Below the pieces are notes generated by a model. The model ran no database searches, was not told the DNA's origin, and saw nothing but the letters and a program-made list of their open reading frames with translations. Made by a program: the position numbers and the translations under genes. Positions 1 to 64,000 of a DNA stretch of 64,000 bases are shown one piece after another; the stretch's first letter is position 1; each line of letters opens with the position of its first letter. This stretch comes from Candidatus Sphingomonas phytovorans (GTDB lineage: Bacteria > Pseudomonadota > Alphaproteobacteria > Sphingomonadales > Sphingomonadaceae): positions 1,676,501-1,740,500 of the forward strand of contig CP119314.1 in the NCBI GenBank assembly GCA_029202385.1. The letters run 5' to 3'.

Positions 1-93
1 GAACGCGCCATTGGCTCGACATAGGCGAAGCTATCGGGAGCGCAACCGCGAGATTGGCGATTATCGCCCCCGCGCGTGATCAACAGCCGAATT

Positions 94-2058
94 CTACCTG
101 CCGAAAAGGAATCTGACCCGCTGGGTGCTGGCGCCGCAGCCAAGCGATCCGTCCGGACGATAGCTCTTGGCGTATCGGGCACCGGCCATGGTGCGCACCC
201 CCGCCTTGGTGAAGACGAATGGGGGATAGCTGAGCACCGCGCGCTCGTTGACCACGCGTCCGTCCGCGGCGACATCGAACTGGGTCTGGGTCCAGCCCTC
301 AAAGCCCCAAGCCGTCGCTTCCTGCGGATAGACTCCGCCCGCGTGAAGGAGCTTCGGCGCGGAATCTATGATACCGCACTGGTTGGCGGCGAGCCCCGAT
401 CGCTCGAACGCTTCACGCGCGGCTGCCGCGTTTCCGGATTGCTGCTCGATCGAGGCGATGCGGACGAGCGCCCCCACCCGCATCGGATCATTCGCCGCCA
501 GCGCTTGATCGTCGGCGACCTGATGCAGCAGTTCGCGGGTCCGCGACCCCGCCGAACGCTCGTCAGCGTCCGCGATCAGCAACCGCACCACCGATCGCGC
601 CTGCGGATTTCCGGTGTAGAGCGGTTGCGACAGGAGTGGCATGGCGGCACGCGCAAAGTCACCCCCGCGCTTGCCGGCGGCGCGGGCCGTGCCCCGCTCC
701 ACGATATCCAGCGCCAGACGCGGAACCGGCGGCACGCCGTTTGCGTCTGCGATAGCAAGGGCGCGGCGCGCGAGAACGTTCGTCTCCTCGCGCGGCACCA
801 CCACATTGCGCATCAGGCGATAGAGCGGCGGCAGTACTTCGATCGACTCAGCCCCTTTCGCCTCCGCGGCAGCGAGCGCGGCACGCTGTCGAGGCAAGGC
901 GACCGCATCGGACGTGTGGTCCGCCGCCGGAACCGGCAGGCGCTTTTCCGTCATCCAGCTTTCCAGGCTGGCCGACAGAAAATCGCCGATCGAGGGGCGC
1001 TGGAACTCGGTCGAGCACCGCATCTCGATCCGGATATTGTACCGGAAGAATCGGGGCAGCGCCTTCACCTGCTCGGGTGTCCATGACCAGCCCAACGCCG
1101 CACGGGCGAACTCGAGCGCGACGGGACCACCCCCGGCCGCGTAGATCGGGGTACTGGTAGTGACCGTCCCGTCATCGCCGATGCTGAATTCCACCACGGC
1201 CATGTCATCCGGCTTGAGGCCACCCTCCCCGCCACAGGAGGGCGCCTTCATCTGCACCGCGGGATCGAACGATCCCTCCGGCAAACGGCCGGCACCGGTA
1301 TAGGCCATGTATTTCCGCGCCGAGTCCCCATCGCCCGCCAACAACGCCGCGATCGCGGTGTCGGAACGCGCTGATACATCCCGCAGATCGACACGCGTCG
1401 TCAGCCCGCCCAGAAGTTTGACGGCTTCAGCGGACTTGACACGCGCTCCCGCGAAATCGCCATCGTTGAGCAGCAGCAACCCTTCACGCCGGGCAAACTC
1501 CGCCGCGACGACCGAGTCGGTCTTGGTCGTCGCAATGAGCGCCTTCGTCTTGCCAAGCGCATCCGCGGCGACCGCCGGATCGACGAAAGTAGCCGTCTGA
1601 ATGAGACCGAGCAGCGCCACGAAACGATTGGCCACACCGTCACTCGCCGACGCCGCGTCGCGATAGGCGGCCATCGCGCTGGCATAGTCGACCGCCCCCT
1701 GCGCGATACGCGCCAGGTTAATATACGCGCGGTAGCGATCCTCGCTCAGCGACGCGTCATCGGCTGGCAATCCCGCGAGGCCGGCACGCGCCGCCGCTAC
1801 CGCTTCGTCCTTGCGATCCAGTTCCAGCAATGCCGCACTCTTGCGCACCAGCACGATCGCATGGCTACGCCGATTCTTCATCGTCCGGCGTTCCAGCGCT
1901 TCCCAGGCGTTGAGCGCCGCCTGTTTATCGCTGCCTGCGTCAAGCGCGGCCGCCGCCTCGAAATCCTGCTGGATAGTGGTGGCCGCCTGCTGCGCGGCGA
2001 TCGGCGACGCGGCGCCGATCAGGGCCATGCTCGCTATGCTGACCTTAAGTATCCGCAT
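94..2058 (-). CDS. Periplasmic TPR-like protein with two TonB-C-like domains
   Basis: A 654-residue protein. I start it at the ATG at 2058 because it opens with a clear signal peptide (MRILKVSIASMALIGAASP, cleavage near AAQQ); a longer reading to 2157 would run into rnpB. The middle is Ala-rich and helical, like tetratricopeptide repeats. Two stretches resemble the C-terminal domain of TonB: one near residues 290-355 (EFSIGDDGTV followed by a W-rich helix) and one at the C terminus (FDVAADGRVVNERAVL). There is no N-terminal anchor or Pro-rich spacer as in true TonB, so an energy-transducing role is unlikely. A soluble periplasmic scaffold is an inference; no specific function is recognised. 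It lies downstream of rnpB on the same strand. Confidence 0.75.
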   Translation of the reverse strand: MRILKVSIASMALIGAASPIAAQQAATTIQQDFEAAAALDAGSDKQAALNAWEALERRTMKNRRSHAIVLVRKSAALLELDRKDEAVAAARAGLAGLPADDASLSEDRYRAYINLARIAQGAVDYASAMAAYRDAASASDGVANRFVALLGLIQTATFVDPAVAADALGKTKALIATTKTDSVVAAEFARREGLLLLNDGDFAGARVKSAEAVKLLGGLTTRVDLRDVSARSDTAIAALLAGDGDSARKYMAYTGAGRLPEGSFDPAVQMKAPSCGGEGGLKPDDMAVVEFSIGDDGTVTTSTPIYAAGGGPVALEFARAALGWSWTPEQVKALPRFFRYNIRIEMRCSTEFQRPSIGDFLSASLESWMTEKRLPVPAADHTSDAVALPRQRAALAAAEAKGAESIEVLPPLYRLMRNVVVPREETNVLARRALAIADANGVPPVPRLALDIVERGTARAAGKRGGDFARAAMPLLSQPLYTGNPQARSVVRLLIADADERSAGSRTRELLHQVADDQALAANDPMRVGALVRIASIEQQSGNAAAAREAFERSGLAANQCGIIDSAPKLLHAGGVYPQEATAWGFEGWTQTQFDVAADGRVVNERAVLSYPPFVFTKAGVRTMAGARYAKSYRPDGSLGCGASTQRVRFLFGR

Positions 2059-2124
2059 GACATCCCCACCTCTCGCAAGATATGCGACGGAAATATCGCA
2101 GCGTAAAGAAGGGTTTCGCAAAAA

Positions 2125-2502
2125 TGCCAGAGGGTCTGTAAGCCGGGTTCTGTCCACCCTTTTCAGGGATGGGCGACCATTCCTCTAGGCCGGCATTTGC
2201 ATGCCGGCTCAAGCAACCAACCCGGGCGACGGGCAGAAACGATGCCCCGGAACCGAAGTCCCATGCCGCCCCTATTCGGTCTTGCTCCCGGTGGGGTTTG
2301 CCGTGCCGCTCCTGTTACCAGTCGCGCGGTGCGCTCTTGCCGCACCCTTTCACCGTGGCGGGGCCGAAGCCTTCGCCGTCTGCTCTCTGTGGCACTTTCC
2401 CTGGGGTCGCCCCCGCCGGGCGTTACCCGGCACCGTCGTTTCGCGGAGCCCGGACTTTCCTCGGCACGCTGACGCGTGACGCGGCCGCCCGACCCTCTGG
2501 CA
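2125..2502 (-). ncRNA. rnpB: RNase P RNA (M1 RNA), bacterial type A
   Basis: Read on the minus strand, the region has the universal 5' block GAGGAAAGTCCGGGCTCC and the 3' block ACAGAACCCGGCTTAC. The two ends form a perfect 12-bp P1 stem: TGCCAGAGGGTC at 2491-2502 pairs with GACCCTCTGGCA at 2125-2136. The length of about 378 nt is normal. This is the catalytic RNA that trims the 5' leader of tRNA precursors. A T-run directly after P1 (TTTTTG) probably belongs to the terminator. Exact ends are set by P1 and may be off by a few bases. Confidence 0.95.
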
Positions 2503-2721
2503 GGAGCCCCTTAGTCCAGCCGGGGCCGCGAACCAAACGAACTTTTAGCTGCTATCCGCCGATAGGACCACGACGGTGCGTTCGCATTCTTTGCTTTGTC
2601 CGATGAGGAGTTTACCAACCGGAATCGTCAGAGGACAGAATCTTCGCTGCGCATGCAGGCGGCGGTAGCCGCCTGTCACGATGTCCGAGACGGCAAGAAG
2701 AACCTGAAAAGAGGCGCGGTC

Positions 2722-5700
2722 GTGGTCAGCCAAATCAATCAACTTCATGGTGACAAAGTCTTGGAAGCCGATCTTCCCGTGAAAATATTCGCGCCCATCG
2801 CGCCCTCTCCCGCCTTGCGCGACGACGAACCCTATGCGCGCGACGAGCTCCTCCATGAGATGTTCGAGGCAAGCTACCGTCGGCATTTCTCCCGTACCGC
2901 CGTCCGCCTGCTGGGTGACAACCTGGAAAACAGCCGGCGTGCCGCGCTCAGCTACATGGAGTTGCACCAGCGGGCGTTGCGTTTCGCCCGGATGCTGCAG
3001 TCGATGGGCGTGCGACATGGCGATCGCGTCGTCCTCTGCCTTCCGCGCGGGCTCGACCAATATATGGCGATCCTCGGCACCCTGTGGTGCGGCGCCTGCT
3101 ACGTTCCGGTCGACTGGGCCTATCCGCAGGACCGGATCGACTACATCATCGAGGACAGCGGCGCCGTCCTAGTCGTCACGGAGACGGAACGCGCCGCGGC
3201 GATGCCGATCCGCAGCCTGTCCGTCGACGCCATGCTGGGCGACCTCGCCGCGCTGGAGGCTGACTCGCTCGGCAGGCACGAAACCGAGGCAAGCCCCGAC
3301 GATCTCGCCTATATCATCTACACCTCGGGCACGACCGGCAGGCCGAAGGGCGTGATGATCACGCACCGCAACGCCTGCCATCTGGTCCGGTCGGAGAGCG
3401 CCATCCTGGCGCTCGACGGCAAGGACCTCGTCTTCGGCGGCTTCAGCCTTGCGTTCGACATGTCGGTCGAGACGATGTGGAGCGCGTTCTTCGTCGGCGC
3501 TGAGCTGCTGGTCGCATCGGAAGCGCTGGCAAAGGCAGGGCCGGACATGGCGCTCGTGCTCGCGCGCGAGGCTGTGACGGTGTGGCATGTCGTGCCGTCG
3601 CTCCTCACCCTGGTCGATATCGACATGCCGGCGCTTCGCCTGCTGAATCTCGGCGGTGAGGCCTGTCCACCCGATCTCGTGGAACGATGGGCACGGCCGG
3701 GGCGGCGCATCCTCAATACCTATGGGCCGACCGAGACGACCGTCACCGCGACATGGACCGAGGTGCAGCCCGGGCGCCGGGTCACGATCGGACGGCCGCT
3801 ACCCGGCTACACCGCATGGATCGTCGACGAAGCGCTATGGCCGGTGGCGGCCGGTGCTGAAGGCGAACTCGTGATTGGCGGGCCTGGTGTCGGGGCAGGC
3901 TATGTCGGGCGGCCGGACCTGACGGCGGAAAAGTTCGTCCAGACCCCGTTCGAGGGCCCCGACGGCCAGACCGCGCTCATTTATCGCTCCGGCGACCTGG
4001 TTCGTCTCGACGCGGTCGGCGATATCGAATTCATCGGGCGAATCGATACCCAGGTGAAGATCCGGGGCTTTCGCGTCGAGCTCGCCGAGATCGAGGCTGT
4101 CCTCGCCGAAGACGCGGCCGTCGCGCAGGCCGTTGTCCATCTCTTCCGCGACGACGATGGTTCGGAATTCCTCGCGGCGTTCCTGGTGGCGCGCGCGAAC
4201 GCCCGGATCGACCTCGACGACGCCAAGGCCCGGGTCCGCGACCGGCTTCCCAATTATATGCGCCCGGCGGCCTATGAGATCCTGCCCTCGCTGCCGACCC
4301 TGCCTGCGTCGGGCAAAGTCGACCGCAAGGCACTTCAGCGTCCCGCCATGCTTGTGGACACGACGCGCGAGACGGTCGAGCCGGCAACCCCGCTTGAAGC
4401 CACGCTTCACGCGATCTGGAGCGAGTCGTTCGCCCCGCAGAAGGTTTCCGTTCTCGACGACATCTTCGAGGATCTGGGCGGCCATTCGCTGAAGGTCGCC
4501 CGTCTCGTTTCGGCCATCCGTACTGCCCCGGGGCTCGAGGGCGTCTCCATCCAGGACCTGTACGCTGCATCGAACATCCGCGCGCTGGCCACGCGGATAG
4601 GCAGCCAGGCACCCGTGGAGCAGGCCGAGGAGCTGCCGTTCCACAGGATCGTCGCCTGGAAGCGCTGGCTGTGCGGATTGGCCCAGACGATCGCGCTGAT
4701 CCCGATCTTCACGGTCGCCGGACTGCAATGGTTCTTCCCCTATCTCGCTTATACCCGAATGGCCGATCAGGTGGATCGGGTGACGGCGCTGTTGCTGAGC
4801 GGATTCAGCTTCGTCTTCATCCCCCCGCTGGCCATGATCGCGTCCGTCATCGTCAAATGGCTGGTGATCGGACGGTTCCGCGCGGGCGATTATCCGCTCT
4901 GGGGCAGCTATTATTTCCGCTGGTGGTTCGTTCGCCGCTTCTCCGAAGTGATCGCGACACCCTATCTCGCCGGCACGCCCATGATCCGCGTTTATTACCG
5001 GCTCCTTGGCGCGCGCGTCGGCACCGATGCCTTTATCGGACGCGGCAATATCGATGCGGCTGATCTGGTGACGATCGGCCCGCGGGCGATCATCAGCGAT
5101 TATGCCATGCTGGCAACCAGCTCGGTCGAGCGCGGGTTGCTGCGGCTTGGATCGGCCGAGATCGGCGCCGGCGCCTTTGTCGGATCGATGGCCGTGGTCG
5201 GTCGTGGATCCGTCCTGGAGGAAGGTTCCGTGCTTGAGGATCTGTCCGCCTTGCCCGTTGGCGCGCGCATCCCTGCGGGCGAACGCTGGGACGGATCGCC
5301 GGCCCAGCGGGTCGGTACCGTTTCACCGCTGGAGCCCGTCGCGCCGGTATCGGCGACCGGGCGCCTGCTGGTGAATATCGCGCTCATGCTGGCGGCCCTG
5401 ATCCTGCCGCTCGTCGCGATCCTGCCGATCGCGCCGGGCCTCGTCGCGATGATCGAAATCGACTGGCGCAGCGAAAGCTACACCTATCTCCTGATCTCGC
5501 CGGTACTGGCGACCACCTACGTGCTGCTGATGTGCGTGCTCACCGTCGCGGCCAAGCGGCTGATCCTGGGACGCGTGAAGCCCGGGCGCTACGCGACGGA
5601 CAGCTGGTTCTATGTTCGCTTCTGGTTCGTCCAGCAGATCAACGACCTCGCGCTCCGGCTGCTGCATCCGATCTATGCGACGCTCTATGTCGTGCCCTGG

Positions 5701-6762
5701 TACCGGGCGCTCGGCGTGAAGGTCGGGCGTCGTGCGGAGATTTCGACCGCGGCCGCGATCGTTCCCGACCTCGTCGATATCGGTGCCGAGAGCTTCATCG
5801 CCGACGCGGTATTGTTCGGCGCGGCGCGGGTCGAGCCGGGCGCGATCCGCCTGGCCCATACCCGTATCGGCCGACGGTCGTTCATCGGCAATTCGGCATT
5901 GCTGCCGACCGGCGCGACGATCGGCGACGGCGTGCTCATCGGCGTCCTGTCAAAGCCGCCCGAGGATGGCGGCGCGGAGCGCCCCGACGGGACCTGGTTC
6001 GGGTCGCCGCCGATTTCGCTGCCAGTTCGCCAGACGGTCGGGCTGTTCGACGAAGGCGCGCGCTTCAACCCCGGCCCGCGCCTGGTGATGACCCGCCTCG
6101 CGATCGAGGCAGTCCGCGTCACGCTGTCGCTCACGGTCTTCATCGCGCTGTTCAGCGTCCTGTTGTCGATCGTCGGCGAGCTCGACGACCTGCGCAACGG
6201 CGGGCTGCTGATCCTGATCGCCTTCCCCTTCCTCTATATCGGCTTCGCGCTCGCCTGCGGGCTGGCGGTGGTCCTGCTCAAATGGCTCGTCATGGGGGTC
6301 TACAAGCCGACCACCCAGCCCCTGTGGAGCACCTTTGTCTGGCGGACCGAGCTGGTGACGGCGACCTTCGAGAATCTCGCGGTGCCGAACCTGCTTGAAC
6401 CGTTGCGCGGCACGCCGTGGCTGCCCGCCTATCTTCGTCTTCTCGGCTGCCGCATCGGCAAGCGCTGCTATCTCGATACGACTGATCTCACCGAGCATGA
6501 TCTCGTCACGATCGGCGACGATGTCGCGCTCAACGATCTTTCAGGGCTTCAGACTCACCTGTTCGAGGACCGGGTCATGAAGGTCAGCGGCGTAACGGTA
6601 GGCGACCGGGCGTCGATCGGCTCCTACGCGATCGTGCTGTACGACGCCGATATCGGCGCTGATGCTCAGCTTGGCGATCTGTCGGTCATCATGAAGGGAG
6701 AGACCTTGCCTCCCGGCACATCCTGGGAAGGAGCCCCTGCCCGGCTTGCGCGATCGATCTGA
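2722..6762 (+). CDS. Pls/PosA-like non-ribosomal peptide synthetase, single module with three tandem membrane domains
   Basis: About 1346 residues from a GTG at 2722, chosen because GAGG lies 7 bases upstream; the frame is open further up but without a ribosome site. Order of parts: adenylation domain (A3 motif YTSGTTGRPKG near residue 197; YGPTETT; A10 motif with Lys532 in SGKVDRKAL), carrier domain (LGGHSL, phosphopantetheine Ser589), then three repeats of two membrane helices followed by a left-handed beta-helix-like hexapeptide domain (roughly 640-867, 890-1103, 1120-1346). There is no ordinary condensation or thioesterase domain. This is the architecture of epsilon-poly-lysine synthetase (Pls) and of the family with the NRPS terminal domain of unknown function (TIGR02353). 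It should load one amino acid and join it repeatedly at the membrane. My hand-read specificity residues are D, M, E, H, N, G, T, V, T, K; the acidic residue at position 239 suggests a basic substrate, but this is weak. The PPTase gene follows after 16 bp. Confidence 0.9.
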   Translation: MVSQINQLHGDKVLEADLPVKIFAPIAPSPALRDDEPYARDELLHEMFEASYRRHFSRTAVRLLGDNLENSRRAALSYMELHQRALRFARMLQSMGVRHGDRVVLCLPRGLDQYMAILGTLWCGACYVPVDWAYPQDRIDYIIEDSGAVLVVTETERAAAMPIRSLSVDAMLGDLAALEADSLGRHETEASPDDLAYIIYTSGTTGRPKGVMITHRNACHLVRSESAILALDGKDLVFGGFSLAFDMSVETMWSAFFVGAELLVASEALAKAGPDMALVLAREAVTVWHVVPSLLTLVDIDMPALRLLNLGGEACPPDLVERWARPGRRILNTYGPTETTVTATWTEVQPGRRVTIGRPLPGYTAWIVDEALWPVAAGAEGELVIGGPGVGAGYVGRPDLTAEKFVQTPFEGPDGQTALIYRSGDLVRLDAVGDIEFIGRIDTQVKIRGFRVELAEIEAVLAEDAAVAQAVVHLFRDDDGSEFLAAFLVARANARIDLDDAKARVRDRLPNYMRPAAYEILPSLPTLPASGKVDRKALQRPAMLVDTTRETVEPATPLEATLHAIWSESFAPQKVSVLDDIFEDLGGHSLKVARLVSAIRTAPGLEGVSIQDLYAASNIRALATRIGSQAPVEQAEELPFHRIVAWKRWLCGLAQTIALIPIFTVAGLQWFFPYLAYTRMADQVDRVTALLLSGFSFVFIPPLAMIASVIVKWLVIGRFRAGDYPLWGSYYFRWWFVRRFSEVIATPYLAGTPMIRVYYRLLGARVGTDAFIGRGNIDAADLVTIGPRAIISDYAMLATSSVERGLLRLGSAEIGAGAFVGSMAVVGRGSVLEEGSVLEDLSALPVGARIPAGERWDGSPAQRVGTVSPLEPVAPVSATGRLLVNIALMLAALILPLVAILPIAPGLVAMIEIDWRSESYTYLLISPVLATTYVLLMCVLTVAAKRLILGRVKPGRYATDSWFYVRFWFVQQINDLALRLLHPIYATLYVVPWYRALGVKVGRRAEISTAAAIVPDLVDIGAESFIADAVLFGAARVEPGAIRLAHTRIGRRSFIGNSALLPTGATIGDGVLIGVLSKPPEDGGAERPDGTWFGSPPISLPVRQTVGLFDEGARFNPGPRLVMTRLAIEAVRVTLSLTVFIALFSVLLSIVGELDDLRNGGLLILIAFPFLYIGFALACGLAVVLLKWLVMGVYKPTTQPLWSTFVWRTELVTATFENLAVPNLLEPLRGTPWLPAYLRLLGCRIGKRCYLDTTDLTEHDLVTIGDDVALNDLSGLQTHLFEDRVMKVSGVTVGDRASIGSYAIVLYDADIGADAQLGDLSVIMKGETLPPGTSWEGAPARLARSI

Positions 6763-6778
6763 GCCTGGCGATCCGACT

Positions 6779-7420
6779 ATGGCGACCTGGCTTTCCGATA
6801 CGCTGGATTCGTTGCCGCGCGCACCCGATGCGCCGGTCGCCTGGTCGGTCCGCCTCGACCGTCCCGCCACGCCGACGATGGTGGCCCGTGCCAGCCTGTT
6901 GCCGGATGACCTGACTGACCTCGCGAAACGGCCCGACGCCGGAATGCGCGGCCTGCGGCGGCGACTGGCCAGGCTGCTTGTCGCGACGGCAACCGGCGAG
7001 CATCCGGACCTGATACGGATCGAACGCTCGCGACTTGGTGCCCCCGTCGTCGTCGTCCCTGACGGCTGGCATATCAGCCTGGCGGGGCAATGGCCGTTCT
7101 GCGCCATAGCGCTCTCCCGCGCCCCGGTGGGCATCGATGTCGAACCGCTCGCCACGGCCGCCCTCCCCCTCGACCTGTTCACCGCTGCCGAGCACTCGGC
7201 TTTCAAGAACGAGGAGCCGATCGAGCGGCTGTTCCGATGGATCGCGAAGGAAGCGCATGCGAAGAGGCTGGGGCGCGCCAGCCTGGCCGATCCAGCCCGC
7301 ATCGAGACATGGCGATCGCACGGAGAACTGCTGGTCCGGTGTGCTGATGGCATCTCCCGCTGCGAAATCCGCATCCTGAACGACGCGGCGCACGCCCTGG
7401 CCATCGCGGCGGAAAGCTGA
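6779..7420 (+). CDS. 4'-phosphopantetheinyl transferase, Sfp/EntD type
   Basis: 213 residues from the ATG at 6779. The two signature motifs are present: GIDVE at residues 118-122, whose Asp and Glu bind magnesium, and WIAKEAHAK starting at Trp154, with the catalytic Glu158 and Lys. The enzyme moves phosphopantetheine from CoA to the Ser of carrier domains. The gene starts 16 bp after the Pls-like synthetase, so it very probably primes Ser589 of that protein, although it could also serve the XrtA-linked acyl carrier protein at 51395. A TTG start at 6746 overlapping the synthetase gene is possible but has poorer spacing. Confidence 0.9.
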   Translation: MATWLSDTLDSLPRAPDAPVAWSVRLDRPATPTMVARASLLPDDLTDLAKRPDAGMRGLRRRLARLLVATATGEHPDLIRIERSRLGAPVVVVPDGWHISLAGQWPFCAIALSRAPVGIDVEPLATAALPLDLFTAAEHSAFKNEEPIERLFRWIAKEAHAKRLGRASLADPARIETWRSHGELLVRCADGISRCEIRILNDAAHALAIAAES

Positions 7421-7465
7421 CGGCCCGCCGCCGATCTCATTCCCGATCTGCTTCAGCGGTTCCGG

Positions 7466-9223
7466 CTAGACCGATCCGCTCGGATCGATCATCGGCCCCG
7501 ACATCTCGCGCGATCCGGGTGCGCGAGTGAACGGCAGGGATCCGGTCTGCCGTTCGATCATGCGGTGGACGACCGGCGGTGCCGGCCCTTCGTGCAACGC
7601 CGCGAGGTCGGCGCTGTTGTCCGCATCCGCATGCGTGCGCCGCTGGTTGTGCCGTACATAATCAAGCCAGGTCGCCACATGATAGCGCTCGACCCAGAGC
7701 AGCGGATCGCCGAGATCGCGCAGCAGCGTCCAGTGCCGCGCGCCGTCGCGCCGGCGGATGCGGCTGCGTTCGCCCATGACTCGCAGGAAGGTGACGATGT
7801 CCTTCTGCGCGATCCTGTATTCGATCGTGATCACCACCGGGCCGCTGCGCGATTCGATCGGGACAACCGTCTCCGGCTCGGTCCATCGGCTGAGCGGATC
7901 GAGATTGAGCTGTTCCACCTGCGGCAGCGGGATCCGGAAGCCCAGCAGCGCGCCGGCGACCTGCACGGCCGCCGCGACGAGGAGGGCGGTGGATACCCCG
8001 TGGTCTTCCGCGATCACGCCGAACAGCCAGCTTCCGGCAGCCATGCCGCCAAAAGCCGTCATCTGGTAAAGCGCCAGGCCACGCGCCACGACCCAGCGCG
8101 GTGACGCCATCTGAACGGTCACGTTGAAGGTCGACAGGGACAGCACCCAGCCCGCGCCGGCCAGCATCAGCGCCGGGATGGTCGCGGCCATATAGGGGCT
8201 GGCAGCGGTCGCCGCCGCGCCAAGCGCGAGTGCGATCGCCCCGATCAGCACGATTCGTTCGTTGGATAGGCGCTGCCGCAGCCGGCCGCTCGCCAGCGCG
8301 CCACCCACCGCACCGATGCCGAAACCTCCGAGCAGCACGCCGAAGGTCAGCGCGCCGCCGCCCATCAGGTCGCGCGCGATGAGCGGCATCAGCGCCGGCA
8401 CCGCGCTCGCCGCCAGGCCGAAAAGGCAGGCGCGCACCATGACGACGCGCAGGTTGGGCGACATCGCGACGTAGCGCAGCCCCGCCCCCATCGCGACGCC
8501 GAGCCGCTCGCGCGGCAGCAGCCGCGGGGGGATTTCGGGTCGCCAGCGCGCGAGCACGACGATCAGCCCGACATAGCTCACCGCATTGGCCAGGAAGGCG
8601 GCCGCCGCCCCCGCCGCCGCGACGATCAACCCGCCGATCGCGGGGCCGACGCTGCGCGCGATGTTGAAGCCCATCGAGTTGAACGCGATTGCGCCGGGCA
8701 ACACCGGCCGGGGCACCATATCCCCCACCGAAGCCTGCCAGGCCGGCCCGTTGACCGCCGTGCCGCAGCCGATCAGGAAGGTGAAGCCGAGCAGCAGCCA
8801 GGGACTGAGCAACCCCAGCCAGGCACAGACGGCAAGCCCCGCCGATACGACCAGCATGAAGCTCTGCGCCCAGAGCATGACGAGCCGGCGGTCGAGATTG
8901 TCGGCAACCGCGCCGGCCCAGAGCGAAAGCAGCATGATCGGCAAGGTGGTCGATGCCTGCACCAGGGCGACGAATTGCGGGGAGCTGGCCAGCGACACCA
9001 TCATCCACGACGCACCGACCGATTGAATCAGGCCGCCGAAATTGGACGCGAGGTTGGCGATCCATACCTCGCGGAAGATCGGGATCGAGAAAGCCGAGGC
9101 TGGCCTGGCGGAGTCGGGCGCGGTGGCTGGCATGGCATGTCGTTGCGGCAAGCCGCCCGCGATGCCAAGCCTCGTCATGCCATAATCGCCGCTGATCTTC
9201 GAGCCGGAGGAGGCAGGTTTCAT
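7466..9223 (-). CDS. MFS transporter of the MFS_3 (transmembrane secretion effector) type, with C-terminal soluble domain
   Basis: 585 residues. The first 430 or so form about 12 hydrophobic helices with a loop rich in DNLDRR between helices 2 and 3, as in the EntS-like exporter group. Residues from about 460 to the end form a soluble domain (ITIEYRIAQKDIVTFLRVM, then RRDGARHW and WLDYVRHNQR), which matches the ferredoxin-like extension found on many MFS_3 proteins. It faces the synthetase/PPTase pair with a 45-bp gap and is a candidate exporter of their product (inference). The start is uncertain: internal ATGs at residues 16 (MTRLG) and 31 (MPATA) are alternatives, and no good ribosome site is seen. 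Confidence 0.82.
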   Translation of the reverse strand: MKPASSGSKISGDYGMTRLGIAGGLPQRHAMPATAPDSARPASAFSIPIFREVWIANLASNFGGLIQSVGASWMMVSLASSPQFVALVQASTTLPIMLLSLWAGAVADNLDRRLVMLWAQSFMLVVSAGLAVCAWLGLLSPWLLLGFTFLIGCGTAVNGPAWQASVGDMVPRPVLPGAIAFNSMGFNIARSVGPAIGGLIVAAAGAAAAFLANAVSYVGLIVVLARWRPEIPPRLLPRERLGVAMGAGLRYVAMSPNLRVVMVRACLFGLAASAVPALMPLIARDLMGGGALTFGVLLGGFGIGAVGGALASGRLRQRLSNERIVLIGAIALALGAAATAASPYMAATIPALMLAGAGWVLSLSTFNVTVQMASPRWVVARGLALYQMTAFGGMAAGSWLFGVIAEDHGVSTALLVAAAVQVAGALLGFRIPLPQVEQLNLDPLSRWTEPETVVPIESRSGPVVITIEYRIAQKDIVTFLRVMGERSRIRRRDGARHWTLLRDLGDPLLWVERYHVATWLDYVRHNQRRTHADADNSADLAALHEGPAPPVVHRMIERQTGSLPFTRAPGSREMSGPMIDPSGSV

Positions 9224-9324
9224 AGCGCGCGGGATGCCTGAGGGGGCAATGTCAGCGGCAGTTCAATGGCGACCACCTCGCCAAAGCGGCCCTTCGCGTT
9301 TCACACCGGCAGCATCAAGGATTT

Positions 9325-10014
9325 CTAGTCGTCCCCGGCCGGCTTCGGCAGCAACAGCGCCAGCAGGATCGACCGGCACTCGCCGTCGATCTCGCCATCA
9401 AGCAGTTCCGGGCGGAACCGCCGCTGGAACGCCACCACCGCGGCGAGCTTGTTCGAGACGTCGTACCCGAACCGCTCCAGCGCGATCAGGAAGCCGGCGT
9501 CGGTCCACATCGGATCCATCAGGTTCCTGGTCGGCCGCGGCAGCGCAAGGCGCAGTCGGGCAAGCCTATTCCAGGGGAACAGCTCGCCCGGATCCTGTTT
9601 CCGCGGCGGGGCGATGTCCGAATGGCCGACGACATTGCCGCGCGTGATACCATGGCGCTCCTTGATCGTCGCGACCAGCGGCACCAGCGCGTCGATCTGC
9701 TGCTCGGGAAAAGGCTGGTAGCCGAACTCATGGCCCGGATTGACTATCTCGATCCCGATGCTCGCGCTGTTGACGTCCTCGATCCCTCGCCAGCGCGACT
9801 TGCCGGCGTGCCAGGCGCGCTTGTCCTCGGCGACCATGCGAAGCACCGTGCCGTCCTCGGCGACCAGATAATGCGCCGAGACCTTCGCCTCCGGGTCGCG
9901 CAGCCGGTCGATCGCCGACTGCGCGTCCTTCATGCCGGTATAGTGCAGGACGATCATCGAGATCCCTAGCGTCCGCTCGTCGAAATTGGGCGACGGCGTA
10001 TCGATGATCGTCAT
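9325..10014 (-). CDS. N-acetylmuramoyl-L-alanine amidase, AmpD-like (Amidase_2)
   Basis: 229 residues from ATG 10014, which overlaps the stop of the upstream transporter gene in ATGA. The amidase_2 fold is recognised from IVLHYTG (zinc ligand His24), WHAGKSRW, SIGIEIVNPG and GHSDIAPPRKQDPG (second His and Asp ligands). A short C-terminal region from about residue 165 looks like a peptidoglycan-binding domain (WTDAGFLIALERFGYD followed by VVAFQRRFRP). The enzyme cleaves the amide between MurNAc and the stem peptide in wall turnover or recycling. No signal peptide is seen, which favours a cytoplasmic AmpD-like recycling role. Confidence 0.9.
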   Translation of the reverse strand: MTIIDTPSPNFDERTLGISMIVLHYTGMKDAQSAIDRLRDPEAKVSAHYLVAEDGTVLRMVAEDKRAWHAGKSRWRGIEDVNSASIGIEIVNPGHEFGYQPFPEQQIDALVPLVATIKERHGITRGNVVGHSDIAPPRKQDPGELFPWNRLARLRLALPRPTRNLMDPMWTDAGFLIALERFGYDVSNKLAAVVAFQRRFRPELLDGEIDGECRSILLALLLPKPAGDD

Positions 10015-10916
10015 GGTGTATCCCCTGCGCGTGCGGTCCTGATCGTGACGATCGCAACCCCGATCATCGCGATAGCACCGCCGGTCAGCATAAGCATGGT
10101 CGGTGGCGTGTCGAAATACCAGCCGGTCGCAAACACGGCGATGACCGGCGAGGCCAGGGTCAGCGGCGTGACGACACTGACCGGGTGGCGCTGCAGCAGC
10201 CACGACATCGCCCCCTGCCCCATCACTGACGATCCGACCGCTGAAAAGACGACCCAGCCGAACGTCTTCAGCGGAATATGGGGGATCGAGCGCATTGCCT
10301 CCGGTTCGACGGCGAGGGCGATCGTGCCGAGGATGATCGATCCCCAAAGGCCGATCCACGCATAGATGGTCAGCACGGGCACGCCGATCAGCTTGCGCTG
10401 GATCAGCGAGCAGATCGCCCAGATGAAGCTCGCCAGCGCGGTCAGCGCAAGCCCGGGAATTTCATTGACCATGGTCGGGTCGAACACCAGCAGGCCCACG
10501 CCGGCGACCGACAGGGCGATGCCGGCAATCCGCGGCAGGTGGATCTTTTCCCGAAACACGACAATCGCCAGCAACAGCGAGAACGGCACGCCCAGTTGCC
10601 CGGCGATGGCCAGCGCACCGACATTGTGCGTGATCGAAAGCGACAGGTTGGTCGCGACGTAGAAGGCGCCCCCCGACAGCATGCCGAGCGCGGTCAGGGC
10701 CCACATCCGGCCCGCGATGATCCGGAGCGAGCCGAGGCAGACGAGCAGGACAAGCGCCTGCCGAAGGAAGCCCGCGGTCAGCGGCGCGATCTCGCTCACC
10801 GCCATCTTCACGGCAATGATGTTGAGACCCCACAGGATGTTCATCGCGGCCACGACGATCAGGTCGCGCGCGCCGAAACCTCTTGCCTGCCCCTCACTGG
10901 AAATCGCCTGCCCCAT
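10011..10916 (-). CDS. DMT/EamA-family transporter
   Basis: 301 residues with about ten membrane helices arranged as two EamA repeats; MNILWGLNIIAVKMAV and the long helix AICSLIQRKLIGVPVLTIYA are typical. The family exports or imports metabolites such as amino acids; the substrate cannot be told. It shares a 4-base ATGA overlap with the amidase gene downstream and lies 43 bp after cheR, so it may be co-transcribed with the che genes without being related in function. Confidence 0.88.
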   Translation of the reverse strand: MGQAISSEGQARGFGARDLIVVAAMNILWGLNIIAVKMAVSEIAPLTAGFLRQALVLLVCLGSLRIIAGRMWALTALGMLSGGAFYVATNLSLSITHNVGALAIAGQLGVPFSLLLAIVVFREKIHLPRIAGIALSVAGVGLLVFDPTMVNEIPGLALTALASFIWAICSLIQRKLIGVPVLTIYAWIGLWGSIILGTIALAVEPEAMRSIPHIPLKTFGWVVFSAVGSSVMGQGAMSWLLQRHPVSVVTPLTLASPVIAVFATGWYFDTPPTMLMLTGGAIAMIGVAIVTIRTARAGDTP

Positions 10917-10959
10917 GACGGGCCGCTTGCGGCCTGTCCCCGCGAATGTAAACCGCCGA

Positions 10960-11814
10960 TCAGACGGCGACGGCAGTCTCTCGCGCCGCCACGCCGGTCG
11001 GCTCGTAGAGTCCGCGGTAGCGCGGGCTCGGGCGGAACGCCCCGGTCTGCCCGATCACCGTCTCTCCGGCGCCGAGCACCAGCAACGCCCCCGGCCGCGC
11101 CACCTCGGCCAGCCGGTCGAACACGCGGGTGCGCAGCGAGGCCGAGAGATAGAGCAGCACGTTGCGGCACAGGATGATGTCGAACCGGCCGATCGGCAGC
11201 GGATCGGCGACCAGGTTGAGCTTGCGGAACGAGATCTGCCGGACGAGTTCCGGCTTCGCGATCCAGTCCCCGCCCACCGGATCGAACCATTGCATCATCC
11301 GGCGGATCGGGAGGCCGCGCTGGATCTCGAACTGCGAATAGCGTCCGGCACGCGCCCGTGCGAGCGCTGCTTCCGACACGTCGGTCGCGACGATCTCGGG
11401 CGAGACCGCGCCGGTCGCCGTATCGCGCTCGGTGAACAGCATCGCCAGCGACAGCGGCTCCTGGCCGAGCGAGCAGCCGGCCGACCAGATACGGATGCGA
11501 CGGCTGAGGCCTTCGGCGCGCATCGCATCGACCGCGTCAGCGATCATGTCGAGCACCGCCGCGTCGCGGAAGAAGGAGCTTTCCTGGTTGAGCAGCGCGT
11601 CGACCACCTGGTCGCCCACACCGGGCGAGCGCAGCACTTCGCCGACCAGATCGTCGAGCGTCTCGTGCCCGCGGTCGCGCATCAGCGGCTTCAGCGCGGT
11701 CTCGATGCGCCATTCGCGATTGGCCGCGATCTGCTGGCCGGTGCGCGATTCGAGCAGGGCGGCAAGCACGTTGAGAGCGCCAGCGGGCCGTGTGTGAGGT
11801 GCAGGCATCAACAT
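10960..11814 (-). CDS. cheR: Chemotaxis protein methyltransferase CheR
   Basis: 284 residues if started at ATG 11814; ATG 11808, which overlaps the cheB stop in TGATG, is equally plausible. The SAM-binding motif SAGCSLGQEPLSLAM and the FDIILCRNVLLYLS block identify a CheR methyltransferase. The usual CheR motif reads GEEP, here GQEP. It methylates glutamates on chemoreceptors. Stop/start overlap with cheB indicates translational coupling of the two antagonistic enzymes. No receptor gene is in the window. Confidence 0.93.
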   Translation of the reverse strand: MLMPAPHTRPAGALNVLAALLESRTGQQIAANREWRIETALKPLMRDRGHETLDDLVGEVLRSPGVGDQVVDALLNQESSFFRDAAVLDMIADAVDAMRAEGLSRRIRIWSAGCSLGQEPLSLAMLFTERDTATGAVSPEIVATDVSEAALARARAGRYSQFEIQRGLPIRRMMQWFDPVGGDWIAKPELVRQISFRKLNLVADPLPIGRFDIILCRNVLLYLSASLRTRVFDRLAEVARPGALLVLGAGETVIGQTGAFRPSPRYRGLYEPTGVAARETAVAV

Positions 11815-12878
11815 CCGGGCCTCCGGCGCGACGCCACCATTTTTCCGATATCCGTCGGCGGCATGATCGCGCAGGCGGTGCCGTTGGTCGCCACCGCGCC
11901 CGGCATGCCCCATACGACCGAGCTCGCCTGGTCCTGCACCACGACGCTGCCGCCACGGTCGACGATATGCTGTGCCCCGTCGGCCCCGTCGCGGCCCATG
12001 CCGCTCAGCACGATGCCCAGAGCGCGCGACCCGAACACCTCGGCAAGGCTGTCGAACATCGGGTCGACCGACGGCATGCACCCGCTCTTCGACGGATCGC
12101 TGGAAAGCCGGATGGCGGCGCCGTCGCTGGTGCCGACGCAACGGATATGCGCGGTGCCTGAAGCGATGATCACCCGGCCCGGACGGATTCGCATATGATC
12201 GGTCGCGACGTCGCAGGGGCGGCGGGCCAGCACCGCCACCTGCGCCGCGAAATAGGGCATGAAGCTGTCGGGCAGATGCTGGGTGATCAGGATCGGCAGC
12301 TGGAAGCTCGACGGAATCTCGCGAAGCAGGAGGCTCAGCGCATGGATGCCGCCGGTCGAGGCGCCGATCGCCACGATATCGAATCCGCCGCCGGCCCGAT
12401 CGGTCGCGAGCGGCATGTCGCCGGGGGAAGCATGCGTGGTTTCGAACAGGCGAGTCAGCTTCTCCTCGAGCACCGCCGAGAAACGGCCCGCAAAATCGCC
12501 GATATCGGGCTTCACCAGCGTATCGGCCGCGCCGAGCGACAAGGCCTCGATCGTGGCCGCGGCACCGTCACCACAGGCCGACGACACGACCAGAACCTTG
12601 GCCCCGGCACTGGCCGCGATCAACTCAGGCAGCGCGGTCAGGCCGCTCATGCCCGGCATCTCGATATCGAGCAGGATCCCGTCGACCTGCTGCGCCTGCA
12701 GAAAGGCGAGCGCCGCCTTTGCGTGCGGCACGGCGCCAGCCACGGCGAACTTGCCGCTCAGGTCGATCGCGCGGGCGATCACTGCGCGGGCGACCACCGA
12801 ATCATCGACGATCAGGATACGCGGCCGGTCCCGGCTCTCGACGAGCCGGCCAGTGGCGAGGGGTGATCCCAGGGGCAT
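11808..12878 (-). CDS. cheB: Chemotaxis response regulator protein-glutamate methylesterase CheB
   Basis: 356 residues. The receiver domain (ILIVDDS; phosphoacceptor Asp71 in LLDIEMPGMSG) is followed by the methylesterase domain with its triad: Ser174 in GASTGG, His201 in ITQHLP and Asp297 in GMGRDGADG. It demethylates or deamidates receptors when phosphorylated by CheA. A Ser/Ala-rich linker joins the domains. The gene lies 14 bp after cheY and overlaps cheR. Confidence 0.96.
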   Translation of the reverse strand: MPLGSPLATGRLVESRDRPRILIVDDSVVARAVIARAIDLSGKFAVAGAVPHAKAALAFLQAQQVDGILLDIEMPGMSGLTALPELIAASAGAKVLVVSSACGDGAAATIEALSLGAADTLVKPDIGDFAGRFSAVLEEKLTRLFETTHASPGDMPLATDRAGGGFDIVAIGASTGGIHALSLLLREIPSSFQLPILITQHLPDSFMPYFAAQVAVLARRPCDVATDHMRIRPGRVIIASGTAHIRCVGTSDGAAIRLSSDPSKSGCMPSVDPMFDSLAEVFGSRALGIVLSGMGRDGADGAQHIVDRGGSVVVQDQASSVVWGMPGAVATNGTACAIMPPTDIGKMVASRRRPGC

Positions 12879-12892
12879 TGCCGACAGCCCTT

Positions 12893-13258
12893 TCAGGCCA
12901 TGCCGACGATCTGAAGCTTGCTCTCCAGCGTCTCGCGATCGAACGGCTTCATCACATATTCGTCGGCACCCGCCTCGATCGCTGCGCGGATATGCGCCAT
13001 GCCGTTCTCGGTGGTGCAGAAAACGACCTTGGGCCGGTGCGACAGCCTGCTGTCCCGCAGCGCGCGCAGGAAATCCATGCCGCTCATCACCGGCATGTTC
13101 CAGTCGAGCAACACCACATCGGGGGTCGACGCCAGGCAGCTGTCGAGCGCCTCGCGCCCGTCACCTGCTTCGGAAACCTGGAAGTTGAGTGTCTCCAGGA
13201 TGTGCCGCGCCACCTTCCGGATCACCTTGGAATCGTCCACCACGAGACACGTCTTCAT
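12893..13258 (-). CDS. cheY: Single-domain response regulator CheY
   Basis: 121 residues, a complete receiver: acidic pocket VVDDS, phosphoacceptor Asp52 in LLDWNMP, Thr82/Thr83 in CTTENG and Lys104 in MKPFD. The NMPVMSGMDFL stretch is typical of CheY. It lies between cheW and cheB in the same direction and should carry the phosphoryl group from CheA to the motor or to another output. Confidence 0.94.
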   Translation of the reverse strand: MKTCLVVDDSKVIRKVARHILETLNFQVSEAGDGREALDSCLASTPDVVLLDWNMPVMSGMDFLRALRDSRLSHRPKVVFCTTENGMAHIRAAIEAGADEYVMKPFDRETLESKLQIVGMA

Positions 13259-13333
13259 CGATTCTTACCCCGTTCCCGCCCCTTCAGGCGGCCTGTCTGC
13301 CGTAAATACATGAGCTTCGGGTTAATTCGCGTT

Positions 13334-13765
13334 TCACGCCGCGACCGCGGCGAGGCCGGGCACCAGCGCGCGCAGGTCGATCGCCAGGATCGGCTCGCCG
13401 GCCCGCTCCACGATGCCGCAGCCGGTCGCCCGCCAGCCCTGATCGAGCATGATCCCCGGCGAGAGCGGCGCGAGATCGAACGGCGCCACATCCTCGAGGG
13501 AATCGACGAGGATCGCATAATGATGCCCCTCGACGAGCGTGATGACCGCGCGCGTCGCCGCGATTTCGGGCGGCGGCAGTCCCAGCACGGCATGCGTGTC
13601 GATCACGGTCACCACCCGGCTGCGCAGCGCGGCAAGGCCCCGCACCTGCCGGTCGGCGCCCGGAACGGGCACGACCGCGCCGATATCCACGACCGATTCG
13701 ACCTGTCGGGATTCGATGGCGACGGCCCGGCCGGCGATATGCGCGATGAGGAACAGGTCGGGCAT
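13334..13765 (-). CDS. cheW: Chemotaxis coupling protein CheW
   Basis: 143 residues from ATG 13765, sharing one base with the cheA stop (TGATG). The CheW fold is recognised from FLIAHIAGRAVAIESRQVES, VPVPGADRQVRGLAALRS, VVTVIDTHAVLGLP and the final ILAIDLRALVP. It links receptors to CheA. A much longer overlapping frame exists but contradicts the cheA coding sequence. Confidence 0.93.
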   Translation of the reverse strand: MPDLFLIAHIAGRAVAIESRQVESVVDIGAVVPVPGADRQVRGLAALRSRVVTVIDTHAVLGLPPPEIAATRAVITLVEGHHYAILVDSLEDVAPFDLAPLSPGIMLDQGWRATGCGIVERAGEPILAIDLRALVPGLAAVAA

Positions 13766-16068
13766 CAGCGGCCTCCCGCCGACTGGGCAAGGGCGGCGAG
13801 CAGGCCGTCCCGGTCGTAACGATAGATGCTTGTGTCCGCCGCATCGTCGACGGCGCGGTCGCGGCGCAGCCGGACCACCGGCACGTCGCGGTGCGCCACC
13901 GGCGGCGAGGCCCCCATGGTCAGCACCACCGCCGCGATCTCCCCGGCCTTCAGCTTGGTCGCGACACGATAGCCGGCCCCCTCCAGCACTGGCTTGAGAA
14001 ACGTCTTCATCCAGTCGGATTCGGCGCCGTCGATCAGGCACACCGGGGGCGTGCCGTTGCCGAGGTCGGCCCCGTGAGTCGCGAACAGCCAGTGGAGGTC
14101 GAGCAGTTCGATCTGATCCCCGTCGATCGAGACGACACCCGCCACCGGCCCGGCTTCCCTGGCGGGAACGACCGTGTCGGGCAGGCTGACGATGTCGAGC
14201 GCCTCCCCGATGGCGTAGCCGATCTCCGCGTCGCCGTCGCGCAGCCGCAGCACGGAGACGGACGGACGACGATCCCATTCGCCCTGCACCGCCAGCGGAA
14301 TGATCCGGCCCTCGACCGAAAGCCGCAGCCGCCCGCCCGAGAAGCGAATCGAATCCACGGGCACCGGCTCGATCCGGTCGATGATCGTCAACGGCACGAG
14401 ACGGCGCACGCCGTCGAGATCGTCGAACAACAGGGCCGACACGGCCGGCGCCTGCGCCTCCTCGATCACGTCGTCGACCGCGACTTCGCGCCCGAACTGA
14501 AGCCCGGCGACCGTCGCGATGCCGGCGCAATCGAGCAGCAGCATCGGCAGTCCGCTGTCAGGCAGGGTCTGCCCCGCATAGACGCCGGTCGCCATCACCG
14601 CAGGCGCCGCCGGCTTGATCACCAGTTCCTCATGGTCGAGCACTGAATCGACCGCCAGCGCATAGCTGCCGCCCGGGACACCGACGATCACCAGCATTCC
14701 CGCGTCGTTGCCCCCCGGGAGACCCAGCAGCCCGCCCAGATCGACCAGCGGCATGCGACGATCGCGCACTGTCGTGGCGGCCGTGCCGCCGAGCATGTCG
14801 ACCCGGATCGCGTCGCCGCCGACCCGGACGATCTCCTCGATCGCCTGGCGCGAGATCGCGAAGCGCTGCCCGCCCACGCCCACGCCGATCGTCGCGATGA
14901 TCGACAGCGTCAGCGGCACATGGATGCAGAGACGCAAACCCTTGCCGGGCGTGTTGGAAAGCTCGATTCGACCGCCGATCTGCTCAACATTGGCGCGGAC
15001 CACGTCCATGCCGACGCCCCGCCCGGAAATCGCGGTAACTGAATCCTTGGTCGAAACGCCCGGCTCGAACACCAAAGCGAGCTTCGCCTTCTCGCTCAGC
15101 GCGTCCAGTTCCTTCGTGCTGCGCCCGCCGCTGCCGGCGATCTTGGCAATCAGCCGGTCGGTGTCGATACCGCGCCCGTCGTCCGCGATCTCGATGATGA
15201 TCTGGTTGCCCGATTGCCGCGCGGACACGGTCAGCCGCCCATTTTCGCGCTTGCCCAGCGCCCGCCGCTCGGCCGGTGCCTCCAGGCCATGGTCGATCGC
15301 GTTGCGGACGATATGGACGAGCGGGTCGCGCATCATCTCGATCATCTCGCGATCGAGCTCGACGTCGCTCCCCTCGACATGCAGCGTCACCGACTTGCCA
15401 AGCTCGGCCGCCGTATCGCGCACCATGCGCGGCAGGGCGGAGAACAGCGCATCGATCTTCTGCATGCGCGTGCGGGTGACGGTATCGCGCATCTCCGCGA
15501 CGGTCAGCGACAGCCGCTCCAGCGCGGCTTCGACCGTTGGATCGGCGCCATCGTCGCGCAGCCGCCGTGCCAGCTCGTTGCGGGCAAGCACCATGTCGGA
15601 CATGCCGCTCATCATCCGGTCGAGCAGGTCGACGTTCAGCCGGACGCTCCGGGCGGGGTTGCGCGAGGCGATCGGGACTGCCGCCTGGGCCGGCACCGCC
15701 GCGCCTTCCTCCAGCGCGGCGATCAGCATTTCCTCGCCGGTATCGTCGAGCGGCACGCCGGCATCGATCGCCTCGACGATCTCGCCGATCCGGTCGACAA
15801 TGGCGAGCACCGCGTTGACCAGCCTCGTATCCGGTATCCGGTCGCCTGACCGTACCGCGGCGAGCACATCCTCGGCGGCATGGCTGAGCCGCGCGAGACG
15901 CGGCAGATCGAGGAAGCCGCAGCTTCCCTTGACCGTGTGCACGAAGCGGAAAATGGCATCGAGCCGGTCGCGATCGTCGGGAGAAGCCTCCCACGCGACA
16001 ATCTCGCCCGAGAGCGCTTCAAGCGTCTCGCGCGTCTCGGCGATGAATTCCTGAAGAAGATCGTCCAT
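13765..16068 (-). CDS. cheA: Chemotaxis histidine kinase CheA with two CheW-like domains and an extra C-terminal tail
   Basis: 767 residues from ATG 16068 (MDDLLQEFIAETRE), favoured over an upstream in-frame ATG at 16095 because the Hpt helix starts directly here. Domains: Hpt with phospho-His44 (FVHTVKGSCGF), short linker, dimerisation helices (RSVRLNVDLLDRMMSGMSDM), HATPase with N-box VHIVRNAIDHGLE, G boxes DDGRGID and GRGVGMDVV, then CheW-like P5 (GVGVGGQRFAISRQAIEEI). A second CheW-like domain follows (LTIIDRIEPVPVDSIRFSG to LLDLHWLF). The last 90 or so residues (VCLIDGAESDWMKTFLKPVL and on) resemble a receiver without a phosphoacceptor Asp. The P2 domain seems to be missing. Confidence 0.94.
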   Translation of the reverse strand: MDDLLQEFIAETRETLEALSGEIVAWEASPDDRDRLDAIFRFVHTVKGSCGFLDLPRLARLSHAAEDVLAAVRSGDRIPDTRLVNAVLAIVDRIGEIVEAIDAGVPLDDTGEEMLIAALEEGAAVPAQAAVPIASRNPARSVRLNVDLLDRMMSGMSDMVLARNELARRLRDDGADPTVEAALERLSLTVAEMRDTVTRTRMQKIDALFSALPRMVRDTAAELGKSVTLHVEGSDVELDREMIEMMRDPLVHIVRNAIDHGLEAPAERRALGKRENGRLTVSARQSGNQIIIEIADDGRGIDTDRLIAKIAGSGGRSTKELDALSEKAKLALVFEPGVSTKDSVTAISGRGVGMDVVRANVEQIGGRIELSNTPGKGLRLCIHVPLTLSIIATIGVGVGGQRFAISRQAIEEIVRVGGDAIRVDMLGGTAATTVRDRRMPLVDLGGLLGLPGGNDAGMLVIVGVPGGSYALAVDSVLDHEELVIKPAAPAVMATGVYAGQTLPDSGLPMLLLDCAGIATVAGLQFGREVAVDDVIEEAQAPAVSALLFDDLDGVRRLVPLTIIDRIEPVPVDSIRFSGGRLRLSVEGRIIPLAVQGEWDRRPSVSVLRLRDGDAEIGYAIGEALDIVSLPDTVVPAREAGPVAGVVSIDGDQIELLDLHWLFATHGADLGNGTPPVCLIDGAESDWMKTFLKPVLEGAGYRVATKLKAGEIAAVVLTMGASPPVAHRDVPVVRLRRDRAVDDAADTSIYRYDRDGLLAALAQSAGGR

Positions 16069-16163
16069 GGGCCCCCGGGGATGCGCGGCGACCATGGCAA
16101 GGATTGGTTAAAGGGGCGTTTAATCGGCGGACGGTTTGAACCGATCCCCATCCCTTTTATAAG

Positions 16164-16197
16164 CCCCTCCCCTTCAGGGGAGGGGTCGGGGGTGGGG
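16164..16197. repeat. REP-like palindromic repeat
   Basis: The intergenic gap between cheA and chpT contains CCCCTCCCC-TTCA-GGGGAGGGG followed by TCGGGGGTGGGG. The same design, a C-rich palindrome followed by tcggggg, recurs at 33861-33893 and, inverted, at 33929-33961. This is the pattern of a dispersed extragenic palindrome. It could also act as a transcription attenuator. Confidence 0.7.
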
Positions 16198-16312
16198 CAG
16201 CGGCGAGCGGGGCTCGATGCCCCGCTCGCCGCTTCGGCCTTCGTGAAACGACTCTTTGTCTCAGTGTAAAGACGCCCCCCGTCCTCTGAAAAGAGGAGAG
16301 GTCAAATAGGGC

Positions 16313-16960
16313 TCACTCGGCCCGGAACGCCGCCCCGAACAGCAGCACCGGCTCCCCGGGATCGGAAACCTGCACCGTCCCCCCGCCCTCGGCGACCAGC
16401 GAATGGACCAGATAGGCAGCGGCGGCGCGCGGCGTGATCATCGTATCGCCCTGCTGGCCGCTTTGCAGCGTGGTGCGAAGCTCGTTGTCGAGCACGATGC
16501 GCGGCCCGTCGGCGCGCACCACGATCTCGACCTGCCCCTCGACCACCTCGGCCCCGACATCGAGCTGGCCGCCCCGGATCAGCGCATCCCCACCGATCAG
16601 CGCCAGGTTGAGCAGCACCTTGATCGCTGCCTTGGGCAGGGTCGCGTCCTCGACCAGCCAGCCGAGATTGACCCGGTGATTGTCGCCGAACAGCCCCTCG
16701 ATCGCCGCCCGCGCCTCGCGCGAATCGACCGTCTCGCCAAATCCGCCCGCCGCGCCGAACGCCAGGCGGAAGAATTTAAGCTTGTTGGCCGATGCCTTGG
16801 CGCTCTCCGCGAGCAGTTCCAGGCAACGCTGCCGCATTTCCGGATCATGCTCGTCGGCAAGCAGTTCCAGGCCGTTGTTGAGCGCGCCCACCGGGCTCAG
16901 CAGGTCGTGGCACAGGCGCGAACAGAGGAGACTCGCGAAATCGACCGGGCTGATGGTCAT
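16313..16960 (-). CDS. chpT: Histidine phosphotransferase ChpT
   Basis: 215 residues from ATG 16960 (MTISPVDFASLLCSRLCHDL). The H-box CHDLLSPVGALNNGLELL with phospho-His18 and the degenerate HATPase-like C-terminal half without ATP-binding G boxes are the hallmarks of the ChpT family (DUF2328). In alphaproteobacteria ChpT passes phosphate from CckA to CtrA and CpdR, and in sphingomonads CtrA drives motility genes. Its place directly upstream of cheA fits that output. An upstream extension to 17119 has no signal or ribosome site. Confidence 0.88.
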   Translation of the reverse strand: MTISPVDFASLLCSRLCHDLLSPVGALNNGLELLADEHDPEMRQRCLELLAESAKASANKLKFFRLAFGAAGGFGETVDSREARAAIEGLFGDNHRVNLGWLVEDATLPKAAIKVLLNLALIGGDALIRGGQLDVGAEVVEGQVEIVVRADGPRIVLDNELRTTLQSGQQGDTMITPRAAAAYLVHSLVAEGGGTVQVSDPGEPVLLFGAAFRAE

Positions 16961-17186
16961 GGAATGGATATGCTCCGGGCAAATTGGCTGTCGCTCTTCT
17001 GGCGATGCCGACGCCCATGCGCAAGTCGCACACATGCATCGCGATGATGTGCCTTGCCCCCGCTCCGGGTCAGTCCCCGCTGCCTCCCCGGGGCCGTCAT
17101 CCCATCGATTTCCGTACATCGACGAGCAGATTGTCGTACCGCAGTCGCGTTCTGGCTATGACGGCGTTGAAAAGTGAAGGCAGATC

Positions 17187-17429
17187 ATGACCGAAGATGA
17201 AGCCACGTTAGGCCCATACCTGCCGCCTGGAACTCCCGTTCGCTATGACGGTCTTGAGCAAGGTGACCCGGAATACGGGGTCGTTGTCCACTGCTGGCTC
17301 GACGACGAAATCAACGCCTATGACTGCTATGTCGCCTTCTTCGGCAACGAGGAGCCGGCGGGGAAGCCTCCCGAAAAACCATACATCCTACGCTACGCCT
17401 CGACGTCACTGACGGTCAGCCGCTTATAG
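17187..17429 (+). CDS. Small acidic hypothetical protein
   Basis: 80 residues with GAAGG about 8 bases before the ATG. Acidic and aromatic (YDGLEQGDPEYG, VVVHCWLDDEINAYDCYVAF), with a Gly-Pro-rich start that resembles short beta-barrel proteins. No known family is recognised. It begins an accessory patch of less conserved genes that ends at about 20.3 kb. Confidence 0.65.
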   Translation: MTEDEATLGPYLPPGTPVRYDGLEQGDPEYGVVVHCWLDDEINAYDCYVAFFGNEEPAGKPPEKPYILRYASTSLTVSRL

Positions 17430-17487
17430 GCTGATTGAGTCTGGACCCTAGACTGCGTGGAAAAATTCCTCACCGCGAGACCCATCG

Positions 17488-17778
17488 TCAGTCGAGCGCC
17501 CATTTCAACAGCGACGCATCAACAACGTCATGCCCCATATGACGAATGAAGGCCTCCCGCAGGCCTTGTTTGTGCTTTTGCCATTTTGATGGATCATCTT
17601 TCGGATCCATGCCGTCGGCCATGAAGAGCCAGTCGACAAACTGGTCAGCGGTAACCGGACCGCTTTCAGGGATGAAGTCGTCTACGTGCGAAGGTTGTCC
17701 ATCGACGATACCTCCACACCATCCGCGTCCAACGCACACTTCATCCATCAGGGCATTGTAGCCGGGCTTCTTATCCAT
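17488..17778 (-). CDS. Hypothetical protein next to an IS5 element
   Basis: 96 residues from ATG 17778 (MDKKPGYNALMDEVCVGRGW). The composition is typical of a soluble protein: a Cys/Trp/Gly-rich N-terminal part, then FVDWLFMADGMDPKDD and a helical, basic C-terminal half (QKHKQGLREAFIRHMGHDVV). Family not recognised. The start is supported by the end of another minus-strand reading frame 13 bases upstream (TGA at 17794-17792), suggesting a two-gene unit whose first gene was broken by the IS element at about 17.85-18.69 kb. The in-frame ATG at 17835 is an alternative. Confidence 0.6.
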   Translation of the reverse strand: MDKKPGYNALMDEVCVGRGWCGGIVDGQPSHVDDFIPESGPVTADQFVDWLFMADGMDPKDDPSKWQKHKQGLREAFIRHMGHDVVDASLLKWALD

Positions 17779-17841
17779 CAGCGGCAAGCTATCAGCACAG
17801 GTGACCAACGGTAAAGACCGGATCGCAAATGACATTGACGA

Positions 17842-18693
17842 GGTCTGGATCAATTGATTCAAGGCTGCTTTTTGGAGGCAGGCTTGAGCAAGGGCGATCT
17901 CACAGAAGCGGAATGGCGCGCTCTGAAGGGCTCGCTGCCCATCGTGCCTGGAAACCGTGGTCGAGGCAGGCCGCCCGGACAGAACCGCTCGATCATCAAT
18001 GGCATCCTCTGGCGACTTCGTTGCGGCGCTCAGTGGCGCGACGTGCCGCCCAAATATGGCAGTTGGAACACCATCTATCGGCGGTTCCGGCGATGGAGCG
18101 AAGCCGGGGTCTGGGAAACCGTGGCGGTGACGCTGGCCGAGATCATGGCGGATAGCGGCCACTACAGCATCGACAGCACCACCGTTCGCGCCCACGTCTC
18201 GGCAGCGGGCGGAAAAGGGGGGCTCATCGACGCGCTCTTGGCCGCTCGCGGGGCGGGTTCACCAGTAAACTTCACTGTCTGGCTGATGCCCTCGGAAGAC
18301 CGCTCGCCTTCCACCTGACGGTCGGTGAGGCAGCAGACTGCAAGGCGTATGATGACCTCATCGGCCTGCCAGAGCGGGCACCGGTCGCGCTGCTTGCCGA
18401 CAAGGGCTACGATGCTGGCGCCATCCGTGCCGACCTTGCCGAACGGAAGATCGAGGCCGTCATCCCCGGCAGATCAAACCGCCGTGTGAAAATCGAGTAT
18501 GACCGGGCGCTCTACAAGCAGCGGAACCGCATCGAACGCATGTTCGGCCACCTCAAAATCAACCGGGCCACCGCCACCCGCTATGATCAATTGGCCAACA
18601 ACTTCCTCGCTATGGTCCATCTTGCCACGGCCAGATACTGGCTCAAATTTGTCCACGCAGCCTAGGAGCTTGCCTCTATCATCGATCCGGACC
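17842..18693 (+). mobile_element. IS5-family insertion sequence (IS427-like), apparently intact
   Basis: About 850 bp around a two-frame DDE transposase. The ends are uncertain: GGTCTGGATC at 17842 and its near-match inverted at 18684-18693 bracket the element, while a second imperfect pair (GATTCAAGGCTGC near 17858 and GCTCCTAGGCTGC inverted near 18659) could be the true terminal repeats. No clean target duplication was found by eye. Size and frameshift organisation fit the IS427 subgroup. Confidence 0.75.
17884..18665 (+). CDS. IS5-family transposase made by -1 programmed frameshifting
   Basis: The first frame starts at TTG 17884 (GGAGG 5-6 bases upstream; LSKGDLTEAEWRALKGSLP) and would stop at 18318. 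The second half lies in the -1 frame and ends at TAG 18663-18665. The shift point is the slippery run AAAAGGGGGG at 18213-18222. The fused product of about 260 residues has the whole DDE core: IDSTTVRAH (Asp), LADKGYDA (Asp), and NRIERMFGHLK (Glu), plus the GRSRGGFTSKLH block in the second frame. I treat this as a functional arrangement, not a broken gene, since A4G6 shifts are common in this group. Confidence 0.85.
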
Positions 18694-18971
18694 GCAATCG
18701 AAGGATGAACCGCGCGAATGAGGCCTGCGATAGAATTACGGCGCCAGTCTATCAATGGCAGGGACGCCGTCGCAACTCCACAAATGTAAGCGAGTTTCAT
18801 TACATTCCCACCGCCCACTTGGAATTCTGGCGACGGTCCGCTCAAGTGAGCTAAAGGTACCCAGCGGTGGCGTAACTGAGTAGGCACCCCTCCTACTCTC
18901 AGCGGCCTGGCGTAGTGCCGAAGCAGCGGGACCGGGCTTTGGGTGCACCAGCAACGGTGTGAGGTTGCCTC

Positions 18972-19442
18972 ATGAGAATGAAAACCACACACCTTCTCGC
19001 AGACCTTTCCTTCGACTGCGATTTCTTTGACCTTGTCGTTGGCAGCTACGCCCGCCTCGTCGGAACACCTCTCAACCTGGAGAACCAAGGTCCCGATTGG
19101 CTCTACGACCACGCCCCCTTTGCATTGCTCGCACACAATATGGAGGTCGACCCTCGCTTCATCTACGCCAATCGCACCGCCCAGGCTTGCTTCGAATATC
19201 ATTGGGACGAATTCGTCACCCTGCCCTCGCGCCTGTCAGCCGAAGCGCCCGACCGCGCCGCGCGCCAGCATTTGCTGGACGAGGTTTCGCGCAAGGGCTT
19301 CGTTGTGGACTATGCCGGGATACGCGTCGCGAAGTCCGGCCGCCGCTTTCAAATCGAGAATGGGATCATCTGGCAGTTGATCGACGAAACCGGCGACCGG
19401 CACGGCCAGGCCGCAGTCTTCTCGGCGTGGCGAGACATCTGA
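18972..19442 (+). CDS. MEKHLA domain-containing protein (PAS-like)
   Basis: 156 residues. PLNLENQGPDWLYDHAPFAL, then LAHNMEVDPRFIYANRTAQ, CFEYHWDEFVTLPSRLSAEA and GFVVDYAGIRVAKSGRRFQI match the MEKHLA domain, a PAS-like fold known from plant HD-ZIP III proteins and found alone in many bacteria. In bacteria the role is unknown; sensing of a small ligand or redox signal is an inference. No output domain is attached. Confidence 0.85.
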   Translation: MRMKTTHLLADLSFDCDFFDLVVGSYARLVGTPLNLENQGPDWLYDHAPFALLAHNMEVDPRFIYANRTAQACFEYHWDEFVTLPSRLSAEAPDRAARQHLLDEVSRKGFVVDYAGIRVAKSGRRFQIENGIIWQLIDETGDRHGQAAVFSAWRDI

Positions 19443-19512
19443 GACACGCTCCCCGCACCGCATAGACTCGGCATCGATTCAACCCTCGGCGAAACCATAC
19501 CATCCTCGTCCC

Positions 19513-19917
19513 ATGAAAAGAGGACGCCCCACCCGCTACGACCCCGCCTTTGCCCGGCAAGCGCGCCTGCTCTGCCGGCTCGGCGCCGACAATGCCGATC
19601 TGGCCGAGGTGTTTTCGGTGAGTATCGCCACCTTGTACCGCTGGCTCGATCGATATTCTGAGTTCGGTCTCGCGGTCGCGATGGGCCGGGGCGACCATGC
19701 CGGGCTGGCGGAACCGACCATGTTCCGGCGCGCGGTCGGCTATGAGTATCTGGCCGAGCGCGTCTTCGGCCGCAACGGCGCCACGCCCCGTCATGTCGAC
19801 TGCCGGCACTATATCCTCGCCGATCCGAAGGTCGCGCTTCGCTGGCTGCGCAATCGTCGGCCGGAAGAATGGCGCCCCAAACCCAAGCGGGTCCGCCCCA
19901 CCCGCACACCGGATTGA
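19513..19917 (+). CDS. Small helix-turn-helix protein, terminase-small-subunit-like
   Basis: 134 residues, very basic. The N-terminal half is a helix-turn-helix (ARLLCRLGADNADLAEVFSV then SIATLYRWLDRYSEFG), the usual start of phage terminase small subunits. The C-terminal half (HVDCRHYILADPKVALRWL, then RNRRPEEWRPKPKR) is the part that follows in such proteins. No large terminase or other phage genes are nearby, so it is probably a prophage relic or a repurposed DNA-binding protein. Confidence 0.65.
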   Translation: MKRGRPTRYDPAFARQARLLCRLGADNADLAEVFSVSIATLYRWLDRYSEFGLAVAMGRGDHAGLAEPTMFRRAVGYEYLAERVFGRNGATPRHVDCRHYILADPKVALRWLRNRRPEEWRPKPKRVRPTRTPD

Positions 19918-20300
19918 CCCGCCAGTTTCCTTGACCGCCTCATCGACACGGTCACCTACCCCATTCACCTCGATGCCAACGCATCGGTCAGCTCACCCTG
20001 CCAGGTCGAACCCCGCCAGCGATGAACAGCGCCCAATTCATGCCCGCGCATTCGCGACTGCCAGGAAGAGCGACAATCGCCGCGATCAATTCTCATAAAT
20101 AGGGAAATGGACGATGGCTATTGCGGTACGAGCACGCTGCATCATGACGATTAGGTTCGGCACGCCTGGTGTGGCAAAGCCGCATTGTCTGTATCACTAC
20201 TCAGGCGATAGCGGCGCGAGCCGAGAAAATCGGGGTCGACATCGGCTGGCGAAAATCCCACTTTACTGCGCAATTTTCATGGAACCCTGTGCGTTTTACT
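19918..20300. other. Intergenic stretch without a recognised gene
   Basis: 383 bp between the HTH gene and the convergent end of the JAMM peptidase gene. Base composition is lower in GC than the surroundings (for example CTCATAAATAGGGAAATGG near 20092-20110). Open frames cross it but none has a convincing ribosome site plus protein-like composition. A possible short ORF from ATG 20114 is most likely spurious. Nothing else seen. Confidence 0.5.
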
Positions 20301-20705
20301 TCACGCATCTTCGACGGCAAGCCCAACTGCCTCGAATACCCCGACACGATCCGTCCGCCACAACCGCGCCGCGCGCGCCGTCAGGATCAGCCACAACGCC
20401 CCGTCCCCCATCGCCTGCGCGGCATCGCGCGCCGAAGGCACTGGCTCGCCGGAGGGATGCGAATGATAATGGCCGACCAGCTGCGGCCCGCCACCACGCG
20501 CGCGCCGATGGGCCGCGAACAGCGCGACCGGATCGATCTCGAACGCCCGCGCCGGCTCCGGCGCCACGTTCGTGCAGGCTTCGACAACCTCGATCAGCGT
20601 CGCGGTGCCGAACAACAGCCCGCAAACCTCCGCATGCGGGGAATTTTCCGCTTCGGTTAGCAGTCTCGCCAGGAGAGTGCTTGAAATTCCGTACCCCATT
20701 CCCAC
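20301..20705 (-). CDS. M67-family JAMM metallopeptidase (Mov34/MPN)
   Basis: 134 residues. The JAMM zinc motif is complete: Glu26 in HAEVCGLLFG, His81 and His83 in GHYHSHPSGEPVPS, and Asp94 in SARDAA. Bacterial M67 proteins of this size are isopeptidases or cleave C-terminal extensions from sulfur-carrier proteins; no substrate gene is next to it. The start (ATG 20705 or 20699) lies only 11 bases from the divergent rluD-like gene, so the two share a very short promoter region. Confidence 0.88.
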   Translation of the reverse strand: MGMGYGISSTLLARLLTEAENSPHAEVCGLLFGTATLIEVVEACTNVAPEPARAFEIDPVALFAAHRRARGGGPQLVGHYHSHPSGEPVPSARDAAQAMGDGALWLILTARAARLWRTDRVGVFEAVGLAVEDA

Positions 20706-20716
20706 ATCGCTACGGC

Positions 20717-21667
20717 ATGGATCGGGGGGTTACAAATATCGAAGCGCGCATCTCGGACGAGGCCGGTGGCTGGCGTCTCGATCGCGCTCTGGCGGATGCC
20801 GTGCCGACCATGTCACGCGAGCGCCTGAAGGTCCTGATCGCCTCGGGTGCGGTCAGCGACGAAGCCGGCGCCCTCGCCCGCGACCCGTCGCGCAAGGCAC
20901 TCGCCGGCAGCATCTTCACCGTCGCCGTCCCGGCGCCCACCCCCGCGCACAACGAGGCGCAGGATATCGCGCTGAACATCGTGTTCGAGGACGATCACCT
21001 GATCGTGATCGACAAGCAGCCCGGGCTGGTCGTCCACCCGGCGGCGGGCAATCTCGACGGGACGCTGGTCAACGCGCTGCTCCACCATTGCGCCGGGCGC
21101 TTGTCGGGCATCGGCGGCGTGGCGCGGCCGGGCATCGTCCACCGCATCGACAAGGACACGTCCGGCCTGATGGTCGCGGCCAAGACCGACCGGGCGCATG
21201 AGGGCCTTGCGAAGCAGTTCCACGACCACAGCATCGATCGCCGCTACAAGGCGATCGTCACTGGTCGTCCCCTGCCCGCCGCGGGCACCATCGACGCGCC
21301 GCTCGCGCGGTCGCCGGCGAACCGCAAGAAGATCGCGATCCAGCCGCACGGCAAGCGCGCGGTCACTCACTATACGACGCTTGAACGGCTGAAGGATGCT
21401 GCTCTGGTCGAGTGCCGGCTCGAGACCGGGCGCACCCACCAGGTCCGCGTTCACATGGCGTCGATCGGGAATCCCTTGATCGGGGACCCGACATATGGTA
21501 GAACAAAACCAGTCCACCGGCCAATATTGGAAACGTTGGATTTCCGTCGACAGGCATTGCACGCGGCCCGGCTGGGGTTCATTCACCCCGTCGAAAGCAA
21601 GCCTATGGCATTCGATAGCGAAATGCCTGCCGACATGCAGGAACTGTTCGATAGACTCTACGGTTAG
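20717..21667 (+). CDS. rluD: RluA-family 23S rRNA pseudouridine synthase (RluD-like)
   Basis: 316 residues from ATG 20717. An S4 RNA-binding domain (GGWRLDRALADAVPTMSRER) precedes the synthase domain with catalytic Asp145 in HRIDKDTSGLM, the ETGRTHQVRVH motif and the ending FDSEMPADMQELFDRL. The order rluD-like then rpoH is conserved in alphaproteobacteria. RluD modifies helix 69 of 23S rRNA. The frame is open upstream to 20114, but that region overlaps the divergent peptidase gene and is not protein-like. Confidence 0.93.
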   Translation: MDRGVTNIEARISDEAGGWRLDRALADAVPTMSRERLKVLIASGAVSDEAGALARDPSRKALAGSIFTVAVPAPTPAHNEAQDIALNIVFEDDHLIVIDKQPGLVVHPAAGNLDGTLVNALLHHCAGRLSGIGGVARPGIVHRIDKDTSGLMVAAKTDRAHEGLAKQFHDHSIDRRYKAIVTGRPLPAAGTIDAPLARSPANRKKIAIQPHGKRAVTHYTTLERLKDAALVECRLETGRTHQVRVHMASIGNPLIGDPTYGRTKPVHRPILETLDFRRQALHAARLGFIHPVESKPMAFDSEMPADMQELFDRLYG

Positions 21668-21724
21668 GTTCAAGCGCGCGTCGCCTCTTTATAGGGACCA
21701 CGCTCAGGTAAGGGAGATTTGATC

Positions 21725-22630
21725 ATGGCAAGCGGCAGCAACGTCCCGGCGACGATCCCCGCACTCGGTGGAGAGGCAAGCCTCAACCGCTATCTGTCCG
21801 AGATCAAGAAGTTTCCGATCCTCGCGCCCGAGCAGGAATATATGCTCGCCAAGCGCTTCGAGGAGCATGGCGACACCGACGCGGCGGCGCAGCTCGTCAC
21901 CTCGCACCTCCGCCTCGTCGCGAAGATCGCGATGGGGTATCGCGGCTATGGCCTGCCCGTGTCCGAGCTGATCTCGGAGGGCAATATCGGCCTGATGCAG
22001 GGCGTGAAGAAGTTCGAGGCCGATCGCGGCTTCCGTCTCGCGACCTATGCGATGTGGTGGATCCGCGCCTCGATCCAGGAATTCATCCTGCGCTCGTGGA
22101 GCCTGGTGAAGATGGGCACCACCGCCGCGCAGAAGAAGCTGTTCTTCAACCTGCGCCGGATGAAGTCGAAGCTCGACGCGTTCGAGGACGGCGATCTCAG
22201 CCCTGAACATCTCGCCAAGATCGCCAAGGATCTGGGGGTGACCGAAGAAGAGGTCACCAGCATGAACCGCCGCATGTCGATGGGCGGCGACACGTCGCTC
22301 AACGTGCCGATGCGGGAGGATGGCGAAGGTCAGTGGCAGGATTGGCTCGCTGATGACGCGCCCTTGCAGGATTCGGTCGTCGCCGACGCTCAGGAAGCCG
22401 ACGTGCGCCACGACATGCTTGTCTCGGCGATGGACGACCTCAATGAGCGCGAGAAGCACATCCTGACCGAGCGCCGCCTGACCGACGATCCCAAGACCCT
22501 TGAGGAACTGAGCCAGGTATATGGCGTCAGCCGCGAGCGTGTGCGTCAGATCGAGGTGCGCGCGTTCGAGAAGCTGCAAAAGGCGATGATGCGCCTCGCG
22601 GGCGACAAGCGGATGCTGGTCGCGGCCTGA
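21725..22630 (+). CDS. rpoH: RNA polymerase heat-shock sigma factor RpoH (sigma 32)
   Basis: 301 residues from ATG 21725, with AAGGGA 9 bases upstream. Region 2 is clear (LVAKIAMGYRGYGLPVSELI, then FRLATYAMWWIRASIQEFI), followed by the RpoH box QKKLFFNLRR and region 4 (LSQVYGVSRERVRQIEVRAF). It directs transcription of heat-shock chaperones and proteases. Many alphaproteobacteria have two RpoH copies; only one is in this window. Confidence 0.97.
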   Translation: MASGSNVPATIPALGGEASLNRYLSEIKKFPILAPEQEYMLAKRFEEHGDTDAAAQLVTSHLRLVAKIAMGYRGYGLPVSELISEGNIGLMQGVKKFEADRGFRLATYAMWWIRASIQEFILRSWSLVKMGTTAAQKKLFFNLRRMKSKLDAFEDGDLSPEHLAKIAKDLGVTEEEVTSMNRRMSMGGDTSLNVPMREDGEGQWQDWLADDAPLQDSVVADAQEADVRHDMLVSAMDDLNEREKHILTERRLTDDPKTLEELSQVYGVSRERVRQIEVRAFEKLQKAMMRLAGDKRMLVAA

Positions 22631-22634
22631 ACCC

Positions 22635-23897
22635 GTGGCCGGTGCTGACGCGGTCGTCGTCGGCGCCGGCGCGGCCGGGATCGCCGCTGCGCGGCGGCTC
22701 CACGAGGCTGGGCTTGATGTCCTGCTGGTCGAGGCGGGCAACCGCCTCGGCGGCAGGGCGCATAGCGTGCGTATCGAAGACATGACGGTCGATCTGGGCT
22801 GCGGCTGGCTCCACTCGGCCAGGCGCAATCCGTGGACCGAGCTCGCCGGGCACTATGGCTTCACCGTCGATCGCTCGCCCGCCAACTGGAGCACGCAGTG
22901 GCGCGACCTCGGCTTCCCCCCTGCCGAGCGCCATGCCTATCACGAGGCATGGATGCGCTGGGAGGAAGCAGCCCATGCCGCGCTCACCGGCCCGGACCAG
23001 CCCCTTTCGGCGTTCATCGCCCCCGACGATCCCTGGCGCCCGCTGATCGACGCTGTCTCGGGCTACGTCAATGGCGCGCCGCTCTCGCATGTGTCGCTCC
23101 ACGACTGGGCTGCCTATGAGAACTCGGCGACCGAGGACAATTGGGCAGTGCATGAAGGATATGGCACGCTGGTCGCCCGCCACGCCGAGGGGCTTGCCGT
23201 CCGGCTCGACACCATCGTCACCCATATCGACCACCGCGCGCAGACGGTCCGCGTCGAGACCAGCCGCGGCACCATCGAAACCCGTCGCGTCATCGTCTGC
23301 GTACCGCCGACGATGCTCACCGGGGAACGCATCACTTTCGATCCGCCCCTGCCCGACAAGCACGCGGCGGCCACCGCGCTCCCGCTGGGTCTGGCCGACA
23401 AGGTCTTCCTTCGCGTTGACGGAGTCGACCTGCCCGATAACGGCCATCTCATCGGCAACCCGTATAGCGCCTGTACCGCAAGCTATCGCCTCGGCCCGTT
23501 CGGCCTGCCGCTGATCGAATGCTTCTTCGGCGGGGACTGCGCCGAAGGGCTCGAAATCGATGGTGACGACGCGGCAGCCGATTTCGCGATCGGCGAACTG
23601 GTCGCCCTGTTCGGCAGCGACTGGCGCGCGCGCCTTACCCCCGTCGAGGCGACCCGCTGGCGCGCCGAGCCGCACATCCACGGCTCCTATTCCCACGCCC
23701 ATGTCGGTGCGGCACCGCAACGCGCCGTGCTGGCGGCCCCTGTCGAGGACCGGCTGTTCTTCGCCGGGGAGGCCTGCTCGACTCATGATTTCTCCACCGC
23801 CCACGGTGCTTTCCAGACCGGCGTGGCGGCGGCTGAGGCAGTGATCGGAACGCTCCCCTTTCGAAGCCGGTTTACCGCGCCCGCATCCCTCGCCTAG
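22635..23897 (+). CDS. Flavin-dependent amine oxidase
   Basis: 420 residues from GTG 22635, five bases after the rpoH stop. FAD-binding Rossmann motif VVVGAGAAGIAAARRLHEAG, the RLGGRAHSV flavin motif and the C-terminal LFFAGEACSTHDFSTAHGAF block define the monoamine/polyamine oxidase family. The substrate is not known; a polyamine is possible given the polyamine genes at 32.6-35 kb, but this is only an inference. Confidence 0.9.
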   Translation: MAGADAVVVGAGAAGIAAARRLHEAGLDVLLVEAGNRLGGRAHSVRIEDMTVDLGCGWLHSARRNPWTELAGHYGFTVDRSPANWSTQWRDLGFPPAERHAYHEAWMRWEEAAHAALTGPDQPLSAFIAPDDPWRPLIDAVSGYVNGAPLSHVSLHDWAAYENSATEDNWAVHEGYGTLVARHAEGLAVRLDTIVTHIDHRAQTVRVETSRGTIETRRVIVCVPPTMLTGERITFDPPLPDKHAAATALPLGLADKVFLRVDGVDLPDNGHLIGNPYSACTASYRLGPFGLPLIECFFGGDCAEGLEIDGDDAAADFAIGELVALFGSDWRARLTPVEATRWRAEPHIHGSYSHAHVGAAPQRAVLAAPVEDRLFFAGEACSTHDFSTAHGAFQTGVAAAEAVIGTLPFRSRFTAPASLA

Positions 23898-23906
23898 AAG
23901 CGGCGA

Positions 23907-24743
23907 ATGAGCGACGAACGGGGGCCGCCATCGGAATTCGGGGCTGCCCCCGCCGCGCGGCCTCCCGGCGCGCAACGCGCTCCGATTCAACCCAGCGGCC
24001 GACCTGCGCTAGAGCTTCCCCCTGCCACTACGGAACCAGTACCCGACATGCCTCGCCGTCGTTCATTCCTGCGCCGTCTCGTCGGCTGGTTCTTCAAGGC
24101 GATCGGCGCCTTCGTCCTGCTGTCGCTGCTGATCGTGCTGCTCTATCGCTTCGTGCCGCCGCCGGTCACGTTGACCATGCTCGGCGACGCGGTCGCGGGG
24201 CATGGCATCACCAAGGCCTGGATGCCCCTCTCCCGCATCGATCCCGACATGCCGCGCGCCGCGATCGCGGGGGAGGATTCAGGTTTCTGCACTCATCATG
24301 GCTTCGACATCGCCGCGATCGAGAAGGCGTATCAGCGCAACGCCCGCGGCGGCCGGATCCGTGGCGGCTCGACCATCAGCCAGCAGACCGCGAAGAACGT
24401 CTTCCTGATCCAGGGCGGCGGCTATGCGCGCAAGGCGCTCGAGGCCTATTTCACCGTCCTGATCGAGACGATCTGGGGCAAGAGGCGGATCATGGAGGTC
24501 TATCTCAACGTCGCGGAGACGGGGATCGGCACGTACGGCGTCAACGCCGGCTCGATCCGCTATTTCGGCCATGACGCGTCGACCATGACGCCCGCCGAGG
24601 CAGGCCGCATCGCCGCCGTCCTGCCGCTCCCCAAGAAGCGCGCGGCCATCGACCCCCGCGGTTTCACGCGCCGGCACGGCAACACGATCTCGCGACGGGT
24701 CGGCGTGGTTCGCAACGACGGTCTCGACGCCTGTCTGCGATAG
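23907..24743 (+). CDS. mtgA: Monofunctional biosynthetic peptidoglycan transglycosylase
   Basis: 278 residues. A Pro-rich cytoplasmic start, one membrane helix (IGAFVLLSLLIVLLYRFV) and the GT51 domain: EDSGFCTHHGFD with the catalytic Glu, RGGSTISQQTAKNVFL, and KRRIMEVYLNVAETGIGTYG. It polymerises lipid II without transpeptidation. The ATG at 24051 (MPRRRSFLRRL) is an alternative start that would remove the Pro-rich part. A strong hairpin follows the stop. Confidence 0.95.
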   Translation: MSDERGPPSEFGAAPAARPPGAQRAPIQPSGRPALELPPATTEPVPDMPRRRSFLRRLVGWFFKAIGAFVLLSLLIVLLYRFVPPPVTLTMLGDAVAGHGITKAWMPLSRIDPDMPRAAIAGEDSGFCTHHGFDIAAIEKAYQRNARGGRIRGGSTISQQTAKNVFLIQGGGYARKALEAYFTVLIETIWGKRRIMEVYLNVAETGIGTYGVNAGSIRYFGHDASTMTPAEAGRIAAVLPLPKKRAAIDPRGFTRRHGNTISRRVGVVRNDGLDACLR

Positions 24744-24766
24744 CCGCTTCTCTCCCGGAGAAGCGG
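24744..24766. terminator. Bidirectional terminator hairpin between mtgA and ybaB
   Basis: CCGCTTCTC, loop TCCCG, GAGAAGCGG: a perfect 9-bp stem directly after the mtgA stop, followed by AAAATG. It sits between two convergent genes and can work in both directions, although the T-run is short. Confidence 0.75.
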
Positions 24767-24798
24767 AAAATGCCACGCCGCGACCTCTGGACGCTCCC

Positions 24799-25125
24799 TT
24801 AAAAGGGCAGCTTGAACCCCGGCGGCAGCGGGATGCCGCTGGTCATCTTGGACATTTCAGCGCTCGACGCTGCATCCGCCTTCGCCTTGGCGTCGTTGAA
24901 CGCAGCGACGATCAGGTCTTCAAGCATCTGCTTCTCGCTCGCCGCGAGCAGCGATTCGTTGATATCGACGCCGATGATCCGGCCCTTGGCCGAGGCCTTG
25001 ACCTTGACCAGCCCGCCACCGGCCGCGCCCTCGACCTCGATCGCGTCGAGACCGGCCTGCGCCTTGGTCAATTCGGCCTGGACGTTCTGCGCCATGGCCA
25101 TGATGTCTTCGATACTCTTCATCAT
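24799..25125 (-). CDS. ybaB: YbaB/EbfC-family nucleoid-associated protein
   Basis: 108 residues from ATG 25125, overlapping the dnaX stop in ATGATG. MAMAQNVQAELTKAQAGLDA, then the GLVKVKASAKGRIIGVDIN core and LEDLIVAAFNDAKAKAD define the family, small dimeric DNA-binding proteins usually encoded with dnaX and recR. No recR follows here; the next gene is convergent mtgA. Confidence 0.95.
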   Translation of the reverse strand: MMKSIEDIMAMAQNVQAELTKAQAGLDAIEVEGAAGGGLVKVKASAKGRIIGVDINESLLAASEKQMLEDLIVAAFNDAKAKADAASSAEMSKMTSGIPLPPGFKLPF

Positions 25126-26771
25126 ACGCTCCGTTGTGCCGCCATCAGGCGGTCGAGTTCGCTTTCGGGAAATTCGGCATCGGGAAACGTCTCGAACGCC
25201 GCCTTGACGACCGGCGTGTCGAGGATGGCGGCGCGCATCGCCTCGCGCTTCGCCTCTTCCACTTCGCGGATCGTCGGCTCGCCCTGCGCGTCCTCCGACG
25301 TGACCTTCCACGGCTTGCCGGTGAGCCGCTTCAGTTCGATATTCAGGTCCCGGATCAGGTCCACCGGCAGCGGCCGGGAGGAGCTCAACACCAGCTCCGG
25401 CGCGGCAAAACGCACCACGCTGGCGCTCCGCGCCATCTTCACCGCCAGCGTATGCTCGCCCTTGTCCTCAAGGAACGCGATCAGGTCGCGGATCGAGTTG
25501 GGCAGGTTCGCCTCGGCAGGCTGGACTTCCGCGCGCGGCGCGGGCGCGGCAGGCGCCGCGCCACCCATCGGCGCGCCGTTCGCGATCATCCGCGCCAGTT
25601 CGCCCGGATCGGGCAGTGTCGAGGCGTGGATCAGCCGCAGCAGCGCCATTTCGCACGCCTCGATCGGCAACGCCGCGCGCGCGACCTCGTCATGACCCTT
25701 CAGCAACAGCTGCCACAGCCGGTGAAGCGACGCGAAGCTCAGCTTCCCGGCCCATTCAGCCAGCGCTTCGCGCTCCTCCGTCGCCTGCCCTGCTTCAGGC
25801 ACGGTTCCCAGCTTCACCAGCGTCGTCGCATGCACCGTCTCGAGCAGCGCGCGCAGCACGCCAAGCGGATCGACCCCGAAATCATATTGCCGCCGAAGCG
25901 CCGCAAGCGCGCCCTGCCCATCGCCGCTCAGCACCAGCCCGAACAGGTCGCGCGTCGCGCCCCGATCGGACAAGCCAAGCATCTCGCGCACCGCGCCGGC
26001 CTTCACGCCCTCGCCCTCGATGCCAGCATGAGCGATCGCTTGGTCGAGGATCGACAGACCGTCGCGCGCCGATCCTTCCGCCGCCCGCGCGATCAGCGCC
26101 AGCGCCTCGGGTTCGGCCTCCACGCCCTCCGCCTCGGACACCCGCGCGAAATGCTCGGCCAGCTTCTCCGCCGGAATGCGTCGCAGGTCGAACCTCTGGC
26201 AGCGCGACAGCACCGTCACCGGCACCTTGTTCACCTCGGTCGTGGCGAACAGGAACTTCACATGCGCCGGCGGCTCCTCAAGCGTCTTGAGCAGCGCGTT
26301 GAACGCGTTCTTCGACAGCATGTGCACTTCGTCGACGATGTAGATCTTGAACCGCGCCGACACCGCCGAATAGCGCGACGCGTCGATGATCTCGCGGACA
26401 TCGTCGACGCCGGTATGGCTGGCGGCATCCATTTCGATCACATCGATATGCCGCCCTTCGGCGATGGCGCGGCACGGCTCGCACACGCCGCAGGGGTCGA
26501 TCGTCGGCCCGCCATTGCCGTCGGGCCCGATGCAGTTCAGCGCCTTGGCGATCAGCCGCGCCGTCGAGGTCTTGCCCACCCCGCGCACGCCGGTCAGCAG
26601 GAATGCATGAGCCAGCCGCCCGCGCTTGATCGCGTTGGCGAGCGTGGTGACCATCGCATCCTGGCCGATCAGCTCGGCAAAGGTCTGCGGCCGGTATTTG
26701 CGCGCGAGGACGCGATAGACCTCGGCTTTCGCGGGCTGGGGCGGTTCGCCAAGATCGAAGGAGTCGGACAT
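25122..26771 (-). CDS. dnaX: DNA polymerase III subunits gamma/tau
   Basis: 549 residues. AAA+ clamp-loader domain with RKYRPQTFAELIGQ, Walker A GVRGVGKTS (61-69), zinc-binding Cys80, Cys94, Cys97 and Cys100, Walker B IVDEVHML and the SRC motif LSRCQRFDL. The C-terminal part is shorter than in E. coli tau. No A/G slippery site for a gamma form was noticed. It loads the beta clamp and connects the replicase. Confidence 0.97.
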   Translation of the reverse strand: MSDSFDLGEPPQPAKAEVYRVLARKYRPQTFAELIGQDAMVTTLANAIKRGRLAHAFLLTGVRGVGKTSTARLIAKALNCIGPDGNGGPTIDPCGVCEPCRAIAEGRHIDVIEMDAASHTGVDDVREIIDASRYSAVSARFKIYIVDEVHMLSKNAFNALLKTLEEPPAHVKFLFATTEVNKVPVTVLSRCQRFDLRRIPAEKLAEHFARVSEAEGVEAEPEALALIARAAEGSARDGLSILDQAIAHAGIEGEGVKAGAVREMLGLSDRGATRDLFGLVLSGDGQGALAALRRQYDFGVDPLGVLRALLETVHATTLVKLGTVPEAGQATEEREALAEWAGKLSFASLHRLWQLLLKGHDEVARAALPIEACEMALLRLIHASTLPDPGELARMIANGAPMGGAAPAAPAPRAEVQPAEANLPNSIRDLIAFLEDKGEHTLAVKMARSASVVRFAAPELVLSSSRPLPVDLIRDLNIELKRLTGKPWKVTSEDAQGEPTIREVEEAKREAMRAAILDTPVVKAAFETFPDAEFPESELDRLMAAQRSV

Positions 26772-26912
26772 TGCGGTCTATCTAGGCATCGGAACGCGCG
26801 ATGTCGAAGGGTTCGGTCGACAATTCGAGGCAGGCGTGACGCGTGGTTTCAATGCCCTTGACCAGATCTCGTCCGATCGCCGACACCTGCGCCAAAGAGC
26901 AGGGAGTAGCCC

Positions 26913-27326
26913 ATGTATCGACTGATCCTGTACATCCTAGCGGCGTGTGCCGCGATCATATCGCCGATGGCCACAGTCTCGGCGGCAACCGCACAGCCGC
27001 TGTATCAAATGCGCGCCTATCAGCTGAATCCCGCAAGCAAGGCGATATTCCACAAGCGATTCGCCGAGCATGCGATGCGCATCATGCGACGGTACGACTT
27101 CGACATCGTGGCGACCTGGGAGGCAGATCACGACGGCAAGCCGGAATTCGTCTACATGCTGCGCTGGCCGGACGAGGAGGCGATGAAGGCGCGCTGGGCA
27201 GCGTTCATGGCCGATGCCGAGTGGGCGAAGATCAAGCGCGAAACCGTATCGCCCGATGCGCCGATCATGGGCGGCATCGACATGCGTACCATGCGCCTGA
27301 CTGACTATTCGCCGCCGTTCGAATGA
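26913..27326 (+). CDS. NIPSNAP-family protein with signal peptide
   Basis: 137 residues. Signal peptide about 1-27 (MYRLILYILAACAAIISP, ending TVSAATA) followed by a dimeric alpha-beta barrel domain: YQMRAYQLNPASKAIFHKRF, EHAMRIMRRYDFDIVATWEA and FVYMLRWPDEEAMKARWAAF. NIPSNAP proteins are of unknown molecular function; this one should be periplasmic. GGGAGTAGCCC precedes the ATG. Confidence 0.85.
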   Translation: MYRLILYILAACAAIISPMATVSAATAQPLYQMRAYQLNPASKAIFHKRFAEHAMRIMRRYDFDIVATWEADHDGKPEFVYMLRWPDEEAMKARWAAFMADAEWAKIKRETVSPDAPIMGGIDMRTMRLTDYSPPFE

Positions 27327-27333
27327 TCTGAGG

Positions 27334-27425
27334 GTGGGAGCCGGAACGACCCGCGGCGAAATCGTTGCGGCTGCTTCCTTCCGGATCTGACCGGGTTGGC
27401 GACGACCACGTCCGCCCGACTCCCG
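27334..27425 (-). ncRNA. ffs: Signal recognition particle RNA, small bacterial (4.5S) type
   Basis: On the minus strand the region has the apical SRP motif GTCAGATCCGGAAGGAAGC, with the GGAAGGAAGC loop recognised by Ffh. The ends pair: GGGAGTCGG at the 5' side with CCGGCTCCC at the 3' side (one G-U). Total length about 92 nt. It targets inner-membrane proteins with Ffh and FtsY. The position near dnaX-ybaB is common in alphaproteobacteria. Confidence 0.93.
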
Positions 27426-27466
27426 CGGGCCATATGGGGGAGCCGGGCGGACTGATCAAGCCCGCT

Positions 27467-27634
27467 TTACCAGCGGGTGCGCACCTTGTGGCATTCACGG
27501 GTCTTGTGGCCATGGTGCCAGCCGGTCTTGCAGACCGTCTTCCACCCGCCGTGATGCGGCGCGGCGGTCGCCGCAACCGGGGCCATCGCTGCCGCGGCAA
27601 GCGCCGCGGCTGACATAAGGGCGATCAGTTTCAT
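27467..27634 (-). CDS. Small secreted basic protein with paired cysteines (copy 1)
   Basis: 55 residues from ATG 27634, with GGAAAGGAAGACG just upstream. A signal peptide (MKLIALMSAAALAAAAMAP, then VAATAAP) precedes a mature peptide of about 30 residues rich in His and Lys: GGWKTVCKTGWHHGHKTREC, then HKVRTRW. It shares the frame W-K-T-V-C-x-T-x-W-x(8)-C-x-K-V-R with the next gene upstream. Two cysteines could form a disulfide in the periplasm. No function is known to me. It lies between ffs and its paralogue. Confidence 0.75.
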   Translation of the reverse strand: MKLIALMSAAALAAAAMAPVAATAAPHHGGWKTVCKTGWHHGHKTRECHKVRTRW

Positions 27635-27672
27635 CGTCTTCCTTTCCTAGAAGAATCTCCCGGAAAGTGATT

Positions 27673-27894
27673 TTACCTGCGAACGCGGACCTTGCGGCAG
27701 ACCCGCTTGCGCTGATGGTGGCGCCACTCGGTGCGGCAGACCGTCTTCCAGCGCCCGCGATCGCCGCGGCTCACGTGGCGAACGGTGGTCCGTTCATGCA
27801 CCACGGTCTGGCCGCTGCCCGACGCCATAGCCGGCAAGGGGGTAAGGGCGGCCGCGCCGATCAGGCCTGCGGCCATCAATGCCAATATCTTCAT
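27673..27894 (-). CDS. Small secreted basic protein with paired cysteines (copy 2)
   Basis: 73 residues from ATG 27894 (MKILALMAAGLIGAAALTP, signal peptide ending PAMASG). The mature part holds a charged stretch (VVHERTTVRHVSRGDRGR) and the shared core WKTVCRTEWRHHQRKRVC, then RKVRVRR. It is a clear paralogue of the gene at 27467-27634, 38 bp away in the same direction. GGAGGAGACG precedes the ATG. Likely periplasmic; nucleic-acid or wall binding by the basic tail is only a guess. Confidence 0.78.
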   Translation of the reverse strand: MKILALMAAGLIGAAALTPLPAMASGSGQTVVHERTTVRHVSRGDRGRWKTVCRTEWRHHQRKRVCRKVRVRR

Positions 27895-27938
27895 GGGTAT
27901 CGTCTCCTCCGTGCCGTCAAGGCACGGGAACGAAATGA

Positions 27939-28268
27939 TCAACGGCCCTGCATGTTCCGAACCTCACCGGGAATCCGTACCGTCAGTCCATCGAGCGTGT
28001 CGTCCAGCCAGATCTGGCAGGAGAGCCGGCTGGTCCGCGACGCACCGGCCGCGAGATCGAGCATATCCTCCTCATCCTCGCTTGCGCGCGGCAGCCGGTC
28101 GAAATCCGCCGCGTCGACGATGACATGACAGGTCGAGCAGGCCATCTGCCCCTCGCACGTGCCCTCGAGCGGCTGCCCATCGGCCTGGGCTACCTCGAGC
28201 AGCCGGTCGCCCGACTTCGCCTCGACCTGGCTGACCGATCCGTCGATCCGGACGAAGCGGACGAGCAT
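27939..28268 (-). CDS. Adrenodoxin-type [2Fe-2S] ferredoxin
   Basis: 109 residues. Cluster ligands Cys38, Cys44 and Cys47 in GTCEGQMACSTCHV and Cys84 in SRLSCQIW have the spacing of Isc-type ferredoxins, and the acidic ASEDEEDMLDL patch is the usual partner-binding face. Its stop codon coincides with the start zone of nothing downstream but its start abuts the stop of the cysteine desulfurase gene (28268), so it belongs with Fe-S cluster assembly or with P450-type electron transfer. Confidence 0.93.
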   Translation of the reverse strand: MLVRFVRIDGSVSQVEAKSGDRLLEVAQADGQPLEGTCEGQMACSTCHVIVDAADFDRLPRASEDEEDMLDLAAGASRTSRLSCQIWLDDTLDGLTVRIPGEVRNMQGR

Positions 28269-29362
28269 CAGGCCGCGATCCGCTGTGCGGCGGCGGCCGC
28301 GGCAATCCGGTCGATGGCGATCACCAGTTCCTCTTCCGTCGTATAGCGCCCGAAGCCGAGCCGGATGCTCGACCGGGCCTGCGCCTCGCTTAGTCCGATC
28401 GCGCGCAGCACGTGGCTCGACCGTCCCGATCCGCTGGCACAGGCCGAGCCGGCCGAAAAGGCAATATCGCGCAATTCGGACATCAATCGATTCACGTCGA
28501 GCCCGTCGCGGCGAATATTGAGATTGCCATGATAGCGTTGCTCGATCGACCCGTTGATCATCCAGTCACCGCCCAGCCGTTCGCGGGCCGTGTCCCACAG
28601 CTCGGCGACATGAGCCGCGTCGTCGCCACCATAATCGGCAGCGAGCCGTGCGGCCGCGCCGAAACCGGCGCACAGCGCGGGCGACAGCGTGCCCGAACGC
28701 CCCGACGCCTCCTGCCCGCCGCCATGAAGCAGCGGCTCGATCGCCACGCCGTCGCGGATCCACAGCGCGCCGATTCCCTTCGGTCCATGGATCTTGTGCG
28801 CCGAGATCGCGATCAGGTCGCACGCAGGCGGAATCTCCATCCGGCCATAACCCTGCACCGCATCGCACAGGAACAGCGCCCCTGCCTCATGGGCGATCGC
28901 GGCAAGCTCGGCGATCGGCTGGATCACGCCGATCTCGTTATTGACCAGCATGGCCGAGACCAGCGCCGTTCCGGGCCGGATCGCCGCCCGCGCCGCGTCG
29001 AGGTCGACCAGCCCGTCCTTTCCCACGGGCAGCACCGTCACCGCCTGCCCCGCCCGGGCGAGCGCTTCGACCGTATCGAGCGTCGCGGCATGTTCCGTTG
29101 CCAGGGTGATGATGCCGCCCTGCCCCACGCCTTTCAGTGCCCAGTTGATCGCCTCGGTCGCCCCACCGGTGAAGCCTACCGAGCCGCCCACAGGCAACAG
29201 CGCCGCCACCACATCCCGCGCCACCTCGACAGCAGCCTTTGCCGCCCTCCCCGGCGCGTGCGCCGAATGCGGGTTGGCGTGCTGGCCCTGAAGCCAGGGC
29301 AGCATCGCGGCCAGCGCCTCGGGCGCGAGCGGCGTCGTCGCCTGATAATCGAGATAGATCAT
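28268..29362 (-). CDS. Cysteine desulfurase, IscS/NifS-like (copy A)
   Basis: 364 residues from ATG 29362, overlapping the stop of the next upstream gene in ATGA. PLP lysine Lys190 in AISAHKIHGPKG and catalytic Cys308 in SAGSACASGSGRSSHVL are both present, with LDYQATTPL at the start. It removes sulfur from cysteine for Fe-S clusters and thio-modification. It is coupled to a second, diverged copy and to the ferredoxin gene. Confidence 0.92.
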   Translation of the reverse strand: MIYLDYQATTPLAPEALAAMLPWLQGQHANPHSAHAPGRAAKAAVEVARDVVAALLPVGGSVGFTGGATEAINWALKGVGQGGIITLATEHAATLDTVEALARAGQAVTVLPVGKDGLVDLDAARAAIRPGTALVSAMLVNNEIGVIQPIAELAAIAHEAGALFLCDAVQGYGRMEIPPACDLIAISAHKIHGPKGIGALWIRDGVAIEPLLHGGGQEASGRSGTLSPALCAGFGAAARLAADYGGDDAAHVAELWDTARERLGGDWMINGSIEQRYHGNLNIRRDGLDVNRLMSELRDIAFSAGSACASGSGRSSHVLRAIGLSEAQARSSIRLGFGRYTTEEELVIAIDRIAAAAAAQRIAA

Positions 29363-30429
29363 GCCGCGAACGCCCGCGCCGCGCGCGACACGCTGCGCCA
29401 TTCGGCGATGAACGCGTCGATATCGGCCTCGGTGGTGGACCGCCCGAAACTGACCCGCACCACCTCGCGGGATGTATCGACGCTCCACCCCATCGCGCCC
29501 AGCACATGGCTCGGCTTCATGCTGCCCGAGGAGCAGGCACTGCCCGCCGACACGGCGATCCCCGCCATGTCGAACCGGATCAACTGAGTCGTCGCGGCCA
29601 GCCCGCGCATTCGATAAGCGCCGATCGCTGGATGCTGGCCCTGCGCCACCACCTCGCCGCCCGAGCGCGACAGGGCATCGTCCAGCTTCGACCGAAGCGC
29701 AGCCAGGCGTCCGACATCCTCCGGCACGCCCAGCGCCGCAGCGAAGCCAAGCGCGCCGGGCAAATTCTCTGTCCCCGCGCGATAGCCGCGTTCCTGCCCG
29801 CCGGTCGGTATCAGCGTGGCGACATCGCGCACCAGCAACCCGCCCACACCCGGCGGCCCGCCGCGCTTGTGCGCGGAGATGGCGACGAAATCCGCATGAG
29901 CCGCCACCGCCGGATCAGCCCCGCCCGGCATCTGCGCCGCGTCGACCAGCAACAGGCCGCCGGCGGCATGGACCGCTTCGGCAATCGCCGCGACCGGCTG
30001 GCGCACGCCCGTCTCGCTGTTGGCCCATTGCACCGCGACCAGGATACGCCCCGCTACCCCAAGCACATCCGCCAGCGCCGTGCCATCGATGACACCGGTC
30101 GAATCCACGGGCAGCACCGTCGCATCCAGCGCGACTCGCATCACCGAATCATGCTCCACTGCGGAGATCGCCCGCCGATCAGCAACTGAGCGGTTCAGCG
30201 CGATCCCCAGCGATTCGCTTGCCCCGCTGGTGAGGATCGTCTCCCCGGCCCAGCCATAGGCAGCGGCGATCCGTGCCCGCGCGTCCTCGAGCGCCGCGCG
30301 GGCCGCGCGTCCCTCGGCATGCGGGGACGACGGATTGGCCCAGCGCGCCATGCCCTCAGCCATCGCCGCCACCGCTTCGGGCAGCATCGGCGTCGTCGCT
30401 GCATGATCGAGATAGATGCGGTCGGCCAA
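29359..30429 (-). CDS. Cysteine desulfurase, NifS-like (copy B)
   Basis: 356 residues from a TTG at 30429 (reading ADRIYLDHAATTPM after the start), chosen because GGAG lies 8-9 bases upstream and the family begins here; ATGs further up only add unrelated residues. PLP lysine Lys188 in AISAHKRGGPPG and Cys299 in SAGSACSSGSMKPSHVL are intact. It is only partly similar to copy A, so this is an old duplication. A heterodimer is possible, as both genes are coupled by a 4-base overlap. Confidence 0.88.
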   Translation of the reverse strand: MADRIYLDHAATTPMLPEAVAAMAEGMARWANPSSPHAEGRAARAALEDARARIAAAYGWAGETILTSGASESLGIALNRSVADRRAISAVEHDSVMRVALDATVLPVDSTGVIDGTALADVLGVAGRILVAVQWANSETGVRQPVAAIAEAVHAAGGLLLVDAAQMPGGADPAVAAHADFVAISAHKRGGPPGVGGLLVRDVATLIPTGGQERGYRAGTENLPGALGFAAALGVPEDVGRLAALRSKLDDALSRSGGEVVAQGQHPAIGAYRMRGLAATTQLIRFDMAGIAVSAGSACSSGSMKPSHVLGAMGWSVDTSREVVRVSFGRSTTEADIDAFIAEWRSVSRAARAFAA

Positions 30430-30538
30430 GCCCTGCGGTCTCCAAAAGGCAGAATGATTGCGCCAGGGCGCTCGATGCCTATATAGCGCCCAATTCCGCG
30501 CGGCCCACGCGCTCACCGAATTTTTGTCAGCAGGTCAC

Positions 30539-31195
30539 ATGCCAGAAGTCATTTTCCCCGGCCCCGACGGCCGTCTCGAAGGTCGTTTTGCTCCCGCGCC
30601 GCGCCCGCGCGCGCCGGTCGCCATGATCCTGCATCCGCACCCGTCCTCGGGCGGCACGATGAACAACCGCATCGTGCAGGAACTCTACAAGACGTTCCAG
30701 CGCCGCGGCTTCGCCACGCTGCGCTTCAACTTCCGCGGCGTCGGCAAGAGCCAGGGCACGTTCGACAACGGCGTCGGCGAACTGTCCGATGCGGCGAGCG
30801 CGCTCGACTGGGTGCAGAGCTTCCATCCCGAGGCATCGACCACCTGGATCGCCGGGGTGAGCTTCGGCGCCTGGATCGGCATGCAGCTCCTGATGCGCCG
30901 CCCGGAAATCCGTGGTTTCATCTCGATCGCGCCGCCCGCGAACATGTACGACTTCACCTTCCTCGCCCCGTGCCCTGCCTCCGGCATCATCATCCAGGGC
31001 GAGTCGGATGAGGTCGTGACCCCGCTTGCGACCCAGAAGCTGGTCGACAAGCTGCGCACGCAGAAGCACATCACGATCCATCACGACACGATTCCCAAGG
31101 CGAACCACTTCTTCGAGCATGAGATGCCCGAACTGATGGGCTCGGTGGATCATTATCTCGACATGCGCCTCGATCCGAACTCCCCGATTCGGTGA
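30539..31195 (+). CDS. Alpha/beta hydrolase, dienelactone-hydrolase-like (COG2945 type)
   Basis: 218 residues from ATG 30539. LHPHPSSGGTMNNRIVQELY, FNFRGVGKSQGTFD, nucleophile Ser108 in GVSFGAW, an acid in GESDEVV and His in PKANHFFEHEM complete the triad. This small group of cytosolic hydrolases has no settled substrate. It is divergent from the cysteine desulfurase operon. Confidence 0.85.
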   Translation: MPEVIFPGPDGRLEGRFAPAPRPRAPVAMILHPHPSSGGTMNNRIVQELYKTFQRRGFATLRFNFRGVGKSQGTFDNGVGELSDAASALDWVQSFHPEASTTWIAGVSFGAWIGMQLLMRRPEIRGFISIAPPANMYDFTFLAPCPASGIIIQGESDEVVTPLATQKLVDKLRTQKHITIHHDTIPKANHFFEHEMPELMGSVDHYLDMRLDPNSPIR

Positions 31196-31200
31196 TTCCT

Positions 31201-31228
31201 CTTCCCCTTTCCCGGCGGGAGAGGGAAG
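31201..31228. terminator. Hairpin after the hydrolase gene
   Basis: CTTCCC at 31201-31206 pairs with GGGAAG at 31223-31228, enclosing an inner TCCCG/CGGGA stem. It starts 5 bases after the hydrolase stop. It may be a terminator or an extragenic palindrome of the C-rich type seen elsewhere in the window. Confidence 0.55.
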
Positions 31229-31284
31229 AAGCGGCGGGAGGATGAGGGTGGTGCTCAGACACCCTCATCCGGCGCTACGCACCA

Positions 31285-31305
31285 CCTTCTCCCGATGAGA
31301 GAAGG
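31285..31305. terminator. Bidirectional hairpin between convergent genes
   Basis: CCTTCTC, loop CCGATGA, GAGAAGG, followed by ATTTA on the plus strand. It ends 2 bases before the stop of the small membrane protein gene, so it could end transcription from either side. Confidence 0.5.
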
Positions 31306-31307
31306 AT

Positions 31308-31508
31308 TTAGAGCGTCCAGATCACCACGTTGGCGAAGATCACCACTGCCAGCACCAACATCAGCACGGCCTTCTGCCGATCGCCCTTCTTCACCCAGAG
31401 CGCGACACCGCCAAGCACCAGCGCGAACACCGCGAGCATGCTGATCGCCGGGGCGGAGGCCGCCATCGCCTGGGCCACGCCGCCCAATGTACCGTAATAG
31501 CCGCCCAT
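31308..31508 (-). CDS. Small two-helix membrane protein
   Basis: 66 residues from ATG 31508. A Gly/Ala-rich start (MGGYYGTLGGVAQAMAASAP) is followed by two hydrophobic helices (SMLAVFALVLGGVALWV and VLMLVLAVVIFANVVIW) separated by the basic turn KKGDRQK. It begins 1 bp after the stop of the threonine dehydratase gene, so it is probably the last gene of that unit. No family recognised. Confidence 0.7.
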   Translation of the reverse strand: MGGYYGTLGGVAQAMAASAPAISMLAVFALVLGGVALWVKKGDRQKAVLMLVLAVVIFANVVIWTL

Positions 31509-31509
31509 C

Positions 31510-32478
31510 CTATTCGCTCCCGGCCAGCACGGCGCCATAGGCCGCAAGATCCACATTTCCGCCCGAGAGGGTAACCAGCGTCCCCTGAGTCAGCTCGACC
31601 TTCCCCGCCAGCAGCGCGGCGAGCGCCACCGCGCCACCGGGCTCGACCACCAGACGCAACTGTTCCGCCGCCCAGCGCTGCGCCGTCCGAATCTCTGCTT
31701 CGCTCACCGCCACGCCCTGCACCCCGCGCCGCGACAGCACGTCGAAAGTCAGCGGAGAGACAAGCGTGGTCTGCAACGCGTCGCACGCCGTGCGCGGTGG
31801 ATTCGGGCCGACCGGCTCGATCCAGCCGGCCTCGAGCGACCGCCGCATATCGTCCCAGCCTTCCGGCTCGGCCACGGTGATGAACGCGTCGCGCAGGCCA
31901 AGCGTGATTCCCGCCGCCAGCCCGCCGCCGCCGCACGGCACGATCGCCTGGACAGGCTCGCCCAGTCCACGCTCGACCATCTGCGCCGACGCTTCGATTC
32001 CGGCGCTACCCTGCCCTTCGATGATCCAGGGATCGTCGAAGCTCGGCACCAGCACCGCGCCGCGCGCCTCGGCGAGTCGCGCTGCGATCGTCTCCCGGCT
32101 CTGGGTCGCACGGTCGTAGTCGACCACCTCCGCCCCCAGGGCCAGAGTCCCGTCGCGCTTCGATTTCGGCGCGTCGGCCGGCATCACGATTACCGCTGGC
32201 ATGCCCAGCCGCTTCGCCGCCCAGGCCACGCCCTGCGCATGATTCCCCGAAGAGAAAGCCACGACGCCTTTCGCGCGCGATTCTCCGTCGATTGCGGTGA
32301 GCCGATGCCATGCCCCGCGCAGCTTGAACGCGCCGATCGGCTGCAGCGACTCAGCCTTGAAAGCCACTGGAATTCCACGAATTTCCACGACGAACAGCGG
32401 CGATGGCGGCAGGATCGCCGCGATCTTGGCTGCCGCGTCACGCACGCCGGCACGGGTAGGTTGTCGCACAAATGTCAC
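31510..32478 (-). CDS. Threonine/serine dehydratase, PLP-dependent
   Basis: 322 residues from GTG 32478, chosen because GGAG lies 8 bases upstream; the longer frame would overlap the divergent leader. PLP Lys52 in QPIGAFKLRGA, FSSGNHAQGVAWAA, the phosphate loop PCGGGGLAAG and the TLSGGNVD ending fit a catabolic-type threonine ammonia-lyase without a regulatory ACT domain. It makes 2-oxobutanoate or pyruvate plus ammonia. It is divergent from the ornithine decarboxylase gene. Confidence 0.88.
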   Translation of the reverse strand: MTFVRQPTRAGVRDAAAKIAAILPPSPLFVVEIRGIPVAFKAESLQPIGAFKLRGAWHRLTAIDGESRAKGVVAFSSGNHAQGVAWAAKRLGMPAVIVMPADAPKSKRDGTLALGAEVVDYDRATQSRETIAARLAEARGAVLVPSFDDPWIIEGQGSAGIEASAQMVERGLGEPVQAIVPCGGGGLAAGITLGLRDAFITVAEPEGWDDMRRSLEAGWIEPVGPNPPRTACDALQTTLVSPLTFDVLSRRGVQGVAVSEAEIRTAQRWAAEQLRLVVEPGGAVALAALLAGKVELTQGTLVTLSGGNVDLAAYGAVLAGSE

Positions 32479-32491
32479 ATTACGTCTCCGT

Positions 32492-32615
32492 GGGTCCAAT
32501 TCCACTTTACATTGGAGAAAGTCGACCCTATTTCGCGCTTCCCGCTGCCCCATGGGACTTCCAACCGCAAGGCAGCTTTCGTCCGCCATCAGGCACTTGG
32601 AGGTCCCTTGAGTTG
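32492..32615 (+). promoter_or_regulatory. Structured 5' leader of the ornithine decarboxylase gene, possible speF-type RNA
   Basis: Two hairpins are visible. The first is GGGTC (32492-32496) with GACCC (32524-32528), containing CAAT/ATTG. The second is strong: GGGACTTCCAA (32554-32564) pairs with TTGGAGGTCCC (32597-32607), 11 bp with one G-U, and hides the GGAGG ribosome site of the decarboxylase start at 32613. A 19-codon ORF runs through this hairpin. Alphaproteobacterial ornithine decarboxylase genes are known to carry a conserved leader (speF motif); whether this is the same motif needs a covariance search. Feedback by a polyamine is the likely purpose (inference). Confidence 0.55.
32552..32611 (+). 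CDS. Candidate 19-residue leader peptide upstream of the decarboxylase gene
   Basis: ATG 32552 opens MGLPTARQLSSAIRHLEVP and stops at TGA 32609-32611, only one base before the decarboxylase TTG at 32613. The ATG is at the base of the hairpin that hides the downstream ribosome site, so ribosomes on this ORF would open or hold that hairpin. No clear Shine-Dalgarno precedes it, which weakens the call. An arrest peptide that senses ornithine (SpeFL) is known in enterobacteria; this sequence is unrelated to that one. Confidence 0.4.
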   Translation: MGLPTARQLSSAIRHLEVP

Positions 32616-33833
32616 CACAAGCATCATAGCGCGCTGGGGTTAGCGACCACCCTTTCGACCGCGACCCGCGGTTTCGAGATCGCTAAGCACGGACCGGTTC
32701 AGCCGGTAACGCTCATTCGCCCGCACGCCGCATCGCGTGCCGCCCGCTTCTTCGTGGAGAAGTTTCCGGGCCGCTCGATGTATGCCGTGAAGGCCAATCC
32801 CTCGCCGGACCTGCTGAAGGTCCTGTGGGAGAGCGGAATCACGCATTACGACGTGGCCTCGATCGCCGAGGTCCGGCTCGTCTCCCGCACCATTCCCGGC
32901 GCGACCCTGTGCTTCATGCACCCGGTCAAGGCCGAGGAAGCGATCGAGGAGGCGTATTTCACGCACGGCGTCCGCGTCTTCTCGCTCGATTCGATCGAGG
33001 AACTGGACAAGATCGTCCGCGCGACCCGGTCAGCTCAGGATCTGACGCTGTGCGTCCGCCTGCGCGTATCCTCGGAGCATTCGAAGCTCAGCCTCGCGTC
33101 GAAGTTCGGCGCGGCGCCGGGCGAGACCAAGGCGCTGCTGTTCGCCGCACGCCAGGCTGCCGATGCCCTTGGCATCTGCTTCCATGTCGGCTCCCAGGCG
33201 ATGACGCCCGAGGCTTATGCCCAGGCAATGGAGCGTGTCCGCGCGGCGATCGTCGATGCGGCGGTCACGGTCGACGTCATCGACGTCGGCGGCGGCTTCC
33301 CCTCGACCTATCCGGGCATGGAGCCTCCTCCGCTCGAGCGCTATTTCGAGACGATCCACCGCGCATTCGAAAGCCTGCCGGTCAGCTACTCGTCCGAACT
33401 GTGGTGCGAGCCCGGCCGTGCACTGTGCGCCGAGTACAGTTCGCTGATCGTACGGGTCGAGCGTCGCCGTGGCGATGAGCTCTACATCAACGACGGTGCC
33501 TATGGCGCGTTGTTCGATGCGGCGCATATTGGCTGGCGCTTCCCGGTCGAGCTGCTGCGCGAGCCGGACAGCCGGGCCAAGCTGATGGAATTCAGCTTCT
33601 ACGGCCCGACCTGCGACGACATGGATCACATGGCCGGTCCGTTCATGCTGCCAGCCGACATCGGTGCCGGCGACTATATCGAGATCGGTATGCTCGGCGC
33701 TTATGGCTCGGCGATGCGCACTGCGTTCAACGGCTTCGGATCGGACGAGACGGTGATCGTCTCCGACGAGCCGATGGCGTCGCTGTACCTCGGCGACGAG
33801 CGCGAGGTCGCTTCGAACGTCGTCACGCTGTAA
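32613..33833 (+). CDS. Type III PLP-dependent ornithine/lysine decarboxylase
   Basis: 406 residues from TTG 32613 (GGAGG 9 bases upstream). PLP lysine Lys60 in YAVKAN, the DVASIAEVRLV strand, GGGFPSTYPG phosphate loop, CEPGRALCAE and the cysteine of FYGPTCDDMDHM are those of fold-III ornithine decarboxylases. It makes putrescine (or cadaverine). The partner gene downstream encodes a deoxyhypusine synthase homologue, so together they probably produce homospermidine. The frame is open upstream to 32472, but that portion is the leader. Confidence 0.92.
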   Translation: MHKHHSALGLATTLSTATRGFEIAKHGPVQPVTLIRPHAASRAARFFVEKFPGRSMYAVKANPSPDLLKVLWESGITHYDVASIAEVRLVSRTIPGATLCFMHPVKAEEAIEEAYFTHGVRVFSLDSIEELDKIVRATRSAQDLTLCVRLRVSSEHSKLSLASKFGAAPGETKALLFAARQAADALGICFHVGSQAMTPEAYAQAMERVRAAIVDAAVTVDVIDVGGGFPSTYPGMEPPPLERYFETIHRAFESLPVSYSSELWCEPGRALCAEYSSLIVRVERRRGDELYINDGAYGALFDAAHIGWRFPVELLREPDSRAKLMEFSFYGPTCDDMDHMAGPFMLPADIGAGDYIEIGMLGAYGSAMRTAFNGFGSDETVIVSDEPMASLYLGDEREVASNVVTL

Positions 33834-33860
33834 CCAGCACTTATTACCGGTCGTTCTTCC

Positions 33861-33961
33861 CCCCTCCCGCTTGCGGGAGGGGTCGGGGGAGGGCCTGTAT
33901 TTGTATTCATTGGGGTTGCGGCGACATGCCCTCCCCTAGCCCCTCCCGCAAGCGGGAGGGG
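33861..33961. repeat. Inverted pair of REP-like palindromes
   Basis: CCCCTCCCGC-TT-GCGGGAGGGG plus TCGGGGGAGGG at 33861-33893 and its inverted copy at 33929-33961 face each other across a 35-bp AT-richer spacer. Together they can form a large cruciform between the decarboxylase and synthase genes. The distal arm ends GGGAGGGG directly before the synthase start region, so the repeat may supply part of its ribosome site. Confidence 0.8.
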
Positions 33962-33978
33962 AATTTATGGAGCGACCA

Positions 33979-35028
33979 ATGACCGAAACCATCAACGACA
34001 CCCGCAAGGCAGAGCTGCTTTCGACTCAGGTCGAGCATATCGACATCACCAAGTTCGACGCGCGCCCGATCGTCGACGCGATGAAGAAGATGAGCTTCAC
34101 CAGCCGCGATCTCGGCCGCGCGACCGACATCTACAACCAGATGCTCGCCGATCCCGATTGCTCGATCTTCCTGGTGATCGCCGGCTCCACGTCGGCCGGC
34201 GGCTGCATGGATCTCTATGCCGAGCTACTGCGCAACAACATGATCGACGGCGTGGTCGCGACCGGCGCGTCGATCGTCGACATGGATTTCTTCGAAGGCC
34301 TTGGCCACAAGCATTATCAGGCGCTCGAAGTGCCGGACGACGACACGCTGCGTTCGCTGCTGATCGATCGGATCTACGACACGTACATCGACGAAGAGCA
34401 GCTCCAGGATTGCGACCACACGATCTATGAGATCGCCAACTCGCTCGAAGCACGTCCCTATTCAAGCCGCGAGTTCATCCGCGCGATGGGCAAATATCTC
34501 GTCGAGAACGGCAAGAAGGACAACAGCCTGGTCAAGCTCGCCTATGAGCATGACGTGCCGATCTTCTGCCCGGCCTTCGTCGATAGCTCGGCCGGCTTCG
34601 GCCTGGTCAAGCATCAGGTCGACCGCGCCAGGGAAGGCAAGCCGTACATGGTGCTCGACGCCATTGCGGACTTCCGCGAGCTGACCGACATCAAGATCAA
34701 GGCTGGCACCACCGGTCTGCTGATGATCGGCGGCGGCGTGCCGAAGAACTTCATCCAGGATACCGTGGTCTGCGCCGAAATCCTCGGCCATGACGACGTT
34801 CAGGTCCACAAATACGCGGTCCAGATCACCGTCGCCGACGTGCGCGACGGCGCCTGCTCGTCCTCGACGCTGCAGGAAGCTGCAAGCTGGGGCAAGGTCA
34901 ACACCGGCATCGAGCAGATGGTGTTCGCCGAGGCCGGCAGCGTGATGCCGCTCCTCGCCTCGGACGCCTATCACCGCGGCCTGTGGAAGAACCGCACCAA
35001 GCGCCGCTGGGGCGCCAGCTTCGACTGA
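33979..35028 (+). CDS. Deoxyhypusine synthase homologue, probable homospermidine synthase
   Basis: 349 residues from ATG 33979 (MTETINDTRK); ATG 33967 is an alternative with the REP-derived GGGAGGGG before it. The NAD-binding stretch (VIAGSTSAGGCMDLY, VVATGASIVDMDFF), LMIGGGVPKNFIQ and the active-site Lys306 in EAASWGKVNTG follow deoxyhypusine synthase. Bacteria lack eIF5A, so the usual protein substrate is absent; homologues next to an ornithine decarboxylase are best read as homospermidine synthases using putrescine and NAD. sym-Homospermidine is the typical polyamine of Sphingomonas. Confidence 0.88.
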   Translation: MTETINDTRKAELLSTQVEHIDITKFDARPIVDAMKKMSFTSRDLGRATDIYNQMLADPDCSIFLVIAGSTSAGGCMDLYAELLRNNMIDGVVATGASIVDMDFFEGLGHKHYQALEVPDDDTLRSLLIDRIYDTYIDEEQLQDCDHTIYEIANSLEARPYSSREFIRAMGKYLVENGKKDNSLVKLAYEHDVPIFCPAFVDSSAGFGLVKHQVDRAREGKPYMVLDAIADFRELTDIKIKAGTTGLLMIGGGVPKNFIQDTVVCAEILGHDDVQVHKYAVQITVADVRDGACSSSTLQEAASWGKVNTGIEQMVFAEAGSVMPLLASDAYHRGLWKNRTKRRWGASFD

Positions 35029-35206
35029 TATCTTGGCTCCTGCCCGGAACTGGGAGGAGTTTTGAGCGACTGGTGGAGGGGTCTGGAGCGCGGCAACATT
35101 GCCGGGCTTCGGGCCCCTGTCCATTTCAACTACTGACATCATTGAAAGTTGCGCACCCGTCACGATTGAGGCAGCCTCGTCCCAGCACAAAGGGGGAGTT
35201 GCCGAA

Positions 35207-35638
35207 ATGACTGACCACAGCCCGATTCTCGCGCCCGTCGTCGCGCTGATCGCCTGGAGCCTCGTGATGTGGCTCTGGATGTACGCGAAGCGAATTCCGG
35301 CGATGAACGCCGCGAAGATCGACACGAAGAACCTCGTCGGCGGCAATGGTGCTGACCTGAAGGCGATCATCCCGCCCCAGGCGCAATGGCCGGCGGACAA
35401 TTACAACCACCTGATGGAACAGCCGACTCTGTTCTACGCCGTCGCTCTCACCCTGGCGCTGCTCGGCGCCGGCGGCGGCATCAACCTGACGATCGCCTGG
35501 GCCTATGTCGGCCTGCGCGTGGTGCACAGCATCGTGCAGGTGACGGTAAACCGGGTGATCGTCCGCTTCTCGATCTTCACCCTCGCCACCCTCTGCCTGA
35601 TCGCGCTGACTCTCCATGCGGCGATGATCGTGTTTTGA
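35207..35638 (+). CDS. MAPEG-family membrane protein
   Basis: 143 residues from ATG 35207, with AGGGGGAG about 8 bases upstream. Four hydrophobic helices and the MAPEG signatures NYNHLMEQPTLFYAV and WAYVGLRVVHSIVQV. Family members include glutathione transferase-like and eicosanoid-linked enzymes; bacterial ones mostly lack assigned roles. It follows the synthase gene after 178 bp and seems to be a separate unit. Confidence 0.88.
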   Translation: MTDHSPILAPVVALIAWSLVMWLWMYAKRIPAMNAAKIDTKNLVGGNGADLKAIIPPQAQWPADNYNHLMEQPTLFYAVALTLALLGAGGGINLTIAWAYVGLRVVHSIVQVTVNRVIVRFSIFTLATLCLIALTLHAAMIVF

Positions 35639-35654
35639 GCGACACTTCATTCCA

Positions 35655-35787
35655 CCCGTTCGTGCCGAGTAAGGATCGAGTAGCCGAAGGCATATCGAGG
35701 GCCCGTATCGAGGCACAGTTGGAGTGCGCAACACGCCTCCCTCGATGCGCCGTCTCGACATACTCGACGGCACTCGGGACGAACGGG
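35655..35787. repeat. Intergenic element with long imperfect inverted ends
   Basis: CCCGTTCGTGCCGAGT at 35655-35670 and ACTCGGGACGAACGGG at 35772-35787 match inversely except for one position. Inner GAGTAG/CTCGA segments also pair. The whole 133 bp lies between a plus-strand and a minus-strand gene. Elements with this kind of GTTCGTxCTGAGTA end are common between genes in sphingomonads. It may double as a terminator for both neighbours. Confidence 0.65.
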
Positions 35788-35807
35788 GGGAATAGAAACG
35801 CGTCGGC

Positions 35808-37700
35808 CTACCCGAACAGCCGCGCCATCGATCGTTCGAGCATTACCAGCTGCCACAACGTCCGGCCGTGCTCTGCGCGACCGGCGCGGTGGTCGGCCGC
35901 GATCCGCTCGATCGCGCGCGGATCGAACCAGCCGGTGCCGGTCAGTACACGCGATTTCGCCAGCGCCGCCGCCTCTCCCGCCAGCGGCCCGCGGAACCAG
36001 GCGCTGATCGGCGTGACGAAGCCCATCTTGGGCCGATACAGGATGTCGCGCGGCAGATAGCGCTCCATCGCCTTCTTCATCAGCCATTTGCCCTGCCCGC
36101 GCCTGAGCCGCATCGAGACGGGCAGGCTGGCCGCGAATTCGACGAGCCGGTAATCGAGCAGCGGTTCGCGTGCCTCAAGGCTCACCGCCATGCTGGTCCG
36201 GTCAGCCTTGGTCAGGATGTCGCCGGGCAGCCAGTGCTGGAAATCGGCATATTGCGCGCGGTCGATCGCATCGCGCGCGGGCGCATCGCGCATGCTTCGG
36301 ACATAGCGGTCTTCGGCACGGTGACCGCCCAGCGCCCGCTTCGCCTCATCGGAAAAGAGCAGCCCGCGCAGCGTCGGCGTCGTCACGCCGACTGATCGCG
36401 CATAGGCCTCCGCGCCGTCCTCGGCGAGCGCGAGCAGCGTCGTCTTCGCCCGCAGCCGTTGCGGCGCCCAGTCGGCCTTGGGATAGAAGCGCCCGAGCGC
36501 CCCGAACGTACCTGCCCTGATCGAGGGCGGCAACAGCGCCCGCACGCGTTCCTCGGCCGCCTGGAACTTGTAGCGACGATATCCGGCGAACGCTTCGTCA
36601 GCGCCGTCGCCGGAAAGGGCCACCGTCACATTCTCGCGGGCCAGTTCGCATACGCGGTAGGTCGCCAGCGCAGACGCATCGGCAAAGGGTTCGTCAAAGC
36701 TGGCAACGAGCGTGTCGATCAACGCGAAATCATCCGCCGCCACCACGCGTTCGCGATGCTCCGTGGCGAAGCGCCTGGCGATCTCGTTCGCATAGGATCG
36801 TTCGTCGTGCCCTGCCTCGTCGAACCCGATCGTGCAGGTCTTCACCGCGCGCTTCGACGCTTCGGCCATCAGCGCGACCACCGCGGAGCTGTCGACCCCG
36901 CCTGACAGGAATGCACCGAGCGGCACGTCCGAAACCATCCGCGAGGTCACTGCCTCGCGCAGCCGCTCGACCAGTTCCTCTTCAAGCGCCTTCTGCTTGC
37001 CGGTAGCCCGCCGCGAGAAATCGACATCCCACCAGCGCGACGGCGCGGGAAGCGACTTGCCCCGTTCGAGCAGCAGCGAATGGCCGCCGGGCAGTTTCTT
37101 CACGCCTGCGATCAGGCAGGCATCGTCCGGCACATAGCCAAACGCCATATAATCCTCGACCGCGCGGATATCGGGCGAGCGTCGCAGCAGCGGATGGGCA
37201 AGCAGGCCCTTAAGTTCGGACGCGAAGGCAACGCCGCCGTCCGACAGTTCGACATAATGGAGCGGCTTCACCCCGAGCCGGTCGCGCGCCAGGAACAGGC
37301 TCTGCCTTCGCGCATCATGCAGCGCGAAGGCGAACATGCCGTTCAGCCGGTCGAGCATTGTTGGTCCCCAGAGCGCCCAGCCATGGAGCAACACCTCGGT
37401 ATCGCCCCTGGTGACGAAGATCGCGCCAAGCGCCTGCAGTTCGGCGCGCAGCTCGGCGAAATTATAGATTTCGCCATTATAGGTGACGGTCAGCGAGCCA
37501 TCGGCGCTGGCCATTGGCTGCGGGCTGCCCGCAACGTCGATGATCGACAGGCGGCGATGCCCCAGCCCGACGCCCGGTGCGGTCCACACGCCCGATCCAT
37601 CGGGCCCGCGATGCGCCTGGGCGTCCGCCATGGCGGCGATTCGGGCCGGATCGACCGGCTTGGGCGTGGCGGGATAGAAGATCCCGGCGATGCCGCACAT
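35808..37700 (-). CDS. XrtA/PEP-CTERM system-associated amidotransferase, asparagine synthase-like
   Basis: 630 residues. Glutaminase domain with nucleophile Cys2 (MCGIAGIF), RGPDGSGVW and YNGEIYNF, then the asparagine synthase domain with PP-loop LSGGVDSSAVVALM and SGDGADEAFAGYRRYKF. The position at the end of an exosortase A locus identifies it as the exosortase-linked amidotransferase 1 type (TIGR03108). It probably amidates a sugar acid or another EPS precursor; true asparagine formation is not excluded. Confidence 0.92.
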   Translation of the reverse strand: MCGIAGIFYPATPKPVDPARIAAMADAQAHRGPDGSGVWTAPGVGLGHRRLSIIDVAGSPQPMASADGSLTVTYNGEIYNFAELRAELQALGAIFVTRGDTEVLLHGWALWGPTMLDRLNGMFAFALHDARRQSLFLARDRLGVKPLHYVELSDGGVAFASELKGLLAHPLLRRSPDIRAVEDYMAFGYVPDDACLIAGVKKLPGGHSLLLERGKSLPAPSRWWDVDFSRRATGKQKALEEELVERLREAVTSRMVSDVPLGAFLSGGVDSSAVVALMAEASKRAVKTCTIGFDEAGHDERSYANEIARRFATEHRERVVAADDFALIDTLVASFDEPFADASALATYRVCELARENVTVALSGDGADEAFAGYRRYKFQAAEERVRALLPPSIRAGTFGALGRFYPKADWAPQRLRAKTTLLALAEDGAEAYARSVGVTTPTLRGLLFSDEAKRALGGHRAEDRYVRSMRDAPARDAIDRAQYADFQHWLPGDILTKADRTSMAVSLEAREPLLDYRLVEFAASLPVSMRLRRGQGKWLMKKAMERYLPRDILYRPKMGFVTPISAWFRGPLAGEAAALAKSRVLTGTGWFDPRAIERIAADHRAGRAEHGRTLWQLVMLERSMARLFG

Positions 37701-37789
37701 CAGTTAAGTCCCCACCCCTTCGTCACCCGTCTGCTAGACAGGAAGCACGATGCTTCGACAAGCTCGACGCGCCCCAAATCGCCGCCGGC

Positions 37790-39337
37790 TCAGCGCGGCA
37801 TGCCCGCGCTGCGATCCGCCAGCACGTCGATCGGCCCCAGCGCGGCGAGAAAGGCCTCGATGGCGGCGCGCGGATCGCGGCCCGGCATCACCTCGGCCGA
37901 GACATGCACCGCCACTGCCCGCTGTGGCCCGCCGAGCAACCGTGCCTTGAGCGTTTCGAGCTTCACCGCCCGGTCATCGTGAGTCACCACGTCGCCGACC
38001 CGGTACCAGGTGGCGATCCGGCGCTCGACCGGCCCCGGCGCGGTCGCCCGGATGACCGATCCGCCCGCGATATCGGGCAGGTCCTCGATGCGTACCCAGA
38101 CATCGTCCTCGCGGATCGCGCCGACGCCGAACGACACCAGTTCCTTGCCTTCATGCTGGCTGCCATACACCGCCACGGCAAGGTCAACGGCATCGCCCCG
38201 GCCATTCTCGTACCGCCCGATCAGATAATGGTCCGCACCCGGATAATAGGGTGCCCAGGGCGCGCGCACGCTCATCGGCGCGCGGTGCCAGCCGGGCACC
38301 TCCGGCAGCGTGATCGCGTTCGGCAGTGCCTGCGCCCGCCCCGCGATCGCGGCCGACCAGGCCGGGAAGATGCCGGCGGCGGTCAGCACCAGTGCCGCCG
38401 CGACCAGCGCGTCGATCCGCCGCTTCGGTTCGGCCTGCAATCGCGCGGGGTCGAACACCGGCGCATCCGGCGCTCGGTCGAACCAGCGCCAGCCGATCGC
38501 CAGCACCGCCGCCATCACCACGCCGAAGAACACCCAGCCATAGACGATATGGTCCATGCCCGTCGCCCGCTCCACCGAGGTGAGGTACGCCGCATAGATC
38601 GTCCCGAACGCGCGCAGGCCGTTGGCGATGACCGGCACGATCAGCGCGACGATCATGAAGATCGCGCGCCGGGTCCAGGAGGTGAAGCAGACATTCGCCA
38701 CCAGCGTGCCATAGGCGATCATCGCGATGACGAATTTCGCGCCGGAACAGGCCTCGGCCACCTCGAAATAGCCGTTGGGGATGGTGATGAGTACGCCATC
38801 GACATGTGCCGGCACACCGAACAGATGCAGCAGCGGCATCACCATCTCGACGGTAACTGTCTGGAGCGGCCCTTCAAGCCCCTCGCCGAACGGCACCATG
38901 AAGAAGGCGTAGCACAGCGGGAACAGCAGCCCCCGGGCGACATTGGGGCCAAGGATCGTCACGACCGCGCCCTGGAGCATGATCACCAGCCCGAGATGCC
39001 GCGCCAGCGCGACACCCGCCGCGTCGCCGAGCAGCCAGCCGAATCCGCCGACGGCGACTAGCGCAAGCCCCGGCCACCACGCGACCGGCGTCAGCTGCGC
39101 AAGCTCCATCCGGCGCTGCCACACCAGCCAGCCGATGACCGGGGCGATGAACAGGCAATGCCCGAAGGTCGTGCTGGTCCACCAGATGCGCGCAAGATCG
39201 GCGGTGTCGGCCCGGAACAGCAGCAACAGCGCGATCGCGGCCCCGGCAAGGATCGTCGCGTGACGCCGCCAATGGGCATCGAATCCGCGCGCCTTGTTCC
39301 CGGCCGCGACCTCGGCCGCCGGGAATGCGACGGTCAT
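37790..39337 (-). CDS. xrtA: Exosortase A fused to EpsI domain
   Basis: 515 residues from ATG 39337, overlapping the upstream glycosyltransferase stop in ATGA. About residues 1-300 form eight or so membrane helices with the exosortase catalytic residues Cys197 (VAEACSGAKF), Arg242 (NGLRAF) and His263 (MDHIVYGW). The rest, after another helix near 330, is an EpsI-type periplasmic domain (WHRAPMSVRAPWAPYYPGAD, ATWYRVGD). Exosortase cuts PEP-CTERM tails and hands the protein to the envelope. EpsI is often a separate gene; here both are one chain. Confidence 0.93.
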   Translation of the reverse strand: MTVAFPAAEVAAGNKARGFDAHWRRHATILAGAAIALLLLFRADTADLARIWWTSTTFGHCLFIAPVIGWLVWQRRMELAQLTPVAWWPGLALVAVGGFGWLLGDAAGVALARHLGLVIMLQGAVVTILGPNVARGLLFPLCYAFFMVPFGEGLEGPLQTVTVEMVMPLLHLFGVPAHVDGVLITIPNGYFEVAEACSGAKFVIAMIAYGTLVANVCFTSWTRRAIFMIVALIVPVIANGLRAFGTIYAAYLTSVERATGMDHIVYGWVFFGVVMAAVLAIGWRWFDRAPDAPVFDPARLQAEPKRRIDALVAAALVLTAAGIFPAWSAAIAGRAQALPNAITLPEVPGWHRAPMSVRAPWAPYYPGADHYLIGRYENGRGDAVDLAVAVYGSQHEGKELVSFGVGAIREDDVWVRIEDLPDIAGGSVIRATAPGPVERRIATWYRVGDVVTHDDRAVKLETLKARLLGGPQRAVAVHVSAEVMPGRDPRAAIEAFLAALGPIDVLADRSAGMPR

Positions 39338-40545
39338 GCAGCCGACCTCTTCGGCGGTGCCTTCACCCGGATTCCCAGGATCGAGTCGAGCGGCGCCAGA
39401 CATGCCTGCCAGCTATAGCGCTTCTGCACCTGCTCGCGTGCCTCGCGGCCCATGACGCTCGCCGAAGTCGGATTGTCCAGCACGGCGATCACTTCCTCGG
39501 CGATCTCGCCGACCGTCGCACCGGTGCGGATCGTACCGCCATGGTCGATCCCCTCGGCCGCGGCGGCCGAAGCGACGACCGGGCGCGCCATCGCCATCGC
39601 CTCGAGCACCTTGTTCTGCACGCCGCGCGCCAACTTCAGCGGCGCGACGACGACCGATGCCGCCGCCAGCCAGCCGCGCACATCGGCGACCTCGCCCGTG
39701 ACGATCACGCCCGGCTGCTTCGCCAGCGCCCTCACCGCTTCAGTCGGGTTGCGCCCGACGATCGCGAAACGTGCCTGCGGGTGGCGTATGCGGACATGCG
39801 GCAGGATCGTCTCGACGAACCAGGTCACGGCCTCGATATTCGGGCGGTAATCCATCTGGCCGGTGAAGACCATCAGCTCGCCGGTCGTGTCGATCCGCTT
39901 GAAATGGGCGACCGGATCGAAGAATTCGGTATCGATGCCGTTCTCCACGACATGCACCCGCTCGGCGCCGGTCTTCGACCTGAACAGCTCCGCCTCGGCC
40001 GCGCTGACGAACAGGCTGGCATCGGCGATCTTGGCGACGGCGCGCTCGTGGCTGAACAGCATCTTCGCCTCGCGCTTCATGAACCACGCCGTCGGGCCCT
40101 TGGCGGTCTTCGCGTAAGCGGTGAACTTCGCCGAATCCATGTCGCAGAAATCCATGATCACGCGCTGCCGCGGCCGCGACGGCAGATATTGCGCCATCTG
40201 GCTCGAATAGACGTAGATCGTGTCGATCGAATGCGCCGACAGGATCCGCTCGACCTGCTCGCGGAGCGGACGGTTCTCGAATGCCGTCAGCGATACTGGC
40301 TTGCGCGTGAAGATCGCCTCCAGCGCCGCCACCGCGCGCGGCTTGGAACGCCAGATGATCGATCGGTTGCCGGTGAATTTCGCCAGTCCGCTCTTCTGCT
40401 TCATGTCGCGCGTGTCGTCGGCGAACGCGATCAGATGGACCCGTTTGCGCGCCGACAGGAACTTCAGGATGTTGAACCCGCGGATCTTGTCGCCCCGATC
40501 CGGCGGATAGGGCACGCGATGCGCCAGGAACAGGATGTCGCCCAT
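39334..40545 (-). CDS. XrtA-associated glycosyltransferase (TIGR03087 type)
   Basis: 403 residues from ATG 40545 (MGDILFLAHRVPYPPDRGDK). GT4-like fold: N-terminal GDKIRGFNILKFLS and C-terminal GQMDYRPNIEAVTWFV, GVIVTGEVADVRGWLAAASV and ARGVQNKVLEAMAMARPVVA. It transfers a sugar in EPS assembly. The start overlaps the FemAB gene stop by one base (TGATG). Confidence 0.93.
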   Translation of the reverse strand: MGDILFLAHRVPYPPDRGDKIRGFNILKFLSARKRVHLIAFADDTRDMKQKSGLAKFTGNRSIIWRSKPRAVAALEAIFTRKPVSLTAFENRPLREQVERILSAHSIDTIYVYSSQMAQYLPSRPRQRVIMDFCDMDSAKFTAYAKTAKGPTAWFMKREAKMLFSHERAVAKIADASLFVSAAEAELFRSKTGAERVHVVENGIDTEFFDPVAHFKRIDTTGELMVFTGQMDYRPNIEAVTWFVETILPHVRIRHPQARFAIVGRNPTEAVRALAKQPGVIVTGEVADVRGWLAAASVVVAPLKLARGVQNKVLEAMAMARPVVASAAAAEGIDHGGTIRTGATVGEIAEEVIAVLDNPTSASVMGREAREQVQKRYSWQACLAPLDSILGIRVKAPPKRSAA

Positions 40546-41618
40546 CAGCCGAGTCCTCTGGAAATGTGCGGCCCAATCCCGTTCGCGACCCAAAGCGGCA
40601 GCTTCTTCCACGCCTCGACCTGGAATCGATAGCGCGGATTCAACGGGTTGATTTCGCGCGGCGTTTCCCCGGCCGCCGCGCGCTTAGCATACATCAAGGG
40701 AACACCCTGGAAACCCCAGTTCTTCTTGAATGCGGCAGGTCCGGTTCCAGTCTTTGAGCGTCCGAAGTCGAAACGCGTGCAGCCTTTGGCCCTGGCATGC
40801 GCCATCAGCGCGAAATACATTCGGTCATTGGCCCGAAGCGCGCGCGCCCCCTGAGTCCCCCCGCCCCAATAGGGATAGACGGTGCCGTCCATGTACAGGC
40901 TCAGCACGCTCGCCACCGGTTTCCCTCCCGATCGGATCGTCAGGATATCCGCAGACTCCCCGAATTCCTTCAGGACAGACCGGAACAGCGTCGCCGGAAA
41001 CACCGGGGTGCCCAGGTTGCGCACCGACTCGGCATAGACGGCATAATGTGCCCTCAGGTCGGCATCATGACGCCCGACCGAAACCTCAAGATCGATGTCG
41101 AGGCTCTTGCGGACCTCGGCGCGCTGCTTGCGCGGAATGGCGGCCAGTTCAGCCTCTTCGGATACTGCGAGCGGGCGCACGAAGCCAAGATAGGTCTCGC
41201 CGTCGCGAATCCATTCAGGCCCCTCGACCGGACCACCGCGAATCTCCAGTGTCGGACAGCCGAGCTTCTCGGCCAGGGCCCAGGCGGCCTCGCCCAGCGG
41301 CCGGACCGCATCGTCGCTCTCGGCAAGGATTCCCCCGCCGACCGCAAAACCGTTCGAGACGAGTGCCTTGCCGAACAAGGGCGATCGCACCTCGGTCAGC
41401 GGCAGCATCGCCGCCAGCGACCCGTTGGCGCGCTCTGCCACCAGCGTGTGGCTGCGCTGCCCGCAGCCTTTCGCGACCGCCGCGCTCCACGCCGGCAGAT
41501 GGAACGGCGTGCCTTCCGGGTGCGCGCGCACGAACGAGTCGAGCCGCGCTAGCTCCGCCGCGTCGCGCAGGTCGACAGCGCGCAGCCCTAGCGGCGCCGA
41601 GACGAGCGGCATGTTCAC
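40545..41618 (-). CDS. XrtA-associated FemAB-like acetyl/aminoacyltransferase (TIGR03019 type)
   Basis: 357 residues from GTG 41618, whose GTGA overlaps the deacetylase stop. Two GNAT-like halves: RAHPEGTPFHLPAWSAAVAK in the first, RKQRAEVRKSLDID in the middle, and SVLSLYMDGTVYPYWGG, then FDFGRSKTGTGPAAFKKNWG in the second. The family resembles FemAB but the donor in XrtA loci is unknown; acylation or aminoacylation of the polysaccharide is an inference. Confidence 0.9.
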   Translation of the reverse strand: MNMPLVSAPLGLRAVDLRDAAELARLDSFVRAHPEGTPFHLPAWSAAVAKGCGQRSHTLVAERANGSLAAMLPLTEVRSPLFGKALVSNGFAVGGGILAESDDAVRPLGEAAWALAEKLGCPTLEIRGGPVEGPEWIRDGETYLGFVRPLAVSEEAELAAIPRKQRAEVRKSLDIDLEVSVGRHDADLRAHYAVYAESVRNLGTPVFPATLFRSVLKEFGESADILTIRSGGKPVASVLSLYMDGTVYPYWGGGTQGARALRANDRMYFALMAHARAKGCTRFDFGRSKTGTGPAAFKKNWGFQGVPLMYAKRAAAGETPREINPLNPRYRFQVEAWKKLPLWVANGIGPHISRGLG

Positions 41619-42454
41619 GCCATCCCGATACGGGCTTCGGCGACCACCGCATCCATCCGGCCCCAGTCATGCCGTCTGATCAGCGTCCGGAGCTTGCCCG
41701 CCATCGCGCCGAGCCGGCTGTAGTGGCGGAGCTTCGACCTGACCGGCGCATTGGCCACCCGCGGCTGGCCGGGATCGATCTCCCAGGGATGGAAATAGAA
41801 GACCGCCGGATGCCCCTCGCCCGCCACCTGCCGGATCGCATAGTTGGTCAGCGCCGCCGGAAACAGCCGGAAGAACCCGCCGCCGGTCGCGAGCCTGCGC
41901 CCGCCGATATCGGCGATCGTCACCGGCACCTCGATCAGCGCAGCATCTGCCACCGGCCGGAACGCGAAGCGCGGCGCCTCGGGCCAGCCATAATGGTCGT
42001 GCCGCACCGGCGCGACGCTGGACGAATAGGCATAGCCCTCCTCAGCCAGCACCGGGTGAGCCCAGGGGGTGCGCTTGTCGATCGAGAAGCTCGGCGCGCG
42101 ATAGCCCGTCACCGCTACGCCGCCCGCATCCTCCAGCACTTTGCGCGACCGGGCGAGATCGGCGCGGAACTGCGCCGCGTCCATGGTGAAGACCCGCTGA
42201 TGGTCCCAGCCATGGCTTGCCAGCTCATGCCCCTGCTCGACGATCCGCCGGATCAGCGCCGGATAGCGCTGCGCCACCCAGCCGAGCGTGAAGAAGGTCC
42301 CTTTCACCCCGCTCTCGCCGAACAGCGCGAGCACCGCGTCGGTATTCCGCTCGACGCGCGGCGCGAGCGAATCCCAGTCGGCCTTGTCGATCACCTTCTC
42401 GAAGGCGCCGACCTGGAACCAGTCCTCGACATCGACTGAAAGGGCATTGCGCAT
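41615..42454 (-). CDS. XrtA-associated polysaccharide deacetylase (TIGR03006 type)
   Basis: 279 residues. NodB-type domain with SVDVEDWFQVGAF (catalytic and metal Asp), GTFFTLGWVAQRYP, ELASHGWDHQRV (metal His pair), and the extra C-terminal part PAVFYFHPWEIDPGQP typical of the exosortase-linked group. Acts on N-acetyl groups of the EPS, probably in the periplasm although no signal peptide is visible. Confidence 0.92.
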   Translation of the reverse strand: MRNALSVDVEDWFQVGAFEKVIDKADWDSLAPRVERNTDAVLALFGESGVKGTFFTLGWVAQRYPALIRRIVEQGHELASHGWDHQRVFTMDAAQFRADLARSRKVLEDAGGVAVTGYRAPSFSIDKRTPWAHPVLAEEGYAYSSSVAPVRHDHYGWPEAPRFAFRPVADAALIEVPVTIADIGGRRLATGGGFFRLFPAALTNYAIRQVAGEGHPAVFYFHPWEIDPGQPRVANAPVRSKLRHYSRLGAMAGKLRTLIRRHDWGRMDAVVAEARIGMA

Positions 42455-42460
42455 GATCCG

Positions 42461-43555
42461 CTACCGGCTGACCGCGCGCACCGACTCAAGGTCGGGCTGC
42501 TGCTCGCCCTCGACCCAGTCGACCAGCAGGGTCAGCACCCGGCGCATCACCGCGTCCTGGTCCTGGACCCGCGCCTCGAGCGCCGCCAGGCGCGCGGCAA
42601 GCGCAGCGTCACCCGGCGTCGCGGGAACATCCTTCTGGCGCGCCGGCTCGACCGGCGGCGGCGCGGCGCTGTCGGGGGTCGTGTCGACAACCCGCATCGG
42701 CGCCCGGTCAGTGGCAAAAACAGGCTTCGCCACCGGCGCATCGCCCGCCATGTCGGCGATCACCGAGGCAACCGCGCGCCCGTCGATCGTGTCGAGCTGC
42801 TCGATCGCCCCGAACAGCAGCACCCGCCCGGCAAGCTGGTTCAGCCGCCGTGGCACGCCGTCCGATCCCCTGTAGATCGCCTCGAAAGCCTCCGGCGTGA
42901 AGCGCGGCCGTCCCTGCCAGCCGACCACTGAAAGCCGGTGGACCATATAGGGCTCGACCTCTTCCGGGCCCATCGGATCGAGATGGTGCATCGCGATCAC
43001 GCGCTGGCGCAGCTGTTCGAGCCGGTCGGATCCATGAAGCCGTTCGCGGAACTCGGGCTGGCCAAGCAGGAAGATCTGGAGCAGCGCGTGACCGCCCGCC
43101 TGGAAGTTGGAGAGCATGCGCAACTCCTCCAGCGCAGAGACGGGCAGTGCCTGCGCCTCGTCGACGATCAGCAGTGTGCGCCGCCCCGACCGCGCCATCG
43201 CGTGCAGCCCGCGCTCGATCGCGGTCAGCAGCTGCGCCTTGGTCATGCCCGCGCTGTCGACCTCCAGCCCATCCGCCACCAGACGCAGCAGGTCGTCCGC
43301 CTCGATCTGGGTGGAGACGATCTTGACGATGTGCAGCCGCTCGCGGTCGACCGTCGCCATCAGATGGCCGACCAGCGTCGTCTTGCCCGCGCCGACATCG
43401 CCGGTAATGACGATGAACCCCTCGCCCTGGGCAAGCCCATAGCCGAGATAGGCCATCGCCTTGCGATGCGTGGCGGTATCGAACCAGAAACGCGGATCGG
43501 GCGTAAGCTGGAACGGCCGGCCGCTCAATCCATAATGGTCGTCGTACATTGTCAC
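42461..43555 (-). CDS. XrtA-associated AAA ATPase (TIGR03015 type)
   Basis: 364 residues. MYDDHYGLSGRPFQLTPDPR is the typical start; Walker A GDVGAGKTT at 52-60, Walker B LLIVDEAQALP, and a sensor region RQRVIAMHHLDPMGPEEVEP as in ExeA-like ATPases. The C-terminal 90 residues are Pro/Ala-rich with a short coiled coil (AALAARLAALEARVQDQDAV). Its role in EPS secretion is unknown. Confidence 0.92.
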   Translation of the reverse strand: MTMYDDHYGLSGRPFQLTPDPRFWFDTATHRKAMAYLGYGLAQGEGFIVITGDVGAGKTTLVGHLMATVDRERLHIVKIVSTQIEADDLLRLVADGLEVDSAGMTKAQLLTAIERGLHAMARSGRRTLLIVDEAQALPVSALEELRMLSNFQAGGHALLQIFLLGQPEFRERLHGSDRLEQLRQRVIAMHHLDPMGPEEVEPYMVHRLSVVGWQGRPRFTPEAFEAIYRGSDGVPRRLNQLAGRVLLFGAIEQLDTIDGRAVASVIADMAGDAPVAKPVFATDRAPMRVVDTTPDSAAPPPVEPARQKDVPATPGDAALAARLAALEARVQDQDAVMRRVLTLLVDWVEGEQQPDLESVRAVSR

Positions 43556-43589
43556 CGTCCTAACGCGCGACCATAGGCCGCCACGTATT

Positions 43590-45200
43590 TCAGAATTGAT
43601 AGCGCATCCCGAGCTGGGCCGTGCCGGAAACCTGATCGTCCATTCCCTCCTGGCTGAACTGATAGATCCCGACCGACGCCGTCGTCCCGATCCGGCCGAA
43701 ATTATGGTAATATTGCCCGGTCGCCCCGGTCCCCAGCACGCCCGGCGCGTTGCCGATTCCGCTCTGGTAATAATTGGCGAACAGCGTGCCGGTCACCCCG
43801 GAATTCCGGTCGATCGCGGCTGAGACGAAGGCCTGGCCGTAATAGCTTTCGTCAGTCACCCCGTTGATGGTGAAGCCGGTCCCGCCCGGCGCATAGAAGC
43901 GGCGGTTGGCGTAGCCGGCGCCGACCCCGAACTGGAGCGGCCCGCGATTGGCGGTCAGCACTGCGTCGACGCCCCTGGCACGATAGCTTGAGCTGGTGAT
44001 CGACTGGAAGATCCCGTTCAGGCATCCGCCGGGCGCGCCGCTCGACGCGCCATAGGTGCAGCCCGAGAATTGCTGGCCGAACGCGTCGCGCTGCTCGAGG
44101 AAGCTGGTCGGCAATCCGGCAATGCCGTCGCGCAGCTGGCGCGCGAAGGTATCGACGCTGTCGTACACCCCGATCTGCAGCCCGACCGACCGGCTCGCCG
44201 CATAGCTGAACGATCCGGTATAGGTCATGCCGCCATAGCGCCGGCCGACGCGCGCCTGGAGCGTGGTGCGCGGCGACGGCCGCCAGATCACGCCCGCATC
44301 GTAGATCAGGCCGTCAGTCTCATAAGCGATTCGCCGTGGCGACGCCGGATCGGTCTGGAACCGGCCGGCGGCATCGACGACCGGCTGGCCACCGGCATCG
44401 AGCAGGGGATCCTTCTGGCTGACGACGATCTTCTCATATCCGGCACCCGCGGTCAGCGCGAGCGTGGGCGCCACCGGCAGGACGACGTCGCCCCGCACGA
44501 ATTTACCCTCGTATCGCTGGTCGAGCTGCCTCGCATCGTCGCGTTCATAGGCACCGCTCACCGTAACGCCGACCGGCAGCACGGTTCCCGCCCTCACGCC
44601 GACGCTCGCCTGAGCGACGTGGCTCGTCGCGCTGTCGAACACGTCGAGCTTCGGACTGCCGGGCGCAACCCCCGTCACGCCCGGCGATTCGACCTTGGTA
44701 TAGCCGAAGCGATAGCTGGCATTGACGTTGAGCGGGCCGACATTGGTCGCGAGCGTCGGCCCGGCATAGGCCGAATAGATCTGCGAGATATTGTCGACAT
44801 TGCCGGCGAGCACGCCCGGCGCCGCGCCGCGGATGTCGGAGCGAGCCCGGGTCGCGAGCGCGCCGCCCTCGAGGCTAAAGCCGGGCGCGATCTTCACCGC
44901 CGCCCGCGCGAGCCCGCTATGGATGTCGTCGTCGCCGACCTTCTTGCTCCAGGAGATGCGCCGCTCGTAGCGGTAGCTGATCTGCATCTGGGTGCGCTGG
45001 GTCTGGATCGACGCATCGACCCCGGCCGCGATGGTGGAATAGGTCAGCACATCGCCCGATTGCAGGTCGGCGGTCAGCACCTGGCCGAGCTCGATATAGG
45101 GCGCGATCGTCTTGGTGCGCTGGCCGTCCTGCGCGGCCGCCGGCGCGGCGGCGAGCATGGCCGCCATCGCCGTGCCGATGATGATCGTCGGGCGCATCAT
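43590..45200 (-). CDS. XrtA-associated outer-membrane beta-barrel protein (TIGR03016 type)
   Basis: 536 residues from ATG 45200, overlapping the kinase stop in ATGATG. Signal peptide MMRPTIIIGTAMAAMLAAAP, then alternating beta strands rich in Tyr and Gly and a final aromatic residue (AQLGMRYQF), as in outer-membrane barrels. PEP-CTERM loci usually encode one such protein; it may form the EPS exit or modify it. An apparent longer frame upstream overlaps the kinase gene and is rejected. Confidence 0.9.
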   Translation of the reverse strand: MMRPTIIIGTAMAAMLAAAPAAAQDGQRTKTIAPYIELGQVLTADLQSGDVLTYSTIAAGVDASIQTQRTQMQISYRYERRISWSKKVGDDDIHSGLARAAVKIAPGFSLEGGALATRARSDIRGAAPGVLAGNVDNISQIYSAYAGPTLATNVGPLNVNASYRFGYTKVESPGVTGVAPGSPKLDVFDSATSHVAQASVGVRAGTVLPVGVTVSGAYERDDARQLDQRYEGKFVRGDVVLPVAPTLALTAGAGYEKIVVSQKDPLLDAGGQPVVDAAGRFQTDPASPRRIAYETDGLIYDAGVIWRPSPRTTLQARVGRRYGGMTYTGSFSYAASRSVGLQIGVYDSVDTFARQLRDGIAGLPTSFLEQRDAFGQQFSGCTYGASSGAPGGCLNGIFQSITSSSYRARGVDAVLTANRGPLQFGVGAGYANRRFYAPGGTGFTINGVTDESYYGQAFVSAAIDRNSGVTGTLFANYYQSGIGNAPGVLGTGATGQYYHNFGRIGTTASVGIYQFSQEGMDDQVSGTAQLGMRYQF

Positions 45201-46312
45201 TTTGCGTCCTCCTGGTCGTAATAGCTGCCGAAACGGCGGCCGCCGGGCACGAACGACACCGCATTCAGCACCAGCTGGATATGTTCGCAGCCGTCGAGCT
45301 GCGCGACCGCATCGCGCAGATCCCCTTCGCTGGTGCAATCGGCGCGGACGATCAGCAGCACCTGCCCCGCATGATTGGCGAGGACGGATGCGGGCGACGC
45401 CGCCAGCACTGGCGGCGAATCGAAGATCAGCAGCCGCTTCGGATCGGCGGCAAGCAGGTTGGCGATGATCTCGCTGGTCCGCCGGCTGGCGAGCAACTCG
45501 GTATCGGTGTTCGATTTCTTGCCCGCGGGCAACAGGCTGAGCTGCGGGATATCGGTCCTGACCACGCATGCCTCGATGTCGATTCGCGGGTCGGCAAGGG
45601 CATCGAGCAGGCCCGGGCCGTCCTTCAGGCCAAGCCGGTTCATCACATCGGGCTTGGCGAAATCCGCATCGACCAGCAGCACCTCGACCTCGCGCTCCGC
45701 CGCCATCGAGATGGCGAGGTTCACCGCGCAATAGGTCTTGCCGTCATTCGGCTTGGCCGAGCAGACCAGGATGGTCCGCGAACGATCACCGTCCGATTTG
45801 CGCACGACGCGCGCGGTCTGGAGCAGCTGGCGTTTCACCTGGCGGAATTCCTCGACCAGCGCCCCGATCGGCGCGCCGGGCACGAGCAGTCCCTTCGCGG
45901 CAAGCATCGCCCGGTCGATCACGGCACCGCGCATGGTCCGCGTGGGGGGCGCAAGCGGCGGCAGCACCTCTTCCAGCGGAAGTTCCTGCGTGGGAGGTGG
46001 CGGCGCTTCCCCATAGGACACCTCCTCATAGGGCGCTTCCTCATGGGGCGCTTCCTCATGGGGCGCTTCCTCATAGGGCCCCTCCTCATAAGGTGCCGAA
46101 AACGCCTCTTCCTCAAGGAACGGCGCACGGATCGGCCGCGGCTCCCGCACATCCTCCAGAGGTTCCTGCGGAACCTCCCGGATTTCCTGCACGACGTCAT
46201 GGTCGCGCACGTCGTCCTGACGCGCGGGCCGCAGATTCATGCCGAAATCATAGACCTCGGCCGCGCGTTCGAGCAGCGATCCGCTTGGCTTGCGGGGTGT
46301 CGTGTCGCTCAT
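45197..46312 (-). CDS. XrtA-associated tyrosine autokinase (BY-kinase, TIGR03018 type)
   Basis: 371 residues. Residues about 75-105 are an acidic tandem repeat (units like YEEAP and HEEAP). The kinase domain has Walker A SAKPNDGKTYCAVNL, Walker A' VEVLLVDADFAKPDV and Walker B RLLIFDSPPVLAASP. The C terminus has only one tyrosine pair (GSYYDQED) instead of a Tyr-rich tail. It controls EPS chain length with the co-polymerase gene upstream, with which it overlaps by 4 bases. Confidence 0.93.
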   Translation of the reverse strand: MSDTTPRKPSGSLLERAAEVYDFGMNLRPARQDDVRDHDVVQEIREVPQEPLEDVREPRPIRAPFLEEEAFSAPYEEGPYEEAPHEEAPHEEAPYEEVSYGEAPPPPTQELPLEEVLPPLAPPTRTMRGAVIDRAMLAAKGLLVPGAPIGALVEEFRQVKRQLLQTARVVRKSDGDRSRTILVCSAKPNDGKTYCAVNLAISMAAEREVEVLLVDADFAKPDVMNRLGLKDGPGLLDALADPRIDIEACVVRTDIPQLSLLPAGKKSNTDTELLASRRTSEIIANLLAADPKRLLIFDSPPVLAASPASVLANHAGQVLLIVRADCTSEGDLRDAVAQLDGCEHIQLVLNAVSFVPGGRRFGSYYDQEDAK

Positions 46313-47814
46313 GCCGCCAGCCCCCGTTGCAGCATCTCGACCCCGAGCAGCCCGACATAGGCGACCACCAGCGCTCCGGCGCCGCCGCCGAAATAGATCA
46401 GCTTGCGCCGGCGTGCCATGATCTGCGCCCGTGTCACCATCTCCCCGATCGATCCGATCACCGGCATGCCGGTGGCGCGCTCGAGCCGCCCCGCCGTGGC
46501 GAAGGTCGTCTGCAACTGCCCCATGGCGAAGGCGGCGCCGATCCCCCCGACGATGCCGGCGAGCAGCGCGCCAGTCAGCAGCAGCGGCCGGTTCGGCGCG
46601 GTCGGCACGCGCGGCGCTGTCGGCGGGTCGATCACGCTGAACTTGATCGCATCGGTCTGAGTCTGGGCCTGGCCGCGCAGCTTGATCGCCTCGCGGTCGG
46701 CCAGCAGCTTGGAATACTGGTCCTTGAGCACCTGGTAGTTGTTCTCGATCTGCGACTGCTCGGCGGCGACCGCCGGGTCGCCCGCCAGCTTCGTATTGAT
46801 CTGCTCGAGATCGGACTGGAGCTGGGTCTTGCGCATGGTCAGCGCGGCGACGGTCGCCTGCTTGTCCGCCTGCATCGATTTCAGCGAGAGATAGAGCGGG
46901 TTGTTCGCCCCGCCGCCCGCGCCGACCGGCTCGTTGCGCGCGGCCGCCTGCGCCGCGGCGAGCTGGCTGCGCAGCGCGACCACGTCGGGATGATTCTCGG
47001 TATAGCCCTTGGCCCGCGCATCCGCGAGCTGGCCCTGGATCGCGGCGAGCCGCGCCCGTGCCGGTCCGCCGGTCGGTCCGGCGCCCGCGACGGTCTGCGG
47101 GGTTCCCGCCATCTGGCCGCTCAGCGCGGCAAGGCTCGACTGGGCGGCGGCGAGGTCGCTGTCGACCTGTGCCATCTGGGTGCGCGCGGCGCCCATGCGG
47201 TCGGTCAGCGATCCGGTACCGGGCAGCGACCCGAGATAGCGGTTCTGGAAATCGGCCCGCTTGGCCTCGGCTTCCTGAAGCTGCTTCTGGCGCTGCTCGA
47301 GCTGGGCGTCGAGGAAGCCGAGCGACTGGGTCGTCTCGTCCCGGTCACCCGCCAGATTCTGCTCGACGAACAGGTCGATCAGCTTCTGCACGACCTGGCG
47401 CGCTACCTTGGGGCTCGATCCGGTCACGACGATCTCGAACAGATTGTCCTGCTGCGCGGTGATCTTGATCGCCTTTTGCAGGCCCGCCACCCGGTCGGCG
47501 ACGTCGCGGTCGCTCGAAACGCTGTTGGCCAGGTCGGTGCCGCGCACGACCTTCTCCATGTTCGTGGCTGACGTCAGCGTCTGGCGGATCGTGTCGACGT
47601 CCTTCTGCTGGTCGGCGGCGGTGATGCCCACCGCGCTCGGCAGGATCGTCTGCATCTGCACGAAGATGCGCGCCCGCGATTCATAGCTGTTCGGAATCTG
47701 CGAAACCATCAGCCAGCCGACCACCGCGATCACCCAGGCGACCGCCAGCGCCAGCCAGCGTCGCGTCCAGATCGCGTGGATCGCTATCCTGATCTCGTCG
47801 TAAAGGCCGTTCAT
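46309..47814 (-). CDS. XrtA-associated chain-length determinant protein (Wzz/PCP type, TIGR03007)
   Basis: 501 residues. Two membrane helices flank a large periplasmic coiled coil: the first at WLALAVAWVIAVVGWLMVS, the second near residue 420 (LLLTGALLAGIVGGIGAAFA), plus a third at about 475. Wzz start RIFVQMQTILP and PxxP-like PPTAPRVPTAPNRP precede the second helix. Partner of the autokinase in setting polymer length. Confidence 0.93.
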   Translation of the reverse strand: MNGLYDEIRIAIHAIWTRRWLALAVAWVIAVVGWLMVSQIPNSYESRARIFVQMQTILPSAVGITAADQQKDVDTIRQTLTSATNMEKVVRGTDLANSVSSDRDVADRVAGLQKAIKITAQQDNLFEIVVTGSSPKVARQVVQKLIDLFVEQNLAGDRDETTQSLGFLDAQLEQRQKQLQEAEAKRADFQNRYLGSLPGTGSLTDRMGAARTQMAQVDSDLAAAQSSLAALSGQMAGTPQTVAGAGPTGGPARARLAAIQGQLADARAKGYTENHPDVVALRSQLAAAQAAARNEPVGAGGGANNPLYLSLKSMQADKQATVAALTMRKTQLQSDLEQINTKLAGDPAVAAEQSQIENNYQVLKDQYSKLLADREAIKLRGQAQTQTDAIKFSVIDPPTAPRVPTAPNRPLLLTGALLAGIVGGIGAAFAMGQLQTTFATAGRLERATGMPVIGSIGEMVTRAQIMARRRKLIYFGGGAGALVVAYVGLLGVEMLQRGLAA

Positions 47815-47827
47815 CCCCCGGCGACTC

Positions 47828-48472
47828 CTAGAACATGCTCTCGGGGATGATGATCACGTCGCCCGGCTCGAGCCGTACGTTCGCGCTCGAATCGCCGTTC
47901 TTCAGGAGACTGGAAAGCTTGATGTTATATTCGACCTGCTTGCCCGTATTGCGGTCGTAGCGGACCAGCTTGGCACGGTTGCCCGCGGCATATTGGCTGA
48001 GCCCGCCGACCGAGATCATCGCGTCGAGCAGGGTCATGTTGGCGCGATACGGGATCGACGCCGGCTTTTCTGTCGCGCCGACGATGCGCACCTGCTGGCT
48101 GAACGTGCCGGAGAAATTCTCGACGATGACCGAGACGATCGGGTCCTTGATATATTCGCCGAGCGCGATCTTCATGTCGTCGGCGAGCATCGCGGGCGTC
48201 TTGCCCACCGCGGGCATATCGCTGATCAGCGGCGTGGTGATCCGGCCGTCCGGGCGCACCTGAACCTTCGCCGACAGCTCGGGGTTGCGCCACACGAAGA
48301 TATTGAGCTGGTCGAGCGGGCCGATGATATATTCTTCGCCCGGCTGCTCCTGCGACGCCACGAAGCTCGCTGGCGGCAGTTCCGACCGCCCACCGCCACC
48401 CATGCAGCCGTTAAGCATAAGGGCGCCGCCGGACAATAGAGCCAGGCCACTGAAACCACGCGAAAAACCCAT
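47828..48472 (-). CDS. XrtA-associated polysaccharide export lipoprotein (Wza-like, TIGR03027)
   Basis: 214 residues from ATG 48472 with GGGAGG 7 bases upstream. Lipoprotein signal with lipobox LMLNGC, then the Poly_export domain (EEYIIGPLDQLNIFVWRNPE, VRPDGRITTPLI) and a SLBB domain (QVRIVGATEKPASIPYRANM, LEPGDVIIIPES). It should form the outer-membrane export channel or its periplasmic ring. It starts the main minus-strand run of membrane assembly genes. Confidence 0.94.
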   Translation of the reverse strand: MGFSRGFSGLALLSGGALMLNGCMGGGGRSELPPASFVASQEQPGEEYIIGPLDQLNIFVWRNPELSAKVQVRPDGRITTPLISDMPAVGKTPAMLADDMKIALGEYIKDPIVSVIVENFSGTFSQQVRIVGATEKPASIPYRANMTLLDAMISVGGLSQYAAGNRAKLVRYDRNTGKQVEYNIKLSSLLKNGDSSANVRLEPGDVIIIPESMF

Positions 48473-48540
48473 CACAAGACCTCCCGCCGCCATTCTCCGC
48501 CGGTGACGTCACTCCGGCAGGGTTCGCGGCTATGGTCCCG

Positions 48541-49806
48541 CTATGGCGCGGAAGAGGTGAAGATTGCGTTAGGAGTATCCGGGCCACCCGCGAGTATCTG
48601 GCCCGGAAGCTCGTGCCCGAGAAAGGCGGCGGGGCTCGCCGACAGCCCATAGGCCCCCGCCATGAACACCGCGATGATGTCTCCTGGCTTCGCCGGGGGC
48701 AGCGAAACGCGATCGGCAAGCCGGTCGAGCGGCGTGCACAGGCACCCGACCACGCTGACCGTCTCCGTGACCTCGCCCGGCGTCGCGGTCGCGACCGACA
48801 CCGGATAGTTCCGCTTCACCACCGTGCCGAAATTGCCCGAGGCCGCCAGTTGATGATGCAACCCGCCATCCACGACAAGGAAGGTCTCGCCCCGGCTTTC
48901 CTTCCGGTCGATCACCCGGGTCAGATAGACACCAGCCTCGCCGACCAGCCATCGTCCCAGCTCTATGGCGAAGCGAGCGCCCTCCAGTGATGGCGGCAGC
49001 GATGCCATGCGCTCGCCCAGCGCCGTGCCGATCGCCTCGATGTCGAGCGGCTCCTCGCCCGCGAAATAGGGAATGCCGAACCCGCCACCGAGATTGACCA
49101 GCGGCGGCGTGACGCCGACCTCATCGGCCAGTCGCCCGGCCAGCGCCAGCGTCTCGGCCTGGGTCTCGATGATCGCCTGGGGATCGAGCGCCTGGGATCC
49201 GGCGAAGATATGAAAGCCGCGCCAGTCGGCCCCCGCCGCGACCAGCCGCTTCGCGATCGCCCCGGCGCGATCGGCGTCGATCCCGAAGGGTGATGCCCTG
49301 CCCCCCATGCGCATGCCGGATCCGCGCAGCTCGATCTCGGGATTGACGCGCACCGCGAGACGCGGCGTCACGCCAAGCCGTTCAGCCGCCATCAGCGCGC
49401 GGATCGCCTCACCCTCCGATTCCAGATTGAGCGTCACGCCTGCCTCGATCGCCGCGACGATCTCCCCGTCGCGCTTGCCGGGGCCGGCAAAGCTGATCGC
49501 GCTGCCCGGCTTCGCCGCCAGCGCCAGCGCCATCTCCCCCTTCGACGCGATATCAAGTCCATCGACCAGCGGCGCCATGGCGGCGATCAGCGGCGCGAAC
49601 GGATTGGCCTTGATCGCATAATGAATGTCGAGCCCCGCCGGCATCGCCGCGCGCAGCCGTGCGATCCGGGCGGTCACCACCGCGACATCATAGACGAACA
49701 GCGGCGTATCGCCCGCCGCCTCGATCCACGCCCCGGCCGTCTCGCCGGCTATCCGCAGCGGTCCGTCCCCACGGAATTCCGCCGGAATCGCGCCCATTGG
49801 CTTCAT
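48541..49806 (-). CDS. XrtA-associated PLP-dependent decarboxylase (TIGR03099)
   Basis: 421 residues from ATG 49806, overlapping the upstream ligase stop in ATGA. PLP Lys65 in HYAIKANP, ASKGEMALAL, LGGGFGIPYF, and the catalytic Cys region VVGCLCTPLD. The fold is that of diaminopimelate decarboxylase. In XrtA loci it lies with an acyl-CoA ligase and an acyl carrier protein and may load or make a modified amino acid for the polymer (inference). Confidence 0.92.
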   Translation of the reverse strand: MKPMGAIPAEFRGDGPLRIAGETAGAWIEAAGDTPLFVYDVAVVTARIARLRAAMPAGLDIHYAIKANPFAPLIAAMAPLVDGLDIASKGEMALALAAKPGSAISFAGPGKRDGEIVAAIEAGVTLNLESEGEAIRALMAAERLGVTPRLAVRVNPEIELRGSGMRMGGRASPFGIDADRAGAIAKRLVAAGADWRGFHIFAGSQALDPQAIIETQAETLALAGRLADEVGVTPPLVNLGGGFGIPYFAGEEPLDIEAIGTALGERMASLPPSLEGARFAIELGRWLVGEAGVYLTRVIDRKESRGETFLVVDGGLHHQLAASGNFGTVVKRNYPVSVATATPGEVTETVSVVGCLCTPLDRLADRVSLPPAKPGDIIAVFMAGAYGLSASPAAFLGHELPGQILAGGPDTPNAIFTSSAP

Positions 49807-51350
49807 GACGTCATCTCCGCCTTCAGGGCTGCGCGATCGAGCTTGCCATTGGCGTTCCGGGGCAAGGCGCCCCGCCATTCGTAGCGCGCGGGCTGCATGA
49901 AACTCGGCAATTCGCGCCGCAGGCGCTCCCTCAATCCCACTTCGGCAGCGACCGTATCGCCACTTGCCCGCGCCACCACCACGATCGCCTGCCCCAGCCG
50001 GGCATCGGGCACGCCGATCGCGACCGCCTCGATCGCCTCTCCCCCCGACAGCACGGCTTCCTCCACCTCGGTGGGACTGATCCGGTTGCCCGCGCTCTTG
50101 ATCATCTCGTCGTCACGTCCGACGAAACGGAACAGGCCGTCCCCGCCCTCGATCACCGTATCGCCCGACCATACGGCCATGCCGCGATGTTCGGCCCAGT
50201 GCGGCGCCGGCCGGAAGCGAAGCACGGTCCGCTCGGCATCCTGCCAATAGCCCTGCGCGACCAGCGGCCCGGCATGGACCAGTTCACCCGGCTCCCCCGG
50301 CGCGGCGCGCGATCCATCAGCCCGGACCGCCATCACCTCGGCAAAGGGGATTGCCCGACCGATCGCCTCGGGAAACGCATCGACCAGATCGGGCGCCAGA
50401 TAGGTGGAGCGGAACGCTTCGGTCAGCCCGTACATCGGATAGAGGTCGGCTTCCGGAAAACGCTGCCGCAATGCCCGGATCATTGTCGGCGTCAGCGCGC
50501 CGCCTGAATTGGTCAACCGTTTCAACCGAGCCGCGGTCTCGGCCGGCCATTCCGCCTCGAGCAACTGTACCCAGAGCGGCGGCACCCCGGCGAGTGTCGT
50601 CGCGCCGAACCGGTCGACTGCCTTGATGACGTCACGCGCGGTCAGATAGTCGAGCGGTGCGACGGATGCCCCCGCTGCCCAGGTGGAGAAAAGCTGGTTC
50701 TGACCATAGTCGAAGCTCAGCGGCAGCACGCCGAGCACCCGGTCGGCCGGCGACAGCTTGAGATAGTGCGCGACCGAGATCGCGCCGAGCCATAGGTTCG
50801 CGTGGCTGAGCATGACGCCCTTGGGCCGGCCCGTGGAACCTGAGGTGTAGAGGATCGCCGCTAGCGTATCGGTATCGGCTGAAGATGGCGGCATGACGTC
50901 ATCACTGACTGCCTCCTCCTCCAGCGCCAGCCTGCACCCGGCGGGAATGTCACCCGCTTCGAGCGAGGAGGCGCGCGCCGACTGAGTCACCAACAGGTCC
51001 GCCCCGCTATCGGCCAGGATATGCGCCACCTGCGCCCGCTTCAGCACTGGATTGATCGGCACATGGATCAGGCCGGCTCGGGGCGCTGCCATCGGCAGGA
51101 CACAGGCAAGGCGTGTCTTGGGCAGCCAGGAAGCAACGCGAGCGCCGGGTGACAATCCCAGTCCGGCCAGCCACCCCGCCACCGATCCCGTCAGCACCTC
51201 CAGCTCGGCGAAATCCAGGCTTCCCGCCCGGTCGACCAGCGCGACGTCGCCCGGGCTCCCGCGCAACGGCAGGGTATCGATGGGCTGCGGCATGGGATCG
51301 ATCATGCCCTCCTGATACGCATCGCGCACCTGCGCTGCCAAGGCCTGCAC
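49803..51350 (-). CDS. XrtA-associated acyl-CoA ligase (AMP-forming, TIGR03098)
   Basis: 515 residues from GTG 51350, chosen because GGAGG lies 8 bases upstream. AMP-binding signature ILYTSGSTGRPKGVMLSH, YGLTEAFRST, and the C-terminal Lys in PRNANGKLDRAAL. It activates a carboxylic acid and passes it to CoA or to the carrier protein encoded divergently 44 bp away. Confidence 0.93.
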   Translation of the reverse strand: MQALAAQVRDAYQEGMIDPMPQPIDTLPLRGSPGDVALVDRAGSLDFAELEVLTGSVAGWLAGLGLSPGARVASWLPKTRLACVLPMAAPRAGLIHVPINPVLKRAQVAHILADSGADLLVTQSARASSLEAGDIPAGCRLALEEEAVSDDVMPPSSADTDTLAAILYTSGSTGRPKGVMLSHANLWLGAISVAHYLKLSPADRVLGVLPLSFDYGQNQLFSTWAAGASVAPLDYLTARDVIKAVDRFGATTLAGVPPLWVQLLEAEWPAETAARLKRLTNSGGALTPTMIRALRQRFPEADLYPMYGLTEAFRSTYLAPDLVDAFPEAIGRAIPFAEVMAVRADGSRAAPGEPGELVHAGPLVAQGYWQDAERTVLRFRPAPHWAEHRGMAVWSGDTVIEGGDGLFRFVGRDDEMIKSAGNRISPTEVEEAVLSGGEAIEAVAIGVPDARLGQAIVVVARASGDTVAAEVGLRERLRRELPSFMQPARYEWRGALPRNANGKLDRAALKAEMTS

Positions 51351-51394
51351 TTGGCATCCCTCCCCCCATTCTCTAACGGCAGGGCCAACAGGGG

Positions 51395-51685
51395 ATGAAA
51401 CCGGGGTCCGCAGTGCTTCCTGACGACAATGCCGCAATCGATACCACAGTCCGCGCAGTGCTTCGCGATGTCCTTGGCCTGAGCGAGGAGCGCGTCGGCG
51501 CCTTCCGCAGCGAAACGCCGCTGTTCGGCGCCTTGCCCGAACTGGATTCGATGGCGGTGGCCGGCATGCTCACTGAACTGGAGGAACGCCTCGGCATCCT
51601 GATCGAGGATGACGAGGTCGATGGCGAGATGCTGGAGAGCTTCGGTTCCCTCGTCCGCTTTGCCGCCGCCAAGGCAAACCAGTGA
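51395..51685 (+). CDS. XrtA-associated acyl carrier protein (TIGR03096)
   Basis: 96 residues. Single carrier domain with phosphopantetheine Ser52 in PELDSMAVAGML and an acidic helix (EDDEVDGEMLESFGSLV). It should be loaded by the divergent ligase. The ATG at 51395 follows GGGG closely; a GTG at 51413 is possible. The Sfp-type transferase at 6779 could prime it. Confidence 0.9.
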   Translation: MKPGSAVLPDDNAAIDTTVRAVLRDVLGLSEERVGAFRSETPLFGALPELDSMAVAGMLTELEERLGILIEDDEVDGEMLESFGSLVRFAAAKANQ

Positions 51686-51695
51686 AGGTCACGCC

Positions 51696-52385
51696 TTGAT
51701 CGACCAGTACGACTGGCCCGGCGGGCGCGAGGCGATGCTGCGCTTCGGCCCCGCCAGTGGCCCAGTCGTGATCGCGGCGATGCCGTTGTTCGAGGAAGCC
51801 AACCGGACCCGGGCGTTCGTCGTCACCATATTGCGGGCTCTAGCCGAACGCGGGATCGCCAGCATGCTGCCCGATCTGCCGGGCACGGGCGAAAGTCTCA
51901 TCGAGACTGAGAATATCACCTTAAGCGATTGGACAAGCGCCCTTTCGTCGTTGACTTCCACCGTCGCCGACGAACGCGGCGCGGTCCATGGCATCGCCAT
52001 TCGCGGCGGCGCACTCATCGATGCCCCCTTCTCCACCCGCTGGCACTTCTCACCGGCCCCCGGCGAAAGTCTTGTCCGGGATCTGCTGCGGTCCCGCGCC
52101 GTCACCGGCAAGGACAATGCCCACGACGCGATCGAACTGTCCGGTCCGCCTGTCGAGCTTGCCGGCAACAGGCTTTCCCGCACGCTCCTCGCTCAACTCA
52201 AGGCAACCGTCCCTGACGGTAGCGCGCCTCTGCGCACCGTCCGTCTCGATACGGACGCCCTGCCCGCCGATCGCCAAATATCCGGGTCGCCGCTCTGGCG
52301 GCGCAGCGAGCCGGACAACGACCCCCGCCTTGCACGGCTCCTCGCCGACGATATCGCCGCCTGGATCGCCACATGCGGCGCCTGA
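51696..52385 (+). CDS. XrtA-associated hydrolase 2 (TIGR03101)
   Basis: 229 residues from TTG 51696 (GAAGG 8 bases upstream), 10 bp after the carrier gene. Alpha/beta-hydrolase-like start (GPVVIAAMPLFEEANRTRAF, GIASMLPDLPGTGES), but the nucleophile elbow reads AIRGGA, with no Ser, Cys or Asp in the usual place. It overlaps hydrolase 1 by 13 bases. The pair may release or edit the acyl group on the carrier protein. Confidence 0.85.
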   Translation: MIDQYDWPGGREAMLRFGPASGPVVIAAMPLFEEANRTRAFVVTILRALAERGIASMLPDLPGTGESLIETENITLSDWTSALSSLTSTVADERGAVHGIAIRGGALIDAPFSTRWHFSPAPGESLVRDLLRSRAVTGKDNAHDAIELSGPPVELAGNRLSRTLLAQLKATVPDGSAPLRTVRLDTDALPADRQISGSPLWRRSEPDNDPRLARLLADDIAAWIATCGA

Positions 52386-53155
52386 TCACCTTTCCCTGCG
52401 CCGGCGACAGGCTCGCCGCCACGCTGGATGAAGGCAACGCGACCACCGGCCTGCTGATCGTCTCCGGCGGCAACGAGATCCGCATCGGCGCGCATCGCGG
52501 CATGGCGCTTCTCGCCGCACGCCTCGCCGCTACCGGCACGCCGGTCCTGCGCTACGATCGCCGCGGCATCGGCGATTCCACCGGCAACAATAAAGGCTTC
52601 CTCGAATCAGCCCCGGACATCGCCGCCGCCGCAGCGACCCTCGTCGCCGAAACCGGCATCAGGCGCCTCGTCGCCTTCGGCAATTGCGACGCGGCGACCG
52701 CGCTTGCCCTGTTCCACGGCGTCGCCGGGATCGACTCGCTGATCCTCGCGAATCCCTGGGTGATCGAGGATAGCGACGACCTCCCCTCCGCCGCCGCGAT
52801 CCGCGCGCGCTACGCCCAAAAGCTGCGCGATCCGCGGGAAGTGCTGCGTCTGCTGCGTGGCGGCGTGAATATAACGAAGATCTTCGGTGGATTAAGAAAG
52901 ATATCTGCCGCAAAACCTCCGGTAGCGGACAGCCTCGCCAGTCGCCTGATCGCCGCGCTGGCAGCGAGCACGATCCCCATCACCATCCTGCTGGCAAAGC
53001 GCGACAACACCGCCATCGCCTTCCGCAAACAATGGAACGCGGTCCCGTCCGCCAACGTCGTGCTGCGGGACTACGACACCGACAGCCACAGCTTCGCCAC
53101 CAAGGCCGACAAGCAATGGCTATTCGACGAGATCGAGACTGCGCTCGAACGATAG
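52373..53155 (+). CDS. XrtA-associated hydrolase 1 (TIGR03100)
   Basis: 260 residues. LLIVSGGNEIRIGAHRGMAL, LRYDRRGIGDSTGNN, nucleophile elbow FGNCDAATA with Cys105, and DTDSHSFATK with the catalytic His. A Cys in the nucleophile place is usual in this family. Last gene of the plus-strand arm of the locus; a hairpin follows. Confidence 0.92.
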   Translation: MRRLITFPCAGDRLAATLDEGNATTGLLIVSGGNEIRIGAHRGMALLAARLAATGTPVLRYDRRGIGDSTGNNKGFLESAPDIAAAAATLVAETGIRRLVAFGNCDAATALALFHGVAGIDSLILANPWVIEDSDDLPSAAAIRARYAQKLRDPREVLRLLRGGVNITKIFGGLRKISAAKPPVADSLASRLIAALAASTIPITILLAKRDNTAIAFRKQWNAVPSANVVLRDYDTDSHSFATKADKQWLFDEIETALER

Positions 53156-53176
53156 ACGCGCGTTGCCTCCTCCGTC

Positions 53177-53197
53177 ACCCCGGACTTGTTCCGGGGT
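53177..53197. terminator. Hairpin after the XrtA locus
   Basis: ACCCCGGA, loop CTTGT, TCCGGGGT, an 8-bp stem 21 bases after the hydrolase 1 stop. The surrounding text (GTCACCCCGGACTTGTTCCG) is a repeat common in alphaproteobacterial spacers, so it may be a mobile palindrome used as a terminator. Confidence 0.65.
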
Positions 53198-53223
53198 CCA
53201 CCGCGTCGCGAACCAATCAGGCG

Positions 53224-53409
53224 ATGAATATCCGGACCAACGACCAGCGCGCGGCAATCCTCTACAGCCTGATCGTCATCGCCAAGCTTAAGGACGTCCT
53301 GGCCCGCATCGCTGAGTACCCCGCCTTGTGGAAGTCCAACATCAACCGCGAGCAATCGGCCTTCATCTTCTCCGTTGCATGGCTTAGGCTCGCCGCATGG
53401 GACTATTGA
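53224..53409 (+). pseudogene. Remnant of an IS66-family transposase C terminus
   Basis: The frame reads NDQRAAILYSLIVIAKLKDV followed by LARIAEYPA. IS66 transposases end with a block like RAAxxYSLIxTAKLNG then ...DVLARIADHP, so this looks like that block with an internal deletion. No other IS66 part or end is seen. It reads on into the start of the DHFR-like gene. Confidence 0.6.
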
Positions 53410-53954
53410 GCTTCAGCATCAACGTCACCCTGGACGGCTGCGTCGACCACCAGGAGGGTATCGCCGACGACGAGACTCACGCCTTCTTCACCCGCCTGAT
53501 GGATGAGAGTGGAGCAATGCTGTGGGGTCGCGTCACCTACGAGATGATGGAAAGCTACTGGCCGGCAGTCGCTGGCGGCGACGAGGAGGCACCGCCGGCA
53601 ATACGCGAGTGGGCGGTCAAGCTTGAGGCCAAGCCGAAGTACATAGTGTCATCGACGCGAACGGCCTTCCCGTGGACCAACAGCCATCACATCGGCGGCG
53701 ACCTGCGCACTGGCGTACAAAGGCTCAAGGACGCGACCCCAGCCGGCGTGCTCCTCTGTAGCGGCAAACTCGCGACTGAGCTGGACCGGCTGGATCTCAT
53801 CGACGAGTACAAGCTCCTCGTACAACCAAGGATCGCGGGCCACGGCCCGACCCTCTACGAGAGCGGGCTGCCCAGCACGCGACGGCTTGAGCTGATCTCG
53901 GCCAGGCCGCTCCGCAACGGCGTGGTCGCCATGCATTACCGGCGTGCACGTTGA
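53397..53954 (+). CDS. Dihydrofolate reductase family protein (RibD C-terminal-like)
   Basis: 185 residues. SFSINVTLDGCVDHQEGIAD, AMLWGRVTYEMMESYWP, KYIVSSTRTAFPWTNS and the GVLLCSGKLATELDRLDLID block are those of the RibD_C fold. Such stand-alone proteins are NADPH-dependent reductases of unknown substrate. The position next to an IS66 remnant suggests recent arrival. Confidence 0.88.
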   Translation: MGLLSFSINVTLDGCVDHQEGIADDETHAFFTRLMDESGAMLWGRVTYEMMESYWPAVAGGDEEAPPAIREWAVKLEAKPKYIVSSTRTAFPWTNSHHIGGDLRTGVQRLKDATPAGVLLCSGKLATELDRLDLIDEYKLLVQPRIAGHGPTLYESGLPSTRRLELISARPLRNGVVAMHYRRAR

Positions 53955-54504
53955 CCCGGAGCAGCCTCTTCGCCTCCAACTCGCAGGCCTGTGGGTCATA
54001 GGAAGCTTTGACACGGCACACCTGCTGCTTCTGCCATGGGTGCTCAGGCCAAGGCCTTCTCGGTAATGGCAGCTTCCCACCCCGCCAGGAACGTCGTCCT
54101 GCCCGCTGACGGGACGCAGGCGCTGTGATACTCACCGGACGGGTACCCCGAGCAAGCCTGATCGAGCTTGTCGAGAGATGCGGCATGACGTCTCGACGAT
54201 CATCGATTCAACCACCCGAAACCCATGCTAGCGTCCCCCGCAGCCGGATTGCCAATCGCACCCGGCGACGCTCTTTCCCATGACGAGAAAAACAGACGAA
54301 CGACGTCGTCCGTCAGCGCAAAAAGAAGCGATTTTCACACGACAATCGCCGCCGTTTTCCGCTGTTATGCGTTAACAGGGAAACGAGGTGCAAGCCGTTG
54401 AAATACAGCAACGATTTCCGCTCCGAAATCCAACATAACAGCGGAAGAAAAAAGCGGGCGGGCGAAACAGCGGACGCTGCCGGATATTCGCACCCCCTCG
54501 GGCG
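53955..54504. other. Intergenic stretch without a recognised gene
   Basis: 550 bp between the convergent DHFR-like and trxB genes. GC is lower than elsewhere, mainly from 54280 to 54450. Frames across it have no good start or protein-like composition. The one structure seen is a 13-bp perfect inverted repeat at 54357-54369 and 54434-54446. Confidence 0.55.
54357..54446. repeat. 13-bp inverted repeat with 64-base spacer
   Basis: TTCCGCTGTTATG at 54357-54369 and CATAACAGCGGAA at 54434-54446 are perfect inverse copies. The spacer contains TTAACAGGG and AACGATTTCC. It could be the ends of a very small transposon derivative or a protein-binding palindrome. The arms are too far apart for a classical terminator. 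Confidence 0.7.
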
Positions 54505-55470
54505 TCACTCGGCCGCTTCGGCAACCTCGAAATCGGCCTCGGCGAGGAAGCGTTCGACATCGAGTGCGGCCATGCAGCCTGTTCCTGCGGCCGTCACCGC
54601 CTGGCGATAGATCTTGTCCATCACATCGCCGCACGCGAACACGCCGGGCACGCTGGTGCGGGTCGAACCTGTCTCGACCTTGATATAATGGTCCGAATCA
54701 AGCTCGATATGCCCGCGGAATAATTCGGTCGCCGGGTGATGCCCGATCGCGACGAAGCCGCCCTCGACCTCCAGTCGCGACTTCTCGCCGGTGACGGTAT
54801 CCACCAGGTCGAGCGCGACCAGCCCGGCGGTGCCGCCGCCGTCGACAAAGGTCTCGACCTCCTTGTTCCAGAGCACCTTGACGTTCTTGTGCGCGAACAG
54901 ACGGTCCTGAAGGATCTTCTCCGCGCGGAATGAATCGCGGCGGTGGATCAGCGTCACGTCGTCGCTGTGGTTGGTCAGGTACAGCGCTTCCTCGACCGCT
55001 GTATTGCCGCCGCCGATCACCGCGATCTTCTTGCCGCGGAAGAAGAAGCCGTCGCAGGTCGCGCAGGCACTGACGCCCTTGCCCTTCAGCGCCTCCTCGC
55101 TGTCGAGACCGAGCCACTTGGCCTGCGCGCCCGTCGCGATGACCAGCGCGTCGCCCTCATAGACGTCACCGCTGTCGCCGATCAGCCGGAAGGGTCTGCG
55201 CGACAGGTCGATCTCGACGATCGTGTCCCACATCATGCGCGTGCCGACATGCTCCGCCTGGGCCTGCATCTGCTCCATCAGCCACGGGCCCTGGATCACG
55301 TCCTTGAAACCCGGGTAATTCTCCACATCGGTCGTGGTCATCAACTGCCCGCCTGGCTGGATGCCCTGAACGACGATCGGCGCAAGGCCGGCGCGCGCGC
55401 CATAGATCGCGGCGGAAAGGCCGGCTGGGCCTGAGCCGAGGATGAGCATGCGCGTCGTGTGGGTGGTCAT
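54505..55470 (-). CDS. trxB: Thioredoxin-disulfide reductase
   Basis: 321 residues. FAD motif LILGSGPAGLSAAIYGARAG, redox pair Cys136/Cys139 in SACATCDGFFF, NADPH motif VIGGGNTAVEEALYL and the final GVFACGDVMDKIYRQAVTAA. It reduces thioredoxin with NADPH. Confidence 0.97.
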   Translation of the reverse strand: MTTHTTRMLILGSGPAGLSAAIYGARAGLAPIVVQGIQPGGQLMTTTDVENYPGFKDVIQGPWLMEQMQAQAEHVGTRMMWDTIVEIDLSRRPFRLIGDSGDVYEGDALVIATGAQAKWLGLDSEEALKGKGVSACATCDGFFFRGKKIAVIGGGNTAVEEALYLTNHSDDVTLIHRRDSFRAEKILQDRLFAHKNVKVLWNKEVETFVDGGGTAGLVALDLVDTVTGEKSRLEVEGGFVAIGHHPATELFRGHIELDSDHYIKVETGSTRTSVPGVFACGDVMDKIYRQAVTAAGTGCMAALDVERFLAEADFEVAEAAE

Positions 55471-55576
55471 GGAATCGTCCGTAATGATGTTGGCGCATCT
55501 AGGGGCGATGCGGGCTGGCTGGCAACATGGCGTCGGTACGGGGCCGACGGAATGGCGCGGCGGCGCAGTTTTGCTT

Positions 55577-56413
55577 TCAGGCCTTCAACCGCGCGGCATG
55601 CCAGGCGACATGATCGGCCAGGAAGGTCGAGATGAAATAATAGCTGTGGTCGTACCCGGGCTGCATCCGCAGCGTCAGGTCGATCCCGGCCTTGGCGCAT
55701 GCCTCGCGCAACAGTTCGGGCTTGAGCTGCTCGGTGAGAAAATTGTCCTTGTCTCCCTGGTCGACAAGGATTTCCGGCACCCGCATCCCGTCAGCGATCA
55801 GCGCGCAGGCATCATAGGTCCGCCAGCCCTCCCGGTCAGCGCCGAGATAGCCGGTCAGCGCCTTCTCGCCCCAGGGGCAGTGCAGCGGCGATACGATCGG
55901 CGCGAAGGCGGAGACGCTCCGGAAGCGCCCCTGATTGCGCAGGGCAATGGTCAGCGCGCCGTGGCCGCCCATCGAATGGCCGGTGATCCCCTGCCGGGTC
56001 AGGTCGGCCACCGGGAACTGAGCGGCGATCAGCGCGGGCAGCTCGTCCTCGATATAGCTGCGCATGCGGAAATTGGCCGACCAGGGCTGCTCGGTCGCAT
56101 CGACATAGAAGCCCGCGCCCTTGCCGAAATCATAGGCGTCGTCATCGGGCACGTCGTCACCGCGCGGCGACGTGTCGGGCGCGATGAAGATCACGCCCTG
56201 CTCGGCACAGGCAGCGCGATACTCGCCCTTCTCGGTAACGTTGGCGTGCGTGCAGGTCAGCCCCGACAGATACCACAGCACCGGCAGCGTCGCGCCTTCG
56301 TCATGCTCCGGCACGAACACGGAGAAGGTCATCGGCGTACCCGTCACGGTCGACTCGTGCCGATAGACGCCCTGCACGCCTCCATGGGCCTTGTTGGTCG
56401 AGAGAGTTTCCAT
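55577..56413 (-). CDS. fghA: S-formylglutathione hydrolase
   Basis: 278 residues from ATG 56413. Esterase D family: LWYLSGLTCTHANVTEKGEY, nucleophile Ser147 in GITGHSMGGHGAL, Asp in DQGDKDNFL and His in PGYDHSYYFI. It completes glutathione-dependent formaldehyde oxidation, hydrolysing S-formylglutathione to formate. The dehydrogenase gene lies 65 bp upstream on the same strand. Confidence 0.95.
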   Translation of the reverse strand: METLSTNKAHGGVQGVYRHESTVTGTPMTFSVFVPEHDEGATLPVLWYLSGLTCTHANVTEKGEYRAACAEQGVIFIAPDTSPRGDDVPDDDAYDFGKGAGFYVDATEQPWSANFRMRSYIEDELPALIAAQFPVADLTRQGITGHSMGGHGALTIALRNQGRFRSVSAFAPIVSPLHCPWGEKALTGYLGADREGWRTYDACALIADGMRVPEILVDQGDKDNFLTEQLKPELLREACAKAGIDLTLRMQPGYDHSYYFISTFLADHVAWHAARLKA

Positions 56414-56478
56414 CGTTTCTCGCACCCCCTCCCGTTCGCTTCGAGCGAAGTCGAGAAGCCTTTCCTGAGATAGTAAGG

Positions 56479-57585
56479 TCAGTAGACGACGACGCTGCGG
56501 ATGCTCTCGCCGGCATGCATCAGGTCGAATCCCTTGTTGATCTCCTCCAGGCCGAGGACATGAGTGATCATCGGGTCGATCTCGATCTTGCCGTTCATGT
56601 ACCAGTCGACGATCTTCGGCACGTCGGTGCGGCCCTTGGCGCCGCCGAACGCGGTCCCGCGCCAGTTGCGGCCGGTCACGAGCTGGAACGGCCGGGTGCT
56701 GATCTCCTTGCCCGCTTCCGCCACGCCGATGACGATGCTGGTGCCCCAGCCGCGATGGCACGCTTCGAGCGCCTGGCGCATCACGGTCGTGTTGCCGGTG
56801 CAGTCGAACGTATAGTCGGCCCCGCCATCGGTCAGCGCGACGAGGTGCGCGACGATATCGGCGACATCCTTCGGGTTGACGAAGTGGGTCATGCCGAACT
56901 TCCGGCCCCATTCCTCGCGATCCGGGTTGATGTCGACGCCGATGATCATGTTCGCGCCAGCCATCTTCGCGCCCTGCAGCACGTTGAGGCCGATGCCCCC
57001 CAGGCCGAACACGATGACATTGTCGCCGACCTGCACCTTGGCGGTGTTGACCACCGCGCCCACGCCGGTGGTGACGCCGCAACCGATATAGCAACTCGTC
57101 TTGAACGGCGCGTCCTCGCGGATCTTCGCCACGGCGATCTCGGGCAGCACGGTGAAATTGGAAAAGGTCGAGCAACCCATATAATGGAAGATGGTCTGGC
57201 CCTTGTAGCTGAAGCGGCTGGTGCCGTCGGGCATCAGCCCCTTGCCCTGGGTCGCGCGGATCGCGGTGCAGAGGTTGGTCTTGCCGCTGAGGCACGACTT
57301 ACACTGGCGGCATTCGGGGGTGTAGAGCGGGATGACATGGTCGCCCGGCTTCACGCTGGTCACGCCGGGTCCGACCTCGCGCACGATGCCTGCGCCCTCA
57401 TGGCCAAGCACGCTCGGGAACAGTCCTTCCGAATCGAGCCCGTCAAGCGTGTAGGCGTCGGTGTGGCAGATGCCGGTCGCCATGATCTCGACCAGCACCT
57501 CGCCCGCCTTGGGGCCTTCCAGATCCAGCTCGACGATCTCAAGCGGCTTCTTGGCTTCGAAGGCAACGGCGGCGCGGGTCTTCAT
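56479..57585 (-). CDS. frmA: S-(hydroxymethyl)glutathione dehydrogenase, class III alcohol dehydrogenase
   Basis: 368 residues from ATG 57585 (AAGGAG 6 bases upstream; ATG 57591 is too close). Catalytic zinc ligand Cys40 in [14 protein letters not shown], structural zinc Cys92, Cys95, Cys98 and Cys106, NAD fold [20 protein letters not shown]. It oxidises the glutathione adduct of formaldehyde. Operon with fghA. Confidence 0.96.
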
Positions 57586-57748
57586 GGGCATCTCCTTGGA
57601 CGGGCTTCCGCTAGCCGAATTGCGGAGGACAGAAAAGGCGGAGGGCGATATGAATTCGGCAAGCGCATTGCTTCCGTGATGCCAAAACAGCATGCCGGGC
57701 CAAGTCGCGGCAATTCCCGCCAGGAGCGGCGGTCTGAGGGGAAGACCC

Positions 57749-58213
57749 TTGATCCACATCCTTTACCGCACGGCGCTGCGAATCCTGGTCGGCGGGTTCC
57801 AATATGGTCGCGGCCGACTCTGGGCCTTCACCAGGCCAGACGTCGAGGGCGCCCATGCCATCGCCCTCACCCCCGAGGGCAGGATCGTCCTGGTGGAACT
57901 GAGCTATGCGCGCGGCTGGCACCTGCCGGGAGGCGGTCGGAAGGCCGGCGAGAGTGCCGAGGAGAATGTCGTCCGCGAGCTCCGCGAAGAGATTGGGGCA
58001 ACCTCGCACAACGCCCCGGTCCTGGCTTTCGAGGTCGACGAACAGGTTCACCACCGCCGGGACCGCGCCTCGGTCTTCATCGTCCGCAACGTCCTGTACC
58101 GACCCAACCGCTGGTCGATCGAGATAGAGCGCGTGATCGAGGCGGATCCGGCCGACCTGCCAGCCGGCATCTCCCGGCGCGCACGGCGCTGGATCGATTC
58201 GGCCAATCTGTAG
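57749..58213 (+). CDS. NUDIX hydrolase
   Basis: 154 residues from TTG 57749, chosen because GAGGGGA lies 6-12 bases upstream; ATG 57692 is an alternative. The NUDIX box is complete: [20 protein letters not shown] followed by EIGA. Substrate unknown. It is divergent from frmA and followed by the tRNA gene on the other strand. Confidence 0.9.
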
Positions 58214-58248
58214 GAACGTCGCGAATGGCAGGTGGGCCCACTACGAAA

Positions 58249-58325
58249 TGGTAGCGGAGGAGGGACTTGAACCCCCGACCCCAGGATTATGATTCCCGTG
58301 CTCTAACCAGCTGAGCTACTCCGCC
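58249..58325 (-). tRNA. tRNA-Met (CAT), elongator type
   Basis: 77 nt including an encoded CCA. Acceptor stem GGCGGAG with CTCCGCT, D arm AGCTCAGCTGGTTAGAGC, anticodon stem CGGGA/TCCTG with loop ATCATAA (anticodon CAT), T arm GGGGGTTCAAGTCCC. The body fits alphaproteobacterial elongator tRNA-Met, not initiator tRNA (which lacks a 1-72 pair) nor the usual tRNA-Ile2. Confidence 0.92.
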
Positions 58326-58371
58326 CCGGCCATTCGAGAGCGGCGCCTATAGGAGCGCATCCCCGTCCGGG

Positions 58372-58887
58372 TCAAGCGAACATGTGACGCGACAGCGGCG
58401 CCCACGATCCCCCGCGATACCACCAGCTCGCCAACCCTGCGATCACGACCGGGCGCGGCCTGAAATCTGCCTCCAGCGTTCGCAGCAATGCCCTGGCCCG
58501 TTCGGGCGGGACCTTGTTCTGGATCGTCACATGCGGCCGCCATCCCGCCCGGTCCTGCGGCATCAGCATCGGGGCAAAGGCTTCGGCCAGCCGCTCACGG
58601 ATATCGGCCAGTCCGGGGCTCTCGATCCGAACGGCAACGCCGCCGCCGAGCGAGATCAGGCCAGCCATCCATGCCTGGGGCGGGCTGACACCGCGGGTTT
58701 CCCCCGCCAGCCGATGCTTCAGCTCCGCCTCGAGCGACGGCGCGAGATGGTGGAACATCGTCAGGTGCGCGTCCAACCGGTTATGCTCCGGCGGGAAATG
58801 CGCCCGTCGCAAGCCGTCGAACCAGGCAGTATCGGCCTTGCTGAACAGGGCCGTTACGATGATTGGGGTCAGGGCCGACTCGCTCAA
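58372..58887 (-). CDS. 2H-family phosphoesterase, 2'-5' RNA ligase-like
   Basis: 171 residues from TTG 58887, which overlaps the kup stop in TTGA. Both H-x-T motifs are present: His41-Leu-Thr43 in [11 protein letters not shown] and His119-Val-Thr121 in [11 protein letters not shown]. The family hydrolyses cyclic phosphates or 2'-5' links in RNA. Translational coupling to kup is odd in functional terms. Confidence 0.85.
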
Positions 58888-60812
58888 ATCTCGAGCTGGC
58901 TGCCGAGTTCGACCACGCGGTTGGTCGGCAGGCGGAAGAACTCCATCGCGCTTTCGGCGTTGCGGAGCATCCAGGCGAACAGCTTCTCGCGCCAGATCAT
59001 CATGCCCGGCCGCGCAGAGGGCAGCAGCGTCTGCCGCGCGAGGAAGAAGCTGGTGTCCATCATCCGGAAGTCGGCGCCGCATTGATGCACACGCGACAGC
59101 GCCGCGGGCACGTCCGGTTCCTCGATGAAACCGTAGCGGAGGATCATGCGGTGGAACCCGTCGCCCAGATTCTCGAGCTTGAAGCGCTCCGATTCGGGCA
59201 GATAGGGCGCGTCCATGATCTTCACGGTCAGCAGGACGACTCGCTCGTGCAGCACCTTGTTGTGCTTGAGGTTGTGAAGCAGCGCATGCGGCACCCCCTC
59301 GGGCGACGAGGTCATGAACACAGCGGTACCGGGAACCCGGGTCGCCGAGCTCGCCGCGGACGAGATGAACACCTTGATCGGCATTGCCGCCTCGCGCATC
59401 CGGTCGATCATCAGCTGCCGTCCCTTCGACCAGGTCGTCAGGAAGGTGAAGATGATGAACCCGACCAGCAGCGGGAACCAGCCGCCCGAAGGCACCTTGG
59501 TCAGGTTCGCCGCGAAATAGGCCCCGTCGACCATGAAGAAGACGGCCAGGAGCGGGATCGCGTAATATTTCGGCCAATGCCACAGCCGGAACAGCACGAC
59601 CGAGAGCAGGCAGGTATCGATCAGCATCGCGCCCGTCACCGCGATGCCATAGGCCGACGTGAGGTTGGACGAGGTGCGGAAGAACATCACCAGCAGCAGC
59701 ACCATCACCAGCAGCGCCCAGTTGACCAGCGGGATGTAGATCTGCCCCGCGGTCGCGGCGTTGGTATGCTCGATCCTGAGGCGCGGGATGAAACCGAGCT
59801 GGATCGCCTGCTGAGTCACCGAGAAAGCGCCGGAGATCACCGCCTGGCTGGCGATCACCGCCGCCGCCGTGGCAAGCACGACCAGCGGAAGCTGCAGGCT
59901 CTCTGGCGCGAGCATATAGAAGGGACTGCGCAATGCGGCGGCGCCTTCGCGGGACAGCAGGGCACCCTGCCCCATATAGTTCAGCATCAGCGCCGGCAGC
60001 ACGAAGAACAGCCAGGACACGCGGATCGGGTTGCGCCCGAAATGCCCCATATCAGCGTAGAGCGCCTCGGCGCCCGTCACCGCCAGAACGACCGAGCCAA
60101 GCGCGAGGAAGGCGCGAACCGGATCGAGCATGAAGAACTTGACCGCATAATGCGGCGAGAACGCCCAGAGAATATCAGGGGTGTGGACGATGCTGATCAG
60201 GCCGAGCGTCGCGATCACGGCGAAATAGGCAAGCATGATCGGGCCGAAGAACAACCCGACGCGCGACGTGCCGTTGCGCTGGATCATGAACAGGCCGATG
60301 ATGATCAGCACCGCGATGGGCAGCACCAGGCTGCCAAAGGCAGGCGCCGCGACGGCGAGACCCTCGACCGCAGACAGCACCGACACCGCCGGCGTGATCA
60401 TGCTGTCGCCGTAGAACAGGGCTGTCGCGAACACGCCCAGCAGGATGATCCCGTTCGACCAGCGGCGAGTCTTGGTCTGGCCCGAAATCAGCGCCAGCAG
60501 CGCCAGGCTGCCGCCTTCGCCCTTGTTGTCGGCACGCATGATGATCGAGACATATTTGAATGTCACCACGACCATCATCGACCAGAACATCAGGCTGACG
60601 ACGCCCATGATGTGCGCCGGGTCGAGCGCGAGCTTGTGATGGCCGGCAAAGGTCTCGCGAAAGGCGTAGAGCGGACTCGTCCCGATATCGCCGAACACGA
60701 CGCCGATCGCGCCGAGCGCGAGCTTGGCGAGACCGTCCTTGTGGTGATGGATGGCGGATGCCGTTGCCTCCGCGGGCGCGGACTCATCCACGCTTGGCGA
60801 GTCACTGCTCAC
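58884..60812 (-). CDS. kup: Low-affinity potassium transporter Kup
   Basis: 642 residues. [55 protein letters not shown] and about 12 membrane helices define Kup/Trk proteins; the C-terminal soluble part ([15 protein letters not shown]) is complete. It is a potassium/proton symporter of the inner membrane. Confidence 0.96.
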
Positions 60813-60949
60813 AGACGGGTCAATCTTGCCCGATTTTCAACGATATAGGCCATGGGTGAACCGAACTGCGCCCCTGCGTTCGAAGAGGCGGCGCATTAGC
60901 ACGGGGCCAATGCCCCCGCAACGTCACCCGGATTGGGGCAGCAACGCAT

Positions 60950-61390
60950 CTATTCCTCCGTTGCCAGGGTACGGATGGTGAACTGGGTGACAAGCCGGTG
61001 GACGCCGGGCAGCGCGGACAGCACCTCGCGGTGGATGCGTTCATAGCTGTCGTCCTCCCGCACGAGCACCTTGAGCAGGTAATCCGATTCCCCGCTCATC
61101 AGATGCGCCTCCCTGACCTGCGTGGTCGAGGCAAGCGCCAGCTCGAACGCCATCATCGTCGCCTGACGCTGATCGGTGAGCGTGACCGAAACGAATACGG
61201 TGGAAGGGTTGCCTCGCGCGGCTGGCGACAGCCGAGCGCGATAACCGCGGATCAGTCCCTGTTGCTCAAGCGTTTTGACGCGGCGATGCGCTGCCGAGGG
61301 CGACAGGCCCACCCTGTCGCCCAGCTCTTCGCTCGTGATGCCCGACTCATGCCCGAGCTGCGCGATGATCTTGCGGTCTATACTGTCCAT
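60950..61390 (-). CDS. Lrp/AsnC-family transcriptional regulator
   Basis: 146 residues from ATG 61390. AsnC helix-turn-helix (DRKIIAQLGHESGITSEELG, SPSAAHRRVKTLEQQG) and RAM ligand domain (HLMSGESDYLLKVLVRED). Divergent from alanine dehydrogenase with 129 bp between starts, so it most likely senses alanine or another amino acid and controls ald, as AldR/AlaR-type proteins do elsewhere. Confidence 0.93.
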   Translation of the reverse strand: MDSIDRKIIAQLGHESGITSEELGDRVGLSPSAAHRRVKTLEQQGLIRGYRARLSPAARGNPSTVFVSVTLTDQRQATMMAFELALASTTQVREAHLMSGESDYLLKVLVREDDSYERIHREVLSALPGVHRLVTQFTIRTLATEE

Positions 61391-61401
61391 ACGGGACCAT
61401 T

Positions 61402-61467
61402 TTGCAACAGATCCGCAACATGCACAATCACATTGCAAACCGCCTCAGCCCGGGCCCCAGATTGCAA
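61402..61467. promoter_or_regulatory. Three phased TTGCAA palindromes, likely operator of the Lrp-type regulator
   Basis: TTGCAA occurs at 61402-61407, 61433-61438 and 61462-61467, 31 and 29 bases apart, close to three helix turns each. The first two are extended in opposite directions as TTTGCAA and TTGCAAA. This spacing suits an Lrp octamer with DNA wrapped on it. It lies in the only space between the regulator and ald. Confidence 0.6.
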
Positions 61468-61519
61468 GTACTTCCCGGGGCGATTGGTGTAGATTCGCGC
61501 AAAATCTAGGAGAGCTTCC

Positions 61520-62626
61520 ATGCGCATCGGCGTCCCCAAGGAAATCAAGAACCACGAATACCGCGTCGGCCTGACCCCACCGTCGGTCGCCGAACTGTTC
61601 GCGGCCGGGCACGAACTGTTTGTCCAGACCGGCGCCGGCCTCGGCATCGATTTCGAGGATTCGGATTATGTCGCGGCGGGCGCAACGATCCTGCCGGACG
61701 CAGCGAGCGTCTTTGCCAGGTCCGACATGATCGTGAAGGTCAAGGAGCCGCAGCCGGGCGAAGTTGCCATGCTCGAACCGCGCCATCTGCTCTTCACCTA
61801 TCTCCACCTCGCCGCCGACAAGCCGCAGGCCGAGGGGCTGATGAAATCGGGCGCGACCTGCATCGCCTATGAAACGGTGACGGCGAACGACCGCTCCCTC
61901 CCGCTGCTGAAGCCGATGTCCGAGGTGGCCGGCCGCATGTCGATTCAGGTGGGCGCGCATTATCTCGAAAAGGAACAGGGCGGCCGCGGCGTGCTGCTCG
62001 GCGGCGTGCCCGGCGTGGCACCGGCGCGAGTCGCGATCCTTGGCGGCGGCGTGTCTGGCGTCAACGCCGCGCAGATGGCCGTCGGCATGCGCGCCGATGT
62101 GACGATCTACGATATCTCGAACGCACGCCTTGCCGAACTCGACATGTTCTTCGGCAGCCAGATCAAGACCGCCTACGCCTCCAAGGCGGCGATCGCCGCA
62201 GCCGTGAAGAACGCGCATCTCGTCATCGGCGCCGTGCTGGTGCCGGGCGCCGCCGCGCCGAAGCTGGTCACCCGCGAGATGCTCAAGACGATGAAGCGCG
62301 GGTCAGTGCTGGTCGATATCGCAATCGATCAGGGCGGCTGCTTCGAGACGTCGCATGCCACCACGCATGAGGACCCGGTATTCGAGGTCGACGGCGTGAT
62401 TCATTATTGCGTGGCGAACATGCCCGGCGCGGTCGCCCGCACCTCGGCCTTCGCGCTCAACAATGCCACCCTGCCCTTCGTGATGAAGCTCGCCAGGCTC
62501 GGCGCCGAACAAGCGATGACGGCAGATCCACATCTCGCCAACGGCCTCAACGTCTCGGGCGGCAAGATCCGGCATCAGGCAGTAGCAGAAGCACTCGACA
62601 TCCCGTTCGAACCCTGGAACGCCTGA
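61520..62626 (+). CDS. ald: Alanine dehydrogenase
   Basis: 368 residues, GGAG 8 bases before the ATG. MRIGVPKEIKNHEYRVGLTP (Arg15), Lys75 in KVKEPQPGE, catalytic His96 in YLHLAADKP, and NAD fold VAILGGGVSGVNAAQMAVGM. It converts alanine to pyruvate and ammonia reversibly. A strong terminator follows. Confidence 0.97.
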   Translation: MRIGVPKEIKNHEYRVGLTPPSVAELFAAGHELFVQTGAGLGIDFEDSDYVAAGATILPDAASVFARSDMIVKVKEPQPGEVAMLEPRHLLFTYLHLAADKPQAEGLMKSGATCIAYETVTANDRSLPLLKPMSEVAGRMSIQVGAHYLEKEQGGRGVLLGGVPGVAPARVAILGGGVSGVNAAQMAVGMRADVTIYDISNARLAELDMFFGSQIKTAYASKAAIAAAVKNAHLVIGAVLVPGAAAPKLVTREMLKTMKRGSVLVDIAIDQGGCFETSHATTHEDPVFEVDGVIHYCVANMPGAVARTSAFALNNATLPFVMKLARLGAEQAMTADPHLANGLNVSGGKIRHQAVAEALDIPFEPWNA

Positions 62627-62633
62627 CGTAGGC

Positions 62634-62668
62634 CGGGCCGGTCCTATCCCAGGATAGCGACCGGCCCG
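62634..62668. terminator. Strong hairpin between convergent ald and ccmI
   Basis: CGGGCCGGTC at 62634-62643 pairs with GACCGGCCCG at 62659-62668, and the inner CTATC/GATAG extends the stem to 15 bp. No T-run is obvious, but the stem ends shortly before the ccmI stop and should block read-through from both sides. Confidence 0.75.
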
Positions 62669-62686
62669 CGTGATGCGAATCGGAAG

Positions 62687-63334
62687 CTAATTGGCCGAAG
62701 TGCCGCCGCGGGCCTGCTCCGCTGCGGCGAGGAACGCATCGAGACGGGCAAGCTGCGCCACAATCTCCTTGCGATAGGGCTGTTCGGGTGGGGAAAGTTC
62801 AAGTGCCCTGGCCCAGTAAGGCCGGGCCGTCGCATAGTCGCCCGCGCGGATATACGCCAAACCGAGGAAATACGGCGGGGCGGGATGCTCTTTGTTAAGC
62901 CCCGCCGCGTGCCTGAACGCGAACAACGCAGCCGGCGACACCACGCCGTCATGAAGGGAAAGCGCCGATCCAAGCCCGGTCCACAGCGCCAGGCTTCGCG
63001 GATATTTGTTGACCCCGCCCAAGACGGCCCTGACCGCATTCCTTGTATCCCCCGCACGGGTCAGCCCATCGGCGGCGATCAGATAGGCGCCCTCGGCGGT
63101 ATAACGCCCCAGCATCGAATCGCGCAGTTCTGTGAGCGCCGGATCGATCTCGATCGGCTCAGCATTGGCCGCGACCGGATGGCCGGGCAGCGCGGGATCG
63201 CCCTGCAATGCGTAGCCCGCCGCGCCGAGCATCATCGCGGCGCCGACAAAACTCCAGAGCGAGCGCGAAACCCCGCCAAGCCACAGCAAAGCCGCAGAGC
63301 CGAGACCGATCAGGGCAAGCATGATCCAGCCCAT
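62687..63334 (-). CDS. ccmI: Cytochrome c maturation protein CcmI/CycH-like (TPR)
   Basis: 215 residues from ATG 63334, sharing one base with the ccmH stop. Two N-terminal helices (IMLALIGLGSAALLWLGG and SFVGAAMMLGAAGYAL) and a periplasmic TPR domain (YLIAADGLTRAGDTRNAV, YFLGLAYIRAGDYATARPYW). It presents apocytochrome c to the haem ligation machinery. Shorter than the classical CycH. Confidence 0.88.
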   Translation of the reverse strand: MGWIMLALIGLGSAALLWLGGVSRSLWSFVGAAMMLGAAGYALQGDPALPGHPVAANAEPIEIDPALTELRDSMLGRYTAEGAYLIAADGLTRAGDTRNAVRAVLGGVNKYPRSLALWTGLGSALSLHDGVVSPAALFAFRHAAGLNKEHPAPPYFLGLAYIRAGDYATARPYWARALELSPPEQPYRKEIVAQLARLDAFLAAAEQARGGTSAN

Positions 63335-63738
63335 CAACCGCGCCGCCTCTTGAAGCTGCCACGTGCCAGCCACGCGCCGGCGGCGAGCATCGCCAGTGGC
63401 GCGAGCCACAAGGCCGCGGTCGTGCCGTTGAACGGCGGATCATAGGTCACATAGTCACCGTAGCGATCGATCAGCCAGCGCCGGACCGATTCCGGGCTCT
63501 CTCCCGTCTGGATTCGCTGGCGCACCAGCGCGCGCATGTCGCCCGCCATGTCAGCATCGCTGTCGGCGATCGACTGGCCCTGGCAGACGAGGCAGCGCAA
63601 CGTCACCATCAGCGCCTGGGCTTTCGCTTCCTTGGCCGGGTCGCGCAACTGGGTATTGGCGAGCGCGGCGGGCGGAAGTCCGCTATCTGCCTGGAGTGGT
63701 GCCGCGAGCAGCAGGAAGAGGAACGCCAGGCGCTTCAT
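63334..63738 (-). CDS. ccmH: Cytochrome c maturation protein CcmH/CycL
   Basis: 134 residues. Signal peptide MKRLAFLFLLLAAPLQADSG, redox pair Cys49/Cys52 in LRCLVCQGQSIADSDADMA, three-helix bundle and a C-terminal membrane helix (LWLAPLAMLAAGAWLARG). It reduces the CxxCH thiols of apocytochrome c. Overlaps the upstream gene by 4 bases (ATGA). Confidence 0.95.
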   Translation of the reverse strand: MKRLAFLFLLLAAPLQADSGLPPAALANTQLRDPAKEAKAQALMVTLRCLVCQGQSIADSDADMAGDMRALVRQRIQTGESPESVRRWLIDRYGDYVTYDPPFNGTTAALWLAPLAMLAAGAWLARGSFKRRRG

Positions 63739-64000
63739 TGCGCCGCCTGCAGGGCGTCGAGGATCGCGGGAATATCATCAGCGCGGATATCGCCGATATG
63801 CTGCTTCACGATGCGCCCCTGCCCGTCGATCACGAAGGTTTCCGGCACGCCGGACGAGCCGAGCGACAATTGAACCGCGCTCACCTTGTCGTCGCCGATC
63901 CGCTCATAGGGATCGCCATTGCGTTGCAGGAAGCCCTGGATCGCCGGACCGGTATCGCGGATCGCGATCGCGTCGATCGGCACCCCCATCGCCTTGAGAC
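63735..64000 (-). CDS. ccmG: Thiol-disulfide interchange protein CcmG/DsbE, C-terminal part (cut by window edge)
   Basis: Only the last 88 or so residues are inside the window; the CxxC site lies beyond it. GVPIDAIAIRDTGPAIQGFL, then SLGSSGVPETFVIDGQGRIV (cis-Pro loop GVPE) and the HIGDIRADDIPAIL ending are those of CcmG. It passes electrons to CcmH in haem attachment. The operon order ccmG-ccmH-ccmI is standard. Confidence 0.9.
   Translation of the reverse strand, partial: LKAMGVPIDAIAIRDTGPAIQGFLQRNGDPYERIGDDKVSAVQLSLGSSGVPETFVIDGQGRIVKQHIGDIRADDIPAILDALQAAQ

What the first reader, a model, noticed from the sequence alone, without database searches (positions are those of the whole stretch)
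2722..7420. Pls-like single-module synthetase with its own phosphopantetheinyl transferase: candidate homo-poly(amino acid) system
The protein has adenylation, carrier and then three tandem units of two membrane helices plus a hexapeptide-repeat domain, with no classical condensation or thioesterase domain. This is the layout of epsilon-poly-L-lysine synthetase (Pls), best known from Streptomyces. A matching PPTase starts 16 bp downstream. In a sphingomonad the product is, to my knowledge, not described. The acidic residue in the substrate pocket (E at position 239 by hand alignment) hints at a cationic amino acid. A membrane-made isopeptide polymer would be a new surface or secreted compound for this group.
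Basis: partly seen in the sequence, partly recalled or inferred. Interest (0 to 1): 0.85.

Follow-up and report, generated by a model that had tools for sequence, protein, structure and literature searches.

The report
Sphingomonas enzyme for an ornithine polymer
This gene pair most likely makes a small positively charged polymer of the amino acid ornithine, using a one-module membrane enzyme of a kind already known from other bacteria; I found no report of its product in this group.

Summary
A 1346-codon gene (2722-6762) encodes adenylation, carrier and three [helix pair + left-handed beta-helix] units. Its C-terminal half matches TIGR02353 (Pls/PosA family) at 841.8 bits (cut-off 423.1), and a phosphopantetheinyl transferase (PPTase) gene starts 16 nt downstream. 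NCBI already names Sphingomonas relatives "Pls/PosA family": a new member of a known kind.

The closest characterised pocket is not Streptomyces Pls but Acinetobacter PosA (delta-poly-L-ornithine): DMEHNGTVTK here, DMEHNGTVSK there, so L-ornithine is predicted. The PPTase follows directly in 61 of 108 loci (at most 59 of 105 distinct) and is fused to the synthetase in one Acidobacteriota MAG.

The C-terminal half is modelled (pTM 0.89) as a fused pseudo-trimer of hexapeptide acyltransferases. Only unit 3 keeps the histidine (H1279) that aligns with LacA H115, in 104 of 105 rows (the other is truncated) across 19 pocket codes. I infer one amide-forming site.

An unreported lead: in the genus, 39 of 40 genomes with one GNAT acetyltransferase also have the synthetase, 37 within 1.5 kb. 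The window's genome lacks it.

Genes and pairing are shown; monomer, linkage, polymer and roles are inferred. The genus also holds two other pocket types.

The parts
2722..6762 (+). Pls/PosA-family single-module synthetase gene, 1346 codons (start GTG 2722; GTG 2779 also possible)
   Evidence: TIGR02353 841.8 bits
2872..4299 (+). adenylation domain; pocket D246 M247 E250 H289 N309 G311 T333 V341 T342 K532
   Evidence: PF00501 and PF13193; pocket read; eight published PosA residue numbers all lie 29 below ours
4405..4599 (+). carrier domain; phosphopantetheine serine S589 (LGGHS) at 4486-4488
   Evidence: PF00550; Ser in 105 of 105 aligned rows
4663..5316 (+). unit C1: membrane helix pair (648-719) then left-handed beta-helix repeat; no His at the position matching H1279
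5356..6036 (+). unit C2: membrane helix pair (879-953) then left-handed beta-helix repeat; no His at the position matching H1279; D1028 and N1057 in all 105 rows
6094..6747 (+). unit C3: membrane helix pair (1125-1195) then left-handed beta-helix repeat carrying Q1277-T-H1279..E1282..K1287; H1279 codon at 6556-6558
   Evidence: H1279 aligns with LacA H115
6779..7420 (+). 4'-phosphopantetheinyl transferase gene (ATG 6779; TTG 6746 in frame), with GIDVE and WIAKEA motifs
   Evidence: PF01648; significance of the two motifs recalled

Best explanation
The gene pair is a delta-poly-L-ornithine-type (cationic, isopeptide) homopolymer synthetase with its own activating enzyme. Steps: (1) the downstream PPTase converts S589 of the carrier to the holo form; (2) the adenylation domain activates L-ornithine, with D246 holding the alpha-amine and E250, T333 and T342 holding the side-chain amine, and loads it onto the carrier as a thioester; (3) the membrane-held C-terminal half, a fused pseudo-trimer of hexapeptide acyltransferases, transfers the ornithyl group to an amine of the growing chain; H1279 in the third unit is the general base and the only such residue left of three, which favours one site used repeatedly; (4) the chain is released without a thioesterase. 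In many relatives a GNAT acetyltransferase gene joins the pair and probably acetylates the polymer (self-protection or capping); the window's genome has no close copy. Shown by computation: gene, domains, pocket, family, PPTase and GNAT pairing, conservation of H1279; the fold is a confident model. Inferred from PosA and Pls: monomer, isopeptide linkage, polymerisation. Inferred only: role of H1279, single site, release, GNAT role, biology.
Confidence: 0.72

Rival explanations
1. Same kind of homopolymer synthetase, but the monomer is another diamino acid (lysine, 2,4-diaminobutyrate, a modified ornithine).
For: PosA itself activates lysine weakly, and the residue at position 2 tunes chain length (PMC10522769). 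Position 9 differs from PosA, and the pocket drifts in Caulobacterales relatives (DVEANGTGSK, DIECNGTVTK and others).
Against: Nine of ten code residues, including Met at the length-setting position, equal PosA; Lys enzymes have Ala and Dap/Dab enzymes Phe there (PMC10522769).
Confidence: 0.17
2. The enzyme does not polymerise: it transfers a single ornithyl group from the carrier to a membrane lipid, glycan or small amine, so the membrane half is an aminoacyl-lipid or aminoacyl-glycan transferase.
For: The C-terminal half is built from units like those of hexapeptide acyltransferases, which as a rule acylate small acceptors once (the rule is recalled), and it sits in the membrane; most family members are uncharacterised. 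One family member sits in a hybrid PKS-NRPS-lipid cluster (PMC13291983, passage).
Against: The family enzymes with known products listed in PMC10522769 make homopolymers; the conserved C-terminal residues are the same across 19 pocket codes, the exact PosA code among them.
Confidence: 0.08
3. The locus is a decaying or silent gene without a product.
For: Patchy occurrence: 51 of 295 genomes of the genus over the cut-off; the GNAT partner is missing here.
Against: Frame intact; the residues thought catalytic are kept; relatives of similar length are open across several phyla; the PPTase is still paired in the most similar strain (L001, 91.5% PPTase identity).
Confidence: 0.03

Closest known systems
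PosA, delta-poly-L-ornithine synthetase of Acinetobacter baumannii (PMC10522769; adenylation domain 8G95-8G98)
   Same: Adenylation, carrier and a C-terminal half with six membrane helices and three beta-helix units; 9 of 10 pocket residues, including D, M, E and T that contact ornithine; NCBI's family name
   Different: Position 9 is Thr, not Ser; posA is reported as a single-gene operon, here a PPTase gene follows; rows with the exact PosA code form another clade in my tree
Pls, epsilon-poly-L-lysine synthetase of Streptomyces (adenylation domain 7WEW)
   Same: Domain order, six membrane helices in three pairs, three tandem soluble domains, no C or TE domain
   Different: Ala at the chain-length position (per PMC10522769), here Met; the 7WEW chain scores 250.9 bits, the shorter PosA chain 309.8
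Hexapeptide acetyltransferases LacA and Maa
   Same: Fold of the C-terminal units; H1279 of unit C3 aligns with LacA H115. That Pls C1-C3 are 'related to acetyltransferase functions' is already in print (PMC8506220, passage)
   Different: Three units fused in one chain with membrane helix pairs, only one of the three with the His; donor presumably a carrier-bound aminoacyl thioester, not acetyl-CoA
Holophagaceae MAG synthetase (L060)
   Same: Same synthetase family, 44.7% identical
   Different: PPTase fused to its C-terminus; pocket DAESIGTVIK

Membership tests
Pls/PosA family (TIGR02353, antiSMASH class NAPAA) | C-terminal domain above the curated cut-off | tested here: met
   841.8 bits against 423.1
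Pls/PosA family (TIGR02353, antiSMASH class NAPAA) | single module: adenylation + carrier, no condensation or thioesterase domain | tested here: met
   PF00501, PF13193, PF00550; no C or TE family among the 5 Pfam families found
Pls/PosA family (TIGR02353, antiSMASH class NAPAA) | six membrane helices in three pairs alternating with three homologous soluble domains | tested here: met
   hydropathy, model, repeat-to-repeat hhalign
Pls/PosA family (TIGR02353, antiSMASH class NAPAA) | Asp and Glu at pocket positions 1 and 3 for a diamino substrate | tested here: met
   D246, E250
Pls/PosA family (TIGR02353, antiSMASH class NAPAA) | product is an isopeptide-linked homopolymer | not testable with these tools
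   needs enzyme assay
PosA subgroup (delta-poly-L-ornithine synthetases) | pocket DMEHNGTVSK | tested here: inconclusive
   9 of 10 identical, Ser to Thr at position 9
PosA subgroup (delta-poly-L-ornithine synthetases) | same clade as PosA | tested here: inconclusive
   window clade is separate from the four exact-code rows; deep supports 85-94 and long-branch warnings; PosA itself was not in the tree
PosA subgroup (delta-poly-L-ornithine synthetases) | activates L-ornithine | not testable with these tools
   needs enzyme assay
4'-phosphopantetheinyl transferase superfamily (downstream gene) | PF01648 above cut-off | tested here: met
   29.8 bits against 25
D-alanine ligase DltA (TIGR01734) | above curated cut-off | tested here: not met
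   211.9 bits against 559.85

The most novel reading that the evidence does not exclude
Sphingomonads and caulobacters carry a horizontally moving delta-poly-L-ornithine system, a new cationic polymer for Alphaproteobacteria, with a dedicated PPTase and, in many relatives though not in the window's genome, a dedicated GNAT enzyme that acetylates the polymer. Its polymerase is a fused pseudo-trimer of hexapeptide acyltransferases in which two of three ancestral active sites have died, leaving one (H1279 of unit C3) that makes every amide bond of the chain.
Probability: 0.45. Interest if true: 0.62.

Novelty: new member of a known kind. Interest (0 to 1): 0.45.

Why it matters
Cationic homopolymers of this family are antimicrobial or antifungal, yet the passages and listings that I saw report products from Actinomycetes, Acinetobacter and a fungus only. 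An intact gene with its own PPTase in culturable Sphingomonas makes the product directly testable. The single histidine kept in unit C3 offers a one-mutation test of how this condensation-domain-free polymerase works, which the papers I saw leave open, and the synthetase-bound GNAT points to a tailoring or self-protection step that I did not see described.

Tried and rejected
Considered and rejected: an ordinary NRPS fragment (no C or TE domain, full TIGR02353); DltA or acyl-CoA ligase (far below cut-offs). I first took the PPTase for the only fixed neighbour; checking the families with Pfam showed a GNAT gene as well, followed up. itself (70 loci; mechanical frames, one frame per place) splits real families and picks antisense frames. 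Other repeated families that I identified are a histidine kinase scattered at many places, regulators and others shared only by one group of near-identical Sphingomonas loci; not all were annotated. The convergent MFS_3 gene (7466-9223) recurs only in L001 among those 70 loci, so I do not assign it to the system.

The LacA/Maa comparison used a two-sequence profile; its H115-H1279 match is one alignment and was not checked in coordinates, as model coordinates are not readable here. That H115 is the catalytic base of LacA, and that such enzymes place their sites between units, is recalled. Kito et al. [quoted passage not shown] Foldseek TM-scores by query length are 0.08-0.17 in the 50 rows shown, each match covering about one unit. 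The library of predicted cellular structures was not available.

Rows dropped: L047, L050, L051 and L055 (fragments) before the 105-row alignment; L025, L057 and L063 also before the tree, and rows over 90% identical (77 left). One search kept 79 loci for 191 relatives found, best first, so codes lean to close kin. One search scored 8000 candidates and listed 120 of 4709. The Fisher value ignores shared descent and physical linkage.

Full report
WHAT IS THERE. The frame 2722-6762 (+) is open for 1346 codons. It carries an AMP-binding domain (51-394 and 456-526), a carrier domain (562-626) and TIGR02353 'Pls/PosA family non-ribosomal peptide synthetase' over 654-1340 with 841.8 bits, E 4.1e-253, cut-off 423.1. 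The adenylation-domain model TIGR01733 also passes its cut-off (429 against 317.4 bits). No condensation or thioesterase family is among the five Pfam hits. The second gene (ATG 6779 or TTG 6746, to 7420) matches PF01648 at 29.8 bits (cut-off 25) and no NCBIfam model. By the sequence the gap between stop and ATG is 16 nt, as reported. Upstream, on the other strand, lies the RNase P RNA (2123-2500), so the synthetase gene probably starts its own transcription unit.

WHO HAS IT. The best named relative, in Sphingomonas sp. QA11, is 98.7% identical. In the window's genus 51 of 295 genomes have a hit over the TIGR02353 cut-off and 57 of 295 a hit at E <= 1e-100; in a sample of the family 5 of 199 over the cut-off, the window's own genome counted; in a sample of the phylum 26 of 398. 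The scan of genome contigs gave 191 relatives, 79 loci kept, from Sphingomonadaceae and Caulobacteraceae out to Bacteroidota, Lentisphaerota, Verrucomicrobiota, Planctomycetota and others at about 38-50% identity. In the tree (77 rows, quick method, long-branch warnings) Caulobacter vibrioides OR37 and Aureimonas ureilytica fall inside a clade of sphingomonads (supports 90-100), which points to horizontal transfer. The protein search listed 120 of 4709 relatives, and NCBI's name 'Pls/PosA family non-ribosomal peptide synthetase' stands on several Sphingomonas entries. A survey of Sphingomonas gene clusters has the class NAPAA in a figure legend (PMC9716278, passages seen). So the gene type is already on record in this genus; what I did not find in searches is any product from it.

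MONOMER. Patel and Gulick (PMC10522769; [quoted passage not shown] D217 and E221 are essential, T304 and S313 hold the side-chain amine, M218 limits length (Ala in Lys enzymes, Phe in Dap/Dab enzymes). The window reads DMEHNGTVTK at 246, 247, 250, 289, 309, 311, 333, 341, 342, 532. The eight PosA residues with a published number (217, 218, 221, 260, 280, 304, 312, 313) lie exactly 29 below ours, so the register of the pocket is not in doubt; the PosA chain printed shows the same motifs. The code DMEHNGTVTK stands in 52 of 78 readable rows (80 rows, two without the domain), and the exact PosA code in four rows from other Pseudomonadota (L091, L092, L094, L098), of which L091 hits the PosA structure at 543.9 bits. 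I therefore predict L-ornithine, with position 9 (Thr for Ser, hydroxyl kept) as the main uncertainty.

THE PPTASE. With an iterated profile, a PPTase frame on the same strand ends 300-1000 nt past the synthetase stop in 61 of 108 loci; in 11 more a hit lies elsewhere near by or, in L060, inside the synthetase frame; 33 have none in the stretch held; 3 ended too early (at least three loci are duplicates, see Tried and rejected). In L060 (Holophagaceae MAG) PF01648 lies at 1563-1649 of the synthetase itself (50 bits). Pairing plus fusion is good evidence that this PPTase serves this carrier. It is not the genome's only one: PF01648 has three matches, one of them about 5 kb from a 3209-residue frame with two carriers at another locus.

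A THIRD GENE IN RELATIVES. While checking this report I found that a GNAT acetyltransferase gene (about 176 residues; Acetyltransf_1 above its cut-off, no NCBIfam model) lies 548-737 nt past the synthetase stop, behind the PPTase, in 24 of 108 loci, the Sphingomonas melonis/aurantiaca side of the tree (in L026 it is broken into two frames). A profile of it also hits, at E 1e-32 to 1e-35, a frame 3-75 nt behind the synthetase in 5 loci with the distant pocket DFEALGTVTK (L088-L090, L093, L095), and one 8.3 kb upstream in L006. Over the genus, the protein has matches in 49 of 295 genomes at E <= 1e-10; 40 are strong (E <= 1e-50), and 39 of these 40 have the synthetase over its cut-off, 37 within 1.5 kb and the other two 5.7 and 10.8 kb away (Fisher 8e-37, ignoring descent and linkage). 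The exception, G259, is 78% complete. Twelve synthetase genomes lack the strong GNAT, the window's own and its same-species genome among them, and of the nine genomes with only weak matches none is listed with the synthetase. I infer that this enzyme acts on the product or its monomer, most likely by acetylating free amines, for self-protection or capping. I saw no mention of such a partner: PosA is described as a single-gene operon, and 'acetylat' and 'self-resistance' do not occur in two reviews on epsilon-polylysine (PMC8506220, PMC9205021; term look-ups only).

RIVALS AND VERDICT. A different diamino monomer is possible (about 0.17); single ornithyl transfer to a lipid or glycan is less likely because the family enzymes with known products make homopolymers; a dead gene is unlikely.

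Noticed in passing
L014-L016, L018-L024, L026-L029, L032, L036, L037, L043-L045, L050, L052, L059, L062 (downstream of the PPTase); L088-L090, L093, L095 (behind the synthetase): A GNAT acetyltransferase gene follows the synthetase (and PPTase) in 24 of 108 loci, and a distant relative in 5 loci of another pocket type; in the genus 39 of 40 genomes with the strong GNAT match have the synthetase. Absent from the window's genome at E <= 1e-10.
   Followed up: partly
L108-L111 (G217, G073, G102, G240), L112 (G202): A second, divergent synthetase type in the window's genus, in six genomes at 363-384 bits, below the TIGR02353 cut-off; five were read. Four carry the pocket DSECYGGVTK, the code of the Bdellovibrionales enzyme reported to activate L-arginine (PMC10522769); L112 has DSETYGGVTK. 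Possible arginine-type products, missed by the curated cut-off.
   Followed up: partly
L113 (second copy in G157): A third type in the genus, pocket DLEDIGSVVK, close to the 'DLEDIGTV' group of unknown substrate named in PMC10522769; the same genome also has a close relative of the window's gene (L114).
   Followed up: partly
L033, L034, L035, L039, L058, L067, L070, L096: Relatives, mostly Caulobacterales, in which the pocket has drifted (DVEANGTGSK, DIEADGTVAK, DVECNGTVTK, DVEFNGTVAK and others), suggesting a change of monomer inside one clade.
   Followed up: no
L060:2273-7300: Synthetase and PPTase fused in one 1675-residue frame in a Holophagaceae MAG.
   Followed up: partly
window 2123-2500 (-): Class A RNase P RNA gene upstream of the synthetase on the other strand (294 bits).
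   Followed up: no
window 27330-27427 (-): Bacterial small signal recognition particle RNA, 55.4 bits.
   Followed up: no
window 48541-53155: Exosortase A-associated genes: decarboxylase (TIGR03099), AMP-forming ligase (TIGR03098) and hydrolase (TIGR03100), with a carrier-domain hit at 51446-51655.
   Followed up: partly
G000:C1 4256542-4274059: A separate locus of the same genome with several carrier domains (frames of 3209, 1178 and 1189 residues) and its own PPTase.
   Followed up: no
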